A stretch of 64,000 bases of DNA from Longimicrobiales bacterium. Its GTDB lineage: Bacteria > Gemmatimonadota > Gemmatimonadetes > Longimicrobiales > Gaopeijiaceae. Of the stretch, positions 1 to 64,000 are shown in pieces (the stretch's first letter is position 1; every line of letters begins with the position of its first letter). The translations under genes and the position numbers were made by a program. The stretch is from positions 1 through 64,000 of the forward strand of contig JANQNV010000313.1 of the NCBI GenBank assembly GCA_028279425.1. The letters are read 5' to 3'. The notes beneath the pieces are model-generated. The model made no database searches and had not been told where the DNA came from. It saw nothing but the letters and a program-made list of their open reading frames with translations.

Positions 1-534
1 TCAACTCCCCGCCAAGCTCTCCCGATAGAACGCCTCGGTATCCGCATACGACACCCAGAAGTCGCGCGCCTCGTTGCCGGCGACGAGGTCCGCGAGGAGG
101 TCGAGGTGGCTGTGCCATCCCGCCGCGGCTCCGAGCCGGTACTCGGCGCTCTCGAGCCGCGTGTGGACGAGGCGCATCTCGGTGCCGTCGTCGGTCTCCG
201 TGAGGGTGATCGTCACCTCCGTGCCGGTCGCGCCGTCGGCCTCGGGCCACGAGAAGGCGAGGCGACGCGGCGGATCCCAGATCAACACCTCGCCTTCGAA
301 GCGCACCGTCTGCTGGTCGGCGTGGTGATCGGGCGGGGGCCTCGTCGACAGCCGCCGATGGTCGAAGTCGAAGACGATCCGTCCACCGACCCGCGGTTCG
401 ACGTCCCCCCCGCAGATCCACCTCCGGCGGCGCTCGTCCTCGACGAGGTAGGCCCAGAGCGTCTCGCGCTTCACCGGAAATGTGCGCACGAACTCCAGCC
501 GGGCTTCGGCCATCATCCTTCCTGGTTCACTCAT
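1..534 (-). CDS. SRPBCC (AHSA1-like) family protein
   Basis: This 177-residue protein has the START/SRPBCC pattern of AHSA1 proteins: an N-terminal FVRTFPVKRETLWAYL helix-strand, a central GDVEPRVGGRIVFDF strand pair, and a C-terminal GWHSHLDLLADL helix. Family members form a helix-grip pocket for hydrophobic ligands; no ligand can be named here. The ATG at 534 is chosen because its first eight bases (ATGAGTGA) overlap the stop of the upstream ArsR gene, which implies translational coupling; ATGs at 546 and 516 are possible. The ArsR-SRPBCC pair is a common two-gene unit in which the ArsR protein represses both genes. The stop codon is at bases 1-3, so the gene is complete. Confidence 0.85.
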   Translation of the reverse strand: MSEPGRMMAEARLEFVRTFPVKRETLWAYLVEDERRRRWICGGDVEPRVGGRIVFDFDHRRLSTRPPPDHHADQQTVRFEGEVLIWDPPRRLAFSWPEADGATGTEVTITLTETDDGTEMRLVHTRLESAEYRLGAAAGWHSHLDLLADLVAGNEARDFWVSYADTEAFYRESLAGS

Positions 535-877
535 CTGCTCCCCCATCCTCCTCCTCCTCGATCGCGGCGGCCAGCGCGTCCAGGCGTTCGTTCCAGTAAC
601 TCGAGTAGTCCCTCAACCACTGTTCGACCAGCGCGAACCTGCTGCGCTGCACCCTGCACACCCGCCGGCGCCCCTCCTTGCTGCGGGTGAGCAACTCCGC
701 CCGCTCGAGGACACCGATGTGCTTGGAGGCCCCGGCGAAGGTCATGTCGAGCGGGGCGGCCAACTCGCCGACGCTCTTCGGCCCCTCTCTCAGGGCTTCG
801 AGGATCTGTCGACGGGTCGGGTCGGACAGCGCGTGGAACACCGCACTGAGGTCGCGATCGTGCAAAAATTTAACCAT
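527..877 (-). CDS. ArsR/SmtB-family transcriptional repressor
   Basis: This 116-residue winged-helix protein has the signature HALSDPTRRQILEALREG, a recognition-helix segment TFAGASKHIGVLERAELL and a wing SKEGRRRVCRV. It has no cysteine or histidine cluster of the metal-sensing type, so it looks like the SRPBCC-linked class rather than a metal sensor. The start is set at ATG 877 and not at the further upstream codon (913), because in this class the operator overlaps the start codon and because the fold begins at this methionine. It is read first in an operon with the SRPBCC gene and probably represses itself through the palindrome at 865-890. Confidence 0.88.
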   Translation of the reverse strand: MVKFLHDRDLSAVFHALSDPTRRQILEALREGPKSVGELAAPLDMTFAGASKHIGVLERAELLTRSKEGRRRVCRVQRSRFALVEQWLRDYSSYWNERLDALAAAIEEEEDGGADE

Positions 878-890
878 GTGGTTGAATATT
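865..890. promoter_or_regulatory. Palindromic operator over the arsR start codon
   Basis: Arms AACCA and TGGTT flank a TG centre (872-883), and further paired A/T bases extend to 865-890. The ATG of the arsR gene (877-875, minus strand) lies inside the palindrome, so a bound repressor would cover the initiation region. The AT-rich flank stands out from the surrounding GC-rich DNA. Confidence 0.6.
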
Positions 891-1015
891 GTATTCTGAA
901 GCACCGGAGGCAAGTATGTTGATCAGGGACTGCTGCGCGCCCCGCCCCCAGGCCGGCGGAACGCTCTCCCCTGGCGGGTGTCCCAAGAACGAACCATGCC
1001 TCTGGAGCATCACCG

Positions 1016-1522
1016 ATGATCAGCCGTCGTTCCCTCATCCGCCTGCTGTCGACCGCCCCCGTTGCATTCGTGGCCCTCGGACTGCGACCGCGGGCCCTCT
1101 CCGGCAAGATCCTATCGCACCCCGAGCCCCGCGCGGGCATCACGGGCGACGACGTGATCAGCGCCGAACAGCTGCGCTCCGAAGGGTTCGACGACGACGT
1201 GATCGCGCTCTACGACGGCATTCGGGCCATGCCCGAGATCGCCGACGGGCTGGCGTGCTACTGCGGATGTGAGCTGATGGGCAACCGCTCTCTCCTGACC
1301 TGCTTCCACCCCACCGGGATGGCCCGCGGTTGCCAGATCTGCCAGGGCGAGGCGCGGATGGCGATCCGCCGGCATGCGGAAGGGCACAGCTTGGAGCGGA
1401 TCCGCCGAGCGATCGACGCTCGGTACGCCGGTGCCGCATCCGAGGACTCGAGCCACCACAGCCTCCCGGGCGCCCTCGACGGACACGGCGGCCGCGGCCA
1501 TCACGCGCACCATGGCCGCTAG
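1016..1522 (+). CDS. PCYCGC-type cysteine-rich secreted protein with His-rich tail
   Basis: This 168-residue protein starts with a twin-arginine-like leader (SRRSLIRLL, then a hydrophobic stretch ending near residue 30), so it is probably exported. The core has the motif ACYCGCELMG with cysteines at 81, 83 and 85, followed by C96, C106 and C109. This matches the PCYCGC-motif family of small exported proteins, whose function is not established; metal or redox chemistry is a reasonable inference. The C-terminus is rich in histidine and glycine (HGGRGHHAHHGR), consistent with metal binding. A GGAG at 1004-1007 supports the ATG at 1016. The gene diverges from the ArsR operon. Confidence 0.75.
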   Translation: MISRRSLIRLLSTAPVAFVALGLRPRALSGKILSHPEPRAGITGDDVISAEQLRSEGFDDDVIALYDGIRAMPEIADGLACYCGCELMGNRSLLTCFHPTGMARGCQICQGEARMAIRRHAEGHSLERIRRAIDARYAGAASEDSSHHSLPGALDGHGGRGHHAHHGR

Positions 1523-1543
1523 CGCCACCAGCGGCCATTCGCG

Positions 1544-1666
1544 TCGCGGGGCTGGCTTCATGGGGTCGCGGGCCGGCTCATTGTTTTCGCGGGTCCGGCT
1601 TCATCGGTCAGCCGAACCATCTCCGTCGGGCGGCGATCCTCAGCCGTCAGGCGGCGACCCTCAGCC
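1544..1666. repeat. Short 21-22 bp periodic direct repeats in a convergent gap
   Basis: Three imperfect copies of TCGCGGG-(C/T)-CGGCTTCAT lie at 1544-1561, 1566-1581 and 1587-1604, spaced 22 and 21 bp. Two copies of GGCGGCGA(T/C)CCTCAGCC lie at 1629-1645 and 1650-1666, spaced 21 bp. They fill most of the gap between the convergent PCYCGC and S41 genes, and the last copy reaches the S41 stop codon. They could be decayed tandem duplications or structures involved in termination. Confidence 0.5.
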
Positions 1667-3100
1667 TTCGAGTACCTCCCGCAGCGCCCGTAGATAGGGA
1701 TCGACTCCGTTGAGGAAGTCCTCTACCGAATAGACGACCTCGACGTCGGGCTCGACGCCTCGACCCAGCCGGCATCCCCTCGCCGGCACATGCGTGATCG
1801 CGGCCAGCGACAGGATCACGCGGACCCCGGATCGCCCGGTGAACAGGATGGGGATCTCGCCCACGTGGCGGCCGCACTCTCCCTTCGTTTCGGTGCCGAC
1901 GATCACCACATCGGGTCGTGCGGCGCGCAGCGCGACCACCATCTCCACGGCGGCGGAGTTCGTTCCGTCGTCGACGAACACGATGATCCTTCCCGAGTGA
2001 TGAGGGCCCGCCCCTCGCATCATGCTGCTGAGGGGATCGCCGTCGGAGACGTACCGCCCGTCTCGCCGCTCCCCTGGGAACGACTCCAGGCTCTGAGCGC
2101 CGAAGGGAAAGGTGACTCGCTCGCCGAACCGCTCGAGCATCTGCTTCGTCACCACCTCGATTCGGCTCCACTGGGCGTACTCCCCCACGATCAGCCGCTC
2201 GAGGACCGCGATCCCGTTCGTGCGAAACCCGCCGTCGTTCCCGCGCAGATCGATCACGAGCGGCTCCGTCCCGTCGGCCTCGTCCATCAGGGCGTCGACC
2301 CGCTCGCGATAGAGGTCCGCATCGACGACGCCGAAGCTCGGGAGCCGAAGCAGCCGGGCTCCGCCGTCGAGCCGGGTCACCCACGGGAGCGCGGGCTGCT
2401 GCGAGGCCGGCTCCCCCCACAGCGGCTTCGAGATTCGCGACGCCTGAAGTGCACCCAGCTCGGCAGGGCCGACGGCGGGCAACGTGACGGCGCGCTCCTC
2501 GCCATCCGGAAGGCGCACCCGAACCGCATACTCGTCCGCCACGCCGTGCCCGATGTGGAAGTGGAGCGTGAAGTCCCGCTCCACCCGTGCTCGCCTCGCG
2601 GCGGGGCGATCGCCGTCGACGAAGGCGATCGAGGCGAGCTCGTCGACGAGCTGGAGCGCGGAGCGACCGTCCACCTCCAGCAGCTCGGTGCCGGGCGGAA
2701 AGCTGGGCTCGCTGGCATCCACGAACACGCGGTCCCCGATCCGCTTGGGAAGGAGCGGGAGCAGGAACGCCCCGCTTCGAGCGCCGGGCTGAAACGAGCG
2801 CAGCCCGACCGCGAAGTGCGCATCACCCACCATCGCGAGGACGCGGTGGATGGAGAGCGCCAGGTCGAGGTCGGTCGGCTGCTCCACCGCCTCGAGGCGC
2901 CCCACCTCGGCCTCCATCACCTGCTTGAGCCGTTCGAGCGTCGTGTAGCGCGAAGCCGCCGGATGCACCTCGGTCACCAGCGATACGAGGTCCTCGAGGT
3001 CCCGCGCCTCCGTGGACTGCGCGCCGACTCCACCCGGAAGCAGGAACGCTCCGAGGAGGGCGGCGAGGAGGAAGAGGCGGAACCGAGCAGATGTAGACAT
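1661..3100 (-). CDS. S41-family (C-terminal-processing-like) secreted peptidase
   Basis: This 479-residue protein has a Sec signal peptide (RFRLFLLAALLGAFLLPGGVGAQS). The S41 fold is shown by LVIDLRGNDGG at about 282-291, and the catalytic serine lies in DDGTNSAAVE (S382), followed by VGTETKGECGRH at about 401-412. S41 enzymes cleave peptides with a Ser/Lys or Ser/Glu mechanism; this group without a clear PDZ domain is often exported and of unknown substrate. The start is ATG 3100, which begins the signal peptide; the 62 upstream in-frame codons look non-coding. The gene diverges from the serine hydrolase at 3172. Confidence 0.85.
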   Translation of the reverse strand: MSTSARFRLFLLAALLGAFLLPGGVGAQSTEARDLEDLVSLVTEVHPAASRYTTLERLKQVMEAEVGRLEAVEQPTDLDLALSIHRVLAMVGDAHFAVGLRSFQPGARSGAFLLPLLPKRIGDRVFVDASEPSFPPGTELLEVDGRSALQLVDELASIAFVDGDRPAARRARVERDFTLHFHIGHGVADEYAVRVRLPDGEERAVTLPAVGPAELGALQASRISKPLWGEPASQQPALPWVTRLDGGARLLRLPSFGVVDADLYRERVDALMDEADGTEPLVIDLRGNDGGFRTNGIAVLERLIVGEYAQWSRIEVVTKQMLERFGERVTFPFGAQSLESFPGERRDGRYVSDGDPLSSMMRGAGPHHSGRIIVFVDDGTNSAAVEMVVALRAARPDVVIVGTETKGECGRHVGEIPILFTGRSGVRVILSLAAITHVPARGCRLGRGVEPDVEVVYSVEDFLNGVDPYLRALREVLEG

Positions 3101-3171
3101 CGCGAAGGCGTCGGGGCGATAGTGACTCCAGCAGGCACTGCTACCCTCTCGCCACCACGGAGTTGTGGAGT

Positions 3172-4566
3172 ATGCGCAACCGCACCGCGGTCTTCGGAGC
3201 TTCTCTCGGCCTACTGGCCACCGCACATGCGGTGAGCGGACAGGGCGTCCCCTCCGACGCGGACATCCAGGGCATGATCGACGCACGGGTCGCGTCGGGC
3301 GGCGCGGTCGGGATCGCGCTCGGCGTGGTCGAAGCCGACGGCACGACGCGCACCTTCTTCGCGGGCTCCACGGGCGACCCGGCCGTGCCGCTCGACGAGA
3401 ACACCATTTTCGAGATCGGCTCGATCACGAAGGTGTTCACGGGGACGCTGTTGGCCGACATGGCGCGGCGAGGTGAGGTGTCGGTCGACGATCCGCTGCA
3501 GATGTACCTGCCTGACGGGGTCGGAGCTCCGTCGCGCGGAGGGGCCGACATCACCCTCGAGACCCTCGCGACCCACCGCTCGGGTCTACCCCGGTTGCCG
3601 ACCAACCTCGCGCCCGCCGACATGTCGAATCCCTACGTCGACTACACCGAGGCGATGCTCTACGACTTCCTCTCGTCGTACGAGCTGCCACGCGACGTCG
3701 ACGCGCAGGCCGAGTACTCCAATCTCGGCGCCGGCCTGCTCGGTCTCGTATTGGCGCGGCATCTGGGCATGTCGTACGAGGAGGCCGTGCGGGAGCGAAT
3801 CCTGGCGCCGCTCGGCATGGACCGAACCGGCATTCGCCTGAGCCCCGAGATGCAGGCGTCGTTGTCCGTGGGCCACGACGCGGGGGGCGACGCGGTGCCG
3901 CTCTGGGACATCACCACGCTCGCCGGAGCGGGAGGACTGCGCTCCGACCTGGCCGACATGTTGCGCTTCGTGCAGGCGAGCGTGGGTGAGGCAGAGAGCG
4001 AGATCGAGCTCGCCCTGCGGGACGCCCACGAGGTGCGCGCCGATATGGAGCGGGGGATGGGGATCGGCCTGAACTGGATCACCCGCACCACCGACGACCA
4101 GCGCACCGTTTGGCACAACGGAGGCACCGCGGGTTTTCGGACCTTTGCCGGCTTCGACCCCGATCGAGACGTCGCCGTGGTTGTGCTCACCAACTCCGGG
4201 ATCGGGGCCGACGACATCGGCTTCCACATCCTGAACCCGGAGATCCCTCTCGAGCCCCCACCCGTGCCCTCGTTCGCGCTGCGCGAGGCGGTCGAGGTGT
4301 CGGACGCCGTGCTCGACCGCTACGTGGGTCGCTACCAGCTGACGCCCCAGGTCGTTGCGACCTTCGAGCGGGGCGAGGGCGAAGGCTTCCTCACGACGCA
4401 GCTGACCGGACAACCGTCCGTGCGCGCGTATCCTTCGTCCGAGACGCGGTTCTTCCTGCGCTCGGTCGAGGCCGAAATCGAGTTCGAGGTGGACGCCGCC
4501 GGCGAAGTGGTGGCGATGGTGCTGTATCAGGAAGGGCAGACGCAGCGGGCGCAGCGGATTCGGTAG
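3172..4566 (+). CDS. Class-C beta-lactamase-like serine hydrolase
   Basis: This 464-residue exported protein has a signal peptide (RTAVFGASLGLLATAHAVSGQ) and the three motifs of the AmpC/DD-peptidase fold: SITK (nucleophile S84 and K87), YSN at 182-184, and HNGGTAGF at about 316-323. Family members act as beta-lactamases, carboxypeptidases or esterases, so the substrate is open. After the catalytic domain comes a beta-rich segment (LDRYVGRYQL to the end) like the DUF3471-type C-terminal domain of such hydrolases. ATG 3172 is chosen because a GGAG lies 9 bases upstream; the TTG at 3163 is less likely. A related C-terminal segment occurs in the hydrolase at 51787. Confidence 0.87.
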   Translation: MRNRTAVFGASLGLLATAHAVSGQGVPSDADIQGMIDARVASGGAVGIALGVVEADGTTRTFFAGSTGDPAVPLDENTIFEIGSITKVFTGTLLADMARRGEVSVDDPLQMYLPDGVGAPSRGGADITLETLATHRSGLPRLPTNLAPADMSNPYVDYTEAMLYDFLSSYELPRDVDAQAEYSNLGAGLLGLVLARHLGMSYEEAVRERILAPLGMDRTGIRLSPEMQASLSVGHDAGGDAVPLWDITTLAGAGGLRSDLADMLRFVQASVGEAESEIELALRDAHEVRADMERGMGIGLNWITRTTDDQRTVWHNGGTAGFRTFAGFDPDRDVAVVVLTNSGIGADDIGFHILNPEIPLEPPPVPSFALREAVEVSDAVLDRYVGRYQLTPQVVATFERGEGEGFLTTQLTGQPSVRAYPSSETRFFLRSVEAEIEFEVDAAGEVVAMVLYQEGQTQRAQRIR

Positions 4567-4606
4567 AGAGGGACCCTCGCGCCGCTCGCTAGTCGCATAC
4601 CACGCT

Positions 4607-5863
4607 TCACCCGGGCGCGTCCCGTCGCTCCAACGGCAGGCGCTGGACGTACTCCACGTCGGCCTCGTCCTTTTGCACGCCGAGGATGTAGTCGGGGCCG
4701 ATCTCGTACACCCGGAATCCCTGCGGGAGGATGAGGCGCCCCAGTGGCTCCCCGTCGAACGAAAACGCCACCCACTCGTCGACCTCGTCGAGGAAGGTCG
4801 CGTACTCGGCGACCCAGACCTCCCCTGCAGGCCCCATCTTCACCGCCGACACCCGTGGCATGGTTTGAGGAAGCACCTCGTCCGAGAAGACCTTCTCGAC
4901 CATCCTACGTAGTTCGGGGTCCTCTCGCGTCCCCTCGAACCACGAATCCCGCTTGCGGGCGACCTCGGATGGAGGAATGGGCCCGGGAGGATCGGTGAAG
5001 CGGACCTCGGCGGTGGTGCGGCCGCCCAAGTCGCGAATCGTCATCGCACCCGTTTGGCCTTCGACGGTGACCGAGGTGCCCCGCGCGTCCGACGCCCAGA
5101 CCGTTTCGGCCCCGAAGGGGAGGTGGGAGCCGATCGGCCGGCCGTCGCCAGCGTTCCTCGGGACCACGTCGCGTACGACCTGCCGCATCGGCACCACCGC
5201 GATCGTGTCGAGGTCGGCGCCGCTGGGATCCAAGTGCCGCAGCACGAGGGAGTCGGTCCACACCCTGGATCCGGTGAACTTCGGGTCGAGGGGGTCGAGT
5301 GCGCCGTACCGCGACTGTGCCAAGTAGCTGCCGTCCTCCAGCCTCCTCAGTTCGGACGGCCCCTCGGCGGGTTCGTGATCGAACGTCACGATCGTTCCGG
5401 AGCCGGCGTCGGCAAGGACCACAGTGACACGCTGATGGATCGGATCCCACATCCAGACCGAATCACCAGCGGCGCCGGCAACGAATACGGCTCTGAACTC
5501 GCCCGGGCCATCCCCTCGACCGCCGAAGGCTCCGACGTATCCGCCGACCTCGTCGTAGAGACGAATCATCTGGTCCTGCAGGTCGGTGACGAACACCCCA
5601 CCCCCCGGAAGGCTCCGCACCGCACCGACCATCCCGAACACGTACTCGGCGGCCCCATCCCTCGACCCGATCACGAGATCGGGCTCACCCACGGTCGCGT
5701 ACTCCGGCAACTCGGCGACGGGGCCGGAGATCTCAACGATCCGCACTCCATCGCGCTCGGTCGCCGTCCAGACGGGCTCGGCGGTCTCCGACCCGCAGCC
5801 CGCCGCAGCGACCGCGGCCAGCAGTACGAGGCCCACGTGGCGGTTGTATTCGCGCGTATGCAT
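4607..5863 (-). CDS. 6-bladed beta-propeller lipoprotein
   Basis: This 418-residue protein has a lipoprotein signal (lipobox AAAGC, lipidated C23). Then come the family marks: ERDGVRIVEISGP, the blade motif GGRGDGPGEF, and the closing strand KDEADVEYVQRLPL. It belongs to a paralogous group of propellers found throughout this window. The substrate or partner is unknown; related proteins sit on the cell surface or in the periplasm. It is the last gene of a long leftward run beginning at 13060, 78 bp after the preceding propeller, and has no copy of the recurrent promoter element of its own. Confidence 0.85.
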   Translation of the reverse strand: MHTREYNRHVGLVLLAAVAAAGCGSETAEPVWTATERDGVRIVEISGPVAELPEYATVGEPDLVIGSRDGAAEYVFGMVGAVRSLPGGGVFVTDLQDQMIRLYDEVGGYVGAFGGRGDGPGEFRAVFVAGAAGDSVWMWDPIHQRVTVVLADAGSGTIVTFDHEPAEGPSELRRLEDGSYLAQSRYGALDPLDPKFTGSRVWTDSLVLRHLDPSGADLDTIAVVPMRQVVRDVVPRNAGDGRPIGSHLPFGAETVWASDARGTSVTVEGQTGAMTIRDLGGRTTAEVRFTDPPGPIPPSEVARKRDSWFEGTREDPELRRMVEKVFSDEVLPQTMPRVSAVKMGPAGEVWVAEYATFLDEVDEWVAFSFDGEPLGRLILPQGFRVYEIGPDYILGVQKDEADVEYVQRLPLERRDAPG

Positions 5864-5941
5864 CGTGCCCCTACCCCTCCACCCATCCCGGTTCGCACCG
5901 CACGCGCCGTGATCCCATCCGCCCGCCCGACGGCGGCGCGA

Positions 5942-7129
5942 TCATCCACTCCCACCGCGGATTCGGTGCAGGGCGACCGACTCGACCCCGAGTGCATTGC
6001 GTTCGAGCAGAACGATATAGTCCCTCCCGATCTCCAGGATTTCGCCCTCGGGAACGACCACGTTCGCGAGCCACCCCGCCGCCGGATCGAAGACGGCCCA
6101 TACACCCCCCGACGTGGTCAGCCGCGCCCAAGCGCGGCCCTGGGCATCGACGATGAGGGTCGTGATCCACGGTAGCTCCGTGGGGCTCGCGAGGGACTCG
6201 AACTCGGGCCGCATGCGCTCCCGCAGGTCGTCGTTCGGCAGTGGCTCGAGAAGCTGATCGATCTCCGCCGCACGAGCAGAGTCGGTGGCGGGAGCCGCCT
6301 CCACATTCGGCCGGAGAACCGCGGTGAGCTCCTCTCCACCCGCATAGAACCTCACGTCGCCAACTTCGGTGTCGGCGACGACCAAGTGGTCGCCGCCCAC
6401 GCCGAAGATAGTCCGGTCCCCGAGCGGTACCGGCAAGAGCATGGTCCGACCCGTTCGCCGCGACGTGTGGGCGCTGAGTTGGCGACCTCGGAAGGGGCCG
6501 GGCGTGGCCACGATCTCGCCGCGGGGGCCATGGACGTAGGTAGCGAGCACGGGCCGATGGACGCCCATCGTTTCGGTCCTCGTCACGAACGATTCGTCGG
6601 TTGAGCGGACAACCCGTCCATCCGAAAACAGTCCTCTCACGACTTGCCCCGCCGCCAGGTCGCGCGGGATCTGACTCGAGTACGTTCGCTGCAAGGTCAA
6701 CTCACGGTCGTAGACAGAGAACCGGTCCGTAGCGCGATCCCAGGCCACGATCGAGTCGCCGTGGCCGCCCATCCATCCAAGGGCCGAGAACTCCCCAGGC
6801 CCGCTACCCGACGCGCCGACCGTCGCCACGAGCTCGCCACTTCGGTCGAACCGGCGAATACGGCTCGATCCTGCCGTCGCGACGAAAACGTCCCCGCCGA
6901 GAACTGTCGCCCCGACCACTCGATACAGGTCGTGCCCGCGTCGACCCTCAGACCCGCCGATGCGTACCTCGAGATCATCGACGCTCAGCGATTGCGCTGG
7001 GTCACGTGGACCCACGGACTCGATGATCGAGACACCGGCGCTGTCGCGGACCGTGGTCGGACCCGGATCGACCGACTCGGCACATCCGAGGCAGAGGAGG
7101 AGGACCGACGCCCTCCACCCGCGCGTCAG
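5942..7129 (-). CDS. 6-bladed beta-propeller lipoprotein, probable CTG start
   Basis: Calling the start at GTG 7015 would give 357 residues and no signal peptide. Reading 38 codons upstream in frame to CTG 7129 adds a lipoprotein signal (TRGWRASVLLLCLGC, lipidated C16) and the family motif VRDSAGVSIIES, giving 395 residues. The CTG overlaps the stop of the upstream propeller as CTGA, in the way ATGA overlaps do, and GGAGGA lies just upstream. No ATG, GTG or TTG is available in frame in the added part. Blade motif: GASGSGPGEFSAL. Closing strand: LERNALGVESVALHRI. The alternative is a base change from ATG. Confidence 0.8.
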   Translation of the reverse strand: MTRGWRASVLLLCLGCAESVDPGPTTVRDSAGVSIIESVGPRDPAQSLSVDDLEVRIGGSEGRRGHDLYRVVGATVLGGDVFVATAGSSRIRRFDRSGELVATVGASGSGPGEFSALGWMGGHGDSIVAWDRATDRFSVYDRELTLQRTYSSQIPRDLAAGQVVRGLFSDGRVVRSTDESFVTRTETMGVHRPVLATYVHGPRGEIVATPGPFRGRQLSAHTSRRTGRTMLLPVPLGDRTIFGVGGDHLVVADTEVGDVRFYAGGEELTAVLRPNVEAAPATDSARAAEIDQLLEPLPNDDLRERMRPEFESLASPTELPWITTLIVDAQGRAWARLTTSGGVWAVFDPAAGWLANVVVPEGEILEIGRDYIVLLERNALGVESVALHRIRGGSG

Positions 7130-8286
7130 GGTTCCTCCGGCGGGACCAGGCGATACAGAACCACGGCCTGCACATCCAGCTCGTCTCGATGGGCCGTGAG
7201 CATCAGATCGCCCCGGATCCGGAGCACGCTCGTGCGTTCCGGGAGTCGGACCTGACCCACGGACTCACCGGTCGCCGCGAAGACGTCCCACACGATCGGG
7301 ACGCCTGTGACGTCGAACCGGCCTACCCATAGCCGGCCCGCGTCATCGCCCCGGACCTCCATGACGTCGGGGAGGGGCTCGACGACGGCGGCTCGAAGCG
7401 CGACGAGTTCGGCCTCGACCTCGGCTGATCCATCGCGTCGAAGATCCTCGTACCTCTCCCACTCGTCCGGGGTCGACAGGGACTGACGGGAGGGCCATCG
7501 GGTGATCTGCTGGAGCTGTCCCGTCTCGGGCGAGTGGACCCGCACCTCGGGTCGGTCCCCGCGGGCGATCAACACCTGGTCCTCACCCGCCCCGAGGTAT
7601 CCCCACGGTCGAAACGGGTCGGGCGCCCGGTCCCGCTCGATGCGGGGTGTGACGGCGTAGGTCGTGAGAGTGTCCCACTGTTGTGAGTCCAGGTCGTGCG
7701 CGGTCACGGGGAGTTCCAGCCACTCCTCATCGAAGAACAGCGGAAACGAGGTCGGCCGTGAGATCAAGCGACGCCCGACGACTCCCACCCCTCCAGATGG
7801 GTTCGCCAGCCGCGACCCCCCACGCGGTTGGCTGCGGATCTGTTCACCCCTATGCACGAACACGAACCGGCGGTGCCCCTTGTCTTCGATCACTACCGTG
7901 TCCCCGGGCAGCGCACCCACTGACAGGACTCTCCCGAGCTCGGTCGGGCCCTCGCCCTCGCGCCCCAAGGTGTCGACCACGGCTCCGGAGGGGGTGATCG
8001 CCAGCACCTCCTGCGCGCCGGCATCGCCAACGACGGCGACTCCGTCGGAGAGGATCGTCCCGCTCCAGAGGTTGACGAACTGATGCTCGCCCGCTCCCTG
8101 GCCGAACGAATAGACCTCCACGACGTCGAAGGCCGTTTGGGCGGGAATGGCTCGATGCTCGACGATTCGGACACCGGCGCTGTCGCGGACCACGAGCTGG
8201 TCGGCGGGCGGACTGCCAGCTGAGCATCCCACCACGAGCGCGAGCACGCCGAGAGCCCAACCGGGGATCGGTGCGCTCAACCTCAT
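7126..8286 (-). CDS. 6-bladed beta-propeller lipoprotein
   Basis: This 386-residue lipoprotein has a signal ending in ALVVGC (C21), then VVRDSAGVRIVEHRAIP, the blade motif GREGEGPTELGRV (a variant of the usual GPGEF) and the closing strand HRDELDVQAVVLYRL. It is read from the same strand as the propellers on both sides: 45 bp downstream of the 8332-9420 gene and overlapping the 5942 gene by 4 bp. It is probably exported and anchored as part of the same surface-protein operon. No enzymatic residues can be identified. Confidence 0.87.
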   Translation of the reverse strand: MRLSAPIPGWALGVLALVVGCSAGSPPADQLVVRDSAGVRIVEHRAIPAQTAFDVVEVYSFGQGAGEHQFVNLWSGTILSDGVAVVGDAGAQEVLAITPSGAVVDTLGREGEGPTELGRVLSVGALPGDTVVIEDKGHRRFVFVHRGEQIRSQPRGGSRLANPSGGVGVVGRRLISRPTSFPLFFDEEWLELPVTAHDLDSQQWDTLTTYAVTPRIERDRAPDPFRPWGYLGAGEDQVLIARGDRPEVRVHSPETGQLQQITRWPSRQSLSTPDEWERYEDLRRDGSAEVEAELVALRAAVVEPLPDVMEVRGDDAGRLWVGRFDVTGVPIVWDVFAATGESVGQVRLPERTSVLRIRGDLMLTAHRDELDVQAVVLYRLVPPEEP

Positions 8287-8331
8287 GCGACTCTCCGTGG
8301 CGGCGGGGGCGTAGCAGCGACGACAGCTCCC

Positions 8332-9420
8332 TCAGTGTCCAGGACGCAGCCTCCCGCGCAAGAAGACGTTCGGTCTGAGGCCCGTTGGCTCACGGAAGTA
8401 GAGAAGGCCGTCGGCTGGATCGACCATGACGAGTGCCGGTACGTCGTCGATCCCCCAAAGTCGATCACCTCGCGGCCCAAGCCGAACCAGGCCGAGGGAA
8501 GTGTCGTCGCCCCGAGGCTTCACGATCACCACCAACCACCCACCGGCTGGAAGGCGAAATGCCTCGCCGGCCAGGGCAGCCGAAGCGAGCCAGTCTGAGA
8601 AGCCCTCTGGGTCTTCGCGACGATCGACGGGAGGTCCCGTATCGCGTAGTGCCTGTGAGTCGATTTCGAGCTCGTCGACGAGCTGCACGGTGCGACCGGT
8701 GACACCCGCCACCCAAATCGTGTCGAAGACGGGCCAGGTGATGGCCGTCGTTGCGCCGGGGTCCGAAGGCCCCGCTCCCTCCAGCGTCGCGACCGCCATG
8801 AGATTGTCTTCACGAATGGGGAGTGCGATGGCGGCATCAACTTCGGTCCGCGAGTCGAGGTCGATCAGGCGCACCAGGCGACCGTCATACTCGGTGGGGC
8901 TCTGGAAGCTGGGGCCGGTCACGACCACCATCAGCGAGTCCGAAACGGGACCCGCGCTCAAGACGTTTTGCACCGGCAATTGCCAGTCGTTGACGAGGCC
9001 GTTCACCTCGTGCCACTCGGTGAGGCGCCCGTCTGCGTCGAGCGCGTGGAGCGTTTGGCGACCGATGCGGAAGGCGGCCCGTAGCAGTCGGAACTCACCC
9101 GGCCCCTCTCCGCGTCGACCGAAGTGGACCTCAAGTCGTCCGGCTTCGCCATACAGCCGAAACTGGGCTGCCTGTGCATCGATCACGATGAACCCCCCGA
9201 GCGGATCGGACCTCAATTGGGGCCGCACGGCGAGACTGGACTCGGTCTCCTCCAGGACCAGGGGGTCCAACCACTCGATGACCGGGTCCAGCGCACCTGG
9301 ATCCCCTTGAGCCTGGGCGAGTGTGGGGACGACGAGGGCGATCGAGAGCACCAAAGCCCACGCTGCCCAGGCATACCTCCGCGCGATCCTCGCCTGCACC
9401 GGGGTCGTCCGCGTTCCCAT
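8332..9420 (-). CDS. Secreted 6-bladed beta-propeller protein (no lipobox)
   Basis: This 362-residue protein has a cleavable Sec signal (ARRYAWAAWALVLSIALVVPTLAQAQG) instead of a lipobox, so it is probably released rather than anchored. It keeps the propeller signature FGRRGEGPGEFRLL and alternating blade strands (GGFIVIDAQAAQFRLYGEAG) but lacks the DSAG motif of the lipidated paralogs. Its start lies 3 bp after the stop of the TIMP-like gene, so the two are cotranscribed. Its role is unknown. Confidence 0.82.
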   Translation of the reverse strand: MGTRTTPVQARIARRYAWAAWALVLSIALVVPTLAQAQGDPGALDPVIEWLDPLVLEETESSLAVRPQLRSDPLGGFIVIDAQAAQFRLYGEAGRLEVHFGRRGEGPGEFRLLRAAFRIGRQTLHALDADGRLTEWHEVNGLVNDWQLPVQNVLSAGPVSDSLMVVVTGPSFQSPTEYDGRLVRLIDLDSRTEVDAAIALPIREDNLMAVATLEGAGPSDPGATTAITWPVFDTIWVAGVTGRTVQLVDELEIDSQALRDTGPPVDRREDPEGFSDWLASAALAGEAFRLPAGGWLVVIVKPRGDDTSLGLVRLGPRGDRLWGIDDVPALVMVDPADGLLYFREPTGLRPNVFLRGRLRPGH

Positions 9421-9423
9421 GCG

Positions 9424-10200
9424 TCAGCGCCGGCCTTCATCCAAGGTGAAGCGCACATCGAGACCCGTCAGATGGCGCAGTGAGCCGCAGCGCTGGGCGC
9501 TCTCTTCGCAGCGGACCCCGACATAAAACGTGGACGCCCATCCGTGGCGCCAGTATGCGCGGCCCGCGTAGATACCGGGCGGTAAGTGAAGGCGACCTCG
9601 GCCCGACGGCCCACGCGGCACCCAGCTGTCGCCCGCGAGTTCGACGCGCTGAACCCCGGCGGGGAAGCCCGACAGGTCAACGGGCAGTGACTCCTCCATG
9701 TTCGTCGGCCTCCGCGAGGGAGGCGTGAGCCCCTCCACAGCGGATTCCTCGGGTGGAGGAGCGATCCAGCCGGGACGCCCAAGGTCAGTCAGGTGGTCGA
9801 GGGTACTGGGGTAGCTCAGGCTCAGCGCGATGTCGCACCGCTCGGTCTGTAGGACTGCCCCATCGCTCGTCGCGAACACGAGGTAGCGCCCCCCCGCCTG
9901 GTACTGGGCACACGGTGCGTTCAACCCGACGATGAGTGTGACGGGGCCCGGGGCCGGGTCGCGCCACGAGGCCTCCGGCAGCGAGACGACCCGCTGCCGC
10001 CCGGGGCCGTCGTATCCCTCGCCGCTGTCTTCCCACAAGACCGTGGCGGCGAAGATCGCCTCGCGCTCGAGCAGAGGTGTGGGGGCGAACACCTGCTCGC
10101 CCGCGACGGACGCGGCCACCACACAGGTGCACGCCACCAACGGTGCGGGCACTAGGAGTGCCGCCCCAAGGACGACGCCGAACCCGGTCTTGCGGATCAT
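9424..10200 (-). CDS. Exported protein with N-terminal CxC, NTR/TIMP-like
   Basis: This 258-residue protein has a signal peptide ending at PLVA and a mature N-terminus CTCVVA (C24, C26). A CxC immediately after the signal, followed by an OB-fold-like first half (AIFAATVLWEDS, PVTLIVGLNAPC, GGRYLVFAT), resembles NTR/TIMP-type secreted domains. The lipobox reading (LVAC) is also possible, which would make it a lipoprotein. The second half (from about 140) is a separate beta-rich region with two further cysteines (VRCEESAQRCGSL). Its start overlaps the stop of a 37-codon ORF by ATGA. Function unknown. Confidence 0.6.
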   Translation of the reverse strand: MIRKTGFGVVLGAALLVPAPLVACTCVVAASVAGEQVFAPTPLLEREAIFAATVLWEDSGEGYDGPGRQRVVSLPEASWRDPAPGPVTLIVGLNAPCAQYQAGGRYLVFATSDGAVLQTERCDIALSLSYPSTLDHLTDLGRPGWIAPPPEESAVEGLTPPSRRPTNMEESLPVDLSGFPAGVQRVELAGDSWVPRGPSGRGRLHLPPGIYAGRAYWRHGWASTFYVGVRCEESAQRCGSLRHLTGLDVRFTLDEGRR

Positions 10201-10310
10201 GGGTCAGCCCGAGGGCTCGGGACAGGTCGCAAGCGCTCCAGACGCGAGCAGTCCATCGCGGCCATCTCCACCCGCGCGTAGTGGGTCACCGAGGGGTGCT
10301 CATCGTTCAT
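10197..10310 (-). CDS. Candidate 37-residue small protein, coupled to the next gene
   Basis: An ORF of 37 codons starts at ATG 10310, 9 bp after the stop of the preceding secreted-protein gene, and ends in an ATGA overlap with the start of the NTR-like gene. The sequence (MNDEHPSVTHYARVEMAAMD and on) has no signal peptide or known motif. The exact fit between the two flanking genes suggests either a true small protein or a coupling ORF that carries ribosomes to the next start. The SD is weak. Confidence 0.4.
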   Translation of the reverse strand: MNDEHPSVTHYARVEMAAMDCSRLERLRPVPSPRADP

Positions 10311-10319
10311 GGTCCGGGC

Positions 10320-10685
10320 CTATCCGCTGGCCTTCGGGCCATCGAAACCCAGGCGGAGTAGATACCCGAAGAAGCCGTCCGACCATTGGATCGTCACGGA
10401 GTCCACCGCCATGGTGTGCCACACTGCGATGCGATAGTCCCCCCACGACAGCTGGGGGCGCACGAGGAGGCGGCCTTCCTCCGGGAATTCGGCACCTCTC
10501 TCGCCGAGGAGACGCAGGGTGTCCGGGAGTTGATCGCCAGCTTGCTCGAATGGGGGATCCCACGACGCCTCGTGGAGCGTGTAGCACCCGATGAAGCGGG
10601 TCGTGTCCGGGCTCTCCTGCGCGGAGAGGGGGAAGGTGACGCCGAGCATCGCTACGATCAGGGAGGCTTGGCAGCGCGGACTCAT
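10320..10685 (-). CDS. Small secreted protein of unknown function
   Basis: This protein of 121 residues has a signal peptide (SPRCQASLIVAMLGVTFPLSAQ) and a beta-rich mature part (RFIGCYTLHEASWDPPF, GRLLVRPQLSWGDYRIAVWHTMAVDSVTIQWSDGFFGYLLRLGF in pieces). The ATG at 10685 shares its A with the TGA stop of the upstream gene, so the two are translationally coupled; a GTG one codon earlier (10688) is possible. I do not recognise the family. Its position between the carboxypeptidase-regulatory-like gene and the NTR-like gene suggests a shared envelope role. Confidence 0.7.
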   Translation of the reverse strand: MSPRCQASLIVAMLGVTFPLSAQESPDTTRFIGCYTLHEASWDPPFEQAGDQLPDTLRLLGERGAEFPEEGRLLVRPQLSWGDYRIAVWHTMAVDSVTIQWSDGFFGYLLRLGFDGPKASG

Positions 10686-11869
10686 CACGGCACCCGGGGG
10701 CGGAGAGCGACGAGTTGGGCCTTGGTCGCGAAGAGGCCACGGATCGCGGGGCGAAGCGTAAGGAAGGTGTAGCGAAGGCCCAAGCCCCGCGTGTTCTCAC
10801 CCTTCCCTTCTCCTCCGCCGCTTCCAACGAAGACCCCACGGATCTCCCATTCGACGATCATGGGGCCGTACTCTTCGACCTCGTCTAGGCGCATGAAGCC
10901 GCCGGTCTCGCCACGGTCGACCACCGGCAGGAACGAGATGTTCTCGTACTCGGCGTGCCGCTCGCGCTGAGCCGCCTCCCACTGAGGCACCTCGTATTCC
11001 GAGACAAAGGGCTCCAGGTTCTCGTAGCGCCATTCGACGCGGCGAAGTTCGCCTGCAGGGCCGACGTCGAAGGAACCGCTGATGCCGACACGTGCACCCT
11101 GATCGTTTTTGGGAGAGAAGTAGATCCGTCGCGTCGGGCCATCGGTATCGAAGCCGAAGCAATGGGACTCCCGGAAGGCGCTCGACGCGAGAAACTCAGC
11201 CGACGGGGCGAGATATGCACTGGTCGAGTCGTCGACGACGCGAGCGAATCCAACCTCGGCATACGAGGCGACGGGAACCGTCGGGATGGCGGCATCCCAT
11301 GCAACGAGCGAAGTGTCCGGCGAGAACCAATACCGCCCGCGATTCCAGGTCTTCTCGGGTCGCGTGAATCGCATGACGTAGTCGAGATCGTCGCGGCGGG
11401 TGTTCCGGGCGACCTCCAACAAGACGGGTGTAATCGAGTCCAGAAGCGCCACCGCCGCGACGCGGTCCTCGCCTGGGTCACACTGCATCGCAGCCGCCAC
11501 CTCCACCCCTGCCACCTCGAACGGGACGGCCAACAACCTGAACTCGCCGACGAACTCAGGGCCGAGATCGCGTCGTTCCGCCCCGTATCCGAAGGCCGAG
11601 ACGTCGATCGCGACGGCCCTCGCATCCGTCGGCAACGAGAACCGGCCATCGAGGTCGGTGAGGGTGGAACGCAGGACGATCGAATCGGCCCCGAGCTGTC
11701 GCACGAGCGCGTCCACGAGCGGTCGTTCGGCCCGGCCGTCGAGCACGAGTCCCTCCAACGCGTCCTCGAGGGCGGTTTGCGCCGACCCTGGGGTACTGAA
11801 GGGGCCGACCGCGATCAGGAACGCGAGGACGAGTAGCCTCACGCGCGACACTCGCCAACACCGTTCCAT
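10685..11869 (-). CDS. Secreted protein with carboxypeptidase-regulatory-like domain
   Basis: This 394-residue exported protein has a signal (RLLVLAFLIAVGPFSTPGSAQ) and an N-terminal beta-sandwich (about 40-125) of the carboxypeptidase-regulatory/CarbopepD type: VLRSTLTDLDGRFSLP, AVAIDVSAFGYGAERR, VAGVEVAA. The larger C-terminal part (130-394) has no recognised domain but shares the pattern ESHCFGFDTDGPTRRIYF, also seen as DTHCFSLRRDGSRPGMIGLEF in the gene at 27292, so the two are paralogs. In both places the gene sits next to a propeller lipoprotein, 6 bp apart here. It may be a surface-binding or structural partner; this is inference. Confidence 0.75.
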   Translation of the reverse strand: MERCWRVSRVRLLVLAFLIAVGPFSTPGSAQTALEDALEGLVLDGRAERPLVDALVRQLGADSIVLRSTLTDLDGRFSLPTDARAVAIDVSAFGYGAERRDLGPEFVGEFRLLAVPFEVAGVEVAAAMQCDPGEDRVAAVALLDSITPVLLEVARNTRRDDLDYVMRFTRPEKTWNRGRYWFSPDTSLVAWDAAIPTVPVASYAEVGFARVVDDSTSAYLAPSAEFLASSAFRESHCFGFDTDGPTRRIYFSPKNDQGARVGISGSFDVGPAGELRRVEWRYENLEPFVSEYEVPQWEAAQRERHAEYENISFLPVVDRGETGGFMRLDEVEEYGPMIVEWEIRGVFVGSGGGEGKGENTRGLGLRYTFLTLRPAIRGLFATKAQLVALRPRVP

Positions 11870-11875
11870 CGCACC

Positions 11876-13060
11876 TCACGGTCCCCCGGCGGGCCCAAAC
11901 GGAATGACCTGGACGCGCTCGACGTCCAGCTCGTCTTTCACGACGGCGAGCAGCGACTCGGAGCTGATCTCGAGGATCCAGATTCCGCGTGGCAGTTCGA
12001 TGGCCGCGACCCGTTCTCCGCTCGCGTCGAAGACGTCCCACACCTCCGGGCCTTCGTGACCGGGTCGGATGAATCGCTTGGCCCAGACCCCACCGGAGAC
12101 TGAGGTGCGCAGGTCTTCGAGCACCGGAAACTCATCGGCAAAGCCCTGGGCGGCGACGATCTGCCGACGTCTGGGCCGAGACTCTTCCGGAGCGGATTCA
12201 ATCGACTCCTCCATGTAGAGGTCGATGTCTGCGGCCGAAACGGTTCGATCCCCGGCGGGCCAGCGGACGATCATCGACAGACTCCCGTCGGCATCGAATC
12301 GTCGAAGCTCCGGGTCACTCGCCAACCCCCACCAGAGCCCGTTCGCGGTTCCCACACCCATCGCCCGAAACCCGAAGACCGGCCCACCGACCATGCTGAC
12401 GGCTTCGAGCGGTCCCATCCGAGCCAGCGGCTGGCTCGGAAGCGAATCGAGGATCTCGCCCCCGGGCGAAACGCGAACGAAGGCCGTGTACATGAGCTCG
12501 AAGCCGACGTCGGGGATGTCGTACTGATCGCTCATGAAGATCACATCGCCGTTCTCGAGCATCGAAGCCGGTTCGGCGTTGAGGATCTCTCCGGGCACAT
12601 TGCGCACGTCGATCACGTCGCCGCTCTCCCGATCGAAGTCGGTGAAGCGTCGCAGCCTGGGGTCCCACACGCGAAGCGTGTCTCCGCGGGGATAGATGTG
12701 CCCGGGGTAGCCGAACTCGCCCGGTCCCTCTCCTGCCCCACCCATGCGGCGCTCGAACACGCCCTCGGCCGAGAAGACCCTGAGTTCGCGGCTTCCTCCG
12801 TCGGAGATCACGATCCGGCCATCGTCGAGCAGCCGGCCGAAGAACACGCCCGACAACTCGTACTCCGGCTCGCCGGCCAGCACCCCGATCGAGAGCGTCG
12901 CATCGCCCGTGGTCCAAACCGCGGGTTGGGGCGCCGTGTTTTCGACGATCGTCGTGCCCGCACTGTCGGAGCGTAGAACGGTGTCCACCTCCGATGACTC
13001 ATCGGCGCAGGCGGCGCCGACGACGAGAAGGAGGATTGCGAGCGAAGGACGGAGGTTCAT
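11876..13060 (-). CDS. 6-bladed beta-propeller lipoprotein, first gene of operon
   Basis: This 394-residue lipoprotein starts at ATG 13060; the 47 codons upstream in frame have no signal features. Lipobox VGAAC (C18), then RSDSAGTTIVENTAP, the blade motif GGAGEGPGEFGYP and the closing strand KDELDVERVQVIPF. It heads the leftward run that ends at 4607. A copy of the recurrent promoter element lies at 13126-13155, about 60 bp before the start, supporting it as the first gene of the operon. Confidence 0.87.
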   Translation of the reverse strand: MNLRPSLAILLLVVGAACADESSEVDTVLRSDSAGTTIVENTAPQPAVWTTGDATLSIGVLAGEPEYELSGVFFGRLLDDGRIVISDGGSRELRVFSAEGVFERRMGGAGEGPGEFGYPGHIYPRGDTLRVWDPRLRRFTDFDRESGDVIDVRNVPGEILNAEPASMLENGDVIFMSDQYDIPDVGFELMYTAFVRVSPGGEILDSLPSQPLARMGPLEAVSMVGGPVFGFRAMGVGTANGLWWGLASDPELRRFDADGSLSMIVRWPAGDRTVSAADIDLYMEESIESAPEESRPRRRQIVAAQGFADEFPVLEDLRTSVSGGVWAKRFIRPGHEGPEVWDVFDASGERVAAIELPRGIWILEISSESLLAVVKDELDVERVQVIPFGPAGGP

Positions 13061-13125
13061 TGGGCGAGGTGCGTCACGAGTCGCGGCATGGCGGTCGGGG
13101 GTAAAACCAACTCGCTGGCGACTCC

Positions 13126-13155
13126 AGAGTAGAGCGACGCGCAGCGTTTCCGCCA
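13126..13155 (-). promoter_or_regulatory. Recurrent promoter-like element, copy 1
   Basis: On the minus strand, TGGCGG (13155-13150) is followed by an 18-bp spacer containing CTGCG, and then by TACTCT (13131-13126). It would start RNA near 13119 for the propeller operon starting at 13060. The same layout is repeated at other sites in this window. Confidence 0.65.
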
Positions 13156-13160
13156 GGTGG

Positions 13161-13640
13161 TCACTCCGAGCTCTGATCCGGCGACAGCAATCGCTCGACA
13201 ATCTCCCGGACGAGCGAGAGGGCCGACCGGATTTCGGTGGCGGCGATGTCCTCGGACAGAGCGTTGATCCACAGGGCCTGCGCGGCGTCCACCTCGGTCA
13301 TCGTGATCTCGCCCTTGCCGGTGAGGCCGACCAGTTTGGCGCGACGGTCCCGGGGATTGTCGATCAGCTCCAGAAACGAGTCCTTGACGAGCTCATTGAC
13401 GATCCGCTGCACACTCTGCCGGGTCAGTCCCATCTTGCGGGCAATCTGTGAAACCGTCAGCGAACGTCGTTCGAGATCGATTGCGCCCATGACCTGCCAA
13501 CGAGCGCCGGTGAGCCCCAGCGGTCTCGTCAACTCGTTGCCGGCGTCGACGAGAGCGCCGTTCAACCGGAACGTCTCGAGGACGAGCTCTGTGAGTGCGG
13601 CGCCGGCGTCCGTGCGCTGAGGCTTTCGTCGACGAGTCAT
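13161..13640 (-). CDS. MarR-family transcriptional regulator
   Basis: This 159-residue protein has the MarR layout: dimer helices at both ends, the winged helix SLTVSQIARKMGLTRQSVQRIVNELVKDSFLELI and the wing NPRDRRAKLVGLTGKG with the typical DxRxx(K/R)L pattern. The effector is unknown. ATG 13640 is taken as start; a GTG at 13658 is possible, and neither has a clear SD. It stands alone between the propeller operon and a CPBP protease. A partial copy of the recurrent element (TGGCGG and CTGCG, no TANTCT box) lies upstream at about 13714-13719. Confidence 0.85.
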   Translation of the reverse strand: MTRRRKPQRTDAGAALTELVLETFRLNGALVDAGNELTRPLGLTGARWQVMGAIDLERRSLTVSQIARKMGLTRQSVQRIVNELVKDSFLELIDNPRDRRAKLVGLTGKGEITMTEVDAAQALWINALSEDIAATEIRSALSLVREIVERLLSPDQSSE

Positions 13641-13738
13641 GTAGGGGCCGTTCAACACCGGACCGACCGACTCCGACGCTGCGGTGCAGCGCTGGGCCTG
13701 AGTCGCAGCGTTCCCGCCAGGGATCGAGAGCCCCTCGG

Positions 13739-14608
13739 CTACCGGATCAGTCGCGCCTTCATCACATGCGGCACCTCGAACTCGCCCACCACGACCCCGT
13801 AGAGGTCGTCACCGCGAATCACCGGAGGAACCCACGGGTCCAGCCGAAGCTCGCGAGGACGACCACGAGGCCAAACAGTTGCGGCCGCTCGGCCTGGATC
13901 GTAGTCTGCGCCGAGGCTGGGCAGAAGGCTCAGATTCGCCGTGGCGTGGAGATTGGTCGCGGCAAGAGCCGATCCGGACGTGTGAGTGAATACGAGCACC
14001 TGCAGCGTACGCAGCACGATGGTGAACCCAGCCTGCTCCGAGACCCAGCCCACGGAGTGTCCCATTTGGAGCCACGGCACGACGTGCCATAGGGCCCAGG
14101 CCGCCCCGAGCACCACGCCCGCGCCCACTTCTCCGAGGAGCGCGACTGCATCCTCCGTGGCGAAGGCCGACCATCCGATCTCCTCGATCGCAGCAGCACC
14201 GTAGAATAACACGAGCACGACCGCCCACGCGTGGATCGGAGGGATCTCTCCATGCCCGAGTACCTCATCGGCCTGGATGACTGACCAATGCGATACGACC
14301 AGGACAACGGGTAAGGCCAGGATGGAAAGAACCCACCACCCGGTCGCTTCCTGACGCACCCGAAGCTGGAATCGCCCGAGCAGGATCCTCGCGCTCGTGC
14401 CCCCCCCATCCCCACGGGAAAGGAGGAGCCCCGCCACGGCAGGTGCAACGAACATGAGGGCGCTCAGCGGGAGGCCGCCGGGCAGGGGGTTCGCCCGCGA
14501 ACTCCACCCGATGATCCAGAGCGGAGCAGAGAGCAGGGGCACGAGGAGAAGGAAGCGCGTCAACCGTGTCGCTGCCTCCGGCCGCAGCCTGCACCGGCGT
14601 GCTTCCAC
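13739..14608 (-). CDS. CPBP-family intramembrane protease, possibly frameshifted at 3' end
   Basis: This 289-residue multi-pass membrane protein has the CPBP/Rce1-like motifs: EEIGW in place of EExxxR, WALWHVVPW and the third-motif region TNLHATANLS. Family members are putative membrane-embedded proteases related to CAAX-processing enzymes. The last part in this frame (WPRGRPRELRLDPW and on) is not membrane-like. Another frame over 13822-13880 reads LFGLVVVLASFGWTRGFLR and stops at 13819, which is what the usual last helix looks like. A one-base shift near 13880-13925 is therefore likely, real or from assembly. The gene is 6 bp downstream of the TetR gene and probably cotranscribed with it. 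Confidence 0.75.
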   Translation of the reverse strand: MEARRCRLRPEAATRLTRFLLLVPLLSAPLWIIGWSSRANPLPGGLPLSALMFVAPAVAGLLLSRGDGGGTSARILLGRFQLRVRQEATGWWVLSILALPVVLVVSHWSVIQADEVLGHGEIPPIHAWAVVLVLFYGAAAIEEIGWSAFATEDAVALLGEVGAGVVLGAAWALWHVVPWLQMGHSVGWVSEQAGFTIVLRTLQVLVFTHTSGSALAATNLHATANLSLLPSLGADYDPGRAAATVWPRGRPRELRLDPWVPPVIRGDDLYGVVVGEFEVPHVMKARLIR

Positions 14609-14614
14609 GGCCGC

Positions 14615-15226
14615 CTAGCGGGTTCTCAGCGACTGCAGGAGCGGCCCGAGCGCTTCCCTGAGCGCATCCGAGGCACGGAACCCGGGAACCGTCCACTGCT
14701 GGATGTACAGCCCGTCGAGTAGGGCGACGATGCACGACGCAACGGGTCGGGTCGGCACCGAGATGGCCACTTCGCCCCGCTCCTTTCCTCGCTCCAGCAA
14801 CCCGACGATTCGATCCACGAACTCCTCGATCGTCTCGGCGTAGAGCGCCCCGAAACGCGCCCGGGTCTCCTCGACACCACACACGGCCCACAACTCGAGC
14901 GTGAGCGGAATCGCGATCGGGTCGTCTTCGATCGCTCGAGTGATCAGATACAGAGACTCCTCGATCTGATCGAGGGCCGGGACACCGGACTCCTCGTCCA
15001 CGTCGAGTTCGTTCCCCACGAAATCCCTCATGAACTCTGAGAAGACCGCAAAGAAGAGGTCCTCCTTGCTGGCGAAGGCCAGGTACACGGAGCCCTTGGC
15101 GACACCGGCTTCCGCCGCCACCTGCTCGACGGTCGCGCGCCGGTATCCGAACTCGGCAAAGACTCGAGCGGCGGCGACCAGCACCCTTTCCCTTCGCTCG
15201 GCCTTGTCGACTCTACGCGGCACCAT
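14615..15226 (-). CDS. TetR/AcrR-family transcriptional repressor
   Basis: This 203-residue protein has the TetR N-terminal DNA-binding domain (RERVLVAAARVFAEFGYRRATVEQVAAEAGVAKGSVYLAFASKEDLFFAV, residues about 12-62, in pieces) and a helical ligand-binding half. The ATG at 15226 is used. Just upstream is a perfect 9-bp-arm palindrome, a probable autoregulatory operator. The gene lies between two CPBP membrane-protease genes and is 6 bp from the downstream one, so it probably controls at least that gene. Confidence 0.9.
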   Translation of the reverse strand: MVPRRVDKAERRERVLVAAARVFAEFGYRRATVEQVAAEAGVAKGSVYLAFASKEDLFFAVFSEFMRDFVGNELDVDEESGVPALDQIEESLYLITRAIEDDPIAIPLTLELWAVCGVEETRARFGALYAETIEEFVDRIVGLLERGKERGEVAISVPTRPVASCIVALLDGLYIQQWTVPGFRASDALREALGPLLQSLRTR

Positions 15227-15256
15227 TCCCCATTCCTTACGCCTCGTCGCATATTG

Positions 15257-15276
15257 ATGACTGACTGGTCAGTCAT
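15257..15276. promoter_or_regulatory. Probable TetR operator (9-bp inverted repeat)
   Basis: The arms ATGACTGAC and GTCAGTCAT are perfect complements around a TG centre. The site lies 31 bases before the TetR start codon and 73 bases beyond the 3' end of the second CPBP gene, so it fits a promoter-proximal operator for the TetR-CPBP pair. The sequence resembles the TGACTGACYRGTCA-like sites of AcrR/NalC-type regulators only in general shape. Confidence 0.6.
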
Positions 15277-15348
15277 ATTCTGGTTCAGACGATGCGGGGC
15301 GTCAATGGCCCATATGCTCATGGCGGGGAACCTACCCAGCCGAGTCCC

Positions 15349-15984
15349 TCAACCGGAGAACCCACCGGTGAAGAAAGGAACGAAGGCTGCAGCATTGACC
15401 AGGGTGTGGCTGACGACAGGCCAGCCCACCGAGTCGCTCCGCCGTGTCATCGTCATCCAGACCGCCCCGAGAGCGAGAGGGCTTCCGATGAGGCCCACCG
15501 CGCCATAGTCGAACGTCACACCTTCGGCGAAATACAGCGGAACGTGCCAGAGAGTGAAGAGTCCCAGCCCGAGCAGTTCGAAGGGCAGCCGCTCGCCCGA
15601 GTTCGCGCGATAGGCGCGCCGCCACGCGAGCTCTTCGAGCGGACCATTGATCAGCGCGGCACCCAGCGCCACGGCCACGATCCGTCGCGGGGCCTGAGTC
15701 CATGCAGACGACCCCGCGGCGATCAAGACCAGGAGCGGAAGCAGGAGGGAGACGAACACGATCCAACGCGGTGATCGGTCGAGGCGGACTCGCACGAGGT
15801 GCGGCCCATCCCCCAAGAAGATCGCGACGGGCACGCAGAAGCCCGTCCAGTAGAGGAACATCACCGCCAGGTAGCCCGCCATCGGACCGAAGCCGTGAGT
15901 CGCGACGGGGACCAGCACAGACATGACCAGTGCGAGACCGAGCCCGGCAAGAACCAGACGATGTCGACGAGCAGAGGCGGACAT
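15349..15984 (-). CDS. CPBP-family intramembrane metalloprotease
   Basis: This 211-residue membrane protein has about six hydrophobic segments and the CPBP catalytic motifs EELAWR (about residue 117), FTLWHVPLY (about 143) and SHTLVNAA (about 193), with the glutamates and histidines expected for activity. Family members are proposed proteases related to Rce1; several act in bacteriocin self-immunity or maturation, but no such partner is nearby. It is read toward the TetR gene and is a distant paralog of the CPBP gene at 13739. Confidence 0.85.
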   Translation of the reverse strand: MSASARRHRLVLAGLGLALVMSVLVPVATHGFGPMAGYLAVMFLYWTGFCVPVAIFLGDGPHLVRVRLDRSPRWIVFVSLLLPLLVLIAAGSSAWTQAPRRIVAVALGAALINGPLEELAWRRAYRANSGERLPFELLGLGLFTLWHVPLYFAEGVTFDYGAVGLIGSPLALGAVWMTMTRRSDSVGWPVVSHTLVNAAAFVPFFTGGFSG

Positions 15985-16218
15985 GGGGCGGACTCGAGAC
16001 GGTGTGCGCAGCCGGCTCTCGCGAACCTCGCCCCTGCGGGGACGATGGCCAAGGGGGACCTCGGCCGGAAGGCACGCCAGAGTGCAACGAGACCTTCGTC
16101 GGCGAACAGCGCTCGCGATCCTCCCGGCCGTGGTCGCATGCCCATCGCTCGCCGTCTACGTTCAGTGCGTCACACGGCACGACGGTGCCACGTCGATCAC
16201 CCGCCCCCCCCCGCTTCG

Positions 16219-17250
16219 ATGGGCCGCATCACATCCCTCTTCCCTCGAAAGGTGGTCGAAGAGGTGGAAGGACCGGCCGACAAGGATGCGCTCCTGGCCC
16301 CCCTCGGCCTCGAGCGGGGTGGTCCGGTCGACCCGCGCCACATGATCGAGGACTCCGAGTACTACGACTTCCTCGAACGGGTGGCGGCCGTCGACACCGA
16401 CCCGACGACCATACCCTTGCGAGTCGGGGCCGCCATGCGATGCGACGACTACGGCGCTTTCGGGCTGGCGTGGAAGTCGGCAACCACCCTCCGTGGCTCC
16501 TACGACCGGGCCGAGCGATACGCCCTGGTGCTCACCAGCGTCTCGATCTACGAGGTCGAGCCGACCTTCGACGGGGCCTTCCTGCACCTTCACCGCGACG
16601 GCGAGCGCCGACTCGGGCTGCGCCTGTCCAACGAGGCCACGCTGGCGAGCATCGCAGCCATCAGCCGAGAGGTTGCATCGCGCCCGTTCCGCGCCCTCGA
16701 GGTGCACATCCAGCACCCGGCGCCTCCCTCCACCGCGGCCCACGAAGCGTACTTCGGCTGCCCGGTCCACTTCGGGTCCGACCGCGACGCGCTGCGGGTG
16801 TCTCAGTCGACGCTCGAGACACCCAACAAGCTGGGGGACGCCGGCATCGCCTCGTTCTTCGCCACCCACCTGGAGGCCGAGCTCGACGACCTCGACGACC
16901 CCGTCTCCATCGAACGGGAGGTGTGCAACCTGGTCACCACGTCGTTGAGCGAGGGGGTCCCCCTGCTCTCCGACGTGGCGAGGCGTATGGCCATGAGTGG
17001 ACGTACCCTGCAACGCCGCCTGGCCGAGCGGGGGTCCTCCTTTCAGACCCTCGTCGACGAATCCCGACGCGCCCTTGGGAAGCGCCTCCTTCGCGCGACC
17101 GAGTACTCCCTCATCGAGATCGCCTTCATGACCGGCTTCTCGGAGCAGAGCGCCTTCACCCGAGCGTTCAAGCGCTGGGAGGGCCGAACCCCGGGCGCCT
17201 TTCGAGCGCAGCTGCGGGCCGGATCCGGCCCGAAGAGTCGCCAGCGCTGA
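16219..17250 (+). CDS. AraC-family regulator with arabinose-binding-like N-terminal domain
   Basis: This 343-residue regulator has an N-terminal AraC-binding region of the PF12625 type (residues about 15-200; LRVGAAMRCDDYGAFGLAW) and a C-terminal AraC DNA-binding domain (about 235-335: SDVARRMAMSGRTLQRRLAERGSSF, then IEIAFMTGFSEQSAFTRAFKRWEG and TPGAFR). ATG 16219 is chosen because conserved sequence begins there; the 140 in-frame codons upstream overlap the divergent CPBP region and look like shadow. The next genes are an NmrA-like reductase and DUF1772, a common trio in which the AraC protein regulates the pair. Confidence 0.87.
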   Translation: MGRITSLFPRKVVEEVEGPADKDALLAPLGLERGGPVDPRHMIEDSEYYDFLERVAAVDTDPTTIPLRVGAAMRCDDYGAFGLAWKSATTLRGSYDRAERYALVLTSVSIYEVEPTFDGAFLHLHRDGERRLGLRLSNEATLASIAAISREVASRPFRALEVHIQHPAPPSTAAHEAYFGCPVHFGSDRDALRVSQSTLETPNKLGDAGIASFFATHLEAELDDLDDPVSIEREVCNLVTTSLSEGVPLLSDVARRMAMSGRTLQRRLAERGSSFQTLVDESRRALGKRLLRATEYSLIEIAFMTGFSEQSAFTRAFKRWEGRTPGAFRAQLRAGSGPKSRQR

Positions 17251-17353
17251 GATTGGCGCGCCGCGTCAACAGGTTGTCGCCCAGCGTCAAGAAAGCCGGG
17301 GGTGCCCTGCGGTATCCTTCGCCTGCATTCCTCGAACGAACAAGGAGCAGGCG

Positions 17354-18214
17354 ATGACGACCTCACCCTCAAACACCCCCACCCACACCCCTCGACGCGT
17401 TCTCGTGCTCGGAGGCACCGGCAAGACCGGCCGCCGCGTCGCCGCCGGGCTCGAGACCCTCGGCATCCCCGTTCGGATCGGGTCCCGCGGCGCTACACCC
17501 CCCTTCGACTGGGGCGACGAGGCAAGTTGGGACGCCCCCCTCGAAGACGTCGACGCGGTCTACATCACGTACGCGCCCGACCTCGCCATGCCGGGAGCAA
17601 CCGACGCCATCCAGGCCCTGGTGAACCGGGCTCGCAATCACGGGGTTCGGCGCCTCGTGCTCCTATCCGGTCGCGGTGAGCCCGAGGCGCAGGCATGCGA
17701 GCGGATCGTGCAGGAGAGCGGTCTGGAATGGACCGTGGTGCGAGCGAGCTGGTTCTTCCAGAACTTCTCGGAGGGCGCCTTCACCGAGATGGTGCGCTCC
17801 GGCCGAATCACCCTCCCGGCCGGCGATACGCCCGAGCCGTTCGTCGACGTGAACGACATCGCGGAGGTGGCCGTCGCGGCGCTGTCGCAGCCGGGCCATC
17901 ACGGCCAGGTGTACGAGGTCACCGGACCTCGTTCGCTCACCCTGTCGGAGGTGGCCGCGGAGCTCTCCGACGTGCTCGGTCGCGAGATCGCCTACATCGA
18001 CGTGCCGCACGACGCCTTCCTTGCGGAGGTCAGGAAATCGGGGGCACCCGCGGAGGTCTCGTGGATGCTCGACTACCTCTTCGCAACGGTCCTCGACGGG
18101 CGTAACGCCCACCCCGTCGACGGGGTGGAGCGCGCTCTCGGTCGTCCGCCGCGCGACCTCCGCGACTGGGCGCGCGATACCGCCGCAACGGGGGCGTGGG
18201 AGGAGGCGGCATGA
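17354..18214 (+). CDS. NmrA-like NAD(P)-binding protein
   Basis: This 286-residue atypical short-chain dehydrogenase has the dinucleotide-binding motif VLVLGGTGKTGRRVAAGL (residues 16-33) and the NmrA core: DAVYITYAPD, RRLVLLSGRGE, WTVVRASWFFQNFSEG, PFVDVNDIAEVAVAAL and YEVTGPRSLTLSEVA. It lacks the YxxxK of classical SDRs, as NmrA/azoreductase-type proteins do, and could be an NAD(P)H-dependent reductase or a redox sensor. It overlaps the DUF1772 gene by ATGA (18211-18214), and both follow the AraC gene. Confidence 0.87.
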   Translation: MTTSPSNTPTHTPRRVLVLGGTGKTGRRVAAGLETLGIPVRIGSRGATPPFDWGDEASWDAPLEDVDAVYITYAPDLAMPGATDAIQALVNRARNHGVRRLVLLSGRGEPEAQACERIVQESGLEWTVVRASWFFQNFSEGAFTEMVRSGRITLPAGDTPEPFVDVNDIAEVAVAALSQPGHHGQVYEVTGPRSLTLSEVAAELSDVLGREIAYIDVPHDAFLAEVRKSGAPAEVSWMLDYLFATVLDGRNAHPVDGVERALGRPPRDLRDWARDTAATGAWEEAA

Positions 18215-18813
18215 GACTGCTCACCGACGTTTTGACCCTGGCGACCCTGGTGGGCAGTGGGGTCGTCACGGGGATCCTCCTGATCTTCTCGAACGCGGTG
18301 ATGCCCTCACTCGCGCGTCACGCGCAGGGGGCCGACGCGATGGTCACCATCAACGAGCGGATCCTGAACCCCACCTTTCTCCTTCTCTTCATGGGTACGA
18401 CGCTGGCGTGCGCGGCGCTGGCGGCCCTGACCCTCCTGGGGCACGGAGCGGGTGGCCCGTTCACACTCCTCGGGTGCGCCCTGTACATCGTGGGCGTCTT
18501 CGGAGTGACGGCGGCCTTCAACGTGCCGATGAACGACCGCCTCGCTGCGACCCCCGCCGCCAGCCCGGAACGGACTGCGTACTGGGCGACCTACCTCGAG
18601 CGATGGACCCGCTGGAACACGGTGCGGTCGGTCCTCGGGGTCGCGGGCACCACCCTCCTCGCGGCCGGGGTGGTCGCGCCGACGGGAACGACGTCGTCGC
18701 ACGGTCCGCAACGAGGGGCCCGGGACGCGCACCCGGAAGCCCCCGCCGGAGGGGTGGAGGCACCCGAAGTGATGCGTGTCCGGTCGGACTCCAATTGGTC
18801 GCGACTTGTGTGA
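18211..18813 (+). CDS. DUF1772 (anthrone-oxygenase-like) membrane protein
   Basis: This 200-residue protein has four predicted membrane helices (LTDVLTLATLVGSGVVTGILLIF, LNPTFLLLFMGTTLACAALAAL, FTLLGCALYIVGVFGVTAAF, VRSVLGVAGTTLLAAGVVA) and the DUF1772 marks NVPMNDRL and ERWTRWNTVR. Fungal relatives are anthrone oxygenases; bacterial members are uncharacterised. The start ATG 18211 overlaps the NmrA gene's stop. The last 43 residues (TGTTSSHGPQRG to the end) lie beyond the usual end of the domain and look like low-complexity readthrough sequence. Confidence 0.83.
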   Translation: MRLLTDVLTLATLVGSGVVTGILLIFSNAVMPSLARHAQGADAMVTINERILNPTFLLLFMGTTLACAALAALTLLGHGAGGPFTLLGCALYIVGVFGVTAAFNVPMNDRLAATPAASPERTAYWATYLERWTRWNTVRSVLGVAGTTLLAAGVVAPTGTTSSHGPQRGARDAHPEAPAGGVEAPEVMRVRSDSNWSRLV

Positions 18814-18832
18814 GGCGCTTTCTTCGAGACCG

Positions 18833-18958
18833 ATGAACTCCTGGCTCGCCATCACATGCGAGTGCAAGAGCGAGACGGCCGTGGTCTGCACGCTGAGAAG
18901 AACCGCGAGTGGTGACGTCGAGACCGATGAGGAAGGAAGGCCACTGGAAAAGGAGTGA
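18833..18958 (+). CDS. Candidate 41-residue small protein
   Basis: An ORF from ATG 18833 encodes MNSWLAITCECKSETAVVC and a charged tail, ending 4 bp before the next gene's ATG, with that gene's SD inside its 3' end. It has three cysteines (CEC and a further C). There is no clear SD of its own. I do not recognise it; it could be the 5' member of the small secreted-protein pair that follows. Confidence 0.3.
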   Translation: MNSWLAITCECKSETAVVCTLRRTASGDVETDEEGRPLEKE

Positions 18959-18962
18959 ACGA

Positions 18963-19505
18963 ATGAAGTGGACAATCGCAGCGCTGGCGGCTGCCTGGTT
19001 CGCACCAGTCCAACTCCACGGCCAGCTGGTGAGCGTGGTCGTACAGGGCATCTATGAAGAGATCGTCGTCCAGGACGACGGGGGGCCAGGGGCGGATGCC
19101 ATACCGCTTGCAACCCTCTTCCCGGACCTGCTGACCGGAAGCCTGTGGGGAGACATTCTCAACTTTCCCGGGCTGGTCAACCCACCGACACGCACACCTC
19201 CTACGGATCCCCCGGCGCGCGATCCGCCCGAAGAGATCGACTGCGACGACGCCCTCGAGAAGCTCGCTGAGCTCACGGAGGCACTGGAGCGCGAGAGGGC
19301 GTTTCTGGAAGACTTGCAGGAGGCCCCCTTCATCATCGTAGTAGCCCCGGGAGACGATGACGATGACGTCGGGGGTGGAATTCTACGGAAGGACGAATAC
19401 TCCTCCAGGGTGATGGTCGGCTTGCAACGTGTGCAAGTCGTCCAAACCGCCCGCCAGGTTCGCGACGCCGCAATTCAGATGGCGCGGAGTTGCCGCGAGT
19501 TCTGA
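18963..19505 (+). CDS. Secreted protein of unknown function
   Basis: This protein of 180 residues has a signal peptide (MKWTIAALAAAWFAPVQLHG). The mature part has a short beta region (LVSVVVQGIYEEIVVQDDG), a proline-rich link (TRTPPTDPPARDPPEE) and a helical stretch (DALEKLAELTEALERERAFLEDLQEA), then an acidic run DDDDD and a last helix (VVQTARQVRDAAIQMARS). The ATG at 18963 has the SD AGGAG 9 bases upstream. The coiled, exported layout resembles periplasmic assembly proteins, but I cannot assign a family. It is read with the next gene, 47 bp downstream. Confidence 0.7.
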   Translation: MKWTIAALAAAWFAPVQLHGQLVSVVVQGIYEEIVVQDDGGPGADAIPLATLFPDLLTGSLWGDILNFPGLVNPPTRTPPTDPPARDPPEEIDCDDALEKLAELTEALERERAFLEDLQEAPFIIVVAPGDDDDDVGGGILRKDEYSSRVMVGLQRVQVVQTARQVRDAAIQMARSCREF

Positions 19506-19552
19506 AGCCGGTGCGTCGGCCAAGGCTAGGTCATCCAGCTACGGAGAGGGCC

Positions 19553-20077
19553 ATGAATCACAGAACACTCGTACACATCTCGTTACTGAGTGCGCTCGCC
19601 GTCCTGATGCCGCTCACGGCGCGGGCGCAGCAGGATGATCCAATCCTGGCCAAGGGATCGCTGGTCGTGGAGTGCGTCTCCACCTGCGGCGGACGACTCA
19701 CCGCGGTGTCGCTTCCCGTGGCCGTCTACGAAGACGTCCAGAGCCTCTGGTCGGACTTCGCTCCTCGACTCGAGTGGAGTTCTGCGTGGAGCGCCGACCG
19801 GAGCAGCAGGGCGGGCCCACGCGCCCCGTGCGCCGACATCGGGCGCGAGTTGGTCGAGATCAACGGTGCCATCATCGCGGCGGAGCGGATCGTCCGCGTG
19901 CTCGATCGATCCGACTACCTGATTCGCGTGGAGCGCGGTCGCCAGACACGCGTCTTGCGTCGGGAATCGTCGTTTGGCGACACGCGGCGTCGCTGGGAAA
20001 CGGCGGCGTCGGACGCCGATCGCCATGGGCGTGTGCTGCTCCAGTCATGGCTGGATCGAGGTTGTGCGGGGGGGTGA
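19553..20077 (+). CDS. Secreted protein of unknown function
   Basis: This protein of 174 residues has a clear signal peptide (NHRTLVHISLLSALAVLMPLTARAQ). The mature protein has paired cysteines (ECVSTCGG), a further C in RAPCADIG and a C near the end (DRGCAGG), suggesting disulfides in the periplasm. The rest is mixed beta and helix. GGAGAGG lies just upstream of ATG 19553. It follows another secreted unknown and probably shares a transcript with it; the stop is 267 bp from the convergent ADOP gene. Confidence 0.7.
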   Translation: MNHRTLVHISLLSALAVLMPLTARAQQDDPILAKGSLVVECVSTCGGRLTAVSLPVAVYEDVQSLWSDFAPRLEWSSAWSADRSSRAGPRAPCADIGRELVEINGAIIAAERIVRVLDRSDYLIRVERGRQTRVLRRESSFGDTRRRWETAASDADRHGRVLLQSWLDRGCAGG

Positions 20078-20159
20078 TCCGGCTCGAAGGTGCCTCCAGG
20101 CTCGACGCGAGGGCGACCTCCATCTCGGAGACCAGAAGCTCACGCGTCGCTGGTTTGCT

Positions 20160-20309
20160 CTAAGCGGCGGCCATGTCGAGCAGCTTCGTGTGCTCCGCAT
20201 CCCAGAAGGCCTGGAGGCCCTCGGTCCAGGCGTCCTGTGAGACCGCGGACGCGCTACCCACCACGAGCGTGGCCAACGCCGCGACGCATCCCTGGTCGCG
20301 GCGGTGCAC
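20160..20309 (-). CDS. Possible small secreted peptide or gene remnant
   Basis: A 49-codon ORF from GTG 20309 reads MHRRDQGCVAALATLVVGSA and continues through an AxA-type cleavage site (SASAVSQ) to a short acidic-helical mature part (DAWTEGLQAFWDAEHTKLL). This is a good signal-peptide pattern, but there is no SD, and the open frame continues past the TAG. It may be a degraded secreted-protein gene 35 bp downstream of the ADOP gene. Confidence 0.25.
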   Translation of the reverse strand: MHRRDQGCVAALATLVVGSASAVSQDAWTEGLQAFWDAEHTKLLDMAAA

Positions 20310-20344
20310 GCGTTTCGGACCAAAGAGGCTCGGGAGGGCTGCCG

Positions 20345-23089
20345 TTACCCCTCACCCCGGAGCGCCTCGGTCGGTTCGACCGCGAGCGCCCGAGCCGTCG
20401 GCACGAGACACGCGAGCGCGCACACCCCCGACATCGCGGCAAGATAGGCGATGAAGATCAAGGCGTGGCTGGGCCCCAAGGCGACCGCGCCAACCCCCGC
20501 GAACAGCGCGCTTCCGACCACGATGAGGACACCCCCGATCGCGATCCCCCACCCTACATGCCGGGCAGCCCTCGAGAAGATGCCCCGCAACACGGCAAGG
20601 CGGCCGGCCCCAAGCGCGACACGCACACCGATTTCGCGGGTCCGCCGCGCGACCGTGAAGGCCATGATCGAGTAGATCCCAACCGTCGCGAGCAGCAGGC
20701 CGACTCCTCCGGCGCCGAGCACGACCCAGAACCACGAGGTATACGTGACCCTCGCCTGGTACCCGGAGTCGTCGAGAGGGCGTGTATCGACGAGCAGTAG
20801 ATCCCGGCTCACCTCCCCGGCCAGCTCTCGCAGCCGAGGCACGAAGCTCTCCGGTGTGCGACCGAGATGGATCGCCATCCGCACGGAAGCGGTTCGGTCA
20901 CGCGCGAGCGGGAGGTAGTAGCCCGGCGTCCGCTCGGCAGCCGGGTCGAAGGTCATCGGGATCTGCTCCACGACCCCGACGATCTCGTACCACGGAGCCG
21001 TCCCGACAAGCGTGCCTTCCACGGGAGAGTCGTCGCGCGCGCGGAACCTGCGTCCAACGGCGTTTCGGTCCTCGAGGTAGTGGTGCACGAAGTCCTCGTT
21101 GACGATCGCCACCAACTCTTCCGAGTCCACATCGCTCGCTTCCAGGTCGCGGCCCGCGACCAACTCGACGCCGAGCGCGCCAAAGAACCCCGGTTCCACT
21201 GAGGCCCACTGCGCGAGGTAGCCTGTCCCGCTCGTGGGAGGAGCCGCGGGCCCCTGGATCTCGATCCTCTGGCGCCCGTGGTACGCGCCCGGTAGTTCGC
21301 TCGCCAGAGCGACGCCCCGAACCCCGGGCTCGGCCTCGACACGTTCGACCAGCTCGACGACGCGGCTGGCGAGTGCGCTGTCCCCGACGCCGCCGCCCGC
21401 CTGCGCATCGACCATGGTCGCGTTGTAGCCGCCCGGCGCGATGTCGACGGCGAGGTACTCCTCCGCCGCGAATCCGTAGTTCGGTGCGCGGCTCTCTCCA
21501 GCCCTGCTCGCGGAGTACAGGACGATGGGAACGAAGGCGACGGTAACGGCGACCTGCGCAATGATGACCAAGGCCCAGAGCCGACCGAACTCCGGACCTG
21601 CACCCGTCCCTGCACGCTTGACCCCGTCCCCCACTCGATGACCCGTCACCTTCCACGCCGGGACCGCGCCCGCCAGGGCGGCGGCCAAGAGAGCGCTGCC
21701 CCCGGATACGACGATCGCCTCTACGGCGAGCGGTTGGTCGAACCAGAAACCGAGCGAACCCTCACCCGTTGCCTCCATCATTCGTACGACCCAGTCCAAG
21801 CCGACAGTCGCGCCCCAAAGGCCCACGACCGCCCCCACAGCGCCCAGCAGCATCGACTCGGCGAGCAGTTGGCCGACGATGCGGCTCCGGCTCGCGCCGA
21901 GCGCACTTCGGACGGCGATCTCGGACTCCCTCGCAGCCGTCCTCGCGAAGAGCAACAGGGCCACGTTCCCGGCCACGAGGAGCAGGAGCGCCGCAAAGGC
22001 GAGCACCCCGCTCGAGTACACGACCGAGAGCGAGACCCCGGTCACCACATCGATCGCCCCGAAGTCCGTGACGACGGTGCGGAGCCGAGCATTCGTCTCT
22101 GGTGCGTCGACCGCCTCGCGGGCGGCGATGACCTCGAGCTCGGCCACGACCTCCTCGCGACTGAAGCCTCGAGCAACCCGCGCAGCCACAGAGATCGGAG
22201 GGCCCTCTCCCCTCGCGACGTCGAGCGGGCTCAGCTGCATTGGCGACCAGACTTCGTAGCCGAGCGGCCACTCGAAGCCCGGCGGCATGACACCGACCAC
22301 GGTCGCCGGCGTCGATCCCACGTGCGCGGCGGCCCCCACGATGTCTGGATCGGCGCCGAACTGCGTCCGCCACACATCGTAGCCGAGGACGAGCACCTCC
22401 GGGGCCCCCGGCACCTCATCTGCCGCCGAGATCAGGCGCCCCAGGAGCGGAGCAACGCGTGGGATCGCGAGGAGGTCGGCCGTTACCGCAGCGCCGAGGC
22501 GCGGGATCGATACGCCTCCGTCCGTGATCACGTTGCGCTGGAAGGAGTGCCATGCGCCGACGCTTTCGAGAGTCCGGGCGTCCTCCCGCCAGACCCCGAA
22601 CGCGTGGAGGGCTCGGCGCTCCGTTCTACCCGTACCGACGTTGCGGTTCTCAACCTCGATGATCCGGTCGCCATCCTCGAACGGCACGTGCGGATACAGG
22701 GCCTTCTTGAAGAAGTCATACGTCCCCGCACCGAGCATGACGGCGAACCCGATTGCGAGTGTGGAGACGACCGTCAGACCGGGAAAGCGGACCAGCATCC
22801 GAATCCCGAGCTTGACGTCGAGGAGGGAGAAGGCAGAGCGCCGTGCCGTCACGACGGGGGTGCCGGCGGCGACCCGCGACCGACGTGCCCGGCGACGCTC
22901 GATACGTTCGCGGACGAGCGCAGAAGCCAGATCGAGCGCCTCGAAGCTGGTCAGAATCCACGTCCCAATGCGCCCACGACTCGCTCTCCGAGCTCTGTGG
23001 GTTTCCTCGAGGTCGCCGATCACGTCGTCTTTGCGACCGGGAGGCGCAAGGATCCAGAGTAGCGCCCGCGCCCACCGCGGCGAGTTCAT
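20345..23089 (-). CDS. ADOP-family duplicated ABC permease (cassette 1)
   Basis: This 914-residue permease begins with a soluble prefix carrying the motif VIGDLEETHRARR (about 22-34), then has two MacB-type halves, each with a periplasmic MacB_PCD-like domain and FtsX-type helices. Marks are LLDVKLGIRMLVRFPGLT near the first helix, LGYDVWRTQFGADPDIVG and TVVGVMPPGFEWP in the first periplasmic domain, and RRTREIGVRVALGAGR near the last helices. No ATPase gene is adjacent. It may move lipids, lipoproteins or peptides; the substrate is unknown. ATG 23089 overlaps the padR stop as ATGA. Confidence 0.88.
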   Translation of the reverse strand: MNSPRWARALLWILAPPGRKDDVIGDLEETHRARRASRGRIGTWILTSFEALDLASALVRERIERRRARRSRVAAGTPVVTARRSAFSLLDVKLGIRMLVRFPGLTVVSTLAIGFAVMLGAGTYDFFKKALYPHVPFEDGDRIIEVENRNVGTGRTERRALHAFGVWREDARTLESVGAWHSFQRNVITDGGVSIPRLGAAVTADLLAIPRVAPLLGRLISAADEVPGAPEVLVLGYDVWRTQFGADPDIVGAAAHVGSTPATVVGVMPPGFEWPLGYEVWSPMQLSPLDVARGEGPPISVAARVARGFSREEVVAELEVIAAREAVDAPETNARLRTVVTDFGAIDVVTGVSLSVVYSSGVLAFAALLLLVAGNVALLLFARTAARESEIAVRSALGASRSRIVGQLLAESMLLGAVGAVVGLWGATVGLDWVVRMMEATGEGSLGFWFDQPLAVEAIVVSGGSALLAAALAGAVPAWKVTGHRVGDGVKRAGTGAGPEFGRLWALVIIAQVAVTVAFVPIVLYSASRAGESRAPNYGFAAEEYLAVDIAPGGYNATMVDAQAGGGVGDSALASRVVELVERVEAEPGVRGVALASELPGAYHGRQRIEIQGPAAPPTSGTGYLAQWASVEPGFFGALGVELVAGRDLEASDVDSEELVAIVNEDFVHHYLEDRNAVGRRFRARDDSPVEGTLVGTAPWYEIVGVVEQIPMTFDPAAERTPGYYLPLARDRTASVRMAIHLGRTPESFVPRLRELAGEVSRDLLLVDTRPLDDSGYQARVTYTSWFWVVLGAGGVGLLLATVGIYSIMAFTVARRTREIGVRVALGAGRLAVLRGIFSRAARHVGWGIAIGGVLIVVGSALFAGVGAVALGPSHALIFIAYLAAMSGVCALACLVPTARALAVEPTEALRGEG

Positions 23090-23424
23090 GCAAGCCCCTC
23101 CACGACGTCGTCGAGCCCGGCAAGCATCGACGTGATCGCGCGGGCTGACGTCCGGACCGCCGTCAGCCCCTCGGGTGTGACGCACACCAATCGGCGAGGC
23201 CGCCCGCCCCGCTCGGCACGCGCGTCTCCGAGACGCGTGCTCACCAACCCCTTCCTCTCCAGACGCTGGAGCGTGGTGTAGACGTTGGCGCGGCGAATGG
23301 TGCGCCCGGTCTGGGCCCCGATATCGGCGGCGATCGAGACCGTATAGGCCTCATCGTCGCCCTGCCTCAGCGCCGAGAGGAGCACCAGGAGTTCGAAGTC
23401 ACCCAGAGAGTGGGGCATCGCCAT
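23086..23424 (-). CDS. PadR-family regulator (cassette 1)
   Basis: This PadR-type winged-helix protein of 112 residues has the pattern FELLVLLSALRQGDDEAYTVSIAADIGAQTGR, the recognition region ANVYTTLQRLERKGLV and the wing GGRPRRLVCVTPEG. Starts at GTG 23430, ATG 23424 and ATG 23418 are all possible; none has a clear SD. It is coupled to the ADOP gene by a 4-bp overlap and probably represses its own operon through the inverted repeat at 23443-23459. Confidence 0.87.
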   Translation of the reverse strand: MAMPHSLGDFELLVLLSALRQGDDEAYTVSIAADIGAQTGRTIRRANVYTTLQRLERKGLVSTRLGDARAERGGRPRRLVCVTPEGLTAVRTSARAITSMLAGLDDVVEGLA

Positions 23425-23442
23425 GGTCACGTCCGAGGTTTT

Positions 23443-23459
23443 TAGTCACGTTGTGACTA
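23443..23459. promoter_or_regulatory. Probable PadR operator, cassette 1
   Basis: Perfect 7-bp arms TAGTCAC and GTGACTA are separated by GTT. The site lies just upstream of the padR start, in an AT-richer stretch that would hold its promoter. Confidence 0.6.
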
Positions 23460-23562
23460 TATCGAACGTACACCGCCGGGGGCAAGTGGCTCGATGGTGT
23501 ATGCAGCGCAGAGGCAACCCAGGCTCAGGGGAGGCGAGACAGGCAGCCGCACATCAACCGAC

Positions 23563-24771
23563 TCACCGAGGCCACCGGACGTCCAGAAGAGAGACCGCCT
23601 CGACATCCAGTTCGTCTCGGGAAGACAGGAGTAGATGCGTCTCGGTGGCGTCGAGAATCTCGGCCTTCGTCGGAAGCTGAAGGGTCGCAAGCGGTGCACC
23701 GTCCGAGCCAAACACCACCCATCGTCGTTCCATCTCACCGTACTCGGCGGTGGCTCCGATCCACACGCGCCCCACCACATCGATGGCAAGAGCGTCGAAG
23801 GCGGGATACGACTCACGAAAGGGAGCCTCGCTCAGCCGCCGCCGAATATTGGCCTCGAGGTCGGCCGGAAGGTCGGAGCGCACCCTCGCGACACGGTCCA
23901 ACCGCCATTGCTCGCCCTCGGCCTCGGTCGTAGCTACGGCAGGAGCCCCACCCCGAATCCGCATCACCAACCGAGCAGATGTGTTCAGAACGAAGACGTC
24001 GAGTCGTTCGGTGTCGCCGAGGACCGCGAACTGGTTCGTTCCGAACGACGCGAGCGATCGCCCGAACCCGACGTCGGTCGCACTCCATCCGTCCTCTTCC
24101 AACGAGAAGAGTTTCTCGGCGGTCGCCCACCGGCTCAAGGTGTCGGGCACGGTCCCCGGGCCCGAGTACGCCAGGAGCGGCGTCGAATCTCGTTGGACGC
24201 CATCCGCAGGGAACCGGCGCAGCGAACCGTAGATGGCGAGCACCTCTCCATCGGGGCCGACCGAGAGCGGCCGTAGGTCGGTCCACCCGTTCGGCGGATT
24301 CAAGGGCTCGGTTGCCATCAGGTCGCCCTCGGCGCCGAAGCTGCTCAAGCGACCGAGGCGCGCGTCGTAGACGTTGAATCCACCGTCTCGAGATCGGTGC
24401 AGTGTAGTGATCGTACGGAACTCGCCCGGTCCCGCTCCGACACCACCAATCGTTCGCATGACCGAGCCGGAGGGGCTGAGCAGAAGCACCTCCTGGGTTC
24501 CGGCGTTTCCGACCGCAACCCGACCGTCGCCGAGGATGCGGGCCGCGGTCACGCGAAACAGCTCAATACCCCCTTCGGAGGTCTTGAAGACCACCTCGGT
24601 CGACGCAGCGGGTGCCTGCACAGAGGCGAGACTCTCGACCTCGACCAGGAGGGTGCCCGCGGAATCGGTCGAGACGACCCCGGGGGCCTGAACCGCCGGT
24701 TCGCATCCCACGAGTACCCAGAGCATGAATACAAGCCAGAAAACAGGCCTGGTCGAGTCCCGCCCTTCCAT
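23563..24771 (-). CDS. 6-bladed beta-propeller lipoprotein
   Basis: This 402-residue lipoprotein has a lipobox VLVGC (C23), the motif STDSAGTLLVEVES, the blade motif GGVGAGPGEFRTI and the closing strand SRDELDVEAVSLLDV. It is a single-gene unit on the minus strand, 132 bp beyond the padR of cassette 1, and convergent with nothing. A copy of the recurrent promoter element lies at 24883-24912, about 110 bp before the start, giving a leader of about 105 bases. It closely resembles the propeller at 26085. Confidence 0.87.
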   Translation of the reverse strand: MEGRDSTRPVFWLVFMLWVLVGCEPAVQAPGVVSTDSAGTLLVEVESLASVQAPAASTEVVFKTSEGGIELFRVTAARILGDGRVAVGNAGTQEVLLLSPSGSVMRTIGGVGAGPGEFRTITTLHRSRDGGFNVYDARLGRLSSFGAEGDLMATEPLNPPNGWTDLRPLSVGPDGEVLAIYGSLRRFPADGVQRDSTPLLAYSGPGTVPDTLSRWATAEKLFSLEEDGWSATDVGFGRSLASFGTNQFAVLGDTERLDVFVLNTSARLVMRIRGGAPAVATTEAEGEQWRLDRVARVRSDLPADLEANIRRRLSEAPFRESYPAFDALAIDVVGRVWIGATAEYGEMERRWVVFGSDGAPLATLQLPTKAEILDATETHLLLSSRDELDVEAVSLLDVRWPR

Positions 24772-24882
24772 TCGGCATCTCCAGGTTCCGGGGCCCAGCG
24801 CGGCGCCACCGCGAGTCCGAGTTCTCGGTGGTCCGGAGACCGCGGGCTACTATCGAGAAGGAGGCCGAGCCGCCTTCACCTC

Positions 24883-24912
24883 AGTTTACGCGCACCCGCA
24901 GTCCGTCCGCCA
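24883..24912 (-). promoter_or_regulatory. Recurrent promoter-like element, copy 2
   Basis: TGGCGG (24912-24907), 18-bp spacer with CTGCG, then TAAACT (24888-24883), upstream of the propeller starting at 24771. The last box departs from TANTCT. Confidence 0.5.
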
Positions 24913-24997
24913 CCCTGGTGAGGCCCCGCTCGCGAAACTCGAATCGGCCGGAACCCCAACACTTAGGCATTGACCTTACCGAACTCCATGCCCACAC

Positions 24998-25013
24998 TTA
25001 GGCGCATGCCTAA
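24998..25013. promoter_or_regulatory. Palindromic operator over the second arsR start codon
   Basis: Perfect 6-bp arms TTAGGC and GCCTAA flank GCAT; the ATG of arsR (25006-25008) lies within. A half-site CTTAGGCAT lies at 24962-24970. The layout matches that of the ArsR gene at 877, with a different sequence. Confidence 0.6.
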
Positions 25014-25335
25014 CCAACAACACCTCGACCGGGTCTTTTCCGCCCTCGCCAACAGCACACGCCGCGAGGTGATGGAATCACTGCGTGCGGGGCCTCAATC
25101 CGTGAGCGATCTGGCCGCACCTCACGCGATGTCGCTCCCTTCGTTCATGCAGCATCTGCGGCTGTTGCAGGACGCGGGCCTCGTGCGCTCCGAAAAGCGC
25201 GGGCGGGTGCGGATGGTGGAGGCATGCAAGGCCCCGATGCTCGAACTCGAGAGCTGGTTGGACGAGCAGCGCATCACATGGGAACGCCGCCTCGATCAAC
25301 TCGACAACTTCGTGAGCAAGGAACGCCGACGATGA
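25006..25335 (+). CDS. ArsR/SmtB-family transcriptional repressor
   Basis: This 109-residue winged-helix protein has VFSALANSTRREVMESLRAG, SDLAAPHAMSLPSFMQHLRLLQDAGLV and the wing SEKRGRVRMVEA. It lacks metal-binding cysteines. ATG 25006 is chosen over an in-frame codon 12 residues earlier because the palindrome lies over it and the fold begins here. The gene overlaps the SRPBCC gene by ATGA (25332-25335). Confidence 0.88.
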   Translation: MPNQQHLDRVFSALANSTRREVMESLRAGPQSVSDLAAPHAMSLPSFMQHLRLLQDAGLVRSEKRGRVRMVEACKAPMLELESWLDEQRITWERRLDQLDNFVSKERRR

Positions 25336-25841
25336 TGACCGCGCCGATCAACCCGGATCTCGACCTCGTCCTCGAACGAACGGTCTCCGTGCCTCCCGAG
25401 GCAGTCTGGGACGCGTGGACGATTCCAGACCAGCTGGTACAGTGGTTCACGCCACGCCCGTGGACCACTGCGGCGTGCGACATCGACCTTCGGCCCGGCG
25501 GGGTGTTCCGGACGGTGATGCGCTCGCCGGAGGGAGAGGAGTTCGACAACACAGGCTGCTACCTCGTCGTCGATCCGGGTCGCCGACTCGTCTTCACGGA
25601 TGCCCTCGGTCCTGGATTTCGCCCCAACGCCGCGCCCTTCATGACGGCCGAGATCATCATTCAGCCGGACGGCGAGTGGACGCGATACCGCGCCATCGCG
25701 CGGCATGCCACGACCGAAGCCAAGTCGAAACACGAGGAGATGGGCTTCGCAGACGGCTGGAGCACAGCGCTCGATCAGCTGGTCGAGCTCGCGCAATCCG
25801 AGGCCAGGCCTGCCGAAGCCCGACCTGTACGTCGCCCATGA
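25332..25841 (+). CDS. SRPBCC (AHSA1-like) family protein
   Basis: This protein of 169 residues has the AHSA1 pattern: LDLVLERTVSVPPEAVWDAWTIPDQLVQWFTP, CDIDLRPGGVFRTVM, GCYLVVDPGRRLVFTDAL and the final helix GWSTALDQLVELA. It has the same partner arrangement as the SRPBCC gene at position 1 but is only a distant relative of it. The start ATG 25332 overlaps the arsR stop; the next ATG (25335) is also possible. Ligand unknown. Confidence 0.87.
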   Translation: MMTAPINPDLDLVLERTVSVPPEAVWDAWTIPDQLVQWFTPRPWTTAACDIDLRPGGVFRTVMRSPEGEEFDNTGCYLVVDPGRRLVFTDALGPGFRPNAAPFMTAEIIIQPDGEWTRYRAIARHATTEAKSKHEEMGFADGWSTALDQLVELAQSEARPAEARPVRRP

Positions 25842-26004
25842 TGTAGATGGCCCACGTTCCGGTGTCCCCCTGCGGCGTCGGCGGATAGACCACCACCGCA
25901 CCCTTCGACTGGGCTTCGGCGACAGCGGGCCCGAACGCGAGTCCGAGAGAGGCTTCGAGCGGGGGTGCGTGGTGCATCCTAGCCTGCGTCGCTGCCCACG
26001 GCAC
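25820..26004 (-). pseudogene. Possible VOC/glyoxalase-family gene remnant
   Basis: On the minus strand the segment reads FGPAVAEAQSKGAVVVYPPT followed by PQGDTGTWAIYIMGD, which resembles the C-terminal half of VOC-superfamily proteins (a helix, then a strand with the GDTG turn). There is no N-terminal half upstream, and after about 25820 the frame overlaps the SRPBCC 3' end with no family-like sequence. It looks like a truncated leftover rather than a working gene. Confidence 0.3.
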
Positions 26005-26084
26005 TGATCATGCGCCGAGCCACCTCCTCTGCACGTCCGCCGTCCGCCACGTCGGGATGGCAGAGCCCCGATAGAAGTCCCCCT

Positions 26085-27272
26085 TCATTCCTCCCTCACG
26101 ATCTCCAGCAGCCGAACCCTCGGCACGTCGAGCTGGTCCAATTCGCGCACGAGCAGCGCATCACGCGTGATCGCGAGCACATCCGTGTCGGGCGGGAGCT
26201 CGAACTCGTGGCCGATCTCTCCTTCTGGAGTCACCTCGATCCATCTTCGGATCGTCTCCCCGACCCGCACCGTGAGGCCGATCCAGACCGTCCCGTCGTT
26301 CGCGACCTCGAGATCCTCGTAGGTAGGGTACGTCTCGCTCACCGGTGCCGCCGCGACCCGCTCGCGATAGCTGTCGGAGGCGTCCAGGGGGAGCGCTTCT
26401 TGCCGCTCGACTCGGTACCGCTCCGCCTCCTCGGGGGAGATTTCGACGGGACTCGCGCCGATTCGTATCACTCGGACGACGCGCCCCTGGTCGTCGAAGA
26501 CGTGGACGTTCCACGTCGCGTTGTCTCCGAGGGCAAACGCCTTCTCACCCCCGGCTGCGAGCGTCGTTCGGCCGTAGCCTACCGGCGCACGGGAAGCCCC
26601 GCCCTCGATCCGTGCGTACGCCCACTCCTGGTTCGCCCACACCCCCAGCGTATCCGCCCGTCCGACTGAATCGATTAACAGGAGGGGCATGGTGTCGCGG
26701 CTGACGCCGTCCGTCCCGAACCGTCGCATGTCCCCATAGATCGCCGCGACCGTTCCCGTCGACGCCACGGTCAGCGGTCGCAATTCGACCACGTAGCTCT
26801 CGAGCCCGGAGGGCTGGGTCGAGACGAGATCCAGCTGCTCGTCGAGGCGCGTCCACCGCGCGAGCCGCGCGTCGTGCACCCACAGCTCGTCCCCCACCGG
26901 GTGGATGCTCGTCGGGAAGCGGTACTCTTCTGGACCGTCACCGACCCTTCCGACCTTCTGGGCCACCGAGCCATCGCTTCCCAGCAAGAGGATCTCGGTG
27001 TTTCCCTGGTCCACGATGGCCGCCCGCGAGCCATCCAGGATCACGCCCCCCACGACCCGGCTCAGCAGCGCATCGGGCGTCGTCGTCCACGTCTCGCGAA
27101 GCTCGGCCTCCGGGAGCGAGTACGAGTACGGGTCGCCGATTTCCACGAGCAGGACGCCGGCGGAGTCCCGTACGGCGGCCCGCGGCTTCGGTTCGACGGG
27201 CGGTGTGTCGGAGCACGCCACGATCGTGGCCAGAACTGCCGGAATCACGGTGATGAGTCGATGTGGGCGCAT
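26085..27272 (-). CDS. 6-bladed beta-propeller lipoprotein
   Basis: This 395-residue lipoprotein starts at ATG 27272 with the lipobox TIVAC (C20); the 64 upstream in-frame codons lie in the neighbouring gene. Motifs: VRDSAGVLLVEIGDP, GRVGDGPEEYRFP in the GPGEF position, and the closing strand ELDQLDVPRVRLLEI. It lies 19 bp downstream of the carboxypeptidase-regulatory-like gene, the same pairing as at 10685-13060 with the order reversed. Confidence 0.86.
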   Translation of the reverse strand: MRPHRLITVIPAVLATIVACSDTPPVEPKPRAAVRDSAGVLLVEIGDPYSYSLPEAELRETWTTTPDALLSRVVGGVILDGSRAAIVDQGNTEILLLGSDGSVAQKVGRVGDGPEEYRFPTSIHPVGDELWVHDARLARWTRLDEQLDLVSTQPSGLESYVVELRPLTVASTGTVAAIYGDMRRFGTDGVSRDTMPLLLIDSVGRADTLGVWANQEWAYARIEGGASRAPVGYGRTTLAAGGEKAFALGDNATWNVHVFDDQGRVVRVIRIGASPVEISPEEAERYRVERQEALPLDASDSYRERVAAAPVSETYPTYEDLEVANDGTVWIGLTVRVGETIRRWIEVTPEGEIGHEFELPPDTDVLAITRDALLVRELDQLDVPRVRLLEIVREE

Positions 27273-27291
27273 CGCGGATTTGCTCGGTGGT

Positions 27292-28323
27292 CTACGGTGC
27301 CGACGACGGTCGGAGTCGGGTCGGTCGAAGCTCCAGGATCTCTCCGGCTCGCTCCCGAATCTGGCGCAGATTCTCCGGATCCGGGGATCGGAGCCACCAG
27401 CTCTCGATGACCCATCCCCCGGCCTCGAGCTGCTTGAACTCGGCCGCGCCCTCGTAGTCCCCACGCATCAAGCTCCGCGGCACGTGTTCGAACTCGAACT
27501 CCAGAGTTCTCAGCGCAGCAGACCTCTCGTCGACCCAAAGCACCCCCCGAATGTCCGACGTCGACCGCCCCGGCAGCGGCTCGAACTCCAACCCGATCAT
27601 GCCCGGACGCGACCCGTCGCGGCGCAACGAGAAGCAGTGGGTATCCTGGAAGGCCCTCGACAGGAGGACCTCGGTGCTCGGGCCGTAGATCCAGATCTCG
27701 CCCCCGTCGTCTCGGATGTAGCCGCCTTCCGCGAGGTCGACCGGGTCGAGCGAGACGAAGGGTTCCTGCCCACCCACGACCTCCGCCTCATCTCTCACTT
27801 CATGGACCACGCTGGAGGAGCCCTTCCTGCGGCGGCGTTCGTACTCTGCGACTCGGAAGCGATGGGTCGACTCCGCCAACGTCACCTCCGTGGCGCGCAA
27901 AGCCTTCTCGATCTCGCTCCACACCAGGTAGACCGAACGAGCCGACTCGAGGTCACCGTCGCACCGCTCCTCTCCCGTCACCTCCAGTCCAGCGAGACGA
28001 ATCGGGCGCGCGGGAAGAACCAGCACGTGGTCGGAGCCGCCCTCGACGTCCGCATCGAGCAGGTCGGTCGCGACGGTCTCTCGGCCGATCATTTCGGCGC
28101 GCAACCGGTAGCGACGGGGAGGCTCAGCGGCGAAGCGGAAACGACCGTCCCGAGCGGTCAAGACGGCCCGCTGTCGACGCCCCTGTGCATCGAGCAGTAC
28201 GACTACCGCGCCGGGGATCCCGCTGGTGGTGCCCTCATCCACGACCCGCCCTTGAACCGACTGTGCGGCGAGCGGTGCGCTGAAGGGCAAGGCCACGACC
28301 AGCGAGATCAGGATGGACCGCAT
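27292..28323 (-). CDS. Secreted protein with carboxypeptidase-regulatory-like domain
   Basis: This 343-residue protein has a signal peptide (RSILISLVVALPFSAPLAAQ) and an N-terminal regulatory-like beta-sandwich (about 20-110): VQGRVVDEGTTSGIPGAVVVL, RDGRFRFAAEPPRRYRL and GLEVTGEERC. The C-terminal part carries DTHCFSLRRDGSRPGMIGLEF and EFEHVPRSL, shared with its paralog at 10685. ATG 28323 begins the signal. The promoter element at 28392-28421 lies 69 bp upstream. Role unknown; probably surface or periplasmic, acting with the adjacent propeller. Confidence 0.78.
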   Translation of the reverse strand: MRSILISLVVALPFSAPLAAQSVQGRVVDEGTTSGIPGAVVVLLDAQGRRQRAVLTARDGRFRFAAEPPRRYRLRAEMIGRETVATDLLDADVEGGSDHVLVLPARPIRLAGLEVTGEERCDGDLESARSVYLVWSEIEKALRATEVTLAESTHRFRVAEYERRRRKGSSSVVHEVRDEAEVVGGQEPFVSLDPVDLAEGGYIRDDGGEIWIYGPSTEVLLSRAFQDTHCFSLRRDGSRPGMIGLEFEPLPGRSTSDIRGVLWVDERSAALRTLEFEFEHVPRSLMRGDYEGAAEFKQLEAGGWVIESWWLRSPDPENLRQIRERAGEILELRPTRLRPSSAP

Positions 28324-28391
28324 CGCACGCACTCCTTCGTCGCCGACGCAGGGACGTCGACGAGGCCCCGGCACTCATGCTCACGACTGCT

Positions 28392-28421
28392 AGAGTAGGT
28401 CGACTCGCAGTGTGTCCGCCA
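28392..28421 (-). promoter_or_regulatory. Recurrent promoter-like element, copy 3
   Basis: TGGCGG (28421-28416), 18-bp spacer with CTGCG, TACTCT (28397-28392). It serves the carboxypeptidase-regulatory-like and propeller genes (28323 to 26085) and lies in the short gap after the SDR stop. Confidence 0.65.
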
Positions 28422-28431
28422 GCCCGTTGTC

Positions 28432-29172
28432 TCAGAGCGCCTGCTTCGCGGGCCGCACGATGATCTCGTTCACGTCGACTTCGGCCGGCTGCGACACGGC
28501 GAAGTGAATCGCCCGCGCGATCGAATCGGGATCCAGGGCGATCTCGGCGAACTCCGCGACGCCCTCCTTCACCTCGGGCACCCCGATGTGGTCGGTCAGC
28601 TCGGTGGCGATCGCGCCCGGGCTGATGTTCGTGACGCGGATCGAGCCGTCGGACTCCATGCGGATCCCCTCACTGAGCGCGCGAACCGCAAACTTCGTGG
28701 CGCAGTAGACGGCTGCGCCCGGGAAAACGATGTGCCCGGCAACGGAACTGACGTTCACGAACTGCCCGGCCCCCTGCTCGTGCATGGCCGGCTGAGCGGC
28801 CGCGACGCCGTTCAGTACGCCCTTGATGTTGACGTCGACCATCCAGTTCCACTCGTCGAGCCGGTTCATTGCGACCGGGGCGAGCGGCATGACGCCTGCG
28901 TTGTTCACCCAGACGTCGAGGCGACCATAGCTGTCGACGGCGGCGTTCGCGGCGCGTCGCATGTCCTCGATCGACGTCACGTCCGCCTCTACTGCGAGTG
29001 CTTTGCCGCCCGCCGCCTCGATACCGGCAACGAGTGTGTCGAGTCGGTCCTTGCGACGGGCCACCGCGACTACCGCAGCGCCTTCCGCGGCGAGCATGCG
29101 GGCGGTGGCCTCGCCGATGCCGCTGCTGGCTCCCGTGATGACGACGACCTTTCCTTCGAGTGCCTGGCTCAT
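28432..29172 (-). CDS. SDR-family oxidoreductase
   Basis: This 246-residue classical short-chain dehydrogenase has the cofactor motif TGASSGIG (residues 14-21), NNAG (about 90), and the catalytic S-Y-K set in VNVSSVAGHIVFPGAAVYCATKF (Y about 156, K about 160). The arginines in RRKDRLD after the second strand suggest NADP(H). Substrate unknown. It is divergent from the AraC regulator at 29322, which probably controls it. Confidence 0.9.
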   Translation of the reverse strand: MSQALEGKVVVITGASSGIGEATARMLAAEGAAVVAVARRKDRLDTLVAGIEAAGGKALAVEADVTSIEDMRRAANAAVDSYGRLDVWVNNAGVMPLAPVAMNRLDEWNWMVDVNIKGVLNGVAAAQPAMHEQGAGQFVNVSSVAGHIVFPGAAVYCATKFAVRALSEGIRMESDGSIRVTNISPGAIATELTDHIGVPEVKEGVAEFAEIALDPDSIARAIHFAVSQPAEVDVNEIIVRPAKQAL

Positions 29173-29321
29173 AACGAATACTCCTCGGATTGTCGTGAGT
29201 TGAGTGCGCCACGCACCCTTGCATTCTCACCAGGTGCGCACATCGGCCGCATGTGCAATATTGGAGCGCCAAGAGGCATCTGCATGCCCGATCCTGCCCG
29301 ATCCTTGCCTAATCCTACTCG

Positions 29322-30203
29322 ATGAACGTCATGTCCATTTCCCAGATCGCCGAGGCCGCCGCCGCTGCGGAGCGAATCATGGCGCCTGGCCTCGAGGGAG
29401 GTGCCGCGATTCGGCCAGGCGTGCATCTCTGGCGCTTGACCGAGCGTCACCCTCCGCTACCGACGGTGTATGAGCCGGCACTCTGCATCGTGCTCCAAGG
29501 CAGGAAGCGGGCGACGATCCACGATGCGGAGTACGAGTACGACCCGGGTCACTACCTGGTCGCCGCGATGACGGTGCCCGCGCGGAGCGAGCTTCTCGAC
29601 GCGCGCCCCGATTGCCCCTTTCTCGCGGTCGTCATCGGGCTGGACCCGGCTCACCTCGGGCCGCTGCTCCGGCAGGTCGGGTCATCCGACGACTCCGTCG
29701 CGGCAGACTCCCTGCGGCCGATGGCATCGACGCCGATGGACCCTGGCTTCGCGCGGACGCTGCTTCGCCTTCTCGACGCCGCTGCGTCCGACCCCATGTG
29801 GGAGGTCCTCGGCGAGAGCCTCCTGCGCGAGGTCCACTATCTCGCTCTCGTCGGACCCGCCGGTGGCCTGATCCGAGAGGTCGCACGCCAGGACGGACCG
29901 AGCGCGCCCGCAGTCCGGGCGATCCGATACCTCGAGAGCCATGTACGCGAGGGTGCGGAGATCTCAGCTCTGGCGCGCGTCGCCGGCCTGAGCCCGTCGG
30001 CACTGCACCGGCACTTCAAGCGAGCGACAGGGCAAACCCCGATTCAGTTCCTCAAGAAGCTGCGCCTGCATCGGGCGAACGACCTCCTCCTCTCAGGCGG
30101 CGGCGTCACGCAGGCAGCGATGGCGGTGGGCTACGGGAGCGTGTCGCAGTTCAGCCGGGAGTTCAAGCGACACTTTGGCGTTCCCCCCTCACGGGCCCGC
30201 TGA
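29322..30203 (+). CDS. AraC-family transcriptional regulator
   Basis: This 293-residue protein has an N-terminal cupin-type AraC_N domain (PTVYEPALCIVLQGRKRATIHD, YEYDPGHYLVAAMTVPARSEL) and a C-terminal AraC DNA-binding domain (AEISALARVAGLSPSALHRHFK, TGQTPIQFLKKLRLHRANDLL, VGYGSVSQFSREFKRHFG). ATG 29322 is used; ATG 29331 is possible. The pairing with a divergent SDR gene is common, with the regulator activating the oxidoreductase in response to a small molecule. Confidence 0.9.
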   Translation: MNVMSISQIAEAAAAAERIMAPGLEGGAAIRPGVHLWRLTERHPPLPTVYEPALCIVLQGRKRATIHDAEYEYDPGHYLVAAMTVPARSELLDARPDCPFLAVVIGLDPAHLGPLLRQVGSSDDSVAADSLRPMASTPMDPGFARTLLRLLDAAASDPMWEVLGESLLREVHYLALVGPAGGLIREVARQDGPSAPAVRAIRYLESHVREGAEISALARVAGLSPSALHRHFKRATGQTPIQFLKKLRLHRANDLLLSGGGVTQAAMAVGYGSVSQFSREFKRHFGVPPSRAR

Positions 30204-30242
30204 GCCGTGTTCGCTCCGCCGCGCTCCAGCAACCGATAGCCC

Positions 30243-30662
30243 ATGGCACACTCCGAGACACTCCACATCTCAACGGCCGGCAACACCGACATCCTCGACC
30301 TCACCACCGAGGTCCAGCGCGTCGTGCGGTCGAGCGCGATAGAGACCGGTCAGGCCACCGTCTTCGTCATCGGGTCCACGGCGACGATCTCGACCATCGA
30401 ATTCGAACCCGGCCTGGTGAACCACGACATCCGTGCCGCGCTCGAGAAGCTCGCGCCCGAGGCGGGGCGCTACTTGCACGAGGAGACCTGGCACGACGAC
30501 AACGGACACAGCCACGTGCGTGCGACCGTCATGGGACCGTCCGTGGCGCTTCCGGTCGTCGGCGGTATCGTCCCGCTGGGCACCTGGCAGCAGATCGTGC
30601 TGATCGACTTCGACACCAGGCCTCGCGAACGCCGGATCATCGTGACGGTGGTCGGCGACTGA
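30243..30662 (+). CDS. yjbQ: YjbQ-family (UPF0047) secondary thiamine-phosphate synthase-like protein
   Basis: This protein of 139 residues matches the YjbQ/UPF0047 fold: DILDLTTEVQRVVRSSAIETG, STATISTIEFEPGLVNHDIRAALEKLAP, the conserved HDDNGHSHVRATVMGPS and VPLGTWQQIVLIDFDTRPRERRI. Family members have weak thiamine-phosphate synthase activity in E. coli; the main role is unsettled. It is 39 bp downstream of the AraC gene and may share its transcript. Confidence 0.88.
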   Translation: MAHSETLHISTAGNTDILDLTTEVQRVVRSSAIETGQATVFVIGSTATISTIEFEPGLVNHDIRAALEKLAPEAGRYLHEETWHDDNGHSHVRATVMGPSVALPVVGGIVPLGTWQQIVLIDFDTRPRERRIIVTVVGD

Positions 30663-30960
30663 TCCGCCAGCACGACGAGGCGTGACGCCCACGGGGCGGG
30701 TGGCGATGGTCACGCCCGTTTCGGGCACAAGTGCATCGACACCGGCGGCATCGCGGCGCCCACCGCCCCTGCCGACCTCACCGGACTCTCGCCTGCGGGT
30801 CGGCGACCCGCTCGTATCCAGCGTGGCCAACAGCCGGTCGAGACCTACGAGCCCCAGGTCGGGAGTCCAGGTGTCGCCTTCGATTTCCGACGAGATCGTA
30901 CCCGCCAAGGTCCCGAAGACGAAGGACCCGTCATCCCCTCACGCTCACCTGCCCCCCACT
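30663..30960. other. Gap of about 300 bp, no clear gene
   Basis: The stretch between yjbQ and the convergent lipoprotein holds no ORF with a believable start. One minus-strand frame (reading TISSEIEGDTWTPDLGLVGL) has protein-like composition but starts from a stop and has no initiation signal. It may be a gene remnant. Confidence 0.3.
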
Positions 30961-31491
30961 TCAGTTGATTCGGAATCGGTTCGAGACGAGGAAGCGCGCT
31001 TCGACCGGGTCGCCGAAGAAGGGCCTGCTGTCGTCGTAATTGTAGACCGCCTCGACAATGCGGATTCGGTAGGTGCCGGGTGGCGCAGTCCCCTCCGCGA
31101 AGCCGCAGCAGAAGCTCGACGTCAGGTCGTACTGGAAGACGCTCGTCGACCCCGAAGCCGTGCCCCCCGGGGCCACGTGGACGGGCGGCCCAAGGCAGTC
31201 TGGATAGCCGGGCCCGAACGCGAATTCCCATCCGGTCTCCGACTGCCGTTCTACGATGAGCTGGATCGCCCCCCTGCAATTCGGGAAGGAGATCCGCTGG
31301 CTGCTCTGATTGGTGAACACGAAGTCGATCATTGCCTCCGCCCCACTCGCCGTCCTGATCATCGAATAGGATGGCGCTTCGGTCTGAACCGGAGCTTCGT
31401 GATCGAGCCTGGGTTCGCTCGGGCCATCTCCACAGCCCGCCGCGAGGGCGGTTGCAAGGAGAACGCTCGGAAGTCGGCCGGGAATCGTCAT
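30961..31491 (-). CDS. Lipoprotein with Ig-like fold (BsuPI-like)
   Basis: This 176-residue lipoprotein has the lipobox LAAGC (C20). The rest is a beta-sandwich: AMIDFVFTNQSSQRISFPNC, QLIVERQSETGWEFAFG, VHVAPGGTASGSTSVFQYDL, PPGTYRIRIVEAVYNY. This resembles the intracellular proteinase inhibitor BsuPI fold seen in many bacterial lipoproteins. There are two cysteines in SFCCGF and others that may pair. The promoter element at 31516-31545 lies 25 bp upstream, giving a very short leader. Confidence 0.7.
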   Translation of the reverse strand: MTIPGRLPSVLLATALAAGCGDGPSEPRLDHEAPVQTEAPSYSMIRTASGAEAMIDFVFTNQSSQRISFPNCRGAIQLIVERQSETGWEFAFGPGYPDCLGPPVHVAPGGTASGSTSVFQYDLTSSFCCGFAEGTAPPGTYRIRIVEAVYNYDDSRPFFGDPVEARFLVSNRFRIN

Positions 31492-31515
31492 GGTTACCTC
31501 GGATCGGTCTTCGGA

Positions 31516-31545
31516 AGACTACGAGGAACCGCAGCCTGTCCGCCA
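31516..31545 (-). promoter_or_regulatory. Recurrent promoter-like element, copy 4
   Basis: TGGCGG (31545-31540), 18-bp spacer with CTGCG, TAGTCT (31521-31516), for the lipoprotein starting at 31491. A start of RNA near 31509 would leave a leader of about 18 bases. Confidence 0.6.
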
Positions 31546-31595
31546 CCCCTCTGGGCGACGCCTGGGAGTTCGGTCGACGAAACGAGCATCCTCGT

Positions 31596-32493
31596 CTAGT
31601 GGCGGAACCGGTCACCCTGCAGGCGATGCAGGCGAACGACCTCGACGCCCAGGGAGTCCGTGGCGCCTACCAAGACCCGACCGCCGAGGGCGTCGAGGAT
31701 CGTCTCGCTGTCAGGGAGGGTCAGGAAGCCTTCCGGCGCCCCATCGGTCCCAAAGATGCGCCACTGGCGCAAACCACCCGGTTCGGCCGCGGAAGCCAAC
31801 CACACCCTCCGTGACCCGTCGACGGCGAGATCGCTGTAGGCGGGTAGCGAGTCCGGTTGCTCGAATCGTGTAGCTGCCCGGATCGTCTCCGGCATGGGTG
31901 TGCGTGGCCGTGCTTCGCGGATCTCGAGCGCGAGTTCACCGTCGTCGAGAACGAAGACCTGGTGCCGGCCCCCGGAGGTCACGGCCGCTCGCCGTCCTGA
32001 AGCACCGTACAGGAACCTCGGGGCATGGCGGGGCCGAAACGCCGGCGCGAACTGGGGATCGTCCGTCTCGTACCAGGTCCCGCCCTCCATCCGGCGGAGT
32101 GGCGTCGGAGGTGAGGCGTTGGAGCAGCGTCAGACTGTTGAACTCACCGGGCCCTTCGCCGCGGCGGCCGAACGTCCACGCCACAGTGCCGTCGACGGCC
32201 ATCGCTCGAAGGCTGAACTCCGCGTGGTCCGCAATGACCACGAGCGAGTCCATCAACACGGCCCCCGCCAGGGCGAAGATGGGTTCGCCCTCCGACCCGT
32301 AGACAGCCAATGGCTGGGAGAGAGCCAGCGCCGGTCCCGAGTCGGTGGGGGTCACAAGGGTCGGGCCGACGGGATCTCCATCGGACATCGCCTCGCTCGC
32401 AACCTCGCACCCCGAGAGGGCGGCGAGCGCCAGGAGGCACCACCAGCGAAAGCGGAGTCGAGCGCGGAGCGGCGGGCGCCGGAACTCACCCAC
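31596..32493 (-). pseudogene. Broken 6-bladed beta-propeller lipoprotein gene
   Basis: The 5' part (GTG 32493) encodes a lipoprotein signal (LALAALSGC) and the first blades up to GRRGEGPGEFNSLTLLQRLTS. The 3' part, in another frame from about 32110, encodes the last blades (GRHQVFVLDDGELALEIR, SDLAVDGSRRVWLAS) and the closing strand TDSLGVEVVRLHRL. The frame changes near 32090-32120, and the middle of the propeller is missing compared with intact paralogs (about 300 residues in total against about 390). It overlaps the stop of the upstream propeller gene by 8 bp. Confidence 0.7.
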
Positions 32494-33583
32494 CCGGACG
32501 AAGCACCGCCTTCACGATCTCGGGTACGTCGAGGTCGCCGACCACCGGGAGGAGCAGCGTGTCGCCACGCGAGGCGAACTCGGATCGTGGGTGCACGACG
32601 AAGGGCGTGTGGAGGGTGCCGAGAAAGGCCCCTCGAGGCGAGAAGACATCGAGTTCGGATCGATCGTCTGCGTCGGACCGGAGAAGGACCAACACACGTC
32701 CATCGTCCAGAGCGTGAAGGGATCGGATGAGGATCGGGGCGTAGTCGACTTCTCTGCCCGCTTCGTGGTTCGCCCTGTCGATCGCTTCCAGCTCCTCGTC
32801 CGTGAACTCCGCGAGTCGGTGGGAGTGGGCGGCGGCGGCGAGCGTATCACCGGCCAGGGAAATGCGGACGAGATTCAGCGAATCCGAGCGGGCGAGCCAG
32901 ACCGATTCTCCGTCCCGTGCATAGGTCCACCGCAATACCGGTTGCAAGGCAGCGACGGCACTGCGCGCGGATCCAGGGATGAGAGGCCCACCGCCCCGCG
33001 CATCGAAGGGCGGCCATTCTACCTCCGTCGCACCCTGGATCTCCCCCGTCGCGTCGACCTGGAAGACCCGGAGGCGCCGCTCCTCGAACTCGTGATCGAG
33101 AACCGTTCCGTCTCCGCTCACGTGCAGCGGAAAGACGCGCCGCGCCGTCGCGTGCCCTGGGCGAGTCGCCGTGTGCAGGAAGGCGCCGTCCCGATCGAAC
33201 ACGGAATAGCGACCAATGAACGAGGCGGCGACCCACAGCCGATCCTCGGCGTCGAAGGCCATCGCCGCCGGCGCAGCGAGTTCTCCAGGGCCCTTCCCCG
33301 GCCCACCGAAGGCCCCGACCACGTCGCCCGTCTCTGAATCGAGGATCGACACCGTGGCCACGCTTTGATCCAACACGTAGGCATCGCCGTCCGGACTGAG
33401 GGCGAGAGCGAGGAACGGTCCCGAGAACTGGGGGCCGTCGGGCACGTCCGCGCCCCCGGTCCGCCACATCTCGTCGAGAACGAACCCGGACGTGACACCG
33501 TCGGCCGTCGAGGATCCCTGTGGGTCACAGGCGACGATGGTCGAGAGAGCCACGAGAAGAAGGAGCCCGGCGAATACGTGCAC
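32486..33583 (-). CDS. 6-bladed beta-propeller lipoprotein
   Basis: This 365-residue lipoprotein has the lipobox TIVAC (C19). The DSAG motif is absent, but FGGPGKGPGELAAP and DAEDRLWVAASFIGRYSVFDRDG show the propeller, and the C-terminus VVGDLDVPEIVKAV recalls the closing strand. It is one of the more divergent members. The promoter element at 33626-33655 lies 43 bp upstream. It is followed directly by the broken propeller gene. Confidence 0.83.
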   Translation of the reverse strand: MHVFAGLLLLVALSTIVACDPQGSSTADGVTSGFVLDEMWRTGGADVPDGPQFSGPFLALALSPDGDAYVLDQSVATVSILDSETGDVVGAFGGPGKGPGELAAPAAMAFDAEDRLWVAASFIGRYSVFDRDGAFLHTATRPGHATARRVFPLHVSGDGTVLDHEFEERRLRVFQVDATGEIQGATEVEWPPFDARGGGPLIPGSARSAVAALQPVLRWTYARDGESVWLARSDSLNLVRISLAGDTLAAAAHSHRLAEFTDEELEAIDRANHEAGREVDYAPILIRSLHALDDGRVLVLLRSDADDRSELDVFSPRGAFLGTLHTPFVVHPRSEFASRGDTLLLPVVGDLDVPEIVKAVLRPGG

Positions 33584-33625
33584 GACGCGCTGGCCTACGC
33601 GGTTGGGGTGAAGGATTGAGCATCC

Positions 33626-33655
33626 AGAATAGGTCGGTTCGCAGGGTGCCCGCCA
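33626..33655 (-). promoter_or_regulatory. Recurrent promoter-like element, copy 5
   Basis: TGGCGG (33655-33650), 18-bp spacer with CTGCG, TATTCT (33631-33626), the copy closest to a sigma-70 -10 box. It serves the propeller starting at 33583. Confidence 0.65.
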
Positions 33656-33693
33656 GAACCGTCCGCAAGGCTCAAGGCCATCCAGGCCTCCCT

Positions 33694-36453
33694 CTACTCC
33701 GTCCGCAATGCCTCCGTCGGCTCGACGCTCAGCGCCCTCCGTGTGGGCACGACGCAGGCGAGAAGACAGATGCCGAACATGAACGCGGCATAGGCGACGA
33801 GGAGTCCGACCCCAGACAGCGACACGCCGCCCCCCAGCTCTTCCGCCATCGAAAAGCTGCTCCTGGGGACGAGGATCAGGCCCGCGAGAATCAGGAGACT
33901 CCCGGCCGCCACGCCGGCCCCCACGTTCGAGAGAGGGCCGCGAAAGATGTCCACGAAGATGCGGCGCCGCCCGCCGCCGAGCGCGGCCCGCAGGCCGATC
34001 TCCCGCGTCCGACGAGCGACGGTGAAGGCCAGCACCGAGTAGATGCCGGACAGCGAGAGCAGTAGGGCGATCGCGTTCAGGAGGACGGTCGCGTAGAGCA
34101 TCAGCCGGACCGTCGACAACTCGCCGGTGAGAACGTCATCGGCAGCCACCAACGCGTCGACCGTGACGCTCGGATCCACGTCGGCGACGATGGCGCGAAC
34201 CGCGGGCGCGAGGGTCATCGGGTCTCCGCGCGTGCGAATCATCAGGTGCACCCGATCCGCGTTCGCAGCGACCATCGGCAGATAGAGCCCCATGAAGGGA
34301 CCTCGCTTCGACGGCCTGCCCATGCCGAGGTCCGGCACAACCCCCACGATCTCGAACCACTGTTCGGAGCCATCGTCGCGGAGGAAGGGAGCCTCCTCCA
34401 GAAACCTCACCCGTCGGCCCACGGCGTTGCGTCCGGCCAGAATGAGGTCCACGAAGCTCTCATCGACGATCGCGACCCGCTCGCCCGATGAGAGATCCCC
34501 GGCATCGAATACGCGTCCCGCCAGCACGGGGGCACCGATCACGTCGAAGTACGCGGGACCCACGTGGGCGAGCTCGACCTCCGGGGCCTGCCCGTACGTC
34601 GCCGACCCAGCCGCCGACTCTGCGGGAAGCACTCCTCCCTCGACTTCAATGTGGTAGTCCGGGTGACCGGTCCGCGGAACGCGACTCACGACCGTCGCTC
34701 CGAGGACCCCGGGCTCGCCCTCCAGCCGCTCACGCACCTCGTGCACCGTGGCCGCGAAGGACGACTCTGCGGCGGGACCAGCAGCGGGACCGGCCTCCCC
34801 CGGCTCGGACGCAGCAGAGGAGGGACCCCGGTCGAGCCGCGCGGTCAGATACTGCTCGGCCGCGAATCCCGCCTCGAAGCGCTCGGTGTGGCGCATCTGC
34901 CAGACGTTGAAGTACACCACCGACGGGATGGCGACCGTCACGGCCACCTGAAGAACGATGACCGCCGTCCAGACTCCACCGAACTGCAGCCCGCCAGATC
35001 CCGCCGCCGCCTGCCTCAGCCGCAACGCCATCCCCCGAGTCACCTTGAGACCCGGCAGGATGCCGGCGACGGCCGACCCGATCACCGTGAGCCCCAGGGC
35101 GAAGACCACGGCCCGGGGTGAGAGGTGTGGATCCATCCAGAAGGGGAGTCGGCCCTCGTTGAACTCCAGGAAGGGTCCGACCCAGCGACTCAGTGCGCTC
35201 GAGGCTGCCACGAGTCCCACGCCGGCCGCGACGATCCCCAACACCAGAGCCTCGAGGAACATCTGCGTGACGATGCGGCGTCGACCGGCTCCGACCGCGC
35301 TCCGCACGAGGAGTTCGCTTTCCCGGGCGGCAGCGCGTGCGAAGAGGAGCAGCGCGACGTTGCTGCACACTAGGAGGACCAACAACACGACGAGCACACC
35401 GATCGAGGTGAAGGCCACGACCTCACCCGCCAACCCATTCGAGAAACCATCGATGTAGGGGGTCGCACGCGGCCTGAGGGATCCGTGCGACGCCGGGAAC
35501 TGGTCGGCCATGCGCAGGGCCAAACCCTCCAGCTCCGCGTTTGCCGCGTCGAGGGAGGCGTCGGGTGAGAGCAGTCCGACCACTCGGATGGGCGGTCCCG
35601 ACCGGGGGGTGAGCGTTGTGCCCTCGGTCCGCAACGGCACCCATACGTCGTGCGCGACGGGGAACTCGAAGCCTTCGGACATGACGCCGACAACCGTCAC
35701 CTCCTGATCGCCGAGGCTCGCCACCCGTCCCACGACCCCCGGATCGCGACCGAAGCGCGTGCGCCAGACGTCGAACCCGATCACCGCCACCGGGGGCGCG
35801 CCGGCTCGTTCGTCGTCTTCGGTCAGCGTGCGCCCGATCGCGGGTACCGCGCCTGCCACGCGGAGCCCAGTCGCCGAGATCTCGGCCACCTCGACCGGCG
35901 GTCCCTCCACCCCCTGAACGGCGAGGCTTCGCCGGACGTCCCTCCATGCACCGAGGGCGCCGATGGTGGTGATCGAGCTGCGCCAGGCTTCGAAGTCGAG
36001 GAGCAGTCGCCGCTCTGCGCGGCCCTCCTCCACGTCCCAGCTGTTGATCTGGACGATGCGCTCGCCGTCGGGCAGCGGGAGGGACGGGCTCACGTACAGC
36101 GAACCGATCTCGAACACGACCACCCCGACGAAGATCGCAAACGCCATGGCGAGGCCACTCACGATCGAGAGGCCGGGGTACTTCACGAGAAGGCGGGCAC
36201 CCACGCGGATATCCGTACCGAGTCCTGCGAACGGCGTCGTCTGTGTCGAAAGCCCGGGTGATCGGCCGCCACGGTATCGCACGGCCGCCGACGCGAGCTG
36301 CCGCAGGTACCACGCAACGGCCCGGATTCTGCCGCGCCGAGCGTGGTCGGCGTACAGTTCGTCGAGGTCGCCGACGAGCCCTTCGCGCACGTGGCCCCTG
36401 GGGAGCAGAGCCTCGAGCAGGCGCCGGAGGATCTCCGGGGGGCGCGTGCTCAT
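33694..36453 (-). CDS. ADOP-family duplicated ABC permease (cassette 2)
   Basis: This 919-residue permease has a prefix with LVGDLDELYADHARRGR, then two MacB/FtsX halves: VGARLLVKYPGLSIVSGLAMAF near the first helix, IGFDVWRTRFGRDPGVVG and TVVGVMSEGFEFPVAHDVW in the first periplasmic domain, and ARRTREIGLRAALGGGRRR before the last helices. The C-terminus RRALSVEPTEALRTE is typical. No ATPase is adjacent. ATG 36453 overlaps the padR stop as ATGA. Confidence 0.88.
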   Translation of the reverse strand: MSTRPPEILRRLLEALLPRGHVREGLVGDLDELYADHARRGRIRAVAWYLRQLASAAVRYRGGRSPGLSTQTTPFAGLGTDIRVGARLLVKYPGLSIVSGLAMAFAIFVGVVVFEIGSLYVSPSLPLPDGERIVQINSWDVEEGRAERRLLLDFEAWRSSITTIGALGAWRDVRRSLAVQGVEGPPVEVAEISATGLRVAGAVPAIGRTLTEDDERAGAPPVAVIGFDVWRTRFGRDPGVVGRVASLGDQEVTVVGVMSEGFEFPVAHDVWVPLRTEGTTLTPRSGPPIRVVGLLSPDASLDAANAELEGLALRMADQFPASHGSLRPRATPYIDGFSNGLAGEVVAFTSIGVLVVLLVLLVCSNVALLLFARAAARESELLVRSAVGAGRRRIVTQMFLEALVLGIVAAGVGLVAASSALSRWVGPFLEFNEGRLPFWMDPHLSPRAVVFALGLTVIGSAVAGILPGLKVTRGMALRLRQAAAGSGGLQFGGVWTAVIVLQVAVTVAIPSVVYFNVWQMRHTERFEAGFAAEQYLTARLDRGPSSAASEPGEAGPAAGPAAESSFAATVHEVRERLEGEPGVLGATVVSRVPRTGHPDYHIEVEGGVLPAESAAGSATYGQAPEVELAHVGPAYFDVIGAPVLAGRVFDAGDLSSGERVAIVDESFVDLILAGRNAVGRRVRFLEEAPFLRDDGSEQWFEIVGVVPDLGMGRPSKRGPFMGLYLPMVAANADRVHLMIRTRGDPMTLAPAVRAIVADVDPSVTVDALVAADDVLTGELSTVRLMLYATVLLNAIALLLSLSGIYSVLAFTVARRTREIGLRAALGGGRRRIFVDIFRGPLSNVGAGVAAGSLLILAGLILVPRSSFSMAEELGGGVSLSGVGLLVAYAAFMFGICLLACVVPTRRALSVEPTEALRTE

Positions 36454-36779
36454 GCCTGATCCAGCCGGTGCTCGATGCCCTGCCACGCGCGCAGGAAGGC
36501 CTCGCGCTGTTCGGCGAGGGCGCGTACCCCCCGGGGCGTCACGTCGATGAACCGCTTCGGCCGGCCGGCTCGCTGTTCGGTGGGGTCGTCGAGCCGGCTC
36601 TCGATCAGCCCCTTCGCTTCGAGCCGATCGAGTGTGACGTACAGCGCCCCCCCCTGCACCTTCCGCCCCGTGCGCGCCTCCAGCTCACGGATGAGCTCCG
36701 CTCCGTACGCATCCTTCACCCGCAGTGCGGTAGCCAGCACCAGGTGCTCGAACTCCCCGAGCGTCGCACGTCCACCCAT
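36450..36779 (-). CDS. PadR-family regulator (cassette 2)
   Basis: This PadR protein of 109 residues has LGEFEHLVLATALRVKDAYGAELIRELEARTG, the recognition region GGALYVTLDRLEAKGLI and the wing RAGRPKRFIDVTPRG. It is coupled to the ADOP gene by a 4-bp overlap and probably autoregulates through the inverted repeat at 36796-36816. Confidence 0.88.
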   Translation of the reverse strand: MGGRATLGEFEHLVLATALRVKDAYGAELIRELEARTGRKVQGGALYVTLDRLEAKGLIESRLDDPTEQRAGRPKRFIDVTPRGVRALAEQREAFLRAWQGIEHRLDQA

Positions 36780-36795
36780 ATCCCCTCCGAATCGC

Positions 36796-36816
36796 GAACC
36801 CTATTTTGTAGGGTTC
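36796..36816. promoter_or_regulatory. Probable PadR operator, cassette 2
   Basis: Perfect 8-bp arms GAACCCTA and TAGGGTTC flank TTTTG, 17 bp upstream of the padR start codon. The TATTTTGTA core probably overlaps the promoter's -10 region. Confidence 0.65.
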
Positions 36817-36969
36817 AAGGTGGGAGAGTCGGGGGCTGGGCGCAACGATGGGGAGCGCGAAGGGGCAGAAGAGGGCGGGCAACGGAGGAGGACTCGGCGG
36901 CCACCGACTAGATATCGTGCGCGTGGAGCTCGAGCCACCCGAGTAGCGTGGGGCGGTCGATTTCGCGGA

Positions 36970-37164
36970 TCAACTCAGGCGCTCGTAGAGCTCCCGGTTC
37001 TTCTTGAGGAGCTCTTCAGCCGCGGCCTCGAACTCAGCGGCCGGGAACGCGACGAGATCTCGAACCGCCGCAGCGGCCAACGCCTCGACGGGGATGTTGA
37101 GTCGATGGGCCGTGGCGGCCAGTTGCTTCTGCTGCTCGGGCGAGAGTTCGATTGCGAGCTTCAT
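36970..37164 (-). CDS. Small antitoxin-like DNA-binding protein, unpaired
   Basis: This protein of 64 residues (KLAIELSPEQQKQLAATAHR, then LNIPVEALAAAAVRDLV and a charged C-terminal helix EEELLKKNRELYERL) resembles the small ribbon-helix-helix or Phd-like antitoxins. No toxin gene of normal size follows: only a short frame (reading IREIDRPTLLGWLELHAHDI) lies between 36904 and 36970. It could be an orphan antitoxin or the remnant of a pair. Confidence 0.6.
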   Translation of the reverse strand: MKLAIELSPEQQKQLAATAHRLNIPVEALAAAAVRDLVAFPAAEFEAAAEELLKKNRELYERLS

Positions 37165-37239
37165 GCTGCATACCTGTCTGGGGTGGGCTCAAGATCATAA
37201 CCCTGAGGCCTTGGAATGGGCCAAGGGGAGCGAGTCGCG

Positions 37240-38439
37240 CTACCGTCGAAGCGCGAACTTCACAACCCGCGGCGTACCGAAATCGCCGGGCAGGTTGATG
37301 AGCATGTAGTCTGCGCCGATCTCGAGGATGCCCTTGGTGCTGGCGCAGCCCGAGAGCAGTCGCCTCGAACACGGGGGGAGTAGCGACTCAGGGATCGACA
37401 CCTCCGCGATCCGCCGACCGGCTTGATCGAACACGAGCCAATCCTGTGGCCCTTCGGCCCAGAACGGTTCGTACGGCTGAACCCAGAGATTGCCCAGCCG
37501 GTCGACCTTCAACTGATCGACCGTGGGCATTTCATCCGGTAGCTCCAGGGCACGGAGCGCCGCCCTCATGCGCCGCGCCGACTCTTCGGAGAGTTGACTC
37601 AGGTACGCTTCGCGGAGGCGACGAGCCTCCTCCCGCCCCACCCGCTCCCGCGTGAGGCCGAGCCGGATGCGTACGGCCGGGTCGGCTCGGGGTGGGCGGT
37701 AGCCCAGGACCTCATCGCTGTCTCCGTCGGCAACCCAGACGAGACCGGACCCGGCTGCGACGAGCCCCCTCGGTCCAAAGGGGACGGTGATCAGTATCCC
37801 GTCCTCGACGAGGTGCAGTGGTGCAGGGACGTCCGCGAGCCGTGTGCGTTCGCCGGTATCGAAGTCGTAGTGGATGAGACTTCGTGCCGACCTCCCCGTT
37901 CCCGGCGGCGGGAAGCCGGTCCCGGAGTGCCTGAGGAAGGTGAACCCCCTGCCGCCTGAGCCCTGAAACCAGTACGCGAGTGCCGCGTCGTCCAACCCGC
38001 TCCTGCCGTTGCGATCACAGTTCCCGGCAGGCCCAAAGACGGCGAACCGTCCATCCTGGCCTTGGACGAGAACCGAGTCCCCAGGCAGAGGGATCAATCC
38101 AGCTCGCTTGAACTCGCACGGGCCCTGACCCCATCGACTCGCCGTCCTCCGGAACTCTCCGTCGCCCTGGTAGAAGCGGATCTCGAACAGTTTGTCGACA
38201 CTGTTCTGGATGACCACCGAGCCGTCGGACAACACGGTGGCCGCGAGCGGGTTGGTCAGCCAGTATTCCTCTGGCCCATCGACCGTCCCGATGACGACGA
38301 CCGGATCAGGGTCCACCACCCATTGGGCCGGCGTCTGGGGAGAGGCCGGTTGGGGCAGCAGGAGCGTGGCCGTGAAAACCCACGACCAGGCGGGATGGAC
38401 CGATGGTGACCGCCGTAGCGCTCCGAGGATGGTGTCCAT
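37240..38439 (-). CDS. Secreted 6-bladed beta-propeller protein
   Basis: This 399-residue protein has a long signal region (RRSPSVHPAWSWVFTATLLLPQPASPQ) without a clear lipobox. Propeller marks: GPEEYWLTNPLAATVLSDGSVVI, WGQGPCEFKRAG in place of GPGEF, and DRLGNLWVQPYEPFWAEGPQDW. Two cysteines near the C-terminus (PPCSRRLLSGCAST) may pair. The promoter element at 38447-38475 puts the expected RNA start within a base or two of the ATG at 38439, so the message may be leaderless; the upstream in-frame extension (to 38610) would then not be translated. Confidence 0.82.
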   Translation of the reverse strand: MDTILGALRRSPSVHPAWSWVFTATLLLPQPASPQTPAQWVVDPDPVVVIGTVDGPEEYWLTNPLAATVLSDGSVVIQNSVDKLFEIRFYQGDGEFRRTASRWGQGPCEFKRAGLIPLPGDSVLVQGQDGRFAVFGPAGNCDRNGRSGLDDAALAYWFQGSGGRGFTFLRHSGTGFPPPGTGRSARSLIHYDFDTGERTRLADVPAPLHLVEDGILITVPFGPRGLVAAGSGLVWVADGDSDEVLGYRPPRADPAVRIRLGLTRERVGREEARRLREAYLSQLSEESARRMRAALRALELPDEMPTVDQLKVDRLGNLWVQPYEPFWAEGPQDWLVFDQAGRRIAEVSIPESLLPPCSRRLLSGCASTKGILEIGADYMLINLPGDFGTPRVVKFALRR

Positions 38440-38446
38440 GAATGGC

Positions 38447-38475
38447 AGAGTAGGCGCCCCGCAGCCTGTCCGCCA
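38447..38475 (-). promoter_or_regulatory. Recurrent promoter-like element, copy 6
   Basis: TGGCGG (38475-38470), 17-bp spacer with CTGCG, TACTCT (38452-38447). The predicted RNA start is at about 38440, right at the ATG of the propeller gene. Confidence 0.62.
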
Positions 38476-38524
38476 GAACCGCCTCCCCAGCGGCGAATCC
38501 TCGAGATCAGCGCGCGAGGCGCAT

Positions 38525-39376
38525 CTACCGGGGTCGGGGAGCCGACTGCAAGTGACGGCGCAGGAACCCCAGCGTCTCAGCGATGATCTGGCGAGTCTCG
38601 TCCGTGTCATCGGTTGAGTCGAAGCTGTGATGCCCTTCAGGGTAGTTGCGGACCGTGATCCTGAGATTCTCCCGAACCGCGAACGCTGCGAACTGGTCGA
38701 TCGAGCTCAACAACTCCGCTGATCGATCTTGCCCGGCGCGGACCAGGTACATGGGCAGGGTAGTCGGGTAGGCGTCACCGGCTTCGTACGGCGGCAGTTC
38801 AAAGCCCGACCGCGTACTCATGGCTTCGATCGCCGCCAGCTGGTAGCCATCCGGAGTAGGCAGCAGCGGGTAGTAGAGCACCAAGGCTCGCGCCGGAAGG
38901 CTCGGCGATGCGCGGACGTACTTCAGTGCCACTGGACCATTCCCCGACGCCGCCCAGAGCCCGATCCGCTCTCCGTCGATACCGAGGTCAGGCTGGCTCC
39001 GAAGGGTGGAGACCACAGCCGGGAGATCTGAGGCCGGGCTACTTGTCGCATAGGTCACGCCCACCATGCCATGCGCGGCGACGAGTCTGGCCCACGACGT
39101 ATAGTGGGGATGGTTCTTCAGAGGACCGCTTGGAAAACTCGAGTCGGGGAACCCCATCACGAACACGACGACGGGGTGCGGTCCATCTCCAAACGTGGCA
39201 GGTGGACGATAGACGTCCATCTCCTGTGCATCCTCCCCGAAGGTCATGCTCAACACCCGGATGCTTGGCGCTTCAGGGTGCGCGTAGAGCACTCCCTGAC
39301 TGGCCACAGAGGCGGGCGATCCGCCGAGGGCGATCGCAAAGGCGGTGATGGCCCATCGAATCTGGCGTCGCCCCAC
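38525..39376 (-). CDS. Secreted alpha/beta hydrolase
   Basis: This 283-residue exported protein has a signal (RWAITAFAIALGGSPASVASQ) and the alpha/beta-hydrolase fold: PHPVVVFVMGFPDSS for the oxyanion region, GLWAASGNGPVALKYV with the nucleophile serine in AASGN, an acid region VRAGQDRS and the histidine in EGHHSFDSTDD. The shape fits dienelactone-hydrolase-type or esterase enzymes; substrate unknown. A weak copy of the recurrent element lies at 39422-39451. Confidence 0.8.
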   Translation of the reverse strand: MGRRQIRWAITAFAIALGGSPASVASQGVLYAHPEAPSIRVLSMTFGEDAQEMDVYRPPATFGDGPHPVVVFVMGFPDSSFPSGPLKNHPHYTSWARLVAAHGMVGVTYATSSPASDLPAVVSTLRSQPDLGIDGERIGLWAASGNGPVALKYVRASPSLPARALVLYYPLLPTPDGYQLAAIEAMSTRSGFELPPYEAGDAYPTTLPMYLVRAGQDRSAELLSSIDQFAAFAVRENLRITVRNYPEGHHSFDSTDDTDETRQIIAETLGFLRRHLQSAPRPR

Positions 39377-39421
39377 GGGAGCCTCGCTCGTGCTGCGGAT
39401 TGGAGTGTCTGAGCATCGGGC

Positions 39422-39451
39422 AGTCTACGCACTCGCTCCGCCTGTTTGCCA
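39422..39451 (-). promoter_or_regulatory. Weak copy of the recurrent promoter-like element
   Basis: TGGCAA (39451-39446), 18-bp spacer, TAGACT (39427-39422), upstream of the alpha/beta hydrolase starting at 39376. The CTGCG box is degenerate. Confidence 0.35.
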
Positions 39452-39501
39452 CCCGCGACCAGAAGCGATGGAGGAGTCGGGGGGGGACTCACGGCCATCA
39501 G

Positions 39502-39534
39502 AGTACTTGACAACACAAAGTACTTCATTATACT
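39502..39534 (+). promoter_or_regulatory. Sigma-70-type promoter with overlapping inverted repeat
   Basis: TTGACA (39507-39512), a 16-bp spacer and TATACT (39529-39534) form a near-consensus promoter for the ABC operon starting at 39617. An inverted repeat AGTACTT (39502-39508) and AAGTACT (39518-39524), 9 bp apart, overlaps the -35 box and spacer, so a repressor bound there would block it. Confidence 0.65.
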
Positions 39535-39616
39535 CTGAACCATCCCGCGGCCATCCGCGGTCTGGGCAACGCCAGACCATCCGGTCGACTCGATCCCCGA
39601 ATCCGCGCCCCGCCCG

Positions 39617-42600
39617 ATGGCCTCCAACCACACGATTCCCGGGAACCCCGGGCAGGGCACCCCCACCCTGGCGAAGTGGCGAGAGTGCGTCGCCTTCGAG
39701 CTGTCGCAACAACTCCGACGCCGCTCGACCTGGGTGCTGTTCGGTCTTTTTCTATTCCCACTCATCGGGGTGACCCTCGACCAGCTCGCCCAGTCACCCC
39801 AGCGAGAGATCCTCTTCAACGCCCCGCTCTTCGTCGCACAGGGCGGAAGCCTGATGGGGCTGGTGTCGCTGCTGGTGCTGGCCGGTGTGGTCGGCGACGC
39901 GGCGACCCGCGACGTGCGTGCGCGAATCACGCCCCTGATCCACGCGGCCCCGGTCGGCAAAGCCGCCTACCTCGGCGGGCGGTTCGCGGGAGCCTGCCTG
40001 ATCGCCGCGGCGCTCGCCGCTGCGATCCTGGTCATTCGCGCCGTGGTGGCCTGGACGCAGGCCGACCCCGCAACCGATCTCGGACCCTTCCGCGCCGCTG
40101 CACACCTCCAGGCCTACGTCGTCGTCGTGCTGCCGGCGGCGCTGATCGCGACGGCCGTGATGTTCGCGCTGGCGACCGCGCTTCGGCATTCGCTCGGAGC
40201 GTGGCTCGGCGCGGCTTTCGTGGGGGCCGGTGGCCGGCTCACGCAATCCTACGTGGGGGGCGTGTTGGGCGAATGGCGGCTCGCCACCCTTCTGGACCCC
40301 TCCGGCCTGTCTGCGCTGACGCTCATGGGCCAGACCTGGTCACCCGTCGAGCTGAACCAGCGCCTGATCGGCACCGAAGGCCTGCTGCTGTGGAACCGGG
40401 CGCTTTGGATCGCCGTGGCCGGCCTCACGCTCGCCTGGACGTACGCGCGCTTCGACTTCTCGTCGAGCACGGCGGCGAGGAGTGAGAAGCGCGACCCGCG
40501 CTCGACGACGACCCCTGATCGCGACGACCGCGCGCCATCCGCCGCTACCCTCGAGGCGCCCCTCACCGCACCCCGCTCGGCTCGAGACTTCAGCCGCTGG
40601 GGCCGTGTGCGGCAAACCCTCTCGATCACGCGCGACTCGTTGCGCGAGATCGCACCCCGCTGGAGCTGGCCCATCGTTCTTCTGGCCGTTCTAGCGCAGT
40701 TGGGCCTCACGCTCAGCGCGCTCGCGAGCATGGGCGCCGGCACGCCGGTGCTGCCCACGACCGACCTCGTGTTGAGAACGCTCGCCCCCGGACTCCAAAG
40801 CACATCCCCCCCGGTCGTCCTCGCTGTGATCCTCCTGCCCATCGTGCTGGCGGGCGAGCTGGTCTGGCGCGAGCGAGACGGGCGCGTGGCCGCACTCACG
40901 GATGCCGCGCCCGTGCCCGATGGAGCGCGGTTCATCGGAAAGGCGCTCGCGCTCTGGATCGTCATCGTCGCGCTCTACGGCTGCACAACCCTCGGTGGCG
41001 TGCTCGCGCAGTGGAGGCTCGGCGGCCGGGTCGAGCCCCTGACCTACCTGCAGGTCGTCGGTCTCCGCCTCGTGCGTCCCCTCCTCTTCGCGTGCTTCGC
41101 ACTGTCGGTTCATGTGATCGTGAATCACAAGTACCTCGGCCACGTGGTCGCGCTGTTCGTGATCACACCGCTGTTCTCGGAGCTCCTGGGGCTCGAACAC
41201 CCGCTATGGGTGATCGGATCGCGACCCGAACTCTGGCACTCGAGCATCAGTGGGTTCGGTCCGCGCCTGGGCCCGGTCCTCCTGTTCGATCTGTACTGGG
41301 GCGCCTGGGCGCTGCTCTTCGCGCTGATCGCACGCCTGTGGTGGGTGCGCGGAGTGGACCACGGGATCGCCGAACGCGCGCGTACGGCCCTCCGGCGGGG
41401 CCGGCGCCTAGCCGCACCGATGGTCGCCGCCGTCACGCTCGTCGCGCTCGCCGGCGGCACGATCTTCTACACCACCAACGTGCTCAATGCCTACCAGACG
41501 GGTGATCGTCGCATCGCGCGGCAGGCCGAATACGAGCGCCTCTACGCCGCCTTCCGGGCCTCACCTCTCCCCCACCTGGCCGCCACCGATCTGGACGTCG
41601 AAATCTACCCCGAGCGCGGTGAAGCCGAAGTGCGCGGCGTCCACCTGATCGTGAACCGTACCGAGGCGCCGATCGACACGATCCACATCGCCACCTCGCC
41701 CGACGTCGAAACGACTCGGCTCGACTTCGATCGCCCGGCTGAGGCCACGATCGTCGATCTGGACCTCCGTCATCGCACGTACGTGCTGCTCGACCCCCTC
41801 CAACCTGGAGACTCGGCGCGCATCGAGTGGCATATTCGCCACGCCCCGCGAGGTACCCCGGCCAAAGGACGCTCCTCGGCGGTCGTCCAGAACGGCACCT
41901 TCATTCCGATGTACGAGTGGATGCCGCTGATCGGCTACCAGGCGAACCGCCAGATCACCGACCCAATCCAGCGACGCGCCCACGGGCTCGAGGCGTGGTC
42001 CCCGATTCCCCGGCTCGAAGACCCCGGGGCTCCGTATGACCGCTTCGGGATGGACCAGCTGCACGTGACCGCCACGGTCGGTACGGCACTCGACCAGATC
42101 GGGGTCGCCGCGGGGCGACAGGTGGGGAGCTGGACCGAAGACGGCCGCCGATACGCTCGCTACGAAACCCGTGCGCCCATCGGCAACGGCTACGCGGTGT
42201 TTTCGGCGAACTACGCTCTGAGTCGCGCCGACTACGGCGACGTCTCGATCGAGGTGTTCCACCACCCGGACCACGACACGATCGTACCCCGGCTCCTCCG
42301 GGGCATGGAAGCCTCGCTGCAGCAGCTCACGGAGCGCTTCGGGCCCTTCCCCTACGGCGTACTCCGCATGATCGAGTACCCCTCTACCGGCGGGTCGCTG
42401 CACGCGGCGTCGGCCACGATCTGGTACCAGGAGCTGTTTTCATTCTTCGACGTCGAGCGCGACCCGCGCGACATCGACATGGTCTTCGCCGTCACGGCGC
42501 ACGAGGTGGCCCACCAGTTCCAGCCGGTCCCGGCGCGCATGGAGGGTCGGATCCTGCTGAGCGAGAGCTTCGCCTGGTACGCCGCGATGGGTGTGATCGA

Positions 42601-43285
42601 AACCGAATACGGTTCGGCGCACCTCGGGCGCTTCCTCGACTTCATGCGGCGATCCTACCTCACGCCGCGCTCCCGGGCCGACGTACCGCTGCTCCGGGCC
42701 AATGACGCTTTCCTGGGCTACCGGAAGGGGCCCTTCGCCATGTACGCCCTGCGGGAGTACGTGGGGGAAGACGCGGTGGACTCGGCGTGGCGGCGACTCC
42801 GCGAGCGACACGCCTCGGCCGAACCGCCGTTTGCCACCTCACTCGACCTGTACCGCGAACTCCAGGCGGTGACCCCGGACTCGCTCCACACCCTGCTCGC
42901 CGATCTGCTCGAGCGGAATACCCACTGGGAGCTCTCTACCGAGCGCGCGACCCTCGAGCCCACTGCCTCGGGTGAGTGGCAGGTGCGTCTCGACGTCCGA
43001 GCACGGAAGGTCGCCGTCGATACGCTCGGCACGGAGACCGAAATGCCGATGAGTGACCCGATCGAGATCGGGGTCTACGCAGAGAGCGCAGACGGGGCCG
43101 ATGAACGGCCTCTTCATCTGGAGATGCACCGCGTCGTGGCCGGGTCGCAGACCATCACGATCGTCGTGCCGGAGCGTCCGACGCGCGCCGGAATCGACCC
43201 TCGACACCTCCTGATCGACGTGGCGCCGGACGACAACGTCGTCGAGGTCACCGCAACCCGCAGCGCACCCCCCGTTGGAGACTGA
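39617..43285 (+). CDS. ABC-2 permease fused to M1-family aminopeptidase domain
   Basis: This 1222-residue protein has about 530 N-terminal residues with roughly twelve membrane helices in two ABC-2-like sets, then a C-terminal M1 peptidase region. The zinc motif is HEVAH (962-966), with the third ligand glutamate probably E983 in LLSESFAWY. Only 16 residues separate them, against the usual 18, so the active site may be altered. Other M1 features: HPDHDTIVPRLLRGMEASLQQLTERFGPFPY and PSTGGSLHAASATIWYQELF in pieces. It is followed by its ATPase 1 bp later. Such fusions are known in Bacteroidota and Gemmatimonadota; the role may be peptide export or uptake with processing. Confidence 0.87.
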   Translation: MASNHTIPGNPGQGTPTLAKWRECVAFELSQQLRRRSTWVLFGLFLFPLIGVTLDQLAQSPQREILFNAPLFVAQGGSLMGLVSLLVLAGVVGDAATRDVRARITPLIHAAPVGKAAYLGGRFAGACLIAAALAAAILVIRAVVAWTQADPATDLGPFRAAAHLQAYVVVVLPAALIATAVMFALATALRHSLGAWLGAAFVGAGGRLTQSYVGGVLGEWRLATLLDPSGLSALTLMGQTWSPVELNQRLIGTEGLLLWNRALWIAVAGLTLAWTYARFDFSSSTAARSEKRDPRSTTTPDRDDRAPSAATLEAPLTAPRSARDFSRWGRVRQTLSITRDSLREIAPRWSWPIVLLAVLAQLGLTLSALASMGAGTPVLPTTDLVLRTLAPGLQSTSPPVVLAVILLPIVLAGELVWRERDGRVAALTDAAPVPDGARFIGKALALWIVIVALYGCTTLGGVLAQWRLGGRVEPLTYLQVVGLRLVRPLLFACFALSVHVIVNHKYLGHVVALFVITPLFSELLGLEHPLWVIGSRPELWHSSISGFGPRLGPVLLFDLYWGAWALLFALIARLWWVRGVDHGIAERARTALRRGRRLAAPMVAAVTLVALAGGTIFYTTNVLNAYQTGDRRIARQAEYERLYAAFRASPLPHLAATDLDVEIYPERGEAEVRGVHLIVNRTEAPIDTIHIATSPDVETTRLDFDRPAEATIVDLDLRHRTYVLLDPLQPGDSARIEWHIRHAPRGTPAKGRSSAVVQNGTFIPMYEWMPLIGYQANRQITDPIQRRAHGLEAWSPIPRLEDPGAPYDRFGMDQLHVTATVGTALDQIGVAAGRQVGSWTEDGRRYARYETRAPIGNGYAVFSANYALSRADYGDVSIEVFHHPDHDTIVPRLLRGMEASLQQLTERFGPFPYGVLRMIEYPSTGGSLHAASATIWYQELFSFFDVERDPRDIDMVFAVTAHEVAHQFQPVPARMEGRILLSESFAWYAAMGVIETEYGSAHLGRFLDFMRRSYLTPRSRADVPLLRANDAFLGYRKGPFAMYALREYVGEDAVDSAWRRLRERHASAEPPFATSLDLYRELQAVTPDSLHTLLADLLERNTHWELSTERATLEPTASGEWQVRLDVRARKVAVDTLGTETEMPMSDPIEIGVYAESADGADERPLHLEMHRVVAGSQTITIVVPERPTRAGIDPRHLLIDVAPDDNVVEVTATRSAPPVGD

Positions 43286-43286
43286 G

Positions 43287-44174
43287 ATGGACCTCGAGAT
43301 CCGCGGAGTTTCGAAGACGTACCGCAACGGAGTGCGGGCGCTGGACGGCGTATCGCTGACGATCCCGCCGGGGATGTACGGACTGCTGGGTCCGAACGGC
43401 GCCGGCAAGTCGACGCTGATGCGCACCATCGCGACGCTGCAGGACCCCGACGAAGGTTCGATCCGCCTGGGTGACATCGACGTGGTCGCCCAGAAGGAGC
43501 GCACGCGCGCACTGCTCGGCTACCTGCCGCAAGAGTTCGGACTCTACCCTCGCGTCACGGCCGAGGCGCTGCTCACCCACTTCGCGGTGCTCGAGGGCAT
43601 CTCCGAGCGCGGGGCCCGGAGGGACGCCGTCGAATCACTCCTGCGGCAAACGAACCTGTGGGACCAGCGCACGTCGAAACTCGGCACCTTCTCGGGCGGC
43701 ATGCGGCAGCGCTTCGGCATCGCGGTGGCGCTGCTCGGGGACCCCAAGCTGGTGATCGTCGACGAGCCCACGGCGGGGTTGGATCCGGTGGAGCGGGTCC
43801 GATTCCTGAACCTGTTGAGTGCGCTGGGACAACGGGCCGTGGTCTTGCTCTCCACGCACATCGTCGAAGACGTCTCCGACCTGTGCACCCGCATGGCCGT
43901 CATTCACGAGGGACGCATCATCCTCGAGGCCGACCCCCTCGCAGCGGTCGAGGGCGTGAAGGGGCGGATCTGGCAGCGCACGGTCACGCCCGACGAGCTT
44001 CAGCGCATCGAGGAGGACCTGCCGGTGATCTCCACGCGCCTGTTCGCCGGCAAGACCATCGCCCACGTCTTCGCGACCTCCGACCCCGGGCCCGAATTCG
44101 AAGCGGTACAACCCGACCTGAAGGACGTGTACTTCAGCGCGATGAAGGGGTTGCTGGGCGGTGGATCCCCCTAA
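43287..44174 (+). CDS. ABC transporter ATP-binding protein
   Basis: This 295-residue ATPase has Walker A GPNGAGKST (about 36-44), a Q-loop region YLPQEFGLYP, the signature FSGGMRQRFGIA, Walker B LVIVDEPTAGLDP and the H-loop LLSTHIVED. It partners the ABC-2/M1 fusion just upstream. ATG 43287 has GGAG 8 bases before it; a TTG four codons earlier is less likely. A C-terminal extension (from about 225) is typical of drug-exporter-type ATPases. Confidence 0.92.
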   Translation: MDLEIRGVSKTYRNGVRALDGVSLTIPPGMYGLLGPNGAGKSTLMRTIATLQDPDEGSIRLGDIDVVAQKERTRALLGYLPQEFGLYPRVTAEALLTHFAVLEGISERGARRDAVESLLRQTNLWDQRTSKLGTFSGGMRQRFGIAVALLGDPKLVIVDEPTAGLDPVERVRFLNLLSALGQRAVVLLSTHIVEDVSDLCTRMAVIHEGRIILEADPLAAVEGVKGRIWQRTVTPDELQRIEEDLPVISTRLFAGKTIAHVFATSDPGPEFEAVQPDLKDVYFSAMKGLLGGGSP

Positions 44175-44196
44175 CCCTCTCCCCGCGCCCTCGCCC

Positions 44197-46926
44197 CTAC
44201 ACGTCCGCCGAAAGCGCCTGCGACGGCTGGATCGCGAGGGCCCGCCGCACCGGCATGACGCACGCCGTCATGCAGATGAGGACCATGGTGGCGAGGTAGA
44301 CGACGACGAGCGCGGCGGCAGTACCCGGCACGGTCGATGCCCCCGCGGCCTCGGAGCGGCCAGCGAGTTCCGCGGTGATGAAAACCCCTGGAACAGCGCC
44401 GATGAGCACGCCAAGGCCCACGCGGCGTCCCATCCTCGACACAGTGCTGTACGCGATATCTCGGGACTCGGCACCGAGCGCCACTCGTACGCCGATCTCG
44501 CGCGTCCGCCTCGATACGGTGAACGACATGATGGCATAGATGCCGGCGAGCGCGAGAAGGAGCGTCAAACCGCCGACGACCGCCACGACACGCAACAAGA
44601 AGCCGAACGCCGCGAGGGTACCGGCCCCGGCTCGGTCGAGGGTCAGAGGCTGATCTACACGCAGCTCGGGAGAGACCTCCGAGGCCACCTCGCGAAGGCG
44701 CCCGAGGAACCGCTCCGGGCCATCGGGCACGTGCACCGCCACACGCAACTCCGAGGCACTACCTGGGACCCGCGCGCGATAGATTCCCGCCTTCGACAGC
44801 CCAGGCTCGACGGTCATCACGAGGTCACGCACGACCCCCACGATCTCCATCCACGGCCCGGGCTCGGCACTCATGCCCTGAGCCGAAGCGCGGGTCCGGT
44901 AGCGGATGCGCCTGCCGACGGCGTTCGCGCTGCCGAACCACTCGCGCGCGAACGACTCGTTGACCACGACGGCCCCGGACGCATCGACCCGATCGCGACC
45001 ATCGAGTGCCCGCCCCGAAACGATCTCCGCGCCGAATGCCTCGAAGAACCCCGGTTCTACGGTGGCGACCTGCGTCTCGGCCCCGTTGGGAACCACCTCG
45101 CCCCGCGCTCGAGACTCGAACTCGATCTCGCGGTGCGGGTGCTCGATCCCTGGCATCTGTCCCGCCGCTACACCCGCGACCCTTGGCTCGACCGAGAGTC
45201 GTCGGAGGAGTTCCTGGATTCGCTCCTCGAGAGCCTCCTCCCCATCCATGGCGACGCGTACGGACACGTACTCGTTCGCACTGAACCCACGCTCCACCCG
45301 CGCGGTTCGCCAGGTCTGAACGCCCAGGGCGATGCCGATGGGGGCCAACGTCGCGGTCAGTGCGACCTGCACGACGATGACCGTGCCCCACGTTCGATCG
45401 AGGGTTGCCGCTGCGCCGCGGCCCGAGACGCGGCTGAGCGAACCCGCGATCCCCTTCCCCGTGGCCTTCAGCCCGGGAAGGATCCCCGCGACGATCGCTC
45501 CCGCCAACGCGAGTGCGGCCGCATAGACAATCGTCCGAGGCGCCAGCCGCGCGTCGATCGGCGGCGCGGGAGTGAAGGCAGCGGCCGAGACCGTCGTCAG
45601 CGCATCCGTCATCCACGTAAGGCCCACGGACGCACCGACCCACCCGAAGACGAGGCCCACCGCCGCGAGTCCCAGAGCCTCGGCGAACAGCTGTCCCACG
45701 ATCCGGACGCGACTCGCCCCGAGGGCACTTCGAACGACGAGCTCGCTCTCCCGAGCGGCTGCACGGGCGAAGAGGAGGAGGGCGACGTTGGCGCAGAGCG
45801 TCGCCACCACCGCGCCGATGAAGAGGCTCATCACCGAGATGACCGTCATGATGCTCAATCCTCGATCGAACCCACCGAACGGATTCGAGAAGGTGGCAAC
45901 CCGCCGGGTCACCCCCACTTCGCTCCCGCCGTCGGCCGCGCGTATCGGGCTGAGACTCTCGAGTTCGACACCGGCCTCGGCGGGCTCGACCCCCTGGGCG
46001 AGGCGGCCGAAGATGTCGATCCGGGGCCCCTCTCCAGGCTCATGCGCCCCGGGGTCGAGCCGGAAGGGCACCCACAGGTCCTGGGGTCCGAGGTCGACGA
46101 TATCGTTCGACGGAAGACGAAGGACGTACCCAGCGGGCATCACGCCCACGATCGTCGCGGGTCGCCCCCCGATACGGACGAGGCGCCCCACCACATCGGG
46201 AGCGCCACCGAAACGAGACCTCCACAGATCGTGCGAGAGCACCGCAACGGGTTCGGCGTTGGGGGTTTCGTCCGACTCCACGAGGGGCCGACCGAGCACT
46301 GGTACGGCCGGCGCGAGTTGGAAGGCGACGGCGCTGATCTGCACCGACGCGACCGGCTCGGGGCGGCCGTCGCCCGCGTCGAGGTTCGCCACCGCGCGAT
46401 GTCGGCCCCCGATCTGCTCGATCGAGCTCATTCGCTCGCGCAGCATCCCCAGATCGTGGACCACGCGACGGGTCAGCCCGCCAGCCCGTGAGTCGACCGT
46501 CAGGATCCCTACGATGCGTTCGGGCTCTTCGTACGGATGATTCGGAAAAACGATCTCGGTCGTGAACTGGAAGAGTGAGGCACCGATTGCGACACTCACG
46601 GCGATCGCCAGTCCCCCTACCAGGGTGACCCCGGGATACCGAACCAGCATTCGTAGCCCGAGCCGGAAGTCGAGCCACGATATCGGTGCCCGGACGGCCC
46701 GACTCCCCCGCACCAGAGGAGCGGACTCACTTGGGCGACGGAGCCTCAGCCGCCAGAGCGCGAATGCCATATCCAGCGCGTCGAGCGTGGACACCACGTG
46801 GGCTACGACCCGGCCGCTGCGCGCAAGCCGTCTGCGATGGGCTTCTTCGAGGTCGCCGACCACCTCGTCGCGCTGCTCCGGCCTCGCGGCCCTGGCAAGA
46901 ATGGCCCGAGCCCATCGGAGCATCAT
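44197..46926 (-). CDS. ADOP-family duplicated ABC permease (cassette 3)
   Basis: This 909-residue permease has a prefix with DEVVGDLEEAHRRRLARSG (about 20-38), then the MacB/FtsX halves: SWLDFRLGLRMLVRYPGVTL at the first helix, LSHDLWRSRFGGAPDVVG and TIVGVMPAGYVLRLP in the first periplasmic domain, VSRRTREIGVRVALGAESRD before the last helices, and RRALAIQPSQALSADV at the end. ATG 46926 overlaps the padR stop as ATGA. It converges with the ABC ATPase gene, only 22 bp away. Confidence 0.88.
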   Translation of the reverse strand: MMLRWARAILARAARPEQRDEVVGDLEEAHRRRLARSGRVVAHVVSTLDALDMAFALWRLRLRRPSESAPLVRGSRAVRAPISWLDFRLGLRMLVRYPGVTLVGGLAIAVSVAIGASLFQFTTEIVFPNHPYEEPERIVGILTVDSRAGGLTRRVVHDLGMLRERMSSIEQIGGRHRAVANLDAGDGRPEPVASVQISAVAFQLAPAVPVLGRPLVESDETPNAEPVAVLSHDLWRSRFGGAPDVVGRLVRIGGRPATIVGVMPAGYVLRLPSNDIVDLGPQDLWVPFRLDPGAHEPGEGPRIDIFGRLAQGVEPAEAGVELESLSPIRAADGGSEVGVTRRVATFSNPFGGFDRGLSIMTVISVMSLFIGAVVATLCANVALLLFARAAARESELVVRSALGASRVRIVGQLFAEALGLAAVGLVFGWVGASVGLTWMTDALTTVSAAAFTPAPPIDARLAPRTIVYAAALALAGAIVAGILPGLKATGKGIAGSLSRVSGRGAAATLDRTWGTVIVVQVALTATLAPIGIALGVQTWRTARVERGFSANEYVSVRVAMDGEEALEERIQELLRRLSVEPRVAGVAAGQMPGIEHPHREIEFESRARGEVVPNGAETQVATVEPGFFEAFGAEIVSGRALDGRDRVDASGAVVVNESFAREWFGSANAVGRRIRYRTRASAQGMSAEPGPWMEIVGVVRDLVMTVEPGLSKAGIYRARVPGSASELRVAVHVPDGPERFLGRLREVASEVSPELRVDQPLTLDRAGAGTLAAFGFLLRVVAVVGGLTLLLALAGIYAIMSFTVSRRTREIGVRVALGAESRDIAYSTVSRMGRRVGLGVLIGAVPGVFITAELAGRSEAAGASTVPGTAAALVVVYLATMVLICMTACVMPVRRALAIQPSQALSADV

Positions 46927-47252
46927 CCGGAGTCCTCCAACGAGAGCTCGCCGACCATCTTGCTGATCGCGCGGGCCGCCTCACGCGCTGCGCTCAATCC
47001 GGGGGCCGTGACGGAGATCAGGCGAGGCGGGCGACCCCCTCGATCGGGGTGGGGCTCGCCCCGTCGGGTCTCGATGAGCCCTCGCGTCTCAATTCGCTGA
47101 AGCGTCGTGAATACGGTGCTTCGCCGTACCGGGCGCCCCGTTCGGCTGCGGATGTCGTCGGCTATGGTGACCGTGTAGGCCTTGTCCGGCCCCAGGCGTA
47201 CCGCGGCCAGCAAGACCAGCAGCTCGAACTCGGTGACCGATTCGTTCCCCAC
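46923..47252 (-). CDS. PadR-family regulator (cassette 3)
   Basis: This protein of 109 residues has EFELLVLLAAVRLGPDKAYTVTIADDIRSRTGR, STVFTTLQRIETRGLI and the wing DRGGRPPRLISVTAPG, close to the PadR of cassette 1. The start is GTG 47252 with GGAGG 5 bases upstream. It is coupled to the ADOP gene and probably autoregulated through the inverted repeat at 47268-47292. Confidence 0.87.
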   Translation of the reverse strand: MGNESVTEFELLVLLAAVRLGPDKAYTVTIADDIRSRTGRPVRRSTVFTTLQRIETRGLIETRRGEPHPDRGGRPPRLISVTAPGLSAAREAARAISKMVGELSLEDSG

Positions 47253-47267
47253 ACGCGCCTCCCCGAT

Positions 47268-47292
47268 GGTTTAGTTCCTAGATAACTAAACC
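47268..47292. promoter_or_regulatory. Probable PadR operator, cassette 3
   Basis: Perfect 9-bp arms GGTTTAGTT and AACTAAACC flank CCTAGAT, 15 bp upstream of the padR GTG. It is the longest perfect arm pair among the four cassettes. Confidence 0.65.
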
Positions 47293-47418
47293 CGCTGGGC
47301 GAGAGCAAGGGCGCCCCCACGTGCTCACTCAGCACGGACGCAGTACCGCTGTGCCTCTGGGCGCCGCGGCAACGAGGACCTGATCGACGAGCTCGAGACA
47401 CTCCGAGATCTCCGGATG

Positions 47419-47448
47419 TGGCCCATCACCAGACCCTCTCTGTAGACT
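47419..47448 (+). promoter_or_regulatory. Weak copy of the recurrent promoter-like element (plus strand)
   Basis: TGGCCC (47419-47424), 18-bp spacer, TAGACT (47443-47448), upstream of the plus-strand propeller. The inner CTGCG is absent, so it may be an ordinary promoter. Confidence 0.3.
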
Positions 47449-47552
47449 TGGTTCCCAGCACCGTGCGGTTGGAATGCCTCGTCGAGTCTATTGCCGTGAA
47501 CGCCTACTTCTTCCCAACGGGACCGCACTGCTTCCGTCGGGGAGCGGTGAAG

Positions 47553-48863
47553 ATGACGGTCCAGGCCCTGTTCGTCGGACTAGGCAGTGCCGTGGAGCGA
47601 ATAGCTGGAAGACGCCGCGGTGCACCAGTGTGCATGTCCGTGGCGATCGTCTTCCTTTGGGCGGGATGCGGGGGCGGGGCGAACGGCGGGAAGCCCTTCG
47701 TGCAGTTCGACAGCGCTGGAGTCACCGTAACCGAGTCTGCTCGACCCTTGTGGCGGAATGGTGAAGCCTGGACCCTGTCGCCGGAGCCCGACGTGTCGAT
47801 TGGTTTGCGTGAGGGCGATGAACGGTATGCCCTCACGGATGTCCGCGGAGTGCGCCGACTTCATGACGGGAAGATCGCGGTCCTGGACGGGTCGAACCGG
47901 GTCCGGATCTATGGCGCCGACGGCGTACACCTCGCTGACCTCGGGGGTGAGGGAGACGGACCGTCGGAGTTTCGGACTGCACAGTATCTCGGTGCGCGCG
48001 AAGACAGCCTTTTCGTCTTCGAGGCCATCGGTGGGAATCGAAAGTGGTTCTCTATGGAGGGGGAGCTTCTCGGGGCGACCGGCAACTTCTCCACGGACGA
48101 CCGGGCCAATGGCACACTCCTCCTGATCGGCGAACTCGGGGGCGACACCGCGGTCGGCGTCCGGGACGGGCCGGCAGGACGTCGATCCTACGAGGTCGGT
48201 CTCCATCGACAGGCCTGGTCCATCTGGAGGTTCGGCCTCGGCGACCACGCCACGGATTCCGTGACGGAGGTGCCCGGAGCCGAAGAGATGATTCTCGAAA
48301 CCGGGCCGCGCGGGACTCATCATCAGAACTACGTCTTCGGGAAGTACACGGTGCTGGCCGTGTCGGAGCAGTTCATCTACGTGGGGTTCAACGACCGCTT
48401 CGCGATCCGCGCGTATGATCGGGAGGGCCTCCTTCGTGCCATCGTACGGCGAGCCGATGAACCTCGGGGGGCGAACCGATCCGACTTCCGGAACTGGATC
48501 GACCAATGGGCCGACATCGCCAACGTCGCGGAGGACGAGCGGGCTGAGCTCGAGCACGGGTTGGCCCAATTGCACTTCGCGGAATCGATGCCGGCCTTCC
48601 GTTCGATCGCCGCCGATACCGACGGCAACCTGTGGGTCGAGGAATGGGAGGATGTCGGGCTGAAGCAGGGTAGCTTCTCGGTCTTCAGGCCGGACGGCGC
48701 GTGGCTCGGAACCGTTGCTGTCCCGGATGGCCTCTCAGACGACCGCGTGGCCTTCAACGAACAAGTCATCGAGATCGGGTCCGACTACTTCCTCGGCGTA
48801 TGGTCGGACGAGTACGATGTCGATCAGGTGCGCCTGTACCGCATCGAAAAACCGGGCCAGTAG
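47553..48863 (+). CDS. 6-bladed beta-propeller lipoprotein (plus strand)
   Basis: This 436-residue protein is the only propeller on the plus strand. ATG 47553 has GGAG 8 bases upstream; an ATG at 47634 would begin right at the hydrophobic part but has no SD. The signal region is long, with RRR before VAIVFLWAGC (lipobox LWAGC). Motifs: FDSAGVTVTESARP, GGEGDGPSEFRTA for GPGEF and the closing strand SDEYDVDQVRLYRI. It is convergent with the propeller at 48954, with a hairpin between them. Confidence 0.83.
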   Translation: MTVQALFVGLGSAVERIAGRRRGAPVCMSVAIVFLWAGCGGGANGGKPFVQFDSAGVTVTESARPLWRNGEAWTLSPEPDVSIGLREGDERYALTDVRGVRRLHDGKIAVLDGSNRVRIYGADGVHLADLGGEGDGPSEFRTAQYLGAREDSLFVFEAIGGNRKWFSMEGELLGATGNFSTDDRANGTLLLIGELGGDTAVGVRDGPAGRRSYEVGLHRQAWSIWRFGLGDHATDSVTEVPGAEEMILETGPRGTHHQNYVFGKYTVLAVSEQFIYVGFNDRFAIRAYDREGLLRAIVRRADEPRGANRSDFRNWIDQWADIANVAEDERAELEHGLAQLHFAESMPAFRSIAADTDGNLWVEEWEDVGLKQGSFSVFRPDGAWLGTVAVPDGLSDDRVAFNEQVIEIGSDYFLGVWSDEYDVDQVRLYRIEKPGQ

Positions 48864-48936
48864 CCGCAACGCCCCACAACGCCAGGCTTCCGGCTTCGAG
48901 CCTCGGGCGCTCCGTCGTCAACGGCTCCGGAGCGAT

Positions 48937-48975
48937 CAGGCGGCTCTGGTCTTTCAGCCCGGCTGGAGCCGCCTG
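48937..48975. terminator. Hairpin between convergent propeller genes
   Basis: Perfect 10-bp arms CAGGCGGCTC and GAGCCGCCTG enclose a 19-base loop. The hairpin lies over the 3' end of the minus-strand gene (stop at 48954) and 74 bp past the plus-strand stop. There is no U-run, so it is a weak or Rho-linked terminator candidate for both genes. Confidence 0.35.
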
Positions 48976-50147
48976 ACGGCCCGCAGTACGACCCGCTCCA
49001 CGCCCAGATCATCCCTCTCCACGCCGAGCAACACGTCGTCGAACGCGTCGTGCAGAAAGAACCGAAGCGGCAATTCGGCCCGGGCGAGCGGTCTCCCTCT
49101 CGCATCGAACACATGCCAGGTCTCTTCGGACAGAGAGCGACGAACCCAAACGCGACCGCTCCTGTCTCCTACGAGCGCCACGAAGGCCGGCATTACCTCC
49201 GCCTTGGGCATCCGCTCGAACAGGGCCGCGACCCCGGCCCGGACCCCGTCGATGGGCGGGAGTCCATCCAGGCGCCGCGCAAGCTCGTTCTCGAGGTCTT
49301 CTTGCCCGACCGGATCACCCGGCATCTCCATCCGGACGATGTGCTGATGGGCGCCGTCGGTACCGATGTATCGGATCTCGTAGTCCTCATTGTCGCCCAC
49401 GATCACGGAGCTCCCCGCAACCGCGAGCAACGTCTCCGGACCGAACGGTACGATCCCCTGCATCCATCGGCCCTCCCCCGCGGGCTCGAGAAACAGGGCG
49501 CGGCCGGGAACCGTGAGAAGGCTATCGAGCTGCGACCCCTCCTCGGACATCACGCCGACGCTCACGGGATCACGCTGGACACCCGCCTGGGCAGCGTCAC
49601 CAGCGAAGAAAGGGCGTTGCGACACGGTCAAGCGACCGTCCGGCAGGAGCCCCACGGCGGTCACGAATCCCGCTTGGGACGACAACGAGAAGTCCGACAA
49701 CCGTGCACCATCACGGAAAGCAGTCAACCGACTCAGGCCAGAATCCCACGCCACCACGGCTCCGTCCGGCCGCGAGCCGATCCACGACAGGTTGGTGAAC
49801 TCACCCGGACCTTCACCCGGCCGTCCGGCCGTCGTGAGATGCTCTCCGGAACGAGTGAACCACCGCAACTCGCCCGAGCCCGCATCGGCGACGACGAGTT
49901 GATCATCCATGTGAAGAACAGCTCTTGCCCCGTTGAAGATCTCGGGGCCACCCCCGTCGACGGAGCCGATGCCGGCGAGCACCGAGTCCGCGCGCCAGGA
50001 CTCGACGCGAGAGACTGCGGACCCCGGGACGTCGACGATCGAGATACCCGAACTATCCCGCACCTGGATGCCGGAGGACGGTGCCTCGGCGACGCACCCG
50101 GCCAAGCCAAGCGCCGCGATGGCGATGGTGAGATGTCTAGGGTTCAC
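48954..50147 (-). CDS. 6-bladed beta-propeller lipoprotein
   Basis: This 397-residue lipoprotein starts at GTG 50147; lipobox LAGC (C18). Motifs: VRDSSGISIVDVPGS, GRPGEGPGEFTNLSW and the closing strand ERDDLGVERVVLRAV. The promoter element at 50197-50226 lies 50 bp upstream. No other gene is obviously in its transcript. Confidence 0.86.
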   Translation of the reverse strand: MNPRHLTIAIAALGLAGCVAEAPSSGIQVRDSSGISIVDVPGSAVSRVESWRADSVLAGIGSVDGGGPEIFNGARAVLHMDDQLVVADAGSGELRWFTRSGEHLTTAGRPGEGPGEFTNLSWIGSRPDGAVVAWDSGLSRLTAFRDGARLSDFSLSSQAGFVTAVGLLPDGRLTVSQRPFFAGDAAQAGVQRDPVSVGVMSEEGSQLDSLLTVPGRALFLEPAGEGRWMQGIVPFGPETLLAVAGSSVIVGDNEDYEIRYIGTDGAHQHIVRMEMPGDPVGQEDLENELARRLDGLPPIDGVRAGVAALFERMPKAEVMPAFVALVGDRSGRVWVRRSLSEETWHVFDARGRPLARAELPLRFFLHDAFDDVLLGVERDDLGVERVVLRAVRRLQPG

Positions 50148-50463
50148 GGCATGCAGAACCTTCGCGAAAGGGCCTTCGCACTTCGCCTACGACTCCAGAG
50201 TAGACCGCCTCGCAGCGTTCCCGCTAGAGATTCGCGCGGGGGCAGACTACGCGCCAGAAGGACGGCGATTCCCGACGTCGAGCGCTCGGCGAGGACACCC
50301 GCTTCCGAGATCGAGCTGCACCCTTAGCTCGTGGGGCATGAGCACGTCCGCAATCCGGTCTCCCGCTTGCGACAGCAACATGCCAACGGCGCCCGGGGCT
50401 GTTGCGGCCCCCGCGGCACCACAACCTGCCTTGGCCGAGGCCAGCGCGTCGGGCAGGAACGGT
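50148..50463. other. Gap of about 315 bp with promoter element only
   Basis: Holds promoter copy 7 near its left end. The rest has no convincing gene. A minus-strand frame (reading LLSQAGDRIADVLMPHELRV) has protein-like character but no start signal and overlaps the toxin gene; it may be a remnant. Confidence 0.3.
50197..50226 (-). promoter_or_regulatory. Recurrent promoter-like element, copy 7
   Basis: TAGCGG (50226-50221; one change from TGGCGG), 18-bp spacer with CTGCG, TACTCT (50202-50197), for the propeller starting at 50147. Confidence 0.6.
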
Positions 50464-50907
50464 CTAGCCTCCGGTAGAGGCCCGCCAAGCGGTCTCGGAC
50501 AGCCACATCTGTACGCGTCCCGGCCTACGGCCCACGTCCGCAATTGGCGTTGGGCGATAGATCTTGGCAATGAAGGGAGGCTGGTGCTCCTGAAGGAACT
50601 GGATCACGCGAGGAAACGTGGTGATCAGGTTGCTCGCCAGTTCGCTGTGGGGAGCGTGCCCGATGAGGAAGAAGAGCGGGATACCGGCGCGCATGGCTGC
50701 GTCCCGTTCCTGCGATCGGTAGCGGATGTCGCGGTTGTGGCTAAAGGCGATCCAGCCACGTCGCCCGACCTCGGCCAGCCATTGGGGGTCCGTGGTCAGT
50801 GGACCGAAGTGATCATCATGCCGCTCTACGGTGAACCCGGCATCGCGAAGGGCATCGGGCACGCGGCGCCCAAGGTCACGGTCCGTGAAGAAGGTGGGAG
50901 TGTCCAC
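50464..50907 (-). CDS. PIN-like toxin, VapC45 type
   Basis: This protein of 147 residues has a PIN-like layout of the VapC45 (PIN_10) class: FFTDRDLGRRVPDALRDAGFTVERHDDHFG, DPQWLAEVGRRGWIAFSHNRDIRYRSQERDAAMRAGIPLFFLIG. Acidic residues of the nuclease site are probably D9 and D11 near the N-terminus, with D62 in the NRDIR segment; the arrangement fits an RNase toxin. Start GTG 50907, 8 bp after the antitoxin stop. Partner: the DUF433 protein upstream. Confidence 0.72.
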   Translation of the reverse strand: MDTPTFFTDRDLGRRVPDALRDAGFTVERHDDHFGPLTTDPQWLAEVGRRGWIAFSHNRDIRYRSQERDAAMRAGIPLFFLIGHAPHSELASNLITTFPRVIQFLQEHQPPFIAKIYRPTPIADVGRRPGRVQMWLSETAWRASTGG

Positions 50908-50915
50908 CAGGACCG

Positions 50916-51644
50916 CTAGGCGGCGGCCTCGTAGAGTATAGCCTCTTCGATCTCGACCTCGGACAGACCGAAGTCCGACATGACTTCTTCCACGGGTTCC
51001 CCCACATCGAGGCGCTCAGCTACGACTCGCGTCGAGATGCCCCGACTCCGGATCACAGCTCGACCAAAAGAGATGAAGGGCGAGAGCGAGATAAGCTTCT
51101 CCTGGTCGGATTCAGGGAGGCGTCCGAACGGGGTGAACTCGACGGCTCGGTCGTCGGCATCGAACTCGATGCGCTTGAGGAACTGCCTCATCACTTCCCG
51201 GAGCGCGTACTGCTTCGAGGCCGACAGCTCCAGCAGCCCAGTGTAGTGGTCCACAAAGAGCAGGCCTGCTCCCGTCCGAAGGTGGGGACTGACAAGGAGT
51301 CGTTCGATTCCGAACTCCGCTTCCGCGAACTGGATGGCCTCGCGGATGTAGTCCAAGCGCACCTCATGGACGGTCCTGAGGGCCCTGAGGACGTGAGCTT
51401 CAATGACGTTGGTGAAGGAGAGCCGAGCATCGTCGCGGCTCGGCCGGGAAATCACCGGCGCAAAAAACCCGCGGTCGTCCTTGCGTCGATACCGTTGCCC
51501 GACGGTCCAAGCCCGAAGCGTACTCACAGGTATCCCGGTCGCCCGGGCGGCTTCCGGGTAGGTATACCAAGGCTGATCTCGCGGATCATGGTCTCCGTAG
51601 AGGCCGAGGTGATCCGCCGCATCGATGCGTCCAGCGATAACCAG
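50916..51644 (-). CDS. VapB45-like (DUF433) antitoxin, probable CTG start
   Basis: Calling GTG 51527 gives 203 residues and cuts off the DNA-binding end. In frame upstream lies a MerR-like helix-turn-helix, YTYPEAARATGIPVSTLRAW. The only start-like codon is CTG 51644, with AAGGAG 7 bases before it; no ATG, GTG or TTG occurs between it and the stop at about 51684. With this start the protein is 242 residues, close to VapB45 of Mycobacterium (about 239). The C-terminus holds the DUF433 domain (FISFGRAVIRSRGISTRVVAERLDVGEPVEEVMSDFGLSEVEIEEAILY in pieces). It is read before the VapC45-like toxin, 8 bp apart, and should bind and neutralise it. Confidence 0.75.
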   Translation of the reverse strand: MVIAGRIDAADHLGLYGDHDPRDQPWYTYPEAARATGIPVSTLRAWTVGQRYRRKDDRGFFAPVISRPSRDDARLSFTNVIEAHVLRALRTVHEVRLDYIREAIQFAEAEFGIERLLVSPHLRTGAGLLFVDHYTGLLELSASKQYALREVMRQFLKRIEFDADDRAVEFTPFGRLPESDQEKLISLSPFISFGRAVIRSRGISTRVVAERLDVGEPVEEVMSDFGLSEVEIEEAILYEAAA

Positions 51645-51786
51645 GGCAGCACTCCTTCGGCGAGGGGACTCCCAATTATGTCAACCATCGGCGCCTACCG
51701 CGACCCCGATCCACCGCTCAGCCGATTGCGCATCGACACGAGGGAACTCCCTCCTCTCCCTGCTCGGACTTCTCCGGCCCCCTGCC

Positions 51787-52962
51787 CTAACGAACTCTCT
51801 CGAACGAGATCGTCTGCCCGTTCTGCATCAACACGAGCCGAGCCACGTCGCCGTTCGGATCCCGTTCGACGCTCAGCTCTGCGTCTATGCCCCGTATGAA
51901 GAGGACGCTCTCCGACGCCGCGAAGAGGGGCCTGCTCCGGTCGCCGAGCTGGATGAAGAGTTGATCGTGCTCGAGAGAGACGGAGAAGCTGCCGGCCGAC
52001 TCGGACTCGTACGAGCCGACGAACCCCTCCAGTACGGACGGAGCGAGAACGATGTCCACACGCGGCGGCTCCGCCTCGAGGACCCGTCGAATCGCGGATG
52101 CGACCAGCTCGGGGTCGTCGTTCTGAATGAAGTGTCCGGCGTAGTTCACCACGGTCAGCGTACCGTGCGGGACCTCGTCGGCGAGCCTGGCAAGCCATGC
52201 CCGACGATAGGCGATGCGCCGCCTGTGGCAGTCCCGCGGAGCGCAGTCGCGGCCGGCTGCATCGGGCGGCCTCGGGTCGAAACGGGCCGCCATGAGCACG
52301 GACACGGGCACGTTGGGCATCGCAGTAAGGTTCTGGAACTCCGGCCAACCGGCGGGATCGTAGATCATCTCTGCCTCCGCCCGCACCGACGCGTTCGGCA
52401 GGTCGGGGAACGTCTCCCGAACGGATTCGTTCAGTCTCCGCCTCCCCTCCTCCGAGATACCCATCGCCCGATCGTATTCGCGAGACTCCTCCGGGGACAT
52501 CCAGTCCGAGGGGTCGACATAGACCAGCCCGGCGACCTCGTCTGGGAACAGCGCCGCATACGTCCGAATGAACGGTCCGCCGAGGGAGTGACCCACCAGG
52601 ACGTAGGGCGGAGGCACGTCCATGGCCTGGAGGAGCGCTCGCAGGTTCTCCGCAACGTGCCGCGGAGTCGGGAATTCTCCGTCGGGTTCTGATTCTCCGA
52701 TCCCCGCCCGATCGTATGCGATCACGGGCGCGAACTCCGCGACGTGTCCGATCAGCGAGGTCCAGGCGCTCAGGCCGTCGTACATGAAGCCGGCCTCGAA
52801 CACGACCGTTGGCGAATCGGGGTGCTTATTCTCCAGGCCCGCTGTCTGCACCCGCACGGATCGCCCCTCCACGTCGACCATCCGCGGTTCTTGTGAGGCG
52901 GCTCCAGTCGTGCCGAGCACGATCATGCAGCCGGCCAGCAGGATTCCTCGCCTCATCATCAT
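51787..52962 (-). CDS. Secreted alpha/beta hydrolase with C-terminal beta domain
   Basis: This 391-residue exported protein has a signal (RRGILLAGCMIVLGTTGAAS) and an alpha/beta-hydrolase fold (about 25-285): VIAYDRAGIGES, the nucleophile in VLVGHSLGGPF (GHSLG) and the histidine in NYAGHFIQND. A lid-like helical insertion lies between about 160 and 235. The last 105 residues form a separate beta domain (LEGFVGSYESESAGSFSV and on), similar to the C-terminal part of the beta-lactamase-like protein at 3172. Three adjacent ATGs (52962, 52959, 52956) are possible starts. Confidence 0.83.
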   Translation of the reverse strand: MMMRRGILLAGCMIVLGTTGAASQEPRMVDVEGRSVRVQTAGLENKHPDSPTVVFEAGFMYDGLSAWTSLIGHVAEFAPVIAYDRAGIGESEPDGEFPTPRHVAENLRALLQAMDVPPPYVLVGHSLGGPFIRTYAALFPDEVAGLVYVDPSDWMSPEESREYDRAMGISEEGRRRLNESVRETFPDLPNASVRAEAEMIYDPAGWPEFQNLTAMPNVPVSVLMAARFDPRPPDAAGRDCAPRDCHRRRIAYRRAWLARLADEVPHGTLTVVNYAGHFIQNDDPELVASAIRRVLEAEPPRVDIVLAPSVLEGFVGSYESESAGSFSVSLEHDQLFIQLGDRSRPLFAASESVLFIRGIDAELSVERDPNGDVARLVLMQNGQTISFERVR

Positions 52963-53022
52963 TCCTTGCTTCCTCGGTCCGTTGATCAGAGCGCCAATCA
53001 AGATTGCGTGGAACGCGACAGG

Positions 53023-55545
53023 CTATTCCGAACGGAGCACCATCGCGGGATCCAGCTGGCTGGCACGGCGCGCCGGTACGTAGGCGGCTAGAGCCGCGAG
53101 CAGGAGCAGGAGGAGCGCTACGCCCACGTATCGGTTGGCATCGAGGGGGTTCACGTCAAACAGGGAGCTCGCCACGAGCGAGGAGAAGCTCGCAGCAACG
53201 ACCGCGCCCACGGCCAGGCCTGCGGCGGTGATCAGGCCCGCTCTGACCACGACATTCGTCGCTACCCCTCGCGAGGTATCGCCGAGTGCCATGCGCAACC
53301 CGATCTCCCGCTGCCGGAGCGTCACGGTAAACGAGATCACCCCGTACATCCCGATGCACGCCAAGGCCAGGGCGACCGCCGCAAAACCCGTGAGGAGGCC
53401 TGCGTTGAGACGCTCGTCCGACCGCTGGTTGTACCGTAGGTCTTCGAGACGCTGGATACTGACGAACGGTCCAGACAACGGGATCCCGGGCTCGATGGAG
53501 CGCACTCCAGCTTCGAGGGCCCGCATCGTTGCGGCGGAGGCGTCGGTGGTCCGTACCAGAAGGCGAACCTGAGCCCATGGTGTGTGGGTGTAGGGCACGT
53601 AGACCATCGGTCGGGGGGCTCCCCCCGTTTCCGACACGTTCAGGTCGGCCACCACACCCACGATGCGTCCGAGAAGCGGCTCCCCGAAGTCAGCCCGTGT
53701 GCTCGCCGCCTTCCTCACTCCGAGTGTTTGACCGATCGCCGATTCGGCGTCGCCCAGTAGAGCGGCCACGGTTTCATTGATGACGATGGGACCGTCCCCA
53801 GCTCCCAGATCGTCGTCGGAGAACTCGCGACCCGCCACGACACGCTGGCCGAGGCTCGCGAAATAGCCGGATGAGACTGTTCGATAGTACGAAGAGAGTG
53901 CCTCGTCAGCCCTGTCAGGGATGCGGCCGATCGCAACCGGCGTGGGTGCACCGGCCGTTCCGCCTGGACCGTGGTTGGTCAGGGCCACGGAGACGACGCC
54001 GGGAAGTGATCCAAGCGTCTCGATGAGCTGCGCGTACAGTGCTACCGCAGACGCCTCCTCATCGTAGGCCGGCGAGGGCGGTTGGATCGGAATGACGACG
54101 ACGTTGCGAGGATCATATCCTGGATCCACCTGGCTCAACTTCCAGAAGGTCTCGCCCACGAGCCACGCTCCGAGGAGCAGGGCGAAGGTCGCGCCCACCT
54201 GGGCGGCCTGCACTCCGGACAAGATGGAGGCCGCTCGTCGAGATCCGGCCGCACCTCCTCTCAGATTCTGGTTGAGGGAGGCCCGGCGCATGTGATGGTT
54301 CGATAGGTTAGCGAAGACCACAGCCGTTCCGGCCGAGAGGACGACGGCGAACGCCAGAGCGGTACCGTCGAGATCGAGTTCTGTGATCCTGGGGAGACCA
54401 ACGAAGCCGCTGGAACTCATCCACGCGATACTCAGACGTGCCAGGAGGACCCCGAGAAGGCCGGCGGCCAACGTAAGGACGAGGGTCTCCGTCACGATCT
54501 GCCGGAAGACTCGGCCACGCGGCGCTCCGAGCGCCGCCCGAATCGAGTACTCGAGTCGTCGAGAGCTTCCCTGCACGAGGTAGAGGTTGGCCAGATTGAG
54601 ACAACACATGAGGAGGACGAGCAGGGCCGAAGCCCACAACAAGAGGAGCCGCGACCGTACTCCCCGCACCTCGAGGTCTCGTAGGGACTCGATCTGAACC
54701 GAGGTCCACTGTGCACTGAGCTCCGGATAGGTCGCCGCGAGTGCCTCGGCCACCACATCCATGCTCTCCTGGGCTACCTGGACGCTTCCCCCATCACGGA
54801 TTCTCGCGACGACCCGACTGTCCGCGTGGAACCCTCTCTGATTCAGAGCCACCAGTTCAGCGGGCGGGAGCTGGGAGATCGGCATCCACAGGTCGTTGTC
54901 CGCCCCCCAGTCAGGAAAGGCAAAGGAGGGGGACATCACACCGACGACGGTGAATGCCTGGTCGTCCACTCTCAGGACCGTGCCGAGGATCTCAGGGTCG
55001 GATCCGAACCATCGGCTCCACGCGCGATGCGAGAGCAGCACCGCATGTTCTGCCTCGGGGCGGTAGTCATCGGCCGTCAACACACGACCGAGTTCAGCTT
55101 GCACGCCCATGAGTTCGAAGAAGCCGTCGGTCACGAAGGCGCCGAGCAAGAAGCCGGTCTTGTCTTCGGTTCGGTATGTGACCGGCGCTCCACGGGCAAA
55201 GGCCAGGCGCTCGAACACATCACCCTCGCGATCGCTCCAGTCCTGGAAGGTGGGGTACGACGGCACGCGCACACGGCCAGATGTGTGCAGCTCGGAGAGC
55301 CCCACCAGCTCGTGCGAATCTTCGTACGGAAGGGGGCTCAACACGACCGTGTGAAACACGCCGAAGATCGCCGTGTTGGCTCCGATCCCGAGCCCGAGGG
55401 TGAGGACCACGGCCAGGGCGAATCCAGGTCGCCGAAGAGCCTGGCGCCACGCGTGTGCCACGTCCGTGCTCACCGAGGCCAGGCTCGATGGGATGAGGTC
55501 TCGGCGCATTGGGCTCTCCGGTTGGTTGGTGTCGGCCGATGCCAT
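53023..55545 (-). CDS. ADOP-family duplicated ABC permease without padR
   Basis: This 840-residue permease has no prefix domain like cassettes 1-4. It begins with WRQALRRPGFALAVVLTLGLGIGANTAIFGV, then two MacB/FtsX halves: FQDWSDREGDVFERLAF, LSHRAWSRWFGSDPEILG, TVVGVMSPSFAFPDWG and, in the second half, LRQREIGLRMALGDTSRG and RRASQLDPAMVLRSE. It follows the Fic gene by 6 bp, so the two form an operon. ATG 55545 is used; ATG 55509 has a better-spaced SD. Confidence 0.87.
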   Translation of the reverse strand: MASADTNQPESPMRRDLIPSSLASVSTDVAHAWRQALRRPGFALAVVLTLGLGIGANTAIFGVFHTVVLSPLPYEDSHELVGLSELHTSGRVRVPSYPTFQDWSDREGDVFERLAFARGAPVTYRTEDKTGFLLGAFVTDGFFELMGVQAELGRVLTADDYRPEAEHAVLLSHRAWSRWFGSDPEILGTVLRVDDQAFTVVGVMSPSFAFPDWGADNDLWMPISQLPPAELVALNQRGFHADSRVVARIRDGGSVQVAQESMDVVAEALAATYPELSAQWTSVQIESLRDLEVRGVRSRLLLLWASALLVLLMCCLNLANLYLVQGSSRRLEYSIRAALGAPRGRVFRQIVTETLVLTLAAGLLGVLLARLSIAWMSSSGFVGLPRITELDLDGTALAFAVVLSAGTAVVFANLSNHHMRRASLNQNLRGGAAGSRRAASILSGVQAAQVGATFALLLGAWLVGETFWKLSQVDPGYDPRNVVVIPIQPPSPAYDEEASAVALYAQLIETLGSLPGVVSVALTNHGPGGTAGAPTPVAIGRIPDRADEALSSYYRTVSSGYFASLGQRVVAGREFSDDDLGAGDGPIVINETVAALLGDAESAIGQTLGVRKAASTRADFGEPLLGRIVGVVADLNVSETGGAPRPMVYVPYTHTPWAQVRLLVRTTDASAATMRALEAGVRSIEPGIPLSGPFVSIQRLEDLRYNQRSDERLNAGLLTGFAAVALALACIGMYGVISFTVTLRQREIGLRMALGDTSRGVATNVVVRAGLITAAGLAVGAVVAASFSSLVASSLFDVNPLDANRYVGVALLLLLLAALAAYVPARRASQLDPAMVLRSE

Positions 55546-55551
55546 TTGAGC

Positions 55552-56607
55552 CTACCCTCCCGTGTCCACTCTCTGCCAGCGCGCGGCTGGACCTCGGCCA
55601 CGGACGACCACCGCCCCTTGGTCCCGAAGACCCCGCAGGACGTGGCGGATCATATCACGACTCACGCCTGGGCATTGCTCGGCGATTTCGGCCATGGTGA
55701 ACGGTCCGACGCGCTGCTCGACGGCGGCCTCGATCACCGCGGTCTTCGAGCCCTGCCCGGCGAGCATCCTCTGCGCTCGATCTCGGAACTCCGCGTATGC
55801 TCGGAGCAGGGTGCCCCAGAAGTACTCCAGCCATGGAAAGGGATCGTGTTCGCCCTCACGCCAGTTCGCGGAGCTGGCCTCCAGCGCCTCGTAGTAGGTG
55901 TCTCGGCTCTCTTCGATGACCCGCTCCAGGCTGATGTAGCGGCCCACGGTATAGCCGGCGCGATACAGCAACAGCAGCGTCAGGAGGCGAGCTGTGCGAC
56001 CGTTCCCATCAGCGAAGGGGTGGATGCACAGGAAGTCGAGGACCGTCAGCGGGATTACGAGCAGGCTCTCCCGCTGCTGGTCGATGGCCCGATCCCACAA
56101 CTGGACGAGTTCTCGCATGGCGCCAGGAGTGGCGACCGGAGACACGGGTCGGAAGCGCACGCGAGCGATGGAGCCGTCGGGGACGCGTTCCACGATGTCG
56201 TTCTGGGTGGACTTCCAGCGGCCTCCGCTGCCGGGCTGGTACCGGTACAGCATGCCGTGGAGCTGCCGGATCACGTTCGAGCTGAAGGACATGTGCTCTG
56301 CGGAGTCGTGCACGAGCGCGAGCGCATCCCGGTATCCGGCGATCTCTTGTTCGGATCGGTCGGTGGGTGCGGCGTCCCGAAGGACCACCTCCCGAAGGCG
56401 GCCTCGGGGCGCGACGATTCCCTCCAATCGATTCGATGACTCCGTCGACTCGATCAGCGCAATGGTGCGAAGCGTCTCCAGCGCCTCAGGGGTCTGACGG
56501 CTGAACAGCGCCTGTTCCCCCCGGTGCTCGCCCAACGCGCGAAGGGTAGATCCGTGATCCGGCGTCAGGCGGAGGCGATCGAGGAAGGTCGGGTTCAAGG
56601 ACCGCAT
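55552..56607 (-). CDS. Fic-family AMP-transferase with winged-helix C-terminus
   Basis: This 351-residue protein has the full Fic motif HPFADGNGRTAR (H196 to R207), so the catalytic histidine is present. An inhibitory helix motif, SNRLEG (S58, E62, G63), sits before it, which marks the class with N-terminal autoinhibition. Fic enzymes transfer AMP or related groups to protein hydroxyls. The C-terminal 70 residues (FTMAEIAEQCPGVSRDMIRHVLRGLRDQGAVV) form a winged helix that may bind DNA. It is read with the ADOP permease. Paired repeats lie upstream. Confidence 0.88.
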   Translation of the reverse strand: MRSLNPTFLDRLRLTPDHGSTLRALGEHRGEQALFSRQTPEALETLRTIALIESTESSNRLEGIVAPRGRLREVVLRDAAPTDRSEQEIAGYRDALALVHDSAEHMSFSSNVIRQLHGMLYRYQPGSGGRWKSTQNDIVERVPDGSIARVRFRPVSPVATPGAMRELVQLWDRAIDQQRESLLVIPLTVLDFLCIHPFADGNGRTARLLTLLLLYRAGYTVGRYISLERVIEESRDTYYEALEASSANWREGEHDPFPWLEYFWGTLLRAYAEFRDRAQRMLAGQGSKTAVIEAAVEQRVGPFTMAEIAEQCPGVSRDMIRHVLRGLRDQGAVVVRGRGPAARWQRVDTGG

Positions 56608-56626
56608 GAGGGCTGCGTCCTGCGAG

Positions 56627-56677
56627 TAGGGGTAACGAATCGCCCGATAGGGGCAATAATCGGCACGATGTTACCCC
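56627..56677. promoter_or_regulatory. Nested repeats upstream of fic
   Basis: Outer arms GGGGTAAC (56629-56636) and GTTACCCC (56670-56677) enclose inner arms CCGAT (56644-56648) and ATCGG (56659-56663) on nearly the same centre. Read along the plus strand, TAGGGGTAACGAATCG (56627-56642) and TAGGGGCAATAATCGG (56648-56663) are direct repeats 21 bp apart. The site is 20-70 bp before the fic start and could be an operator for the Fic winged helix. Confidence 0.45.
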
Positions 56678-56699
56678 CTTGCAATCCCTTGACCTCGAT

Positions 56700-57896
56700 C
56701 TACTTCGGCACCTCGATCGCCAGCCGCACCACGTAGTGCTCGCCGAAGTCACCTTCCCGTACTCCCCACACGTGACCGGAACCAAAGAGGTGTGGCTCGA
56801 AGTCGTCGGGAAAGCGGACCTGCCCGAGAAAGGTCCCATCGGTCTCGAATACATCGTATAGAAAGGGTTGCGCCCACGAACTCGGGGGTTGGCCGCTCGA
56901 GCTCGGCTCCACCTCGACCCGGATCGGTTCCGCGTTGCGTCGCACCCAGATCCGGCCGTCCGTCCCCGCGTCGAGCGCGCTGAACGCCGGCATCTCGGCC
57001 GGGACCCACTCGCCCTGCGGCGGACTGTAAGCCGGCTCGCGCTCCATCCACTCGAAGCGGGCGCGTATCTCCGACGCCTCGTCGGGATGCACGGGTAGAG
57101 CTTCAACGGCTCGCTGGATCCGGAGGACGCCATCCGCACATCGGACGTCGAACGAATAGGCATCGCTGACCCCGACCACCACGCACCCATCGGGACTCAG
57201 CGTCCAATACGTGTCGATGCTGTAGGGGCCGCCTCGTTGCGCGGGCACTCCAGGAAGCCGAGGCACGAAGATCGTGTCGGAGACGAGCCCCTCTTCGATC
57301 GCCACGAGGGCTGGGCTGTCGTGGACTCGAGCAGCAACGAGTACCCGCCCGGGTCCCTCCGCGAACACCCACCGGCCTCTCGAAGTTGTGAGAAACGGCG
57401 ACCCCATGGGCCACGAGTCGAGCGAGGTGCCCTCGCTGTCGAGTCTCACGATCCGGCCGTTCCCCCAGTCGTGCATGTAGAGGACGCCTGCTGGATCGAC
57501 CACCATGCCGAGGCTGAGGTACTGGTACTCTCCCGGACCCTCACCAGACCGACCGATGTCTCGCAAGTGGACCCCGTCGCGATCATAGTGGCGAATCTGG
57601 ACCGCCTGGCGATCGAGCACGTACACGCCACCATCAGGATCCGCAGCGAGTCGAGTCACCTCACCGAACATCAACTCCGGAGGGCCATCGACGACCCCGA
57701 TGACGACCTCCTCCCGGAGTACAACCGCGCCCTCCCAAGCCTGGCCTGCAACGGTGGTTATGACGCTGGTGTCGCCGACGGTCGTTCGCTGGACTTCGAC
57801 GTTCGGCGCCGCCCCTTCGGCGCACCCTGCGGCAAGCCATGCCAAACCGATCAGCAGCGAAAGCTCACGCGGCCGCGGCCTCCGGAGTGAATCCAC
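56700..57896 (-). CDS. 6-bladed beta-propeller lipoprotein
   Basis: This 398-residue lipoprotein starts at GTG 57896; lipobox LAAGC (C25). The DSAG motif is absent; propeller marks are GRSGEGPGEYQYL, DPDGGVYVLDRQAVQIRHYD and DAGTDGRIWVRR. It ends with HYVVRLAIEVPK, a weak form of the closing strand. The promoter element at 57973-58002 lies 77 bp upstream, between this gene and the ADOP gene of cassette 4. Confidence 0.85.
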   Translation of the reverse strand: MDSLRRPRPRELSLLIGLAWLAAGCAEGAAPNVEVQRTTVGDTSVITTVAGQAWEGAVVLREEVVIGVVDGPPELMFGEVTRLAADPDGGVYVLDRQAVQIRHYDRDGVHLRDIGRSGEGPGEYQYLSLGMVVDPAGVLYMHDWGNGRIVRLDSEGTSLDSWPMGSPFLTTSRGRWVFAEGPGRVLVAARVHDSPALVAIEEGLVSDTIFVPRLPGVPAQRGGPYSIDTYWTLSPDGCVVVGVSDAYSFDVRCADGVLRIQRAVEALPVHPDEASEIRARFEWMEREPAYSPPQGEWVPAEMPAFSALDAGTDGRIWVRRNAEPIRVEVEPSSSGQPPSSWAQPFLYDVFETDGTFLGQVRFPDDFEPHLFGSGHVWGVREGDFGEHYVVRLAIEVPK

Positions 57897-57972
57897 GGCC
57901 TGAACTCCCTGGTTCGTCGGGTTAGGTGCGGGGCTTCCGAAACGACGCCCCGGCTGCGCAGCTCACTCCGCC

Positions 57973-58002
57973 AGACTAGGGCGGTCCGCAGCGATCCCGC
58001 CG
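57973..58002 (-). promoter_or_regulatory. Recurrent promoter-like element, copy 8
   Basis: CGGCGG (58002-57997; one change from TGGCGG), 18-bp spacer with CTGCG, TAGTCT (57978-57973), for the propeller starting at 57896. Confidence 0.55.
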
Positions 58003-58012
58003 GAACCATCTG

Positions 58013-60715
58013 CTACTCCGGCTGCAACGCCTCCGCCGGCGCGATCCTGAGCCCCCGCCGGGCCGGCCCCAGCGTCGCGAGCAATCCCACGATCACGACC
58101 ACAGCCACGACGGTACCCACGAGGGGGACTTCGTAGGGAATGGCCTCCCCGTTCGAGCTTGCCTCGGCGGCGATCACCAGCCCCAGCCCCACGACCACCC
58201 CCGTGACCAACTGCAGAGCCGACCGACCGAAGGTCCCGCGAAGCAAGGCCCCCTGGGGCGCGCCCAGCGCGGATCGGATGCCGATGTCCCGTCGCCGCTG
58301 CGACACCGCGAACGACATGAGCGCGTACACGCCGGCGGCCGACAACAGGAGCACGCTCCCCGTGGTCAGCACCAGGATCAATGCAACGAGCCTCACCGCG
58401 ACGATGTTCTGGAGATACAGGTCTGACAGCCACATTGGTGCCACGCGCACAGTGGGATCCAGGTCAGACACGATCTCGCGGATGCGAGAGACGAGGTCGG
58501 GTTGCCGCACCCCCGTCCCCTCGACGTAGAGGGCCAGGCCAATCGCCGAGGTCTCGCGGATCCCCGCGAAGGCGTTCGGCTCGAGAAGGTCGGCGTCGAC
58601 GAGGTTGGCTTCCGGATTCTCGACGATCCCCACGACCTCGACGTCGCGCTCCTCACTCGTCGCCTCCCAGCCACGCGAGGCCGTGACGATGCGGACCCGC
58701 CGGCCCACGCCGTCCAGCCCGCCCAGGATCCGCTCCGCGAAGGTCCGATCGACGACGATGACGTCGGCCGCGCCCTCCTCCAGATCCGCGGTCCGCAACG
58801 GCCTGCCGGCGATGACGGGCAGGTCGAAGCTTCCGAAGAACTCCGGGTGCACCTGACTGATCCGCGCAGGCCGGGGATCGGCTGGGTCCGCACCCGGAGC
58901 GGGGGCTCGCACGAGGACCCGTCCGCTCCGGCCCGGCAGGTCGTAGGCCGGGAATGCGGCGGCGGCCTGGGGCAGCGCCTCGAGCTGGCGGAAGAGCTCC
59001 TCCCGTAGCTCGACGAGGCCTGTGGCTCCCGCCGCCGACACCGAGTCGCTGGCCTCGTCCGTCAGACCCTCGGGATCGATCGTTAGCCAGACGCGCAGGA
59101 ACCGGTCCACGTCGTAGGTCGGTCGATTCGTCGCGTAGGCGATCTCATCCCACGCCGTACCTGCCGCGATCGGGAGGACCGCTACGGTCACGGCGACCTG
59201 CACGACGATCAGCGCGGTCCACGTGCGACCCAGGCGAAGACCGGTGCCTCCGTGGAACTGGCGAAGACGGTCGTGCACCCGACTCCCCGTAGCCTGGAGC
59301 CCCGGAAGGACGCCCGAGACGACCGCGGTCAGGACCGCGAGTCCCCCCACATACACGAAGGCCATCGATGGGAGTCCCAGGTCCAGCCAGAAGGGGAGCT
59401 CACCCATCTCGGTCTCTGCGATCCGCTCGCCGAACCCGAGGCCGATGCGAGCGAGAATCAGCCCGGGAATCGCGGCCAGGAGAGCCAACACGAGGGACTC
59501 GCAGAAGAGCTGGCCGACCACCCGAGCCCGCGTCGCTCCGAGCGCCGTTCGCACGGCCATCTCGCCGCGGCGGGTGGCGGTCCTGGCGTAGACGAGTACG
59601 GCCACATTCAGAGCGACGATCAAAAGCACGACGACGATGAAGGCGTTCAGGGCCGCGAATTGCCAGAACATCCCCTCGCCCGCGCTTTCGTTCATGTCGA
59701 TCGGGCCCAGGATATAGGGCATGACCCGAGCCCGGAAGCTGCCATGTGTTTCGGGGGACTCCTCGGCCATCCGCCGACCGATCACGTCGAGCTCGGCCTT
59801 CGCGTCGGCGAGCTCGAAGCCGGGTGCGAGCCGTCCGGAGATGAAGATCGACGGGCCACTGCCGACGGGGTGGTCGATCGGACGCTCGCGGAGGGGCATC
59901 CAATAGCTGTGGTTCATGGGGAAGGCGAAGTCGGGCGGCATGACGCCCACCACCGTGTGAGGCACCCGCCCCACCCGGACCTCTCGACCCACGATGCTCG
60001 GATCGCCCGCGAAGCGCCCCTGCCAGACGTCGTGGCCGATGACCAGGACGTCAGGCGCACCCGGCTCCGAATCGGCGGACCCGATGGTGCGTCCGAGCTG
60101 GGGAGGGACACGGGCCAGCTCGAAGCCGGAGCCACTCATCTCTGCGATCGCCACCAACTCCGAGGGCCCGTCGCCGGTCCGAAGGTTGCGCTGTACGGTG
60201 CGCCATGCGGTCATGTCTTCGACCGTCCGCATCTGGTCTCGCCAGACGACGAAGTCGTGGAGGGATCGACGCTCCTCGTTGTTGCGCTCGAGATCCCAGT
60301 TCTCGAGGCCGACCATGCGGCCCCCTTCGTCCAGCGGAATGGTCGGATAGGCCATCTGGTAGATGAACGAGAAGAACCCGGCGGCCACGCCGATGGCGAC
60401 CGCGATTCCCACTCCACCGGCGAACGACAGGCCCGGGTACTTCAGGACCATCCGGGCCCCGAGCTTCACGTCGAGCCAGGAGAAGCCCCGGAAGGAGGAC
60501 CCGCTGCCCGACCACTCTTCCGCCCAGGCACCCGGTACGTTCAGGAGCAGCGACGCCGTGTGGCGTACGAGCCACGCGATGGCCGCCAACCCAGAGGTGG
60601 AGTCGGCCCGCCGAGCCACCGCATCGAGCAGGTGGACCCCGACCTCACGCCGGAATGCGGCCGGATAGAGCCAGAGAAGCCAGCGAGAGGAGGTCTTCGC
60701 GATCCAGCGGATCAC
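58013..60715 (-). CDS. ADOP-family duplicated ABC permease (cassette 4)
   Basis: This 900-residue permease starts at GTG 60715, which overlaps the padR stop as GTGA; the longer frame upstream (to 61075) lies antisense to nothing real and duplicates padR DNA. The prefix differs from cassettes 1-3 (LLWLYPAAFRREVGVHLLDAVARR). Then come the MacB/FtsX halves: SWLDVKLGARMVLKYPGLSF, IGHDVWQGRFAGDPSIVG, TVVGVMPPDFAFPMNHSYW, SQRRRDIGIRSALGAPQGA and RRGLRIAPAEALQPE. No ATPase nearby. Confidence 0.87.
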   Translation of the reverse strand: MIRWIAKTSSRWLLWLYPAAFRREVGVHLLDAVARRADSTSGLAAIAWLVRHTASLLLNVPGAWAEEWSGSGSSFRGFSWLDVKLGARMVLKYPGLSFAGGVGIAVAIGVAAGFFSFIYQMAYPTIPLDEGGRMVGLENWDLERNNEERRSLHDFVVWRDQMRTVEDMTAWRTVQRNLRTGDGPSELVAIAEMSGSGFELARVPPQLGRTIGSADSEPGAPDVLVIGHDVWQGRFAGDPSIVGREVRVGRVPHTVVGVMPPDFAFPMNHSYWMPLRERPIDHPVGSGPSIFISGRLAPGFELADAKAELDVIGRRMAEESPETHGSFRARVMPYILGPIDMNESAGEGMFWQFAALNAFIVVVLLIVALNVAVLVYARTATRRGEMAVRTALGATRARVVGQLFCESLVLALLAAIPGLILARIGLGFGERIAETEMGELPFWLDLGLPSMAFVYVGGLAVLTAVVSGVLPGLQATGSRVHDRLRQFHGGTGLRLGRTWTALIVVQVAVTVAVLPIAAGTAWDEIAYATNRPTYDVDRFLRVWLTIDPEGLTDEASDSVSAAGATGLVELREELFRQLEALPQAAAAFPAYDLPGRSGRVLVRAPAPGADPADPRPARISQVHPEFFGSFDLPVIAGRPLRTADLEEGAADVIVVDRTFAERILGGLDGVGRRVRIVTASRGWEATSEERDVEVVGIVENPEANLVDADLLEPNAFAGIRETSAIGLALYVEGTGVRQPDLVSRIREIVSDLDPTVRVAPMWLSDLYLQNIVAVRLVALILVLTTGSVLLLSAAGVYALMSFAVSQRRRDIGIRSALGAPQGALLRGTFGRSALQLVTGVVVGLGLVIAAEASSNGEAIPYEVPLVGTVVAVVVIVGLLATLGPARRGLRIAPAEALQPE

Positions 60716-61068
60716 GTGGAATCGCCCGCGCCCGCGTCGCCCAACCGAGCTCGGCCCACCCGGACCGCAGTCTCCATTCGGGAGAGGTCGGCGCGGAGGG
60801 CCGTGCGGCCCAGCTCGGTGGCCGCCCAGTAGTCGCGGCGTTCCTCGTCGGAGCCCTCCGGGGCCGGGACGGGCTGGATCAGGCCCTCGTCGCGCAGCCG
60901 TCTCAGGGCGCGATACAGGGTCGGGATCTCGAAGCCGGGCCGGCCGTCGGTGCGGTCCTCGGCTTCCTGGAGGATCGCGTACCCGTGCCGAGCTCGGTCG
61001 ACCACGCTGAGGAGGATGTGGAGCTCGACCGAACGAAGGGCGCCGCGGCCCGGAGGGGACGGGGTCAA
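60712..61068 (-). CDS. PadR-family regulator (cassette 4)
   Basis: This protein of 118 residues has ELHILLSVVDRARHGYAILQEAEDRTDGR, the recognition region IPTLYRALRRLRDEGLIQ and the wing DEERRDYWAATELGR, a different branch from the PadRs of cassettes 1-3. The start is TTG 61068, with AGGAGG 6 bases before it. It is coupled to the ADOP gene and probably autoregulated through the palindrome at 61092-61117. Confidence 0.86.
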   Translation of the reverse strand: MTPSPPGRGALRSVELHILLSVVDRARHGYAILQEAEDRTDGRPGFEIPTLYRALRRLRDEGLIQPVPAPEGSDEERRDYWAATELGRTALRADLSRMETAVRVGRARLGDAGAGDST

Positions 61069-61091
61069 GGGGCACCTCCTCGGCTATTTGC

Positions 61092-61117
61092 GTGGCGTAA
61101 ATACGTACTTACGTCAC
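61092..61117. promoter_or_regulatory. Probable PadR operator, cassette 4
   Basis: A 26-bp palindrome centred on CG at 61104-61105: GTG-(G/A)-CGTAA-(A/G)-TACGTA-(C/T)-TTACG-(T/C)-CAC, with three mismatched pairs. It lies 24 bp upstream of the padR start codon. Confidence 0.65.
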
Positions 61118-61313
61118 GTTAACAACCTGGGGAGGAGGCGTCAATGGCGGACTTGGGGCACGCACGCGAGTTGCGGCTAATGGCGGCAGACGGCCAGTGG
61201 GTCAGGAAGGCAGCACGGCGCTTACCGTTCCGGGACCGGCTTGGGACGGAGTGCCGCGGCGCGGAGCCGGTAGCCTCTTGTCATGTCGCGCGCGAGCACT
61301 CGCCTCTGGCCCG

Positions 61314-63701
61314 CTACTCCTCGCCCCCTCTTAGCCGGAGGATGCGCTCCCTCTCCATCTTGAGAAGCGGCCCCTTCAACTCGAACAGCCTCTTTACGCT
61401 CTCTGCTATTCTCTTTCGCTTCCGGTCGAGAGTCTTCTTCACATCTCTCATGCGAGACCGCTCCGGTCCTTCGAGTCTGCGCTCGGTCTCCACCAGATGG
61501 ACGAGCATCATTAGGGCCGCCACCACTCGGGGATTGCGCGCTGAGGACACGGCATCGTTTAGCACCTCCAACCAGTCGTCGCAAGCCAAATGGATGTACA
61601 CACTCATCAGCAAGTAGCGTTCGTCCTCGGAGAGGTCGTCGCTCTTGGAAAGGTCTCGAAGCTGCTGGGCAAGCCATGGCACCCCGATGGTGACCATCAT
61701 CGTGTGTTCCGTTCCGACCAACGCGACCACCTCGCCGATATTTCCAAACTGAGCCGTCGCCTGCTCGGTGAGCGCCTGAGCCGATTCTCGGGCGGCGCCC
61801 ACCGAAGTCCTTAGGACTCGAAGACGGGCCCCGGCATCCGACGCGTCGCTGTTGGAGAGAATTCGCCCTAAGAGATAGGCGCCGTATAGGTAGTCGTCTC
61901 CCTCGGCCACCGAGAGTTGGGATCGCTCTTGTTGAACCAAACCGTCGAGGATCTCAAGAAGCCTTGAGTTGTGACGCCGAAGGCCGGCCGCGAAAACCAA
62001 CACCTGGCCCCAGCTTCGGTCGAAGAGGTGTTCCCGAAAGAACGCGTCGAAACCCTCGTGGTCGTTTGTGACCTTCCGTGCTGCGAAGAAGTCGCGAAAT
62101 GCAGTACGATAGAAGGACAGGTCGCGAGCATCACGGTCGAGGACTCCGGCATCGATCAATTCCTGGATAGCGACCTTGCTTCGCGCAGGTTCTCCAAGAC
62201 GTGCATATGTGTCGTCCATAATGCTCGTCGCATCATCTAGGGGAATAGTATCGAGCCCCTCCTGGACCATTCTGAAGGCCACGTCCGCTAGCAGGTCTTG
62301 TTTCCGCTGCCACTCAACCTCCATACGGACGCCCATCTCTTGGGCGTACCGTCCCAAGCGGATGACCATGTAGCGGTCGACAGCCTCGGCGGTGTTGGTT
62401 ACGAACTTGTGTTCCTTCTCATAGAGCATCACTCCGATTATCGCAGGAATGGGGCTCCCTGGGAGCTGAAGTGCGTCCTTCACCCGCTCGATCATCTTCG
62501 CCGCCACATCCTGAAACTCGACCGTGTCCCGGGTCCACTTTCGGACAAGTGCGCCTATCTGGGCCGTATCGAAGTCTTGGATAGTGTAGTGGTTTAGCTT
62601 GTCGAACAGGCCTGGTCGCAAGAACTCGTCGGGCCGCGCGGCGACAACTACTCGGGGGGGAGTCAAACCCCCAAGTGCGGCCTCGATCAGGTCCGCACAT
62701 CTCCGCTTCTGGTCCGCTACCGCGAGCTCGCTGAAGCCATCGACGAGGACAAGGTATCCAGAAAGGTCTCCTCCCTGCCGGGCCGCTACCGCTCGCTCGA
62801 CTGCGCCACCCTTGACCAATGCGTTGGCAATCGCGCCTCGCAGGCCATCTTCGCGAAGCAAATCCCGGGCTCGAACCAAGACCGGTAGCTGGCCGGCATC
62901 CTCAAGGTCGGGATCGCCCCGCAGGAGCCGTTCTGCGCGTTGGATCGCGAGCATTCGGAGGATAGCGGTCTTGCCCTCGTTCTGCTCGCCGATGACGACT
63001 GCGTCGCGCGCATCGTGCGTGAGTTTCAGAGCCGGCATCGAGTGGGAATGCTCGGCGGCAGGGGGCCCCTCGCTATCTGCAAGACTGAGGTCGAAGCGGC
63101 GCCTCAAAGATGGCTCGACGAAGACGTCCGATAGATTGCGCCGCTCGACCCCGGTCACCTGGTCCAACGCGTCGAGGGTCTCGCAACGAGCCTGCACATA
63201 CTTGAGGTAACCGAGTGCCTCCGTATCGGCGGTCTGCAGGATCTCAGGGAAGACCTTGTTTGCGCGCCGGATGATATCCGAGAGGTCCCAGAAATCGACC
63301 GGAATAGACGTAATGCGGCGGGCGATCTCCTCACGCGCGGTCCCGCTAATCCGGCCATTGGTGGCGACCACAAAGCGCTCAACGTGGTATTCGCCGGAGG
63401 GGTGGACGGCGACGGGGTGTCTAAACCCGCCCGCCAGGTCTAGCTGGTCAATGATTTGCTTCACGGTCCTGTTTTGGCTCCCGCCACCCGAGATGTCGCC
63501 GCGCTTTAGCTGCAGGCCATAGCAGGTCCGACGTATGTGGTCCACGGTGAAGAAGATCACGTCCAGTCCGCGCTCGTTGATGCCATGGACATCGGTTATC
63601 TGATCGAGGCCCGGTGTCCGTTCCAGGATGGGAATGACCACTTGCGTCCTAAGTTCCTGCTCGCTGAGGCTTGCCAACCGGTTCCAGACAGCGTTCTCCA
63701 T
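61314..63701 (-). CDS. Nuclease-NACHT (STAND) protein, probable anti-phage defence
   Basis: This 795-residue protein has an N-terminal PD-(D/E)xK-type nuclease region (about 20-145): ERGLDVIFF with D47, then YGLQLKRGD with Q64 and K66. The NACHT NTPase follows: Walker A GEQNEGKT (238-245), Walker B YLVLVDG (316-322) and RVVVAARPDEF. The C-terminal half (about 420-795) is helical with no recognised repeat, probably the sensor. Nuclease-NACHT proteins are a class of bacterial defence ATPases that sense phage proteins and then cut DNA. ATG 63701 is used (41 upstream in-frame codons look non-coding). Codon use is less GC-biased than in neighbours, with AGG, AGA and CTA codons, a sign of transfer. 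It stands alone. Confidence 0.75.
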   Translation of the reverse strand: MENAVWNRLASLSEQELRTQVVIPILERTPGLDQITDVHGINERGLDVIFFTVDHIRRTCYGLQLKRGDISGGGSQNRTVKQIIDQLDLAGGFRHPVAVHPSGEYHVERFVVATNGRISGTAREEIARRITSIPVDFWDLSDIIRRANKVFPEILQTADTEALGYLKYVQARCETLDALDQVTGVERRNLSDVFVEPSLRRRFDLSLADSEGPPAAEHSHSMPALKLTHDARDAVVIGEQNEGKTAILRMLAIQRAERLLRGDPDLEDAGQLPVLVRARDLLREDGLRGAIANALVKGGAVERAVAARQGGDLSGYLVLVDGFSELAVADQKRRCADLIEAALGGLTPPRVVVAARPDEFLRPGLFDKLNHYTIQDFDTAQIGALVRKWTRDTVEFQDVAAKMIERVKDALQLPGSPIPAIIGVMLYEKEHKFVTNTAEAVDRYMVIRLGRYAQEMGVRMEVEWQRKQDLLADVAFRMVQEGLDTIPLDDATSIMDDTYARLGEPARSKVAIQELIDAGVLDRDARDLSFYRTAFRDFFAARKVTNDHEGFDAFFREHLFDRSWGQVLVFAAGLRRHNSRLLEILDGLVQQERSQLSVAEGDDYLYGAYLLGRILSNSDASDAGARLRVLRTSVGAARESAQALTEQATAQFGNIGEVVALVGTEHTMMVTIGVPWLAQQLRDLSKSDDLSEDERYLLMSVYIHLACDDWLEVLNDAVSSARNPRVVAALMMLVHLVETERRLEGPERSRMRDVKKTLDRKRKRIAESVKRLFELKGPLLKMERERILRLRGGEE

Positions 63702-63824
63702 GAAAGTCTCTGGTCGGAGTGCGTAACGGGGCCCAGGCGAGGGACGTTCACGTCGCCGCCCGGCCCATAAAGAACGACCCACACAACGTGCAGGGGCTTC
63801 CGAAACGGCCTCGGACTGTACCAC

Positions 63825-64000
63825 TCATGTGGTCATGACTACGGCGGGTCGCAGTCGGTCCGCCACCCACTCGGTGAGTGGCTCGATGCCGAATGGGACG
63901 AAGCGCCGAAAGGGCCAGTACCGAAGGAAGGTGTGTACCGGAGCGGAGGGCAAGGCCCACCAGCGCCCGCAGCGCCAACCCGTCGCTACACGGCGTTGCA
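63825..64000 (-). CDS. Possible 3' end of a gene entering from beyond the window
   Basis: A minus-strand frame open to the window edge reads RWWALPSAPVHTFLRYWPFR and FGIEPLTEWVADRLRPAVVM before a TGA at 63827-63825, with coding-like third positions. It has no start in the window. It overlaps the recurrent element at 63836-63865, so the element could instead be part of this coding end. Family unknown. Confidence 0.3.
   Translation of the reverse strand, partial: QRRVATGWRCGRWWALPSAPVHTFLRYWPFRRFVPFGIEPLTEWVADRLRPAVVMTT
63836..63865 (-). promoter_or_regulatory. Recurrent promoter-like element, copy 9
   Basis: TGGCGG (63865-63860), 18-bp spacer with CTGCG, TAGTCA (63841-63836). It would start RNA near 63829, about 128 bases before the NACHT gene. 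It overlaps a possible coding end on the same strand. Confidence 0.5.

Follow-up and report, generated by a model that had tools for sequence, protein, structure and literature searches.

A predicted nuclease-NACHT receptor between degenerate attC-like sites in a Longimicrobiales genome

What might a gene that joins a nuclease-like region to a NACHT NTPase do in a Longimicrobiales bacterium, and in what kind of DNA does it lie? The gene is located near one end of the window, the whole 64,000-nucleotide stretch of DNA that was analysed, and its product is termed P0001 here. Judged by sequence comparison, P0001 is probably a single-protein NLR-like anti-phage receptor, and its gene accessory DNA within a relic array of gene cassettes. 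We describe the protein and its relatives, the surroundings of the gene and the way in which such a receptor could act.

Domains of the nuclease-NACHT protein

The gene, its domains and its catalytic residues were obtained directly from the window.

61314..63701, minus strand: nuclease-NACHT gene (protein P0001), an intact open reading frame of 795 amino acids with its ATG at 63701
63237..63701, minus strand: likely N-terminal PD-(D/E)xK (Mrr-like) nuclease domain, residues 1-155, with E14, D47, Q64-x-K66 and Q86
62526..62999, minus strand: NACHT NTPase, residues 235-392 (Pfam PF05729; NLRC4 profile match with E 1.9e-4)
62967-62990, minus strand: Walker A GEQNEGKT, residues 238-245, within the NACHT domain
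61890..62525, minus strand: NACHT-associated helical/winged-helix part, residues 393-604, common to bNACHT25-like proteins (hhalign)
61317..61889, minus strand: C-terminal helical region, residues 605-795, putative sensor, common to the Deinococcus relative

A longer reading from a GTG at 63824 is available, and the ATG at 63701 aligns with the first methionine of the relatives. The NACHT NTPase with a Walker A at residues 238-245, as proposed in an earlier note on this DNA, was recovered in the profile searches. In the Pfam search of the protein PF05729 was the sole match (E 1.9e-5; 25.0 bits, just below the cut-off of 26.7), and neither the N-terminus nor the C-terminal residues 605-795 matched a family. 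The six-frame search gave 28.6 bits for the same domain, above the cut-off, and P0001 is the only NACHT match that this search found in the genome. The Walker B VLVDG includes D321, and R356 is also listed for the NACHT part. Searching the PDB with the sequence of P0001 returned chance matches only.

For the N-terminus, the earlier note had named D47, Q64 and K66 as a PD-(D/E)xK-like region. All three residues are present, and they belong to the full pattern E, D, (D/E/Q)xK, Q of this nuclease superfamily, formed by E14, D47, Q64-x-K66 and Q86. An alignment of eight diverse N-terminal sequences, among them those of the bNACHT25/32 type, has E14, E43, G45, D47, D54, K66 and Q86 invariant. Q64 is shared by P0001 and its Deinococcus relative only; bNACHT25-like proteins have I or V at this position (I/VxK), and the QxK motif of P0001 is that of Mrr-type nucleases. 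The Mrr_cat profile matches the relatives, the Enterobacter kobei protein with 23.0 bits (above the cut-off of 21) and the Deinococcus protein with 18.5 bits (below it). The note had also suggested comparing predicted structures with Avs and bNACHT proteins. An AF2 model of the N-terminal domain (pLDDT 74.6) has an order of helices and strands that is compatible with PD-(D/E)xK, and Foldseek lists Avs4, AspBHI, MspJI, Card1, EndoMS and SduA among the best hits for it; these stand amid unrelated proteins and all E-values exceed 1e-3, so that the models lend the fold weak support. A PD-(D/E)xK fold of the N-terminus is likely. The full-length model is of low confidence (pLDDT 57.8), its best PDB matches being Avs4, NLRC4 and NOD2. 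The same nuclease-type N-terminus was seen in a gene of a relative in the phylum, G247 (L010 337-2007, minus strand), in which a NACHT domain was not found.

The codon usage had been described as foreign, and the numbers agree: the distance of the gene is 0.141, compared with 0.065-0.130 for 15 neighbours. Its GC content is 60.1% (66.9% for the window) and its GC3 0.70, where 0.75-0.89 is usual. The foreign composition is mild but real.

Relatives and kinship with tested defence proteins

A search of the phylum's 394 other genomes returned no relative of P0001 at E <= 1e-10. Elsewhere a single near-full-length relative was found, WP_264777828.1 (27% identity over 85% of the query), which is encoded on the plasmid pDAETH-1 of Deinococcus aetherius, near a gene for a GajB-like (Gabija-like) helicase. 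It has the domain order and the C-terminal region of P0001 and an Mrr_cat-like N-terminus; unlike the gene studied here, it sits on a large plasmid. Searches of plasmids with tblastn, and wider alignments, added more distant relatives, among them plasmid proteins from Pseudomonas putida, E. kobei and Malaciobacter. A search with the E. kobei protein found copies in E. coli, present in 18 of 5,426 genomes; the one inspected lies amid Rac-like prophage genes, and further copies were found on viral contigs. Scans of genome contigs and viral contigs with back-translated peptides returned nothing for P0001, alone or together with the Deinococcus protein, and neither protein had a match in phage records. 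Because no relative was found in the 394 other genomes, the sequence comparison indicates that the nuclease-NACHT gene is accessory and not housekeeping. The earlier note had considered that relatives might be housekeeping genes in conserved positions; this is ruled out by the same search, and the distant relatives are cargo of plasmids, a prophage and phage contigs.

The closest tested relatives are bNACHT25 and bNACHT32, single proteins that consist of a PD-(D/E)xK effector, a NACHT domain and an NCH1 domain (PMC12169576). Both lose phage protection and DNA degradation with the exchange D48A, and bNACHT25 requires the host protein DnaJ (PMC12169576). This domain order recurs in the proteins from P. 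putida and E. kobei, with NCH1 (PF22728) matches at 6.5e-37 or better; that they correspond to bNACHT25 is judged from architecture and residue number. In the alignment, D47 of P0001 falls on D48 of the E. kobei sequence. With hhalign, a profile of P0001 and the Deinococcus protein aligns to the bNACHT25-like (clade-6-like) family over residues 20-604 (531 columns, E 4e-34). Thus P0001 resembles bNACHT25 and bNACHT32 (clade 6) in being the product of a single gene, in its length of about 750-800 amino acids, in its N-terminal PD-(D/E)xK region with the equivalent aspartate and in its central NACHT domain. It differs from them in the last roughly 190 residues, which are unrelated, and in having QxK in place of I/VxK, and its identity to proteins of the bNACHT25/32 architecture is 17-20%. 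An NCH1-type C-terminus was ruled out for P0001: Pfam gives no PF22728 match, and hhalign against NCH1 proteins beyond residue 604 gives a probability of 0.2%.

The earlier note had placed the gene among anti-phage NTPases of the Avs and bNACHT types. The second half of this proposal holds, with the alignment at E 4e-34, whereas membership in Avs (AVAST) was rejected, since no Avs profile matches over the length of the protein. P0001 shares with Avs4 and other Avs proteins the STAND architecture, with an N-terminal nuclease and a C-terminal sensor that is putative in P0001, but it is about half as long, and its PADLOC Avs2 match is weak and partial (E 0.057, over just 61 residues). PDC-S60 (PADLOC, E 5e-6) and DS8_antiphage (NCBIfam NF053861, E 5.6e-5) also match weakly, in the NACHT region; the latter match amounts to 21 bits against a cut-off of 790, and nothing outside the NACHT domain and its neighbourhood was matched.

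P0001 might instead be a regulator of the NACHT/STAND kind whose nuclease-like domain is catalytically dead and which serves signalling or the defence against plasmids rather than phages. The C-terminal region is unlike NCH1, and several relatives are plasmid-borne, which would allow a defence against other elements. However, E14, D47, K66 and Q86 are all kept and the QxK is as in Mrr-type nucleases, and we regard a regulator of this kind as unlikely.

Surroundings of the gene: repeats, cassettes and a recombinase

The gene had been described as a lone one. The contig (C134) extends 6.3 kb beyond the window, and its extension corrects this description. Two attC-like sites directly bracket the gene, and two further genes and a tRNA gene follow on the same strand.

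61212..61284, minus strand: degenerate attC-like site downstream of the NACHT gene, 30 nt after its stop (nhmmer E 1.1e-6, model positions 21-95; left half only)
63780..63915, minus strand: degenerate attC-like site upstream of the NACHT gene, 79 nt from its ATG (nhmmer E 4.5e-17, model positions 46-178; right half conserved)
contig 64254-65291 (L023 4254-5291), same strand as the NACHT gene: gene of 345 amino acids with an HNH-like Cys/His pattern, seen by eye
contig 65583-66674 (L023 5583-6674), same strand as the NACHT gene: gene of 363 amino acids with an RxxxxH-like motif, possibly HEPN, seen by eye
contig 66942-67014, same strand as the NACHT gene: tRNA-Lys

Neither of the two neighbours has a Pfam or NCBIfam match; they are possible further defence genes. 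The tRNA was the only Rfam match in the extended region. On the tRNA-Lys side the contig is similar to that of a congener, G167 (about 73% over 2.5 kb), and this similarity ends about 40 nt past the tRNA; therefore, the NACHT, HNH-like and RxxxxH genes lie in a variable region. The 3' end of the tRNA-Lys was ruled out as an att repeat, as no direct copy is listed. A Fic/DOC-family gene (window 55552-56607, minus strand; PADLOC SoFic match, E 2.5e-37) is found 5 kb from the NACHT gene.

The assembly is fragmented (339 contigs, 89.8% complete, 5.8% contaminated), and a contig artefact or contamination had to be considered. It is very improbable: the flank past the tRNA-Lys matches the congener, and the repeat family of this contig was found almost only within the same taxonomic family.

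Copies of one repeat of about 165 nt follow each of the NACHT, HNH-like and RxxxxH genes, 18-38 nt past the stop, and the site 79 nt upstream of the NACHT ATG is a fourth copy. These four same-strand attC-type sites lie at 61.2-65.5 kb of the contig, with single-gene units between them; two are partial. The same repeat forms same-strand tandem arrays in three relatives (G069, G167 and G340). In an alignment of twenty sites over their whole length, the left ends read ..TAAC and the right ends CGTTR.., which resembles the R'' and R' boxes of attC. GrpB, PIN, Gp49/HTH and Phd genes are among the cassettes in the arrays of the relatives, the usual cargo of chromosomal integrons. One cassette gene in G069 (L064 7035-8636, minus strand; 534 amino acids) has a possible PD-(D/E)xK pattern (GWDF..QVK) and no Pfam match.

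An integron cassette carries the first bases past the crossover, and hence the left box of a site is expected to pair with the right box of the preceding site. In the arrays of the relatives the left end of a site is complementary to the preceding right end at 102 of the 104 positions compared, from 13 pairs of consecutive sites, where shuffling gave a mean of 75.7 and a maximum of 93 in 100,000. The 8-mers behind this count were chosen by hand and pairs with truncated or uncertain sites omitted, including the pair of the second and third full sites of G069, which has a partial site between them and matches at 5 of 8 only. Within a site the two ends match at just 5-7 of 8. For another site family, found in G116 and unrelated to the first, a script counted 66 of 80 (the highest of 50,000 shuffles reached 65), an uncorrected figure in which two left ends were wrongly picked. 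At the degenerate sites of the present contig the end-to-end complementarity is absent, as judged by eye.

Could the repeats be ordinary intergenic elements such as terminators or REP-like sequences, and the NACHT gene merely a single island gene beside tRNA-Lys? Single sites fold into hairpins no better than shuffled sequences (z -1.3 to +1.0), this genome has no integron integrase above the cut-off, and partial copies stand directly after ordinary genes in the window. But a terminator gives no reason for same-strand arrays in relatives with complementarity at 102 of 104 and, in G116, 66 of 80 positions, and we hold this explanation to be improbable. The alignment of the sites folds at -22.7 (column shuffles -3.8 +/- 2.4, a control that also scrambles base order). 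The partial copies in the window (57928-58015, minus strand, E 2e-12; 48868-48949, plus strand, E 2e-7; 33622-33679, minus strand, E 0.003) are either relics or a shared terminator-like sequence.

Since the sites of this contig are degenerate and their pairing is not kept, the NACHT gene is best called the cargo of a degenerate attC-type cassette array, and it may once have been mobile as a cassette. Chromosomal integrons and CALINs (the latter as defined in PMC9668308) have been described as stores of defence genes (Darracq 2025 and Kieffer 2025, as cited in PMC12409362). The present locus resembles them in its same-strand genes with a trailing repeat each, and the arrays of the relatives add attC-type ends, the signature of cassette closure and toxin-antitoxin cassettes. 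In contrast to them, the sites here are degenerate, the genome has no IntI above the cut-off, and the arrays of the relatives lie behind a recombinase without the IntI patch.

No integron integrase above the TIGR02249 cut-off (265) was found in this genome (G000), G069 or G167; the best match here, in a genome 89.8% complete, has 115.6 bits per segment and 207.9 bits for the whole protein. The genome of G069, 97% complete and in one contig, has at least 8 sites. Instead, in G069 and on another contig of this genome (C10) the first site is preceded, at a distance of about 450 nt, by a tyrosine recombinase gene; in G340 the distance is about 1.1 kb.

L079 (G000:C10) 8879-10000, plus strand: patchless recombinase; site at 10447-10625
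L060 (G069) 12352-13680, minus strand: patchless recombinase; sites from 11903 down

Its sequences and a split TIGR02249 match reveal that it is without the IntI-specific segment of about 40 residues, which has been described as necessary for integron recombination (PMC9668308). The recombinases of G000, G069 and G340 have an N-terminal extension that by eye resembles a HARP-type motif. Like these two loci, L082 (G340:C133) and L091 (G116:C1) have a patchless recombinase directly upstream of an attC-type array, in many cases where a contig ends, and in G116 an array of 14 matches begins about 0.9 kb past such a gene. Of 12 fetched recombinase loci, 8 end within about 730 nt after the gene, as expected before repeats. 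Among 395 genomes, 26 have the recombinase, including 5 of the 6 that carry this site family, an overlap that is inflated by shared ancestry. Counting against a link, some of these genomes also have a true IntI, and in G167 recombinase and array are on separate contigs. It is a tentative idea, and a rather doubtful one, that a patchless tyrosine recombinase of the IntI/Xer-like type, and not a classical integron integrase, moves the cassette arrays of this bacterial family, which would make the NACHT gene and its neighbours relics of a second kind of integron.

A possible mode of action

Defence activity, its trigger, oligomerisation and DNA cleavage are what we infer for P0001 as an anti-phage receptor. 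At rest, the NACHT module would keep P0001 inactive. The C-terminal helical region of about 190 residues might sense either a phage protein or a host factor that the infection perturbs. Nucleotide exchange at the Walker A could then lead to oligomerisation through the NACHT domains, and clustering would bring the N-terminal PD-(D/E)xK domains into an active state. The activated nuclease domains would cut DNA and in this way stop the infection, probably by killing the cell.

A receptor that combines a tested type of effector and switch with a different sensor would be a good test of how far the sensors of bacterial NLR proteins can be swapped. Lying within attC-type cassettes and far from Vibrio, a nuclease-NACHT receptor would also extend the view of integrons as stores of defence genes. 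If it is true that the patchless recombinase moves these cassettes, one could test directly whether the IntI-specific domain is required, as is currently accepted.
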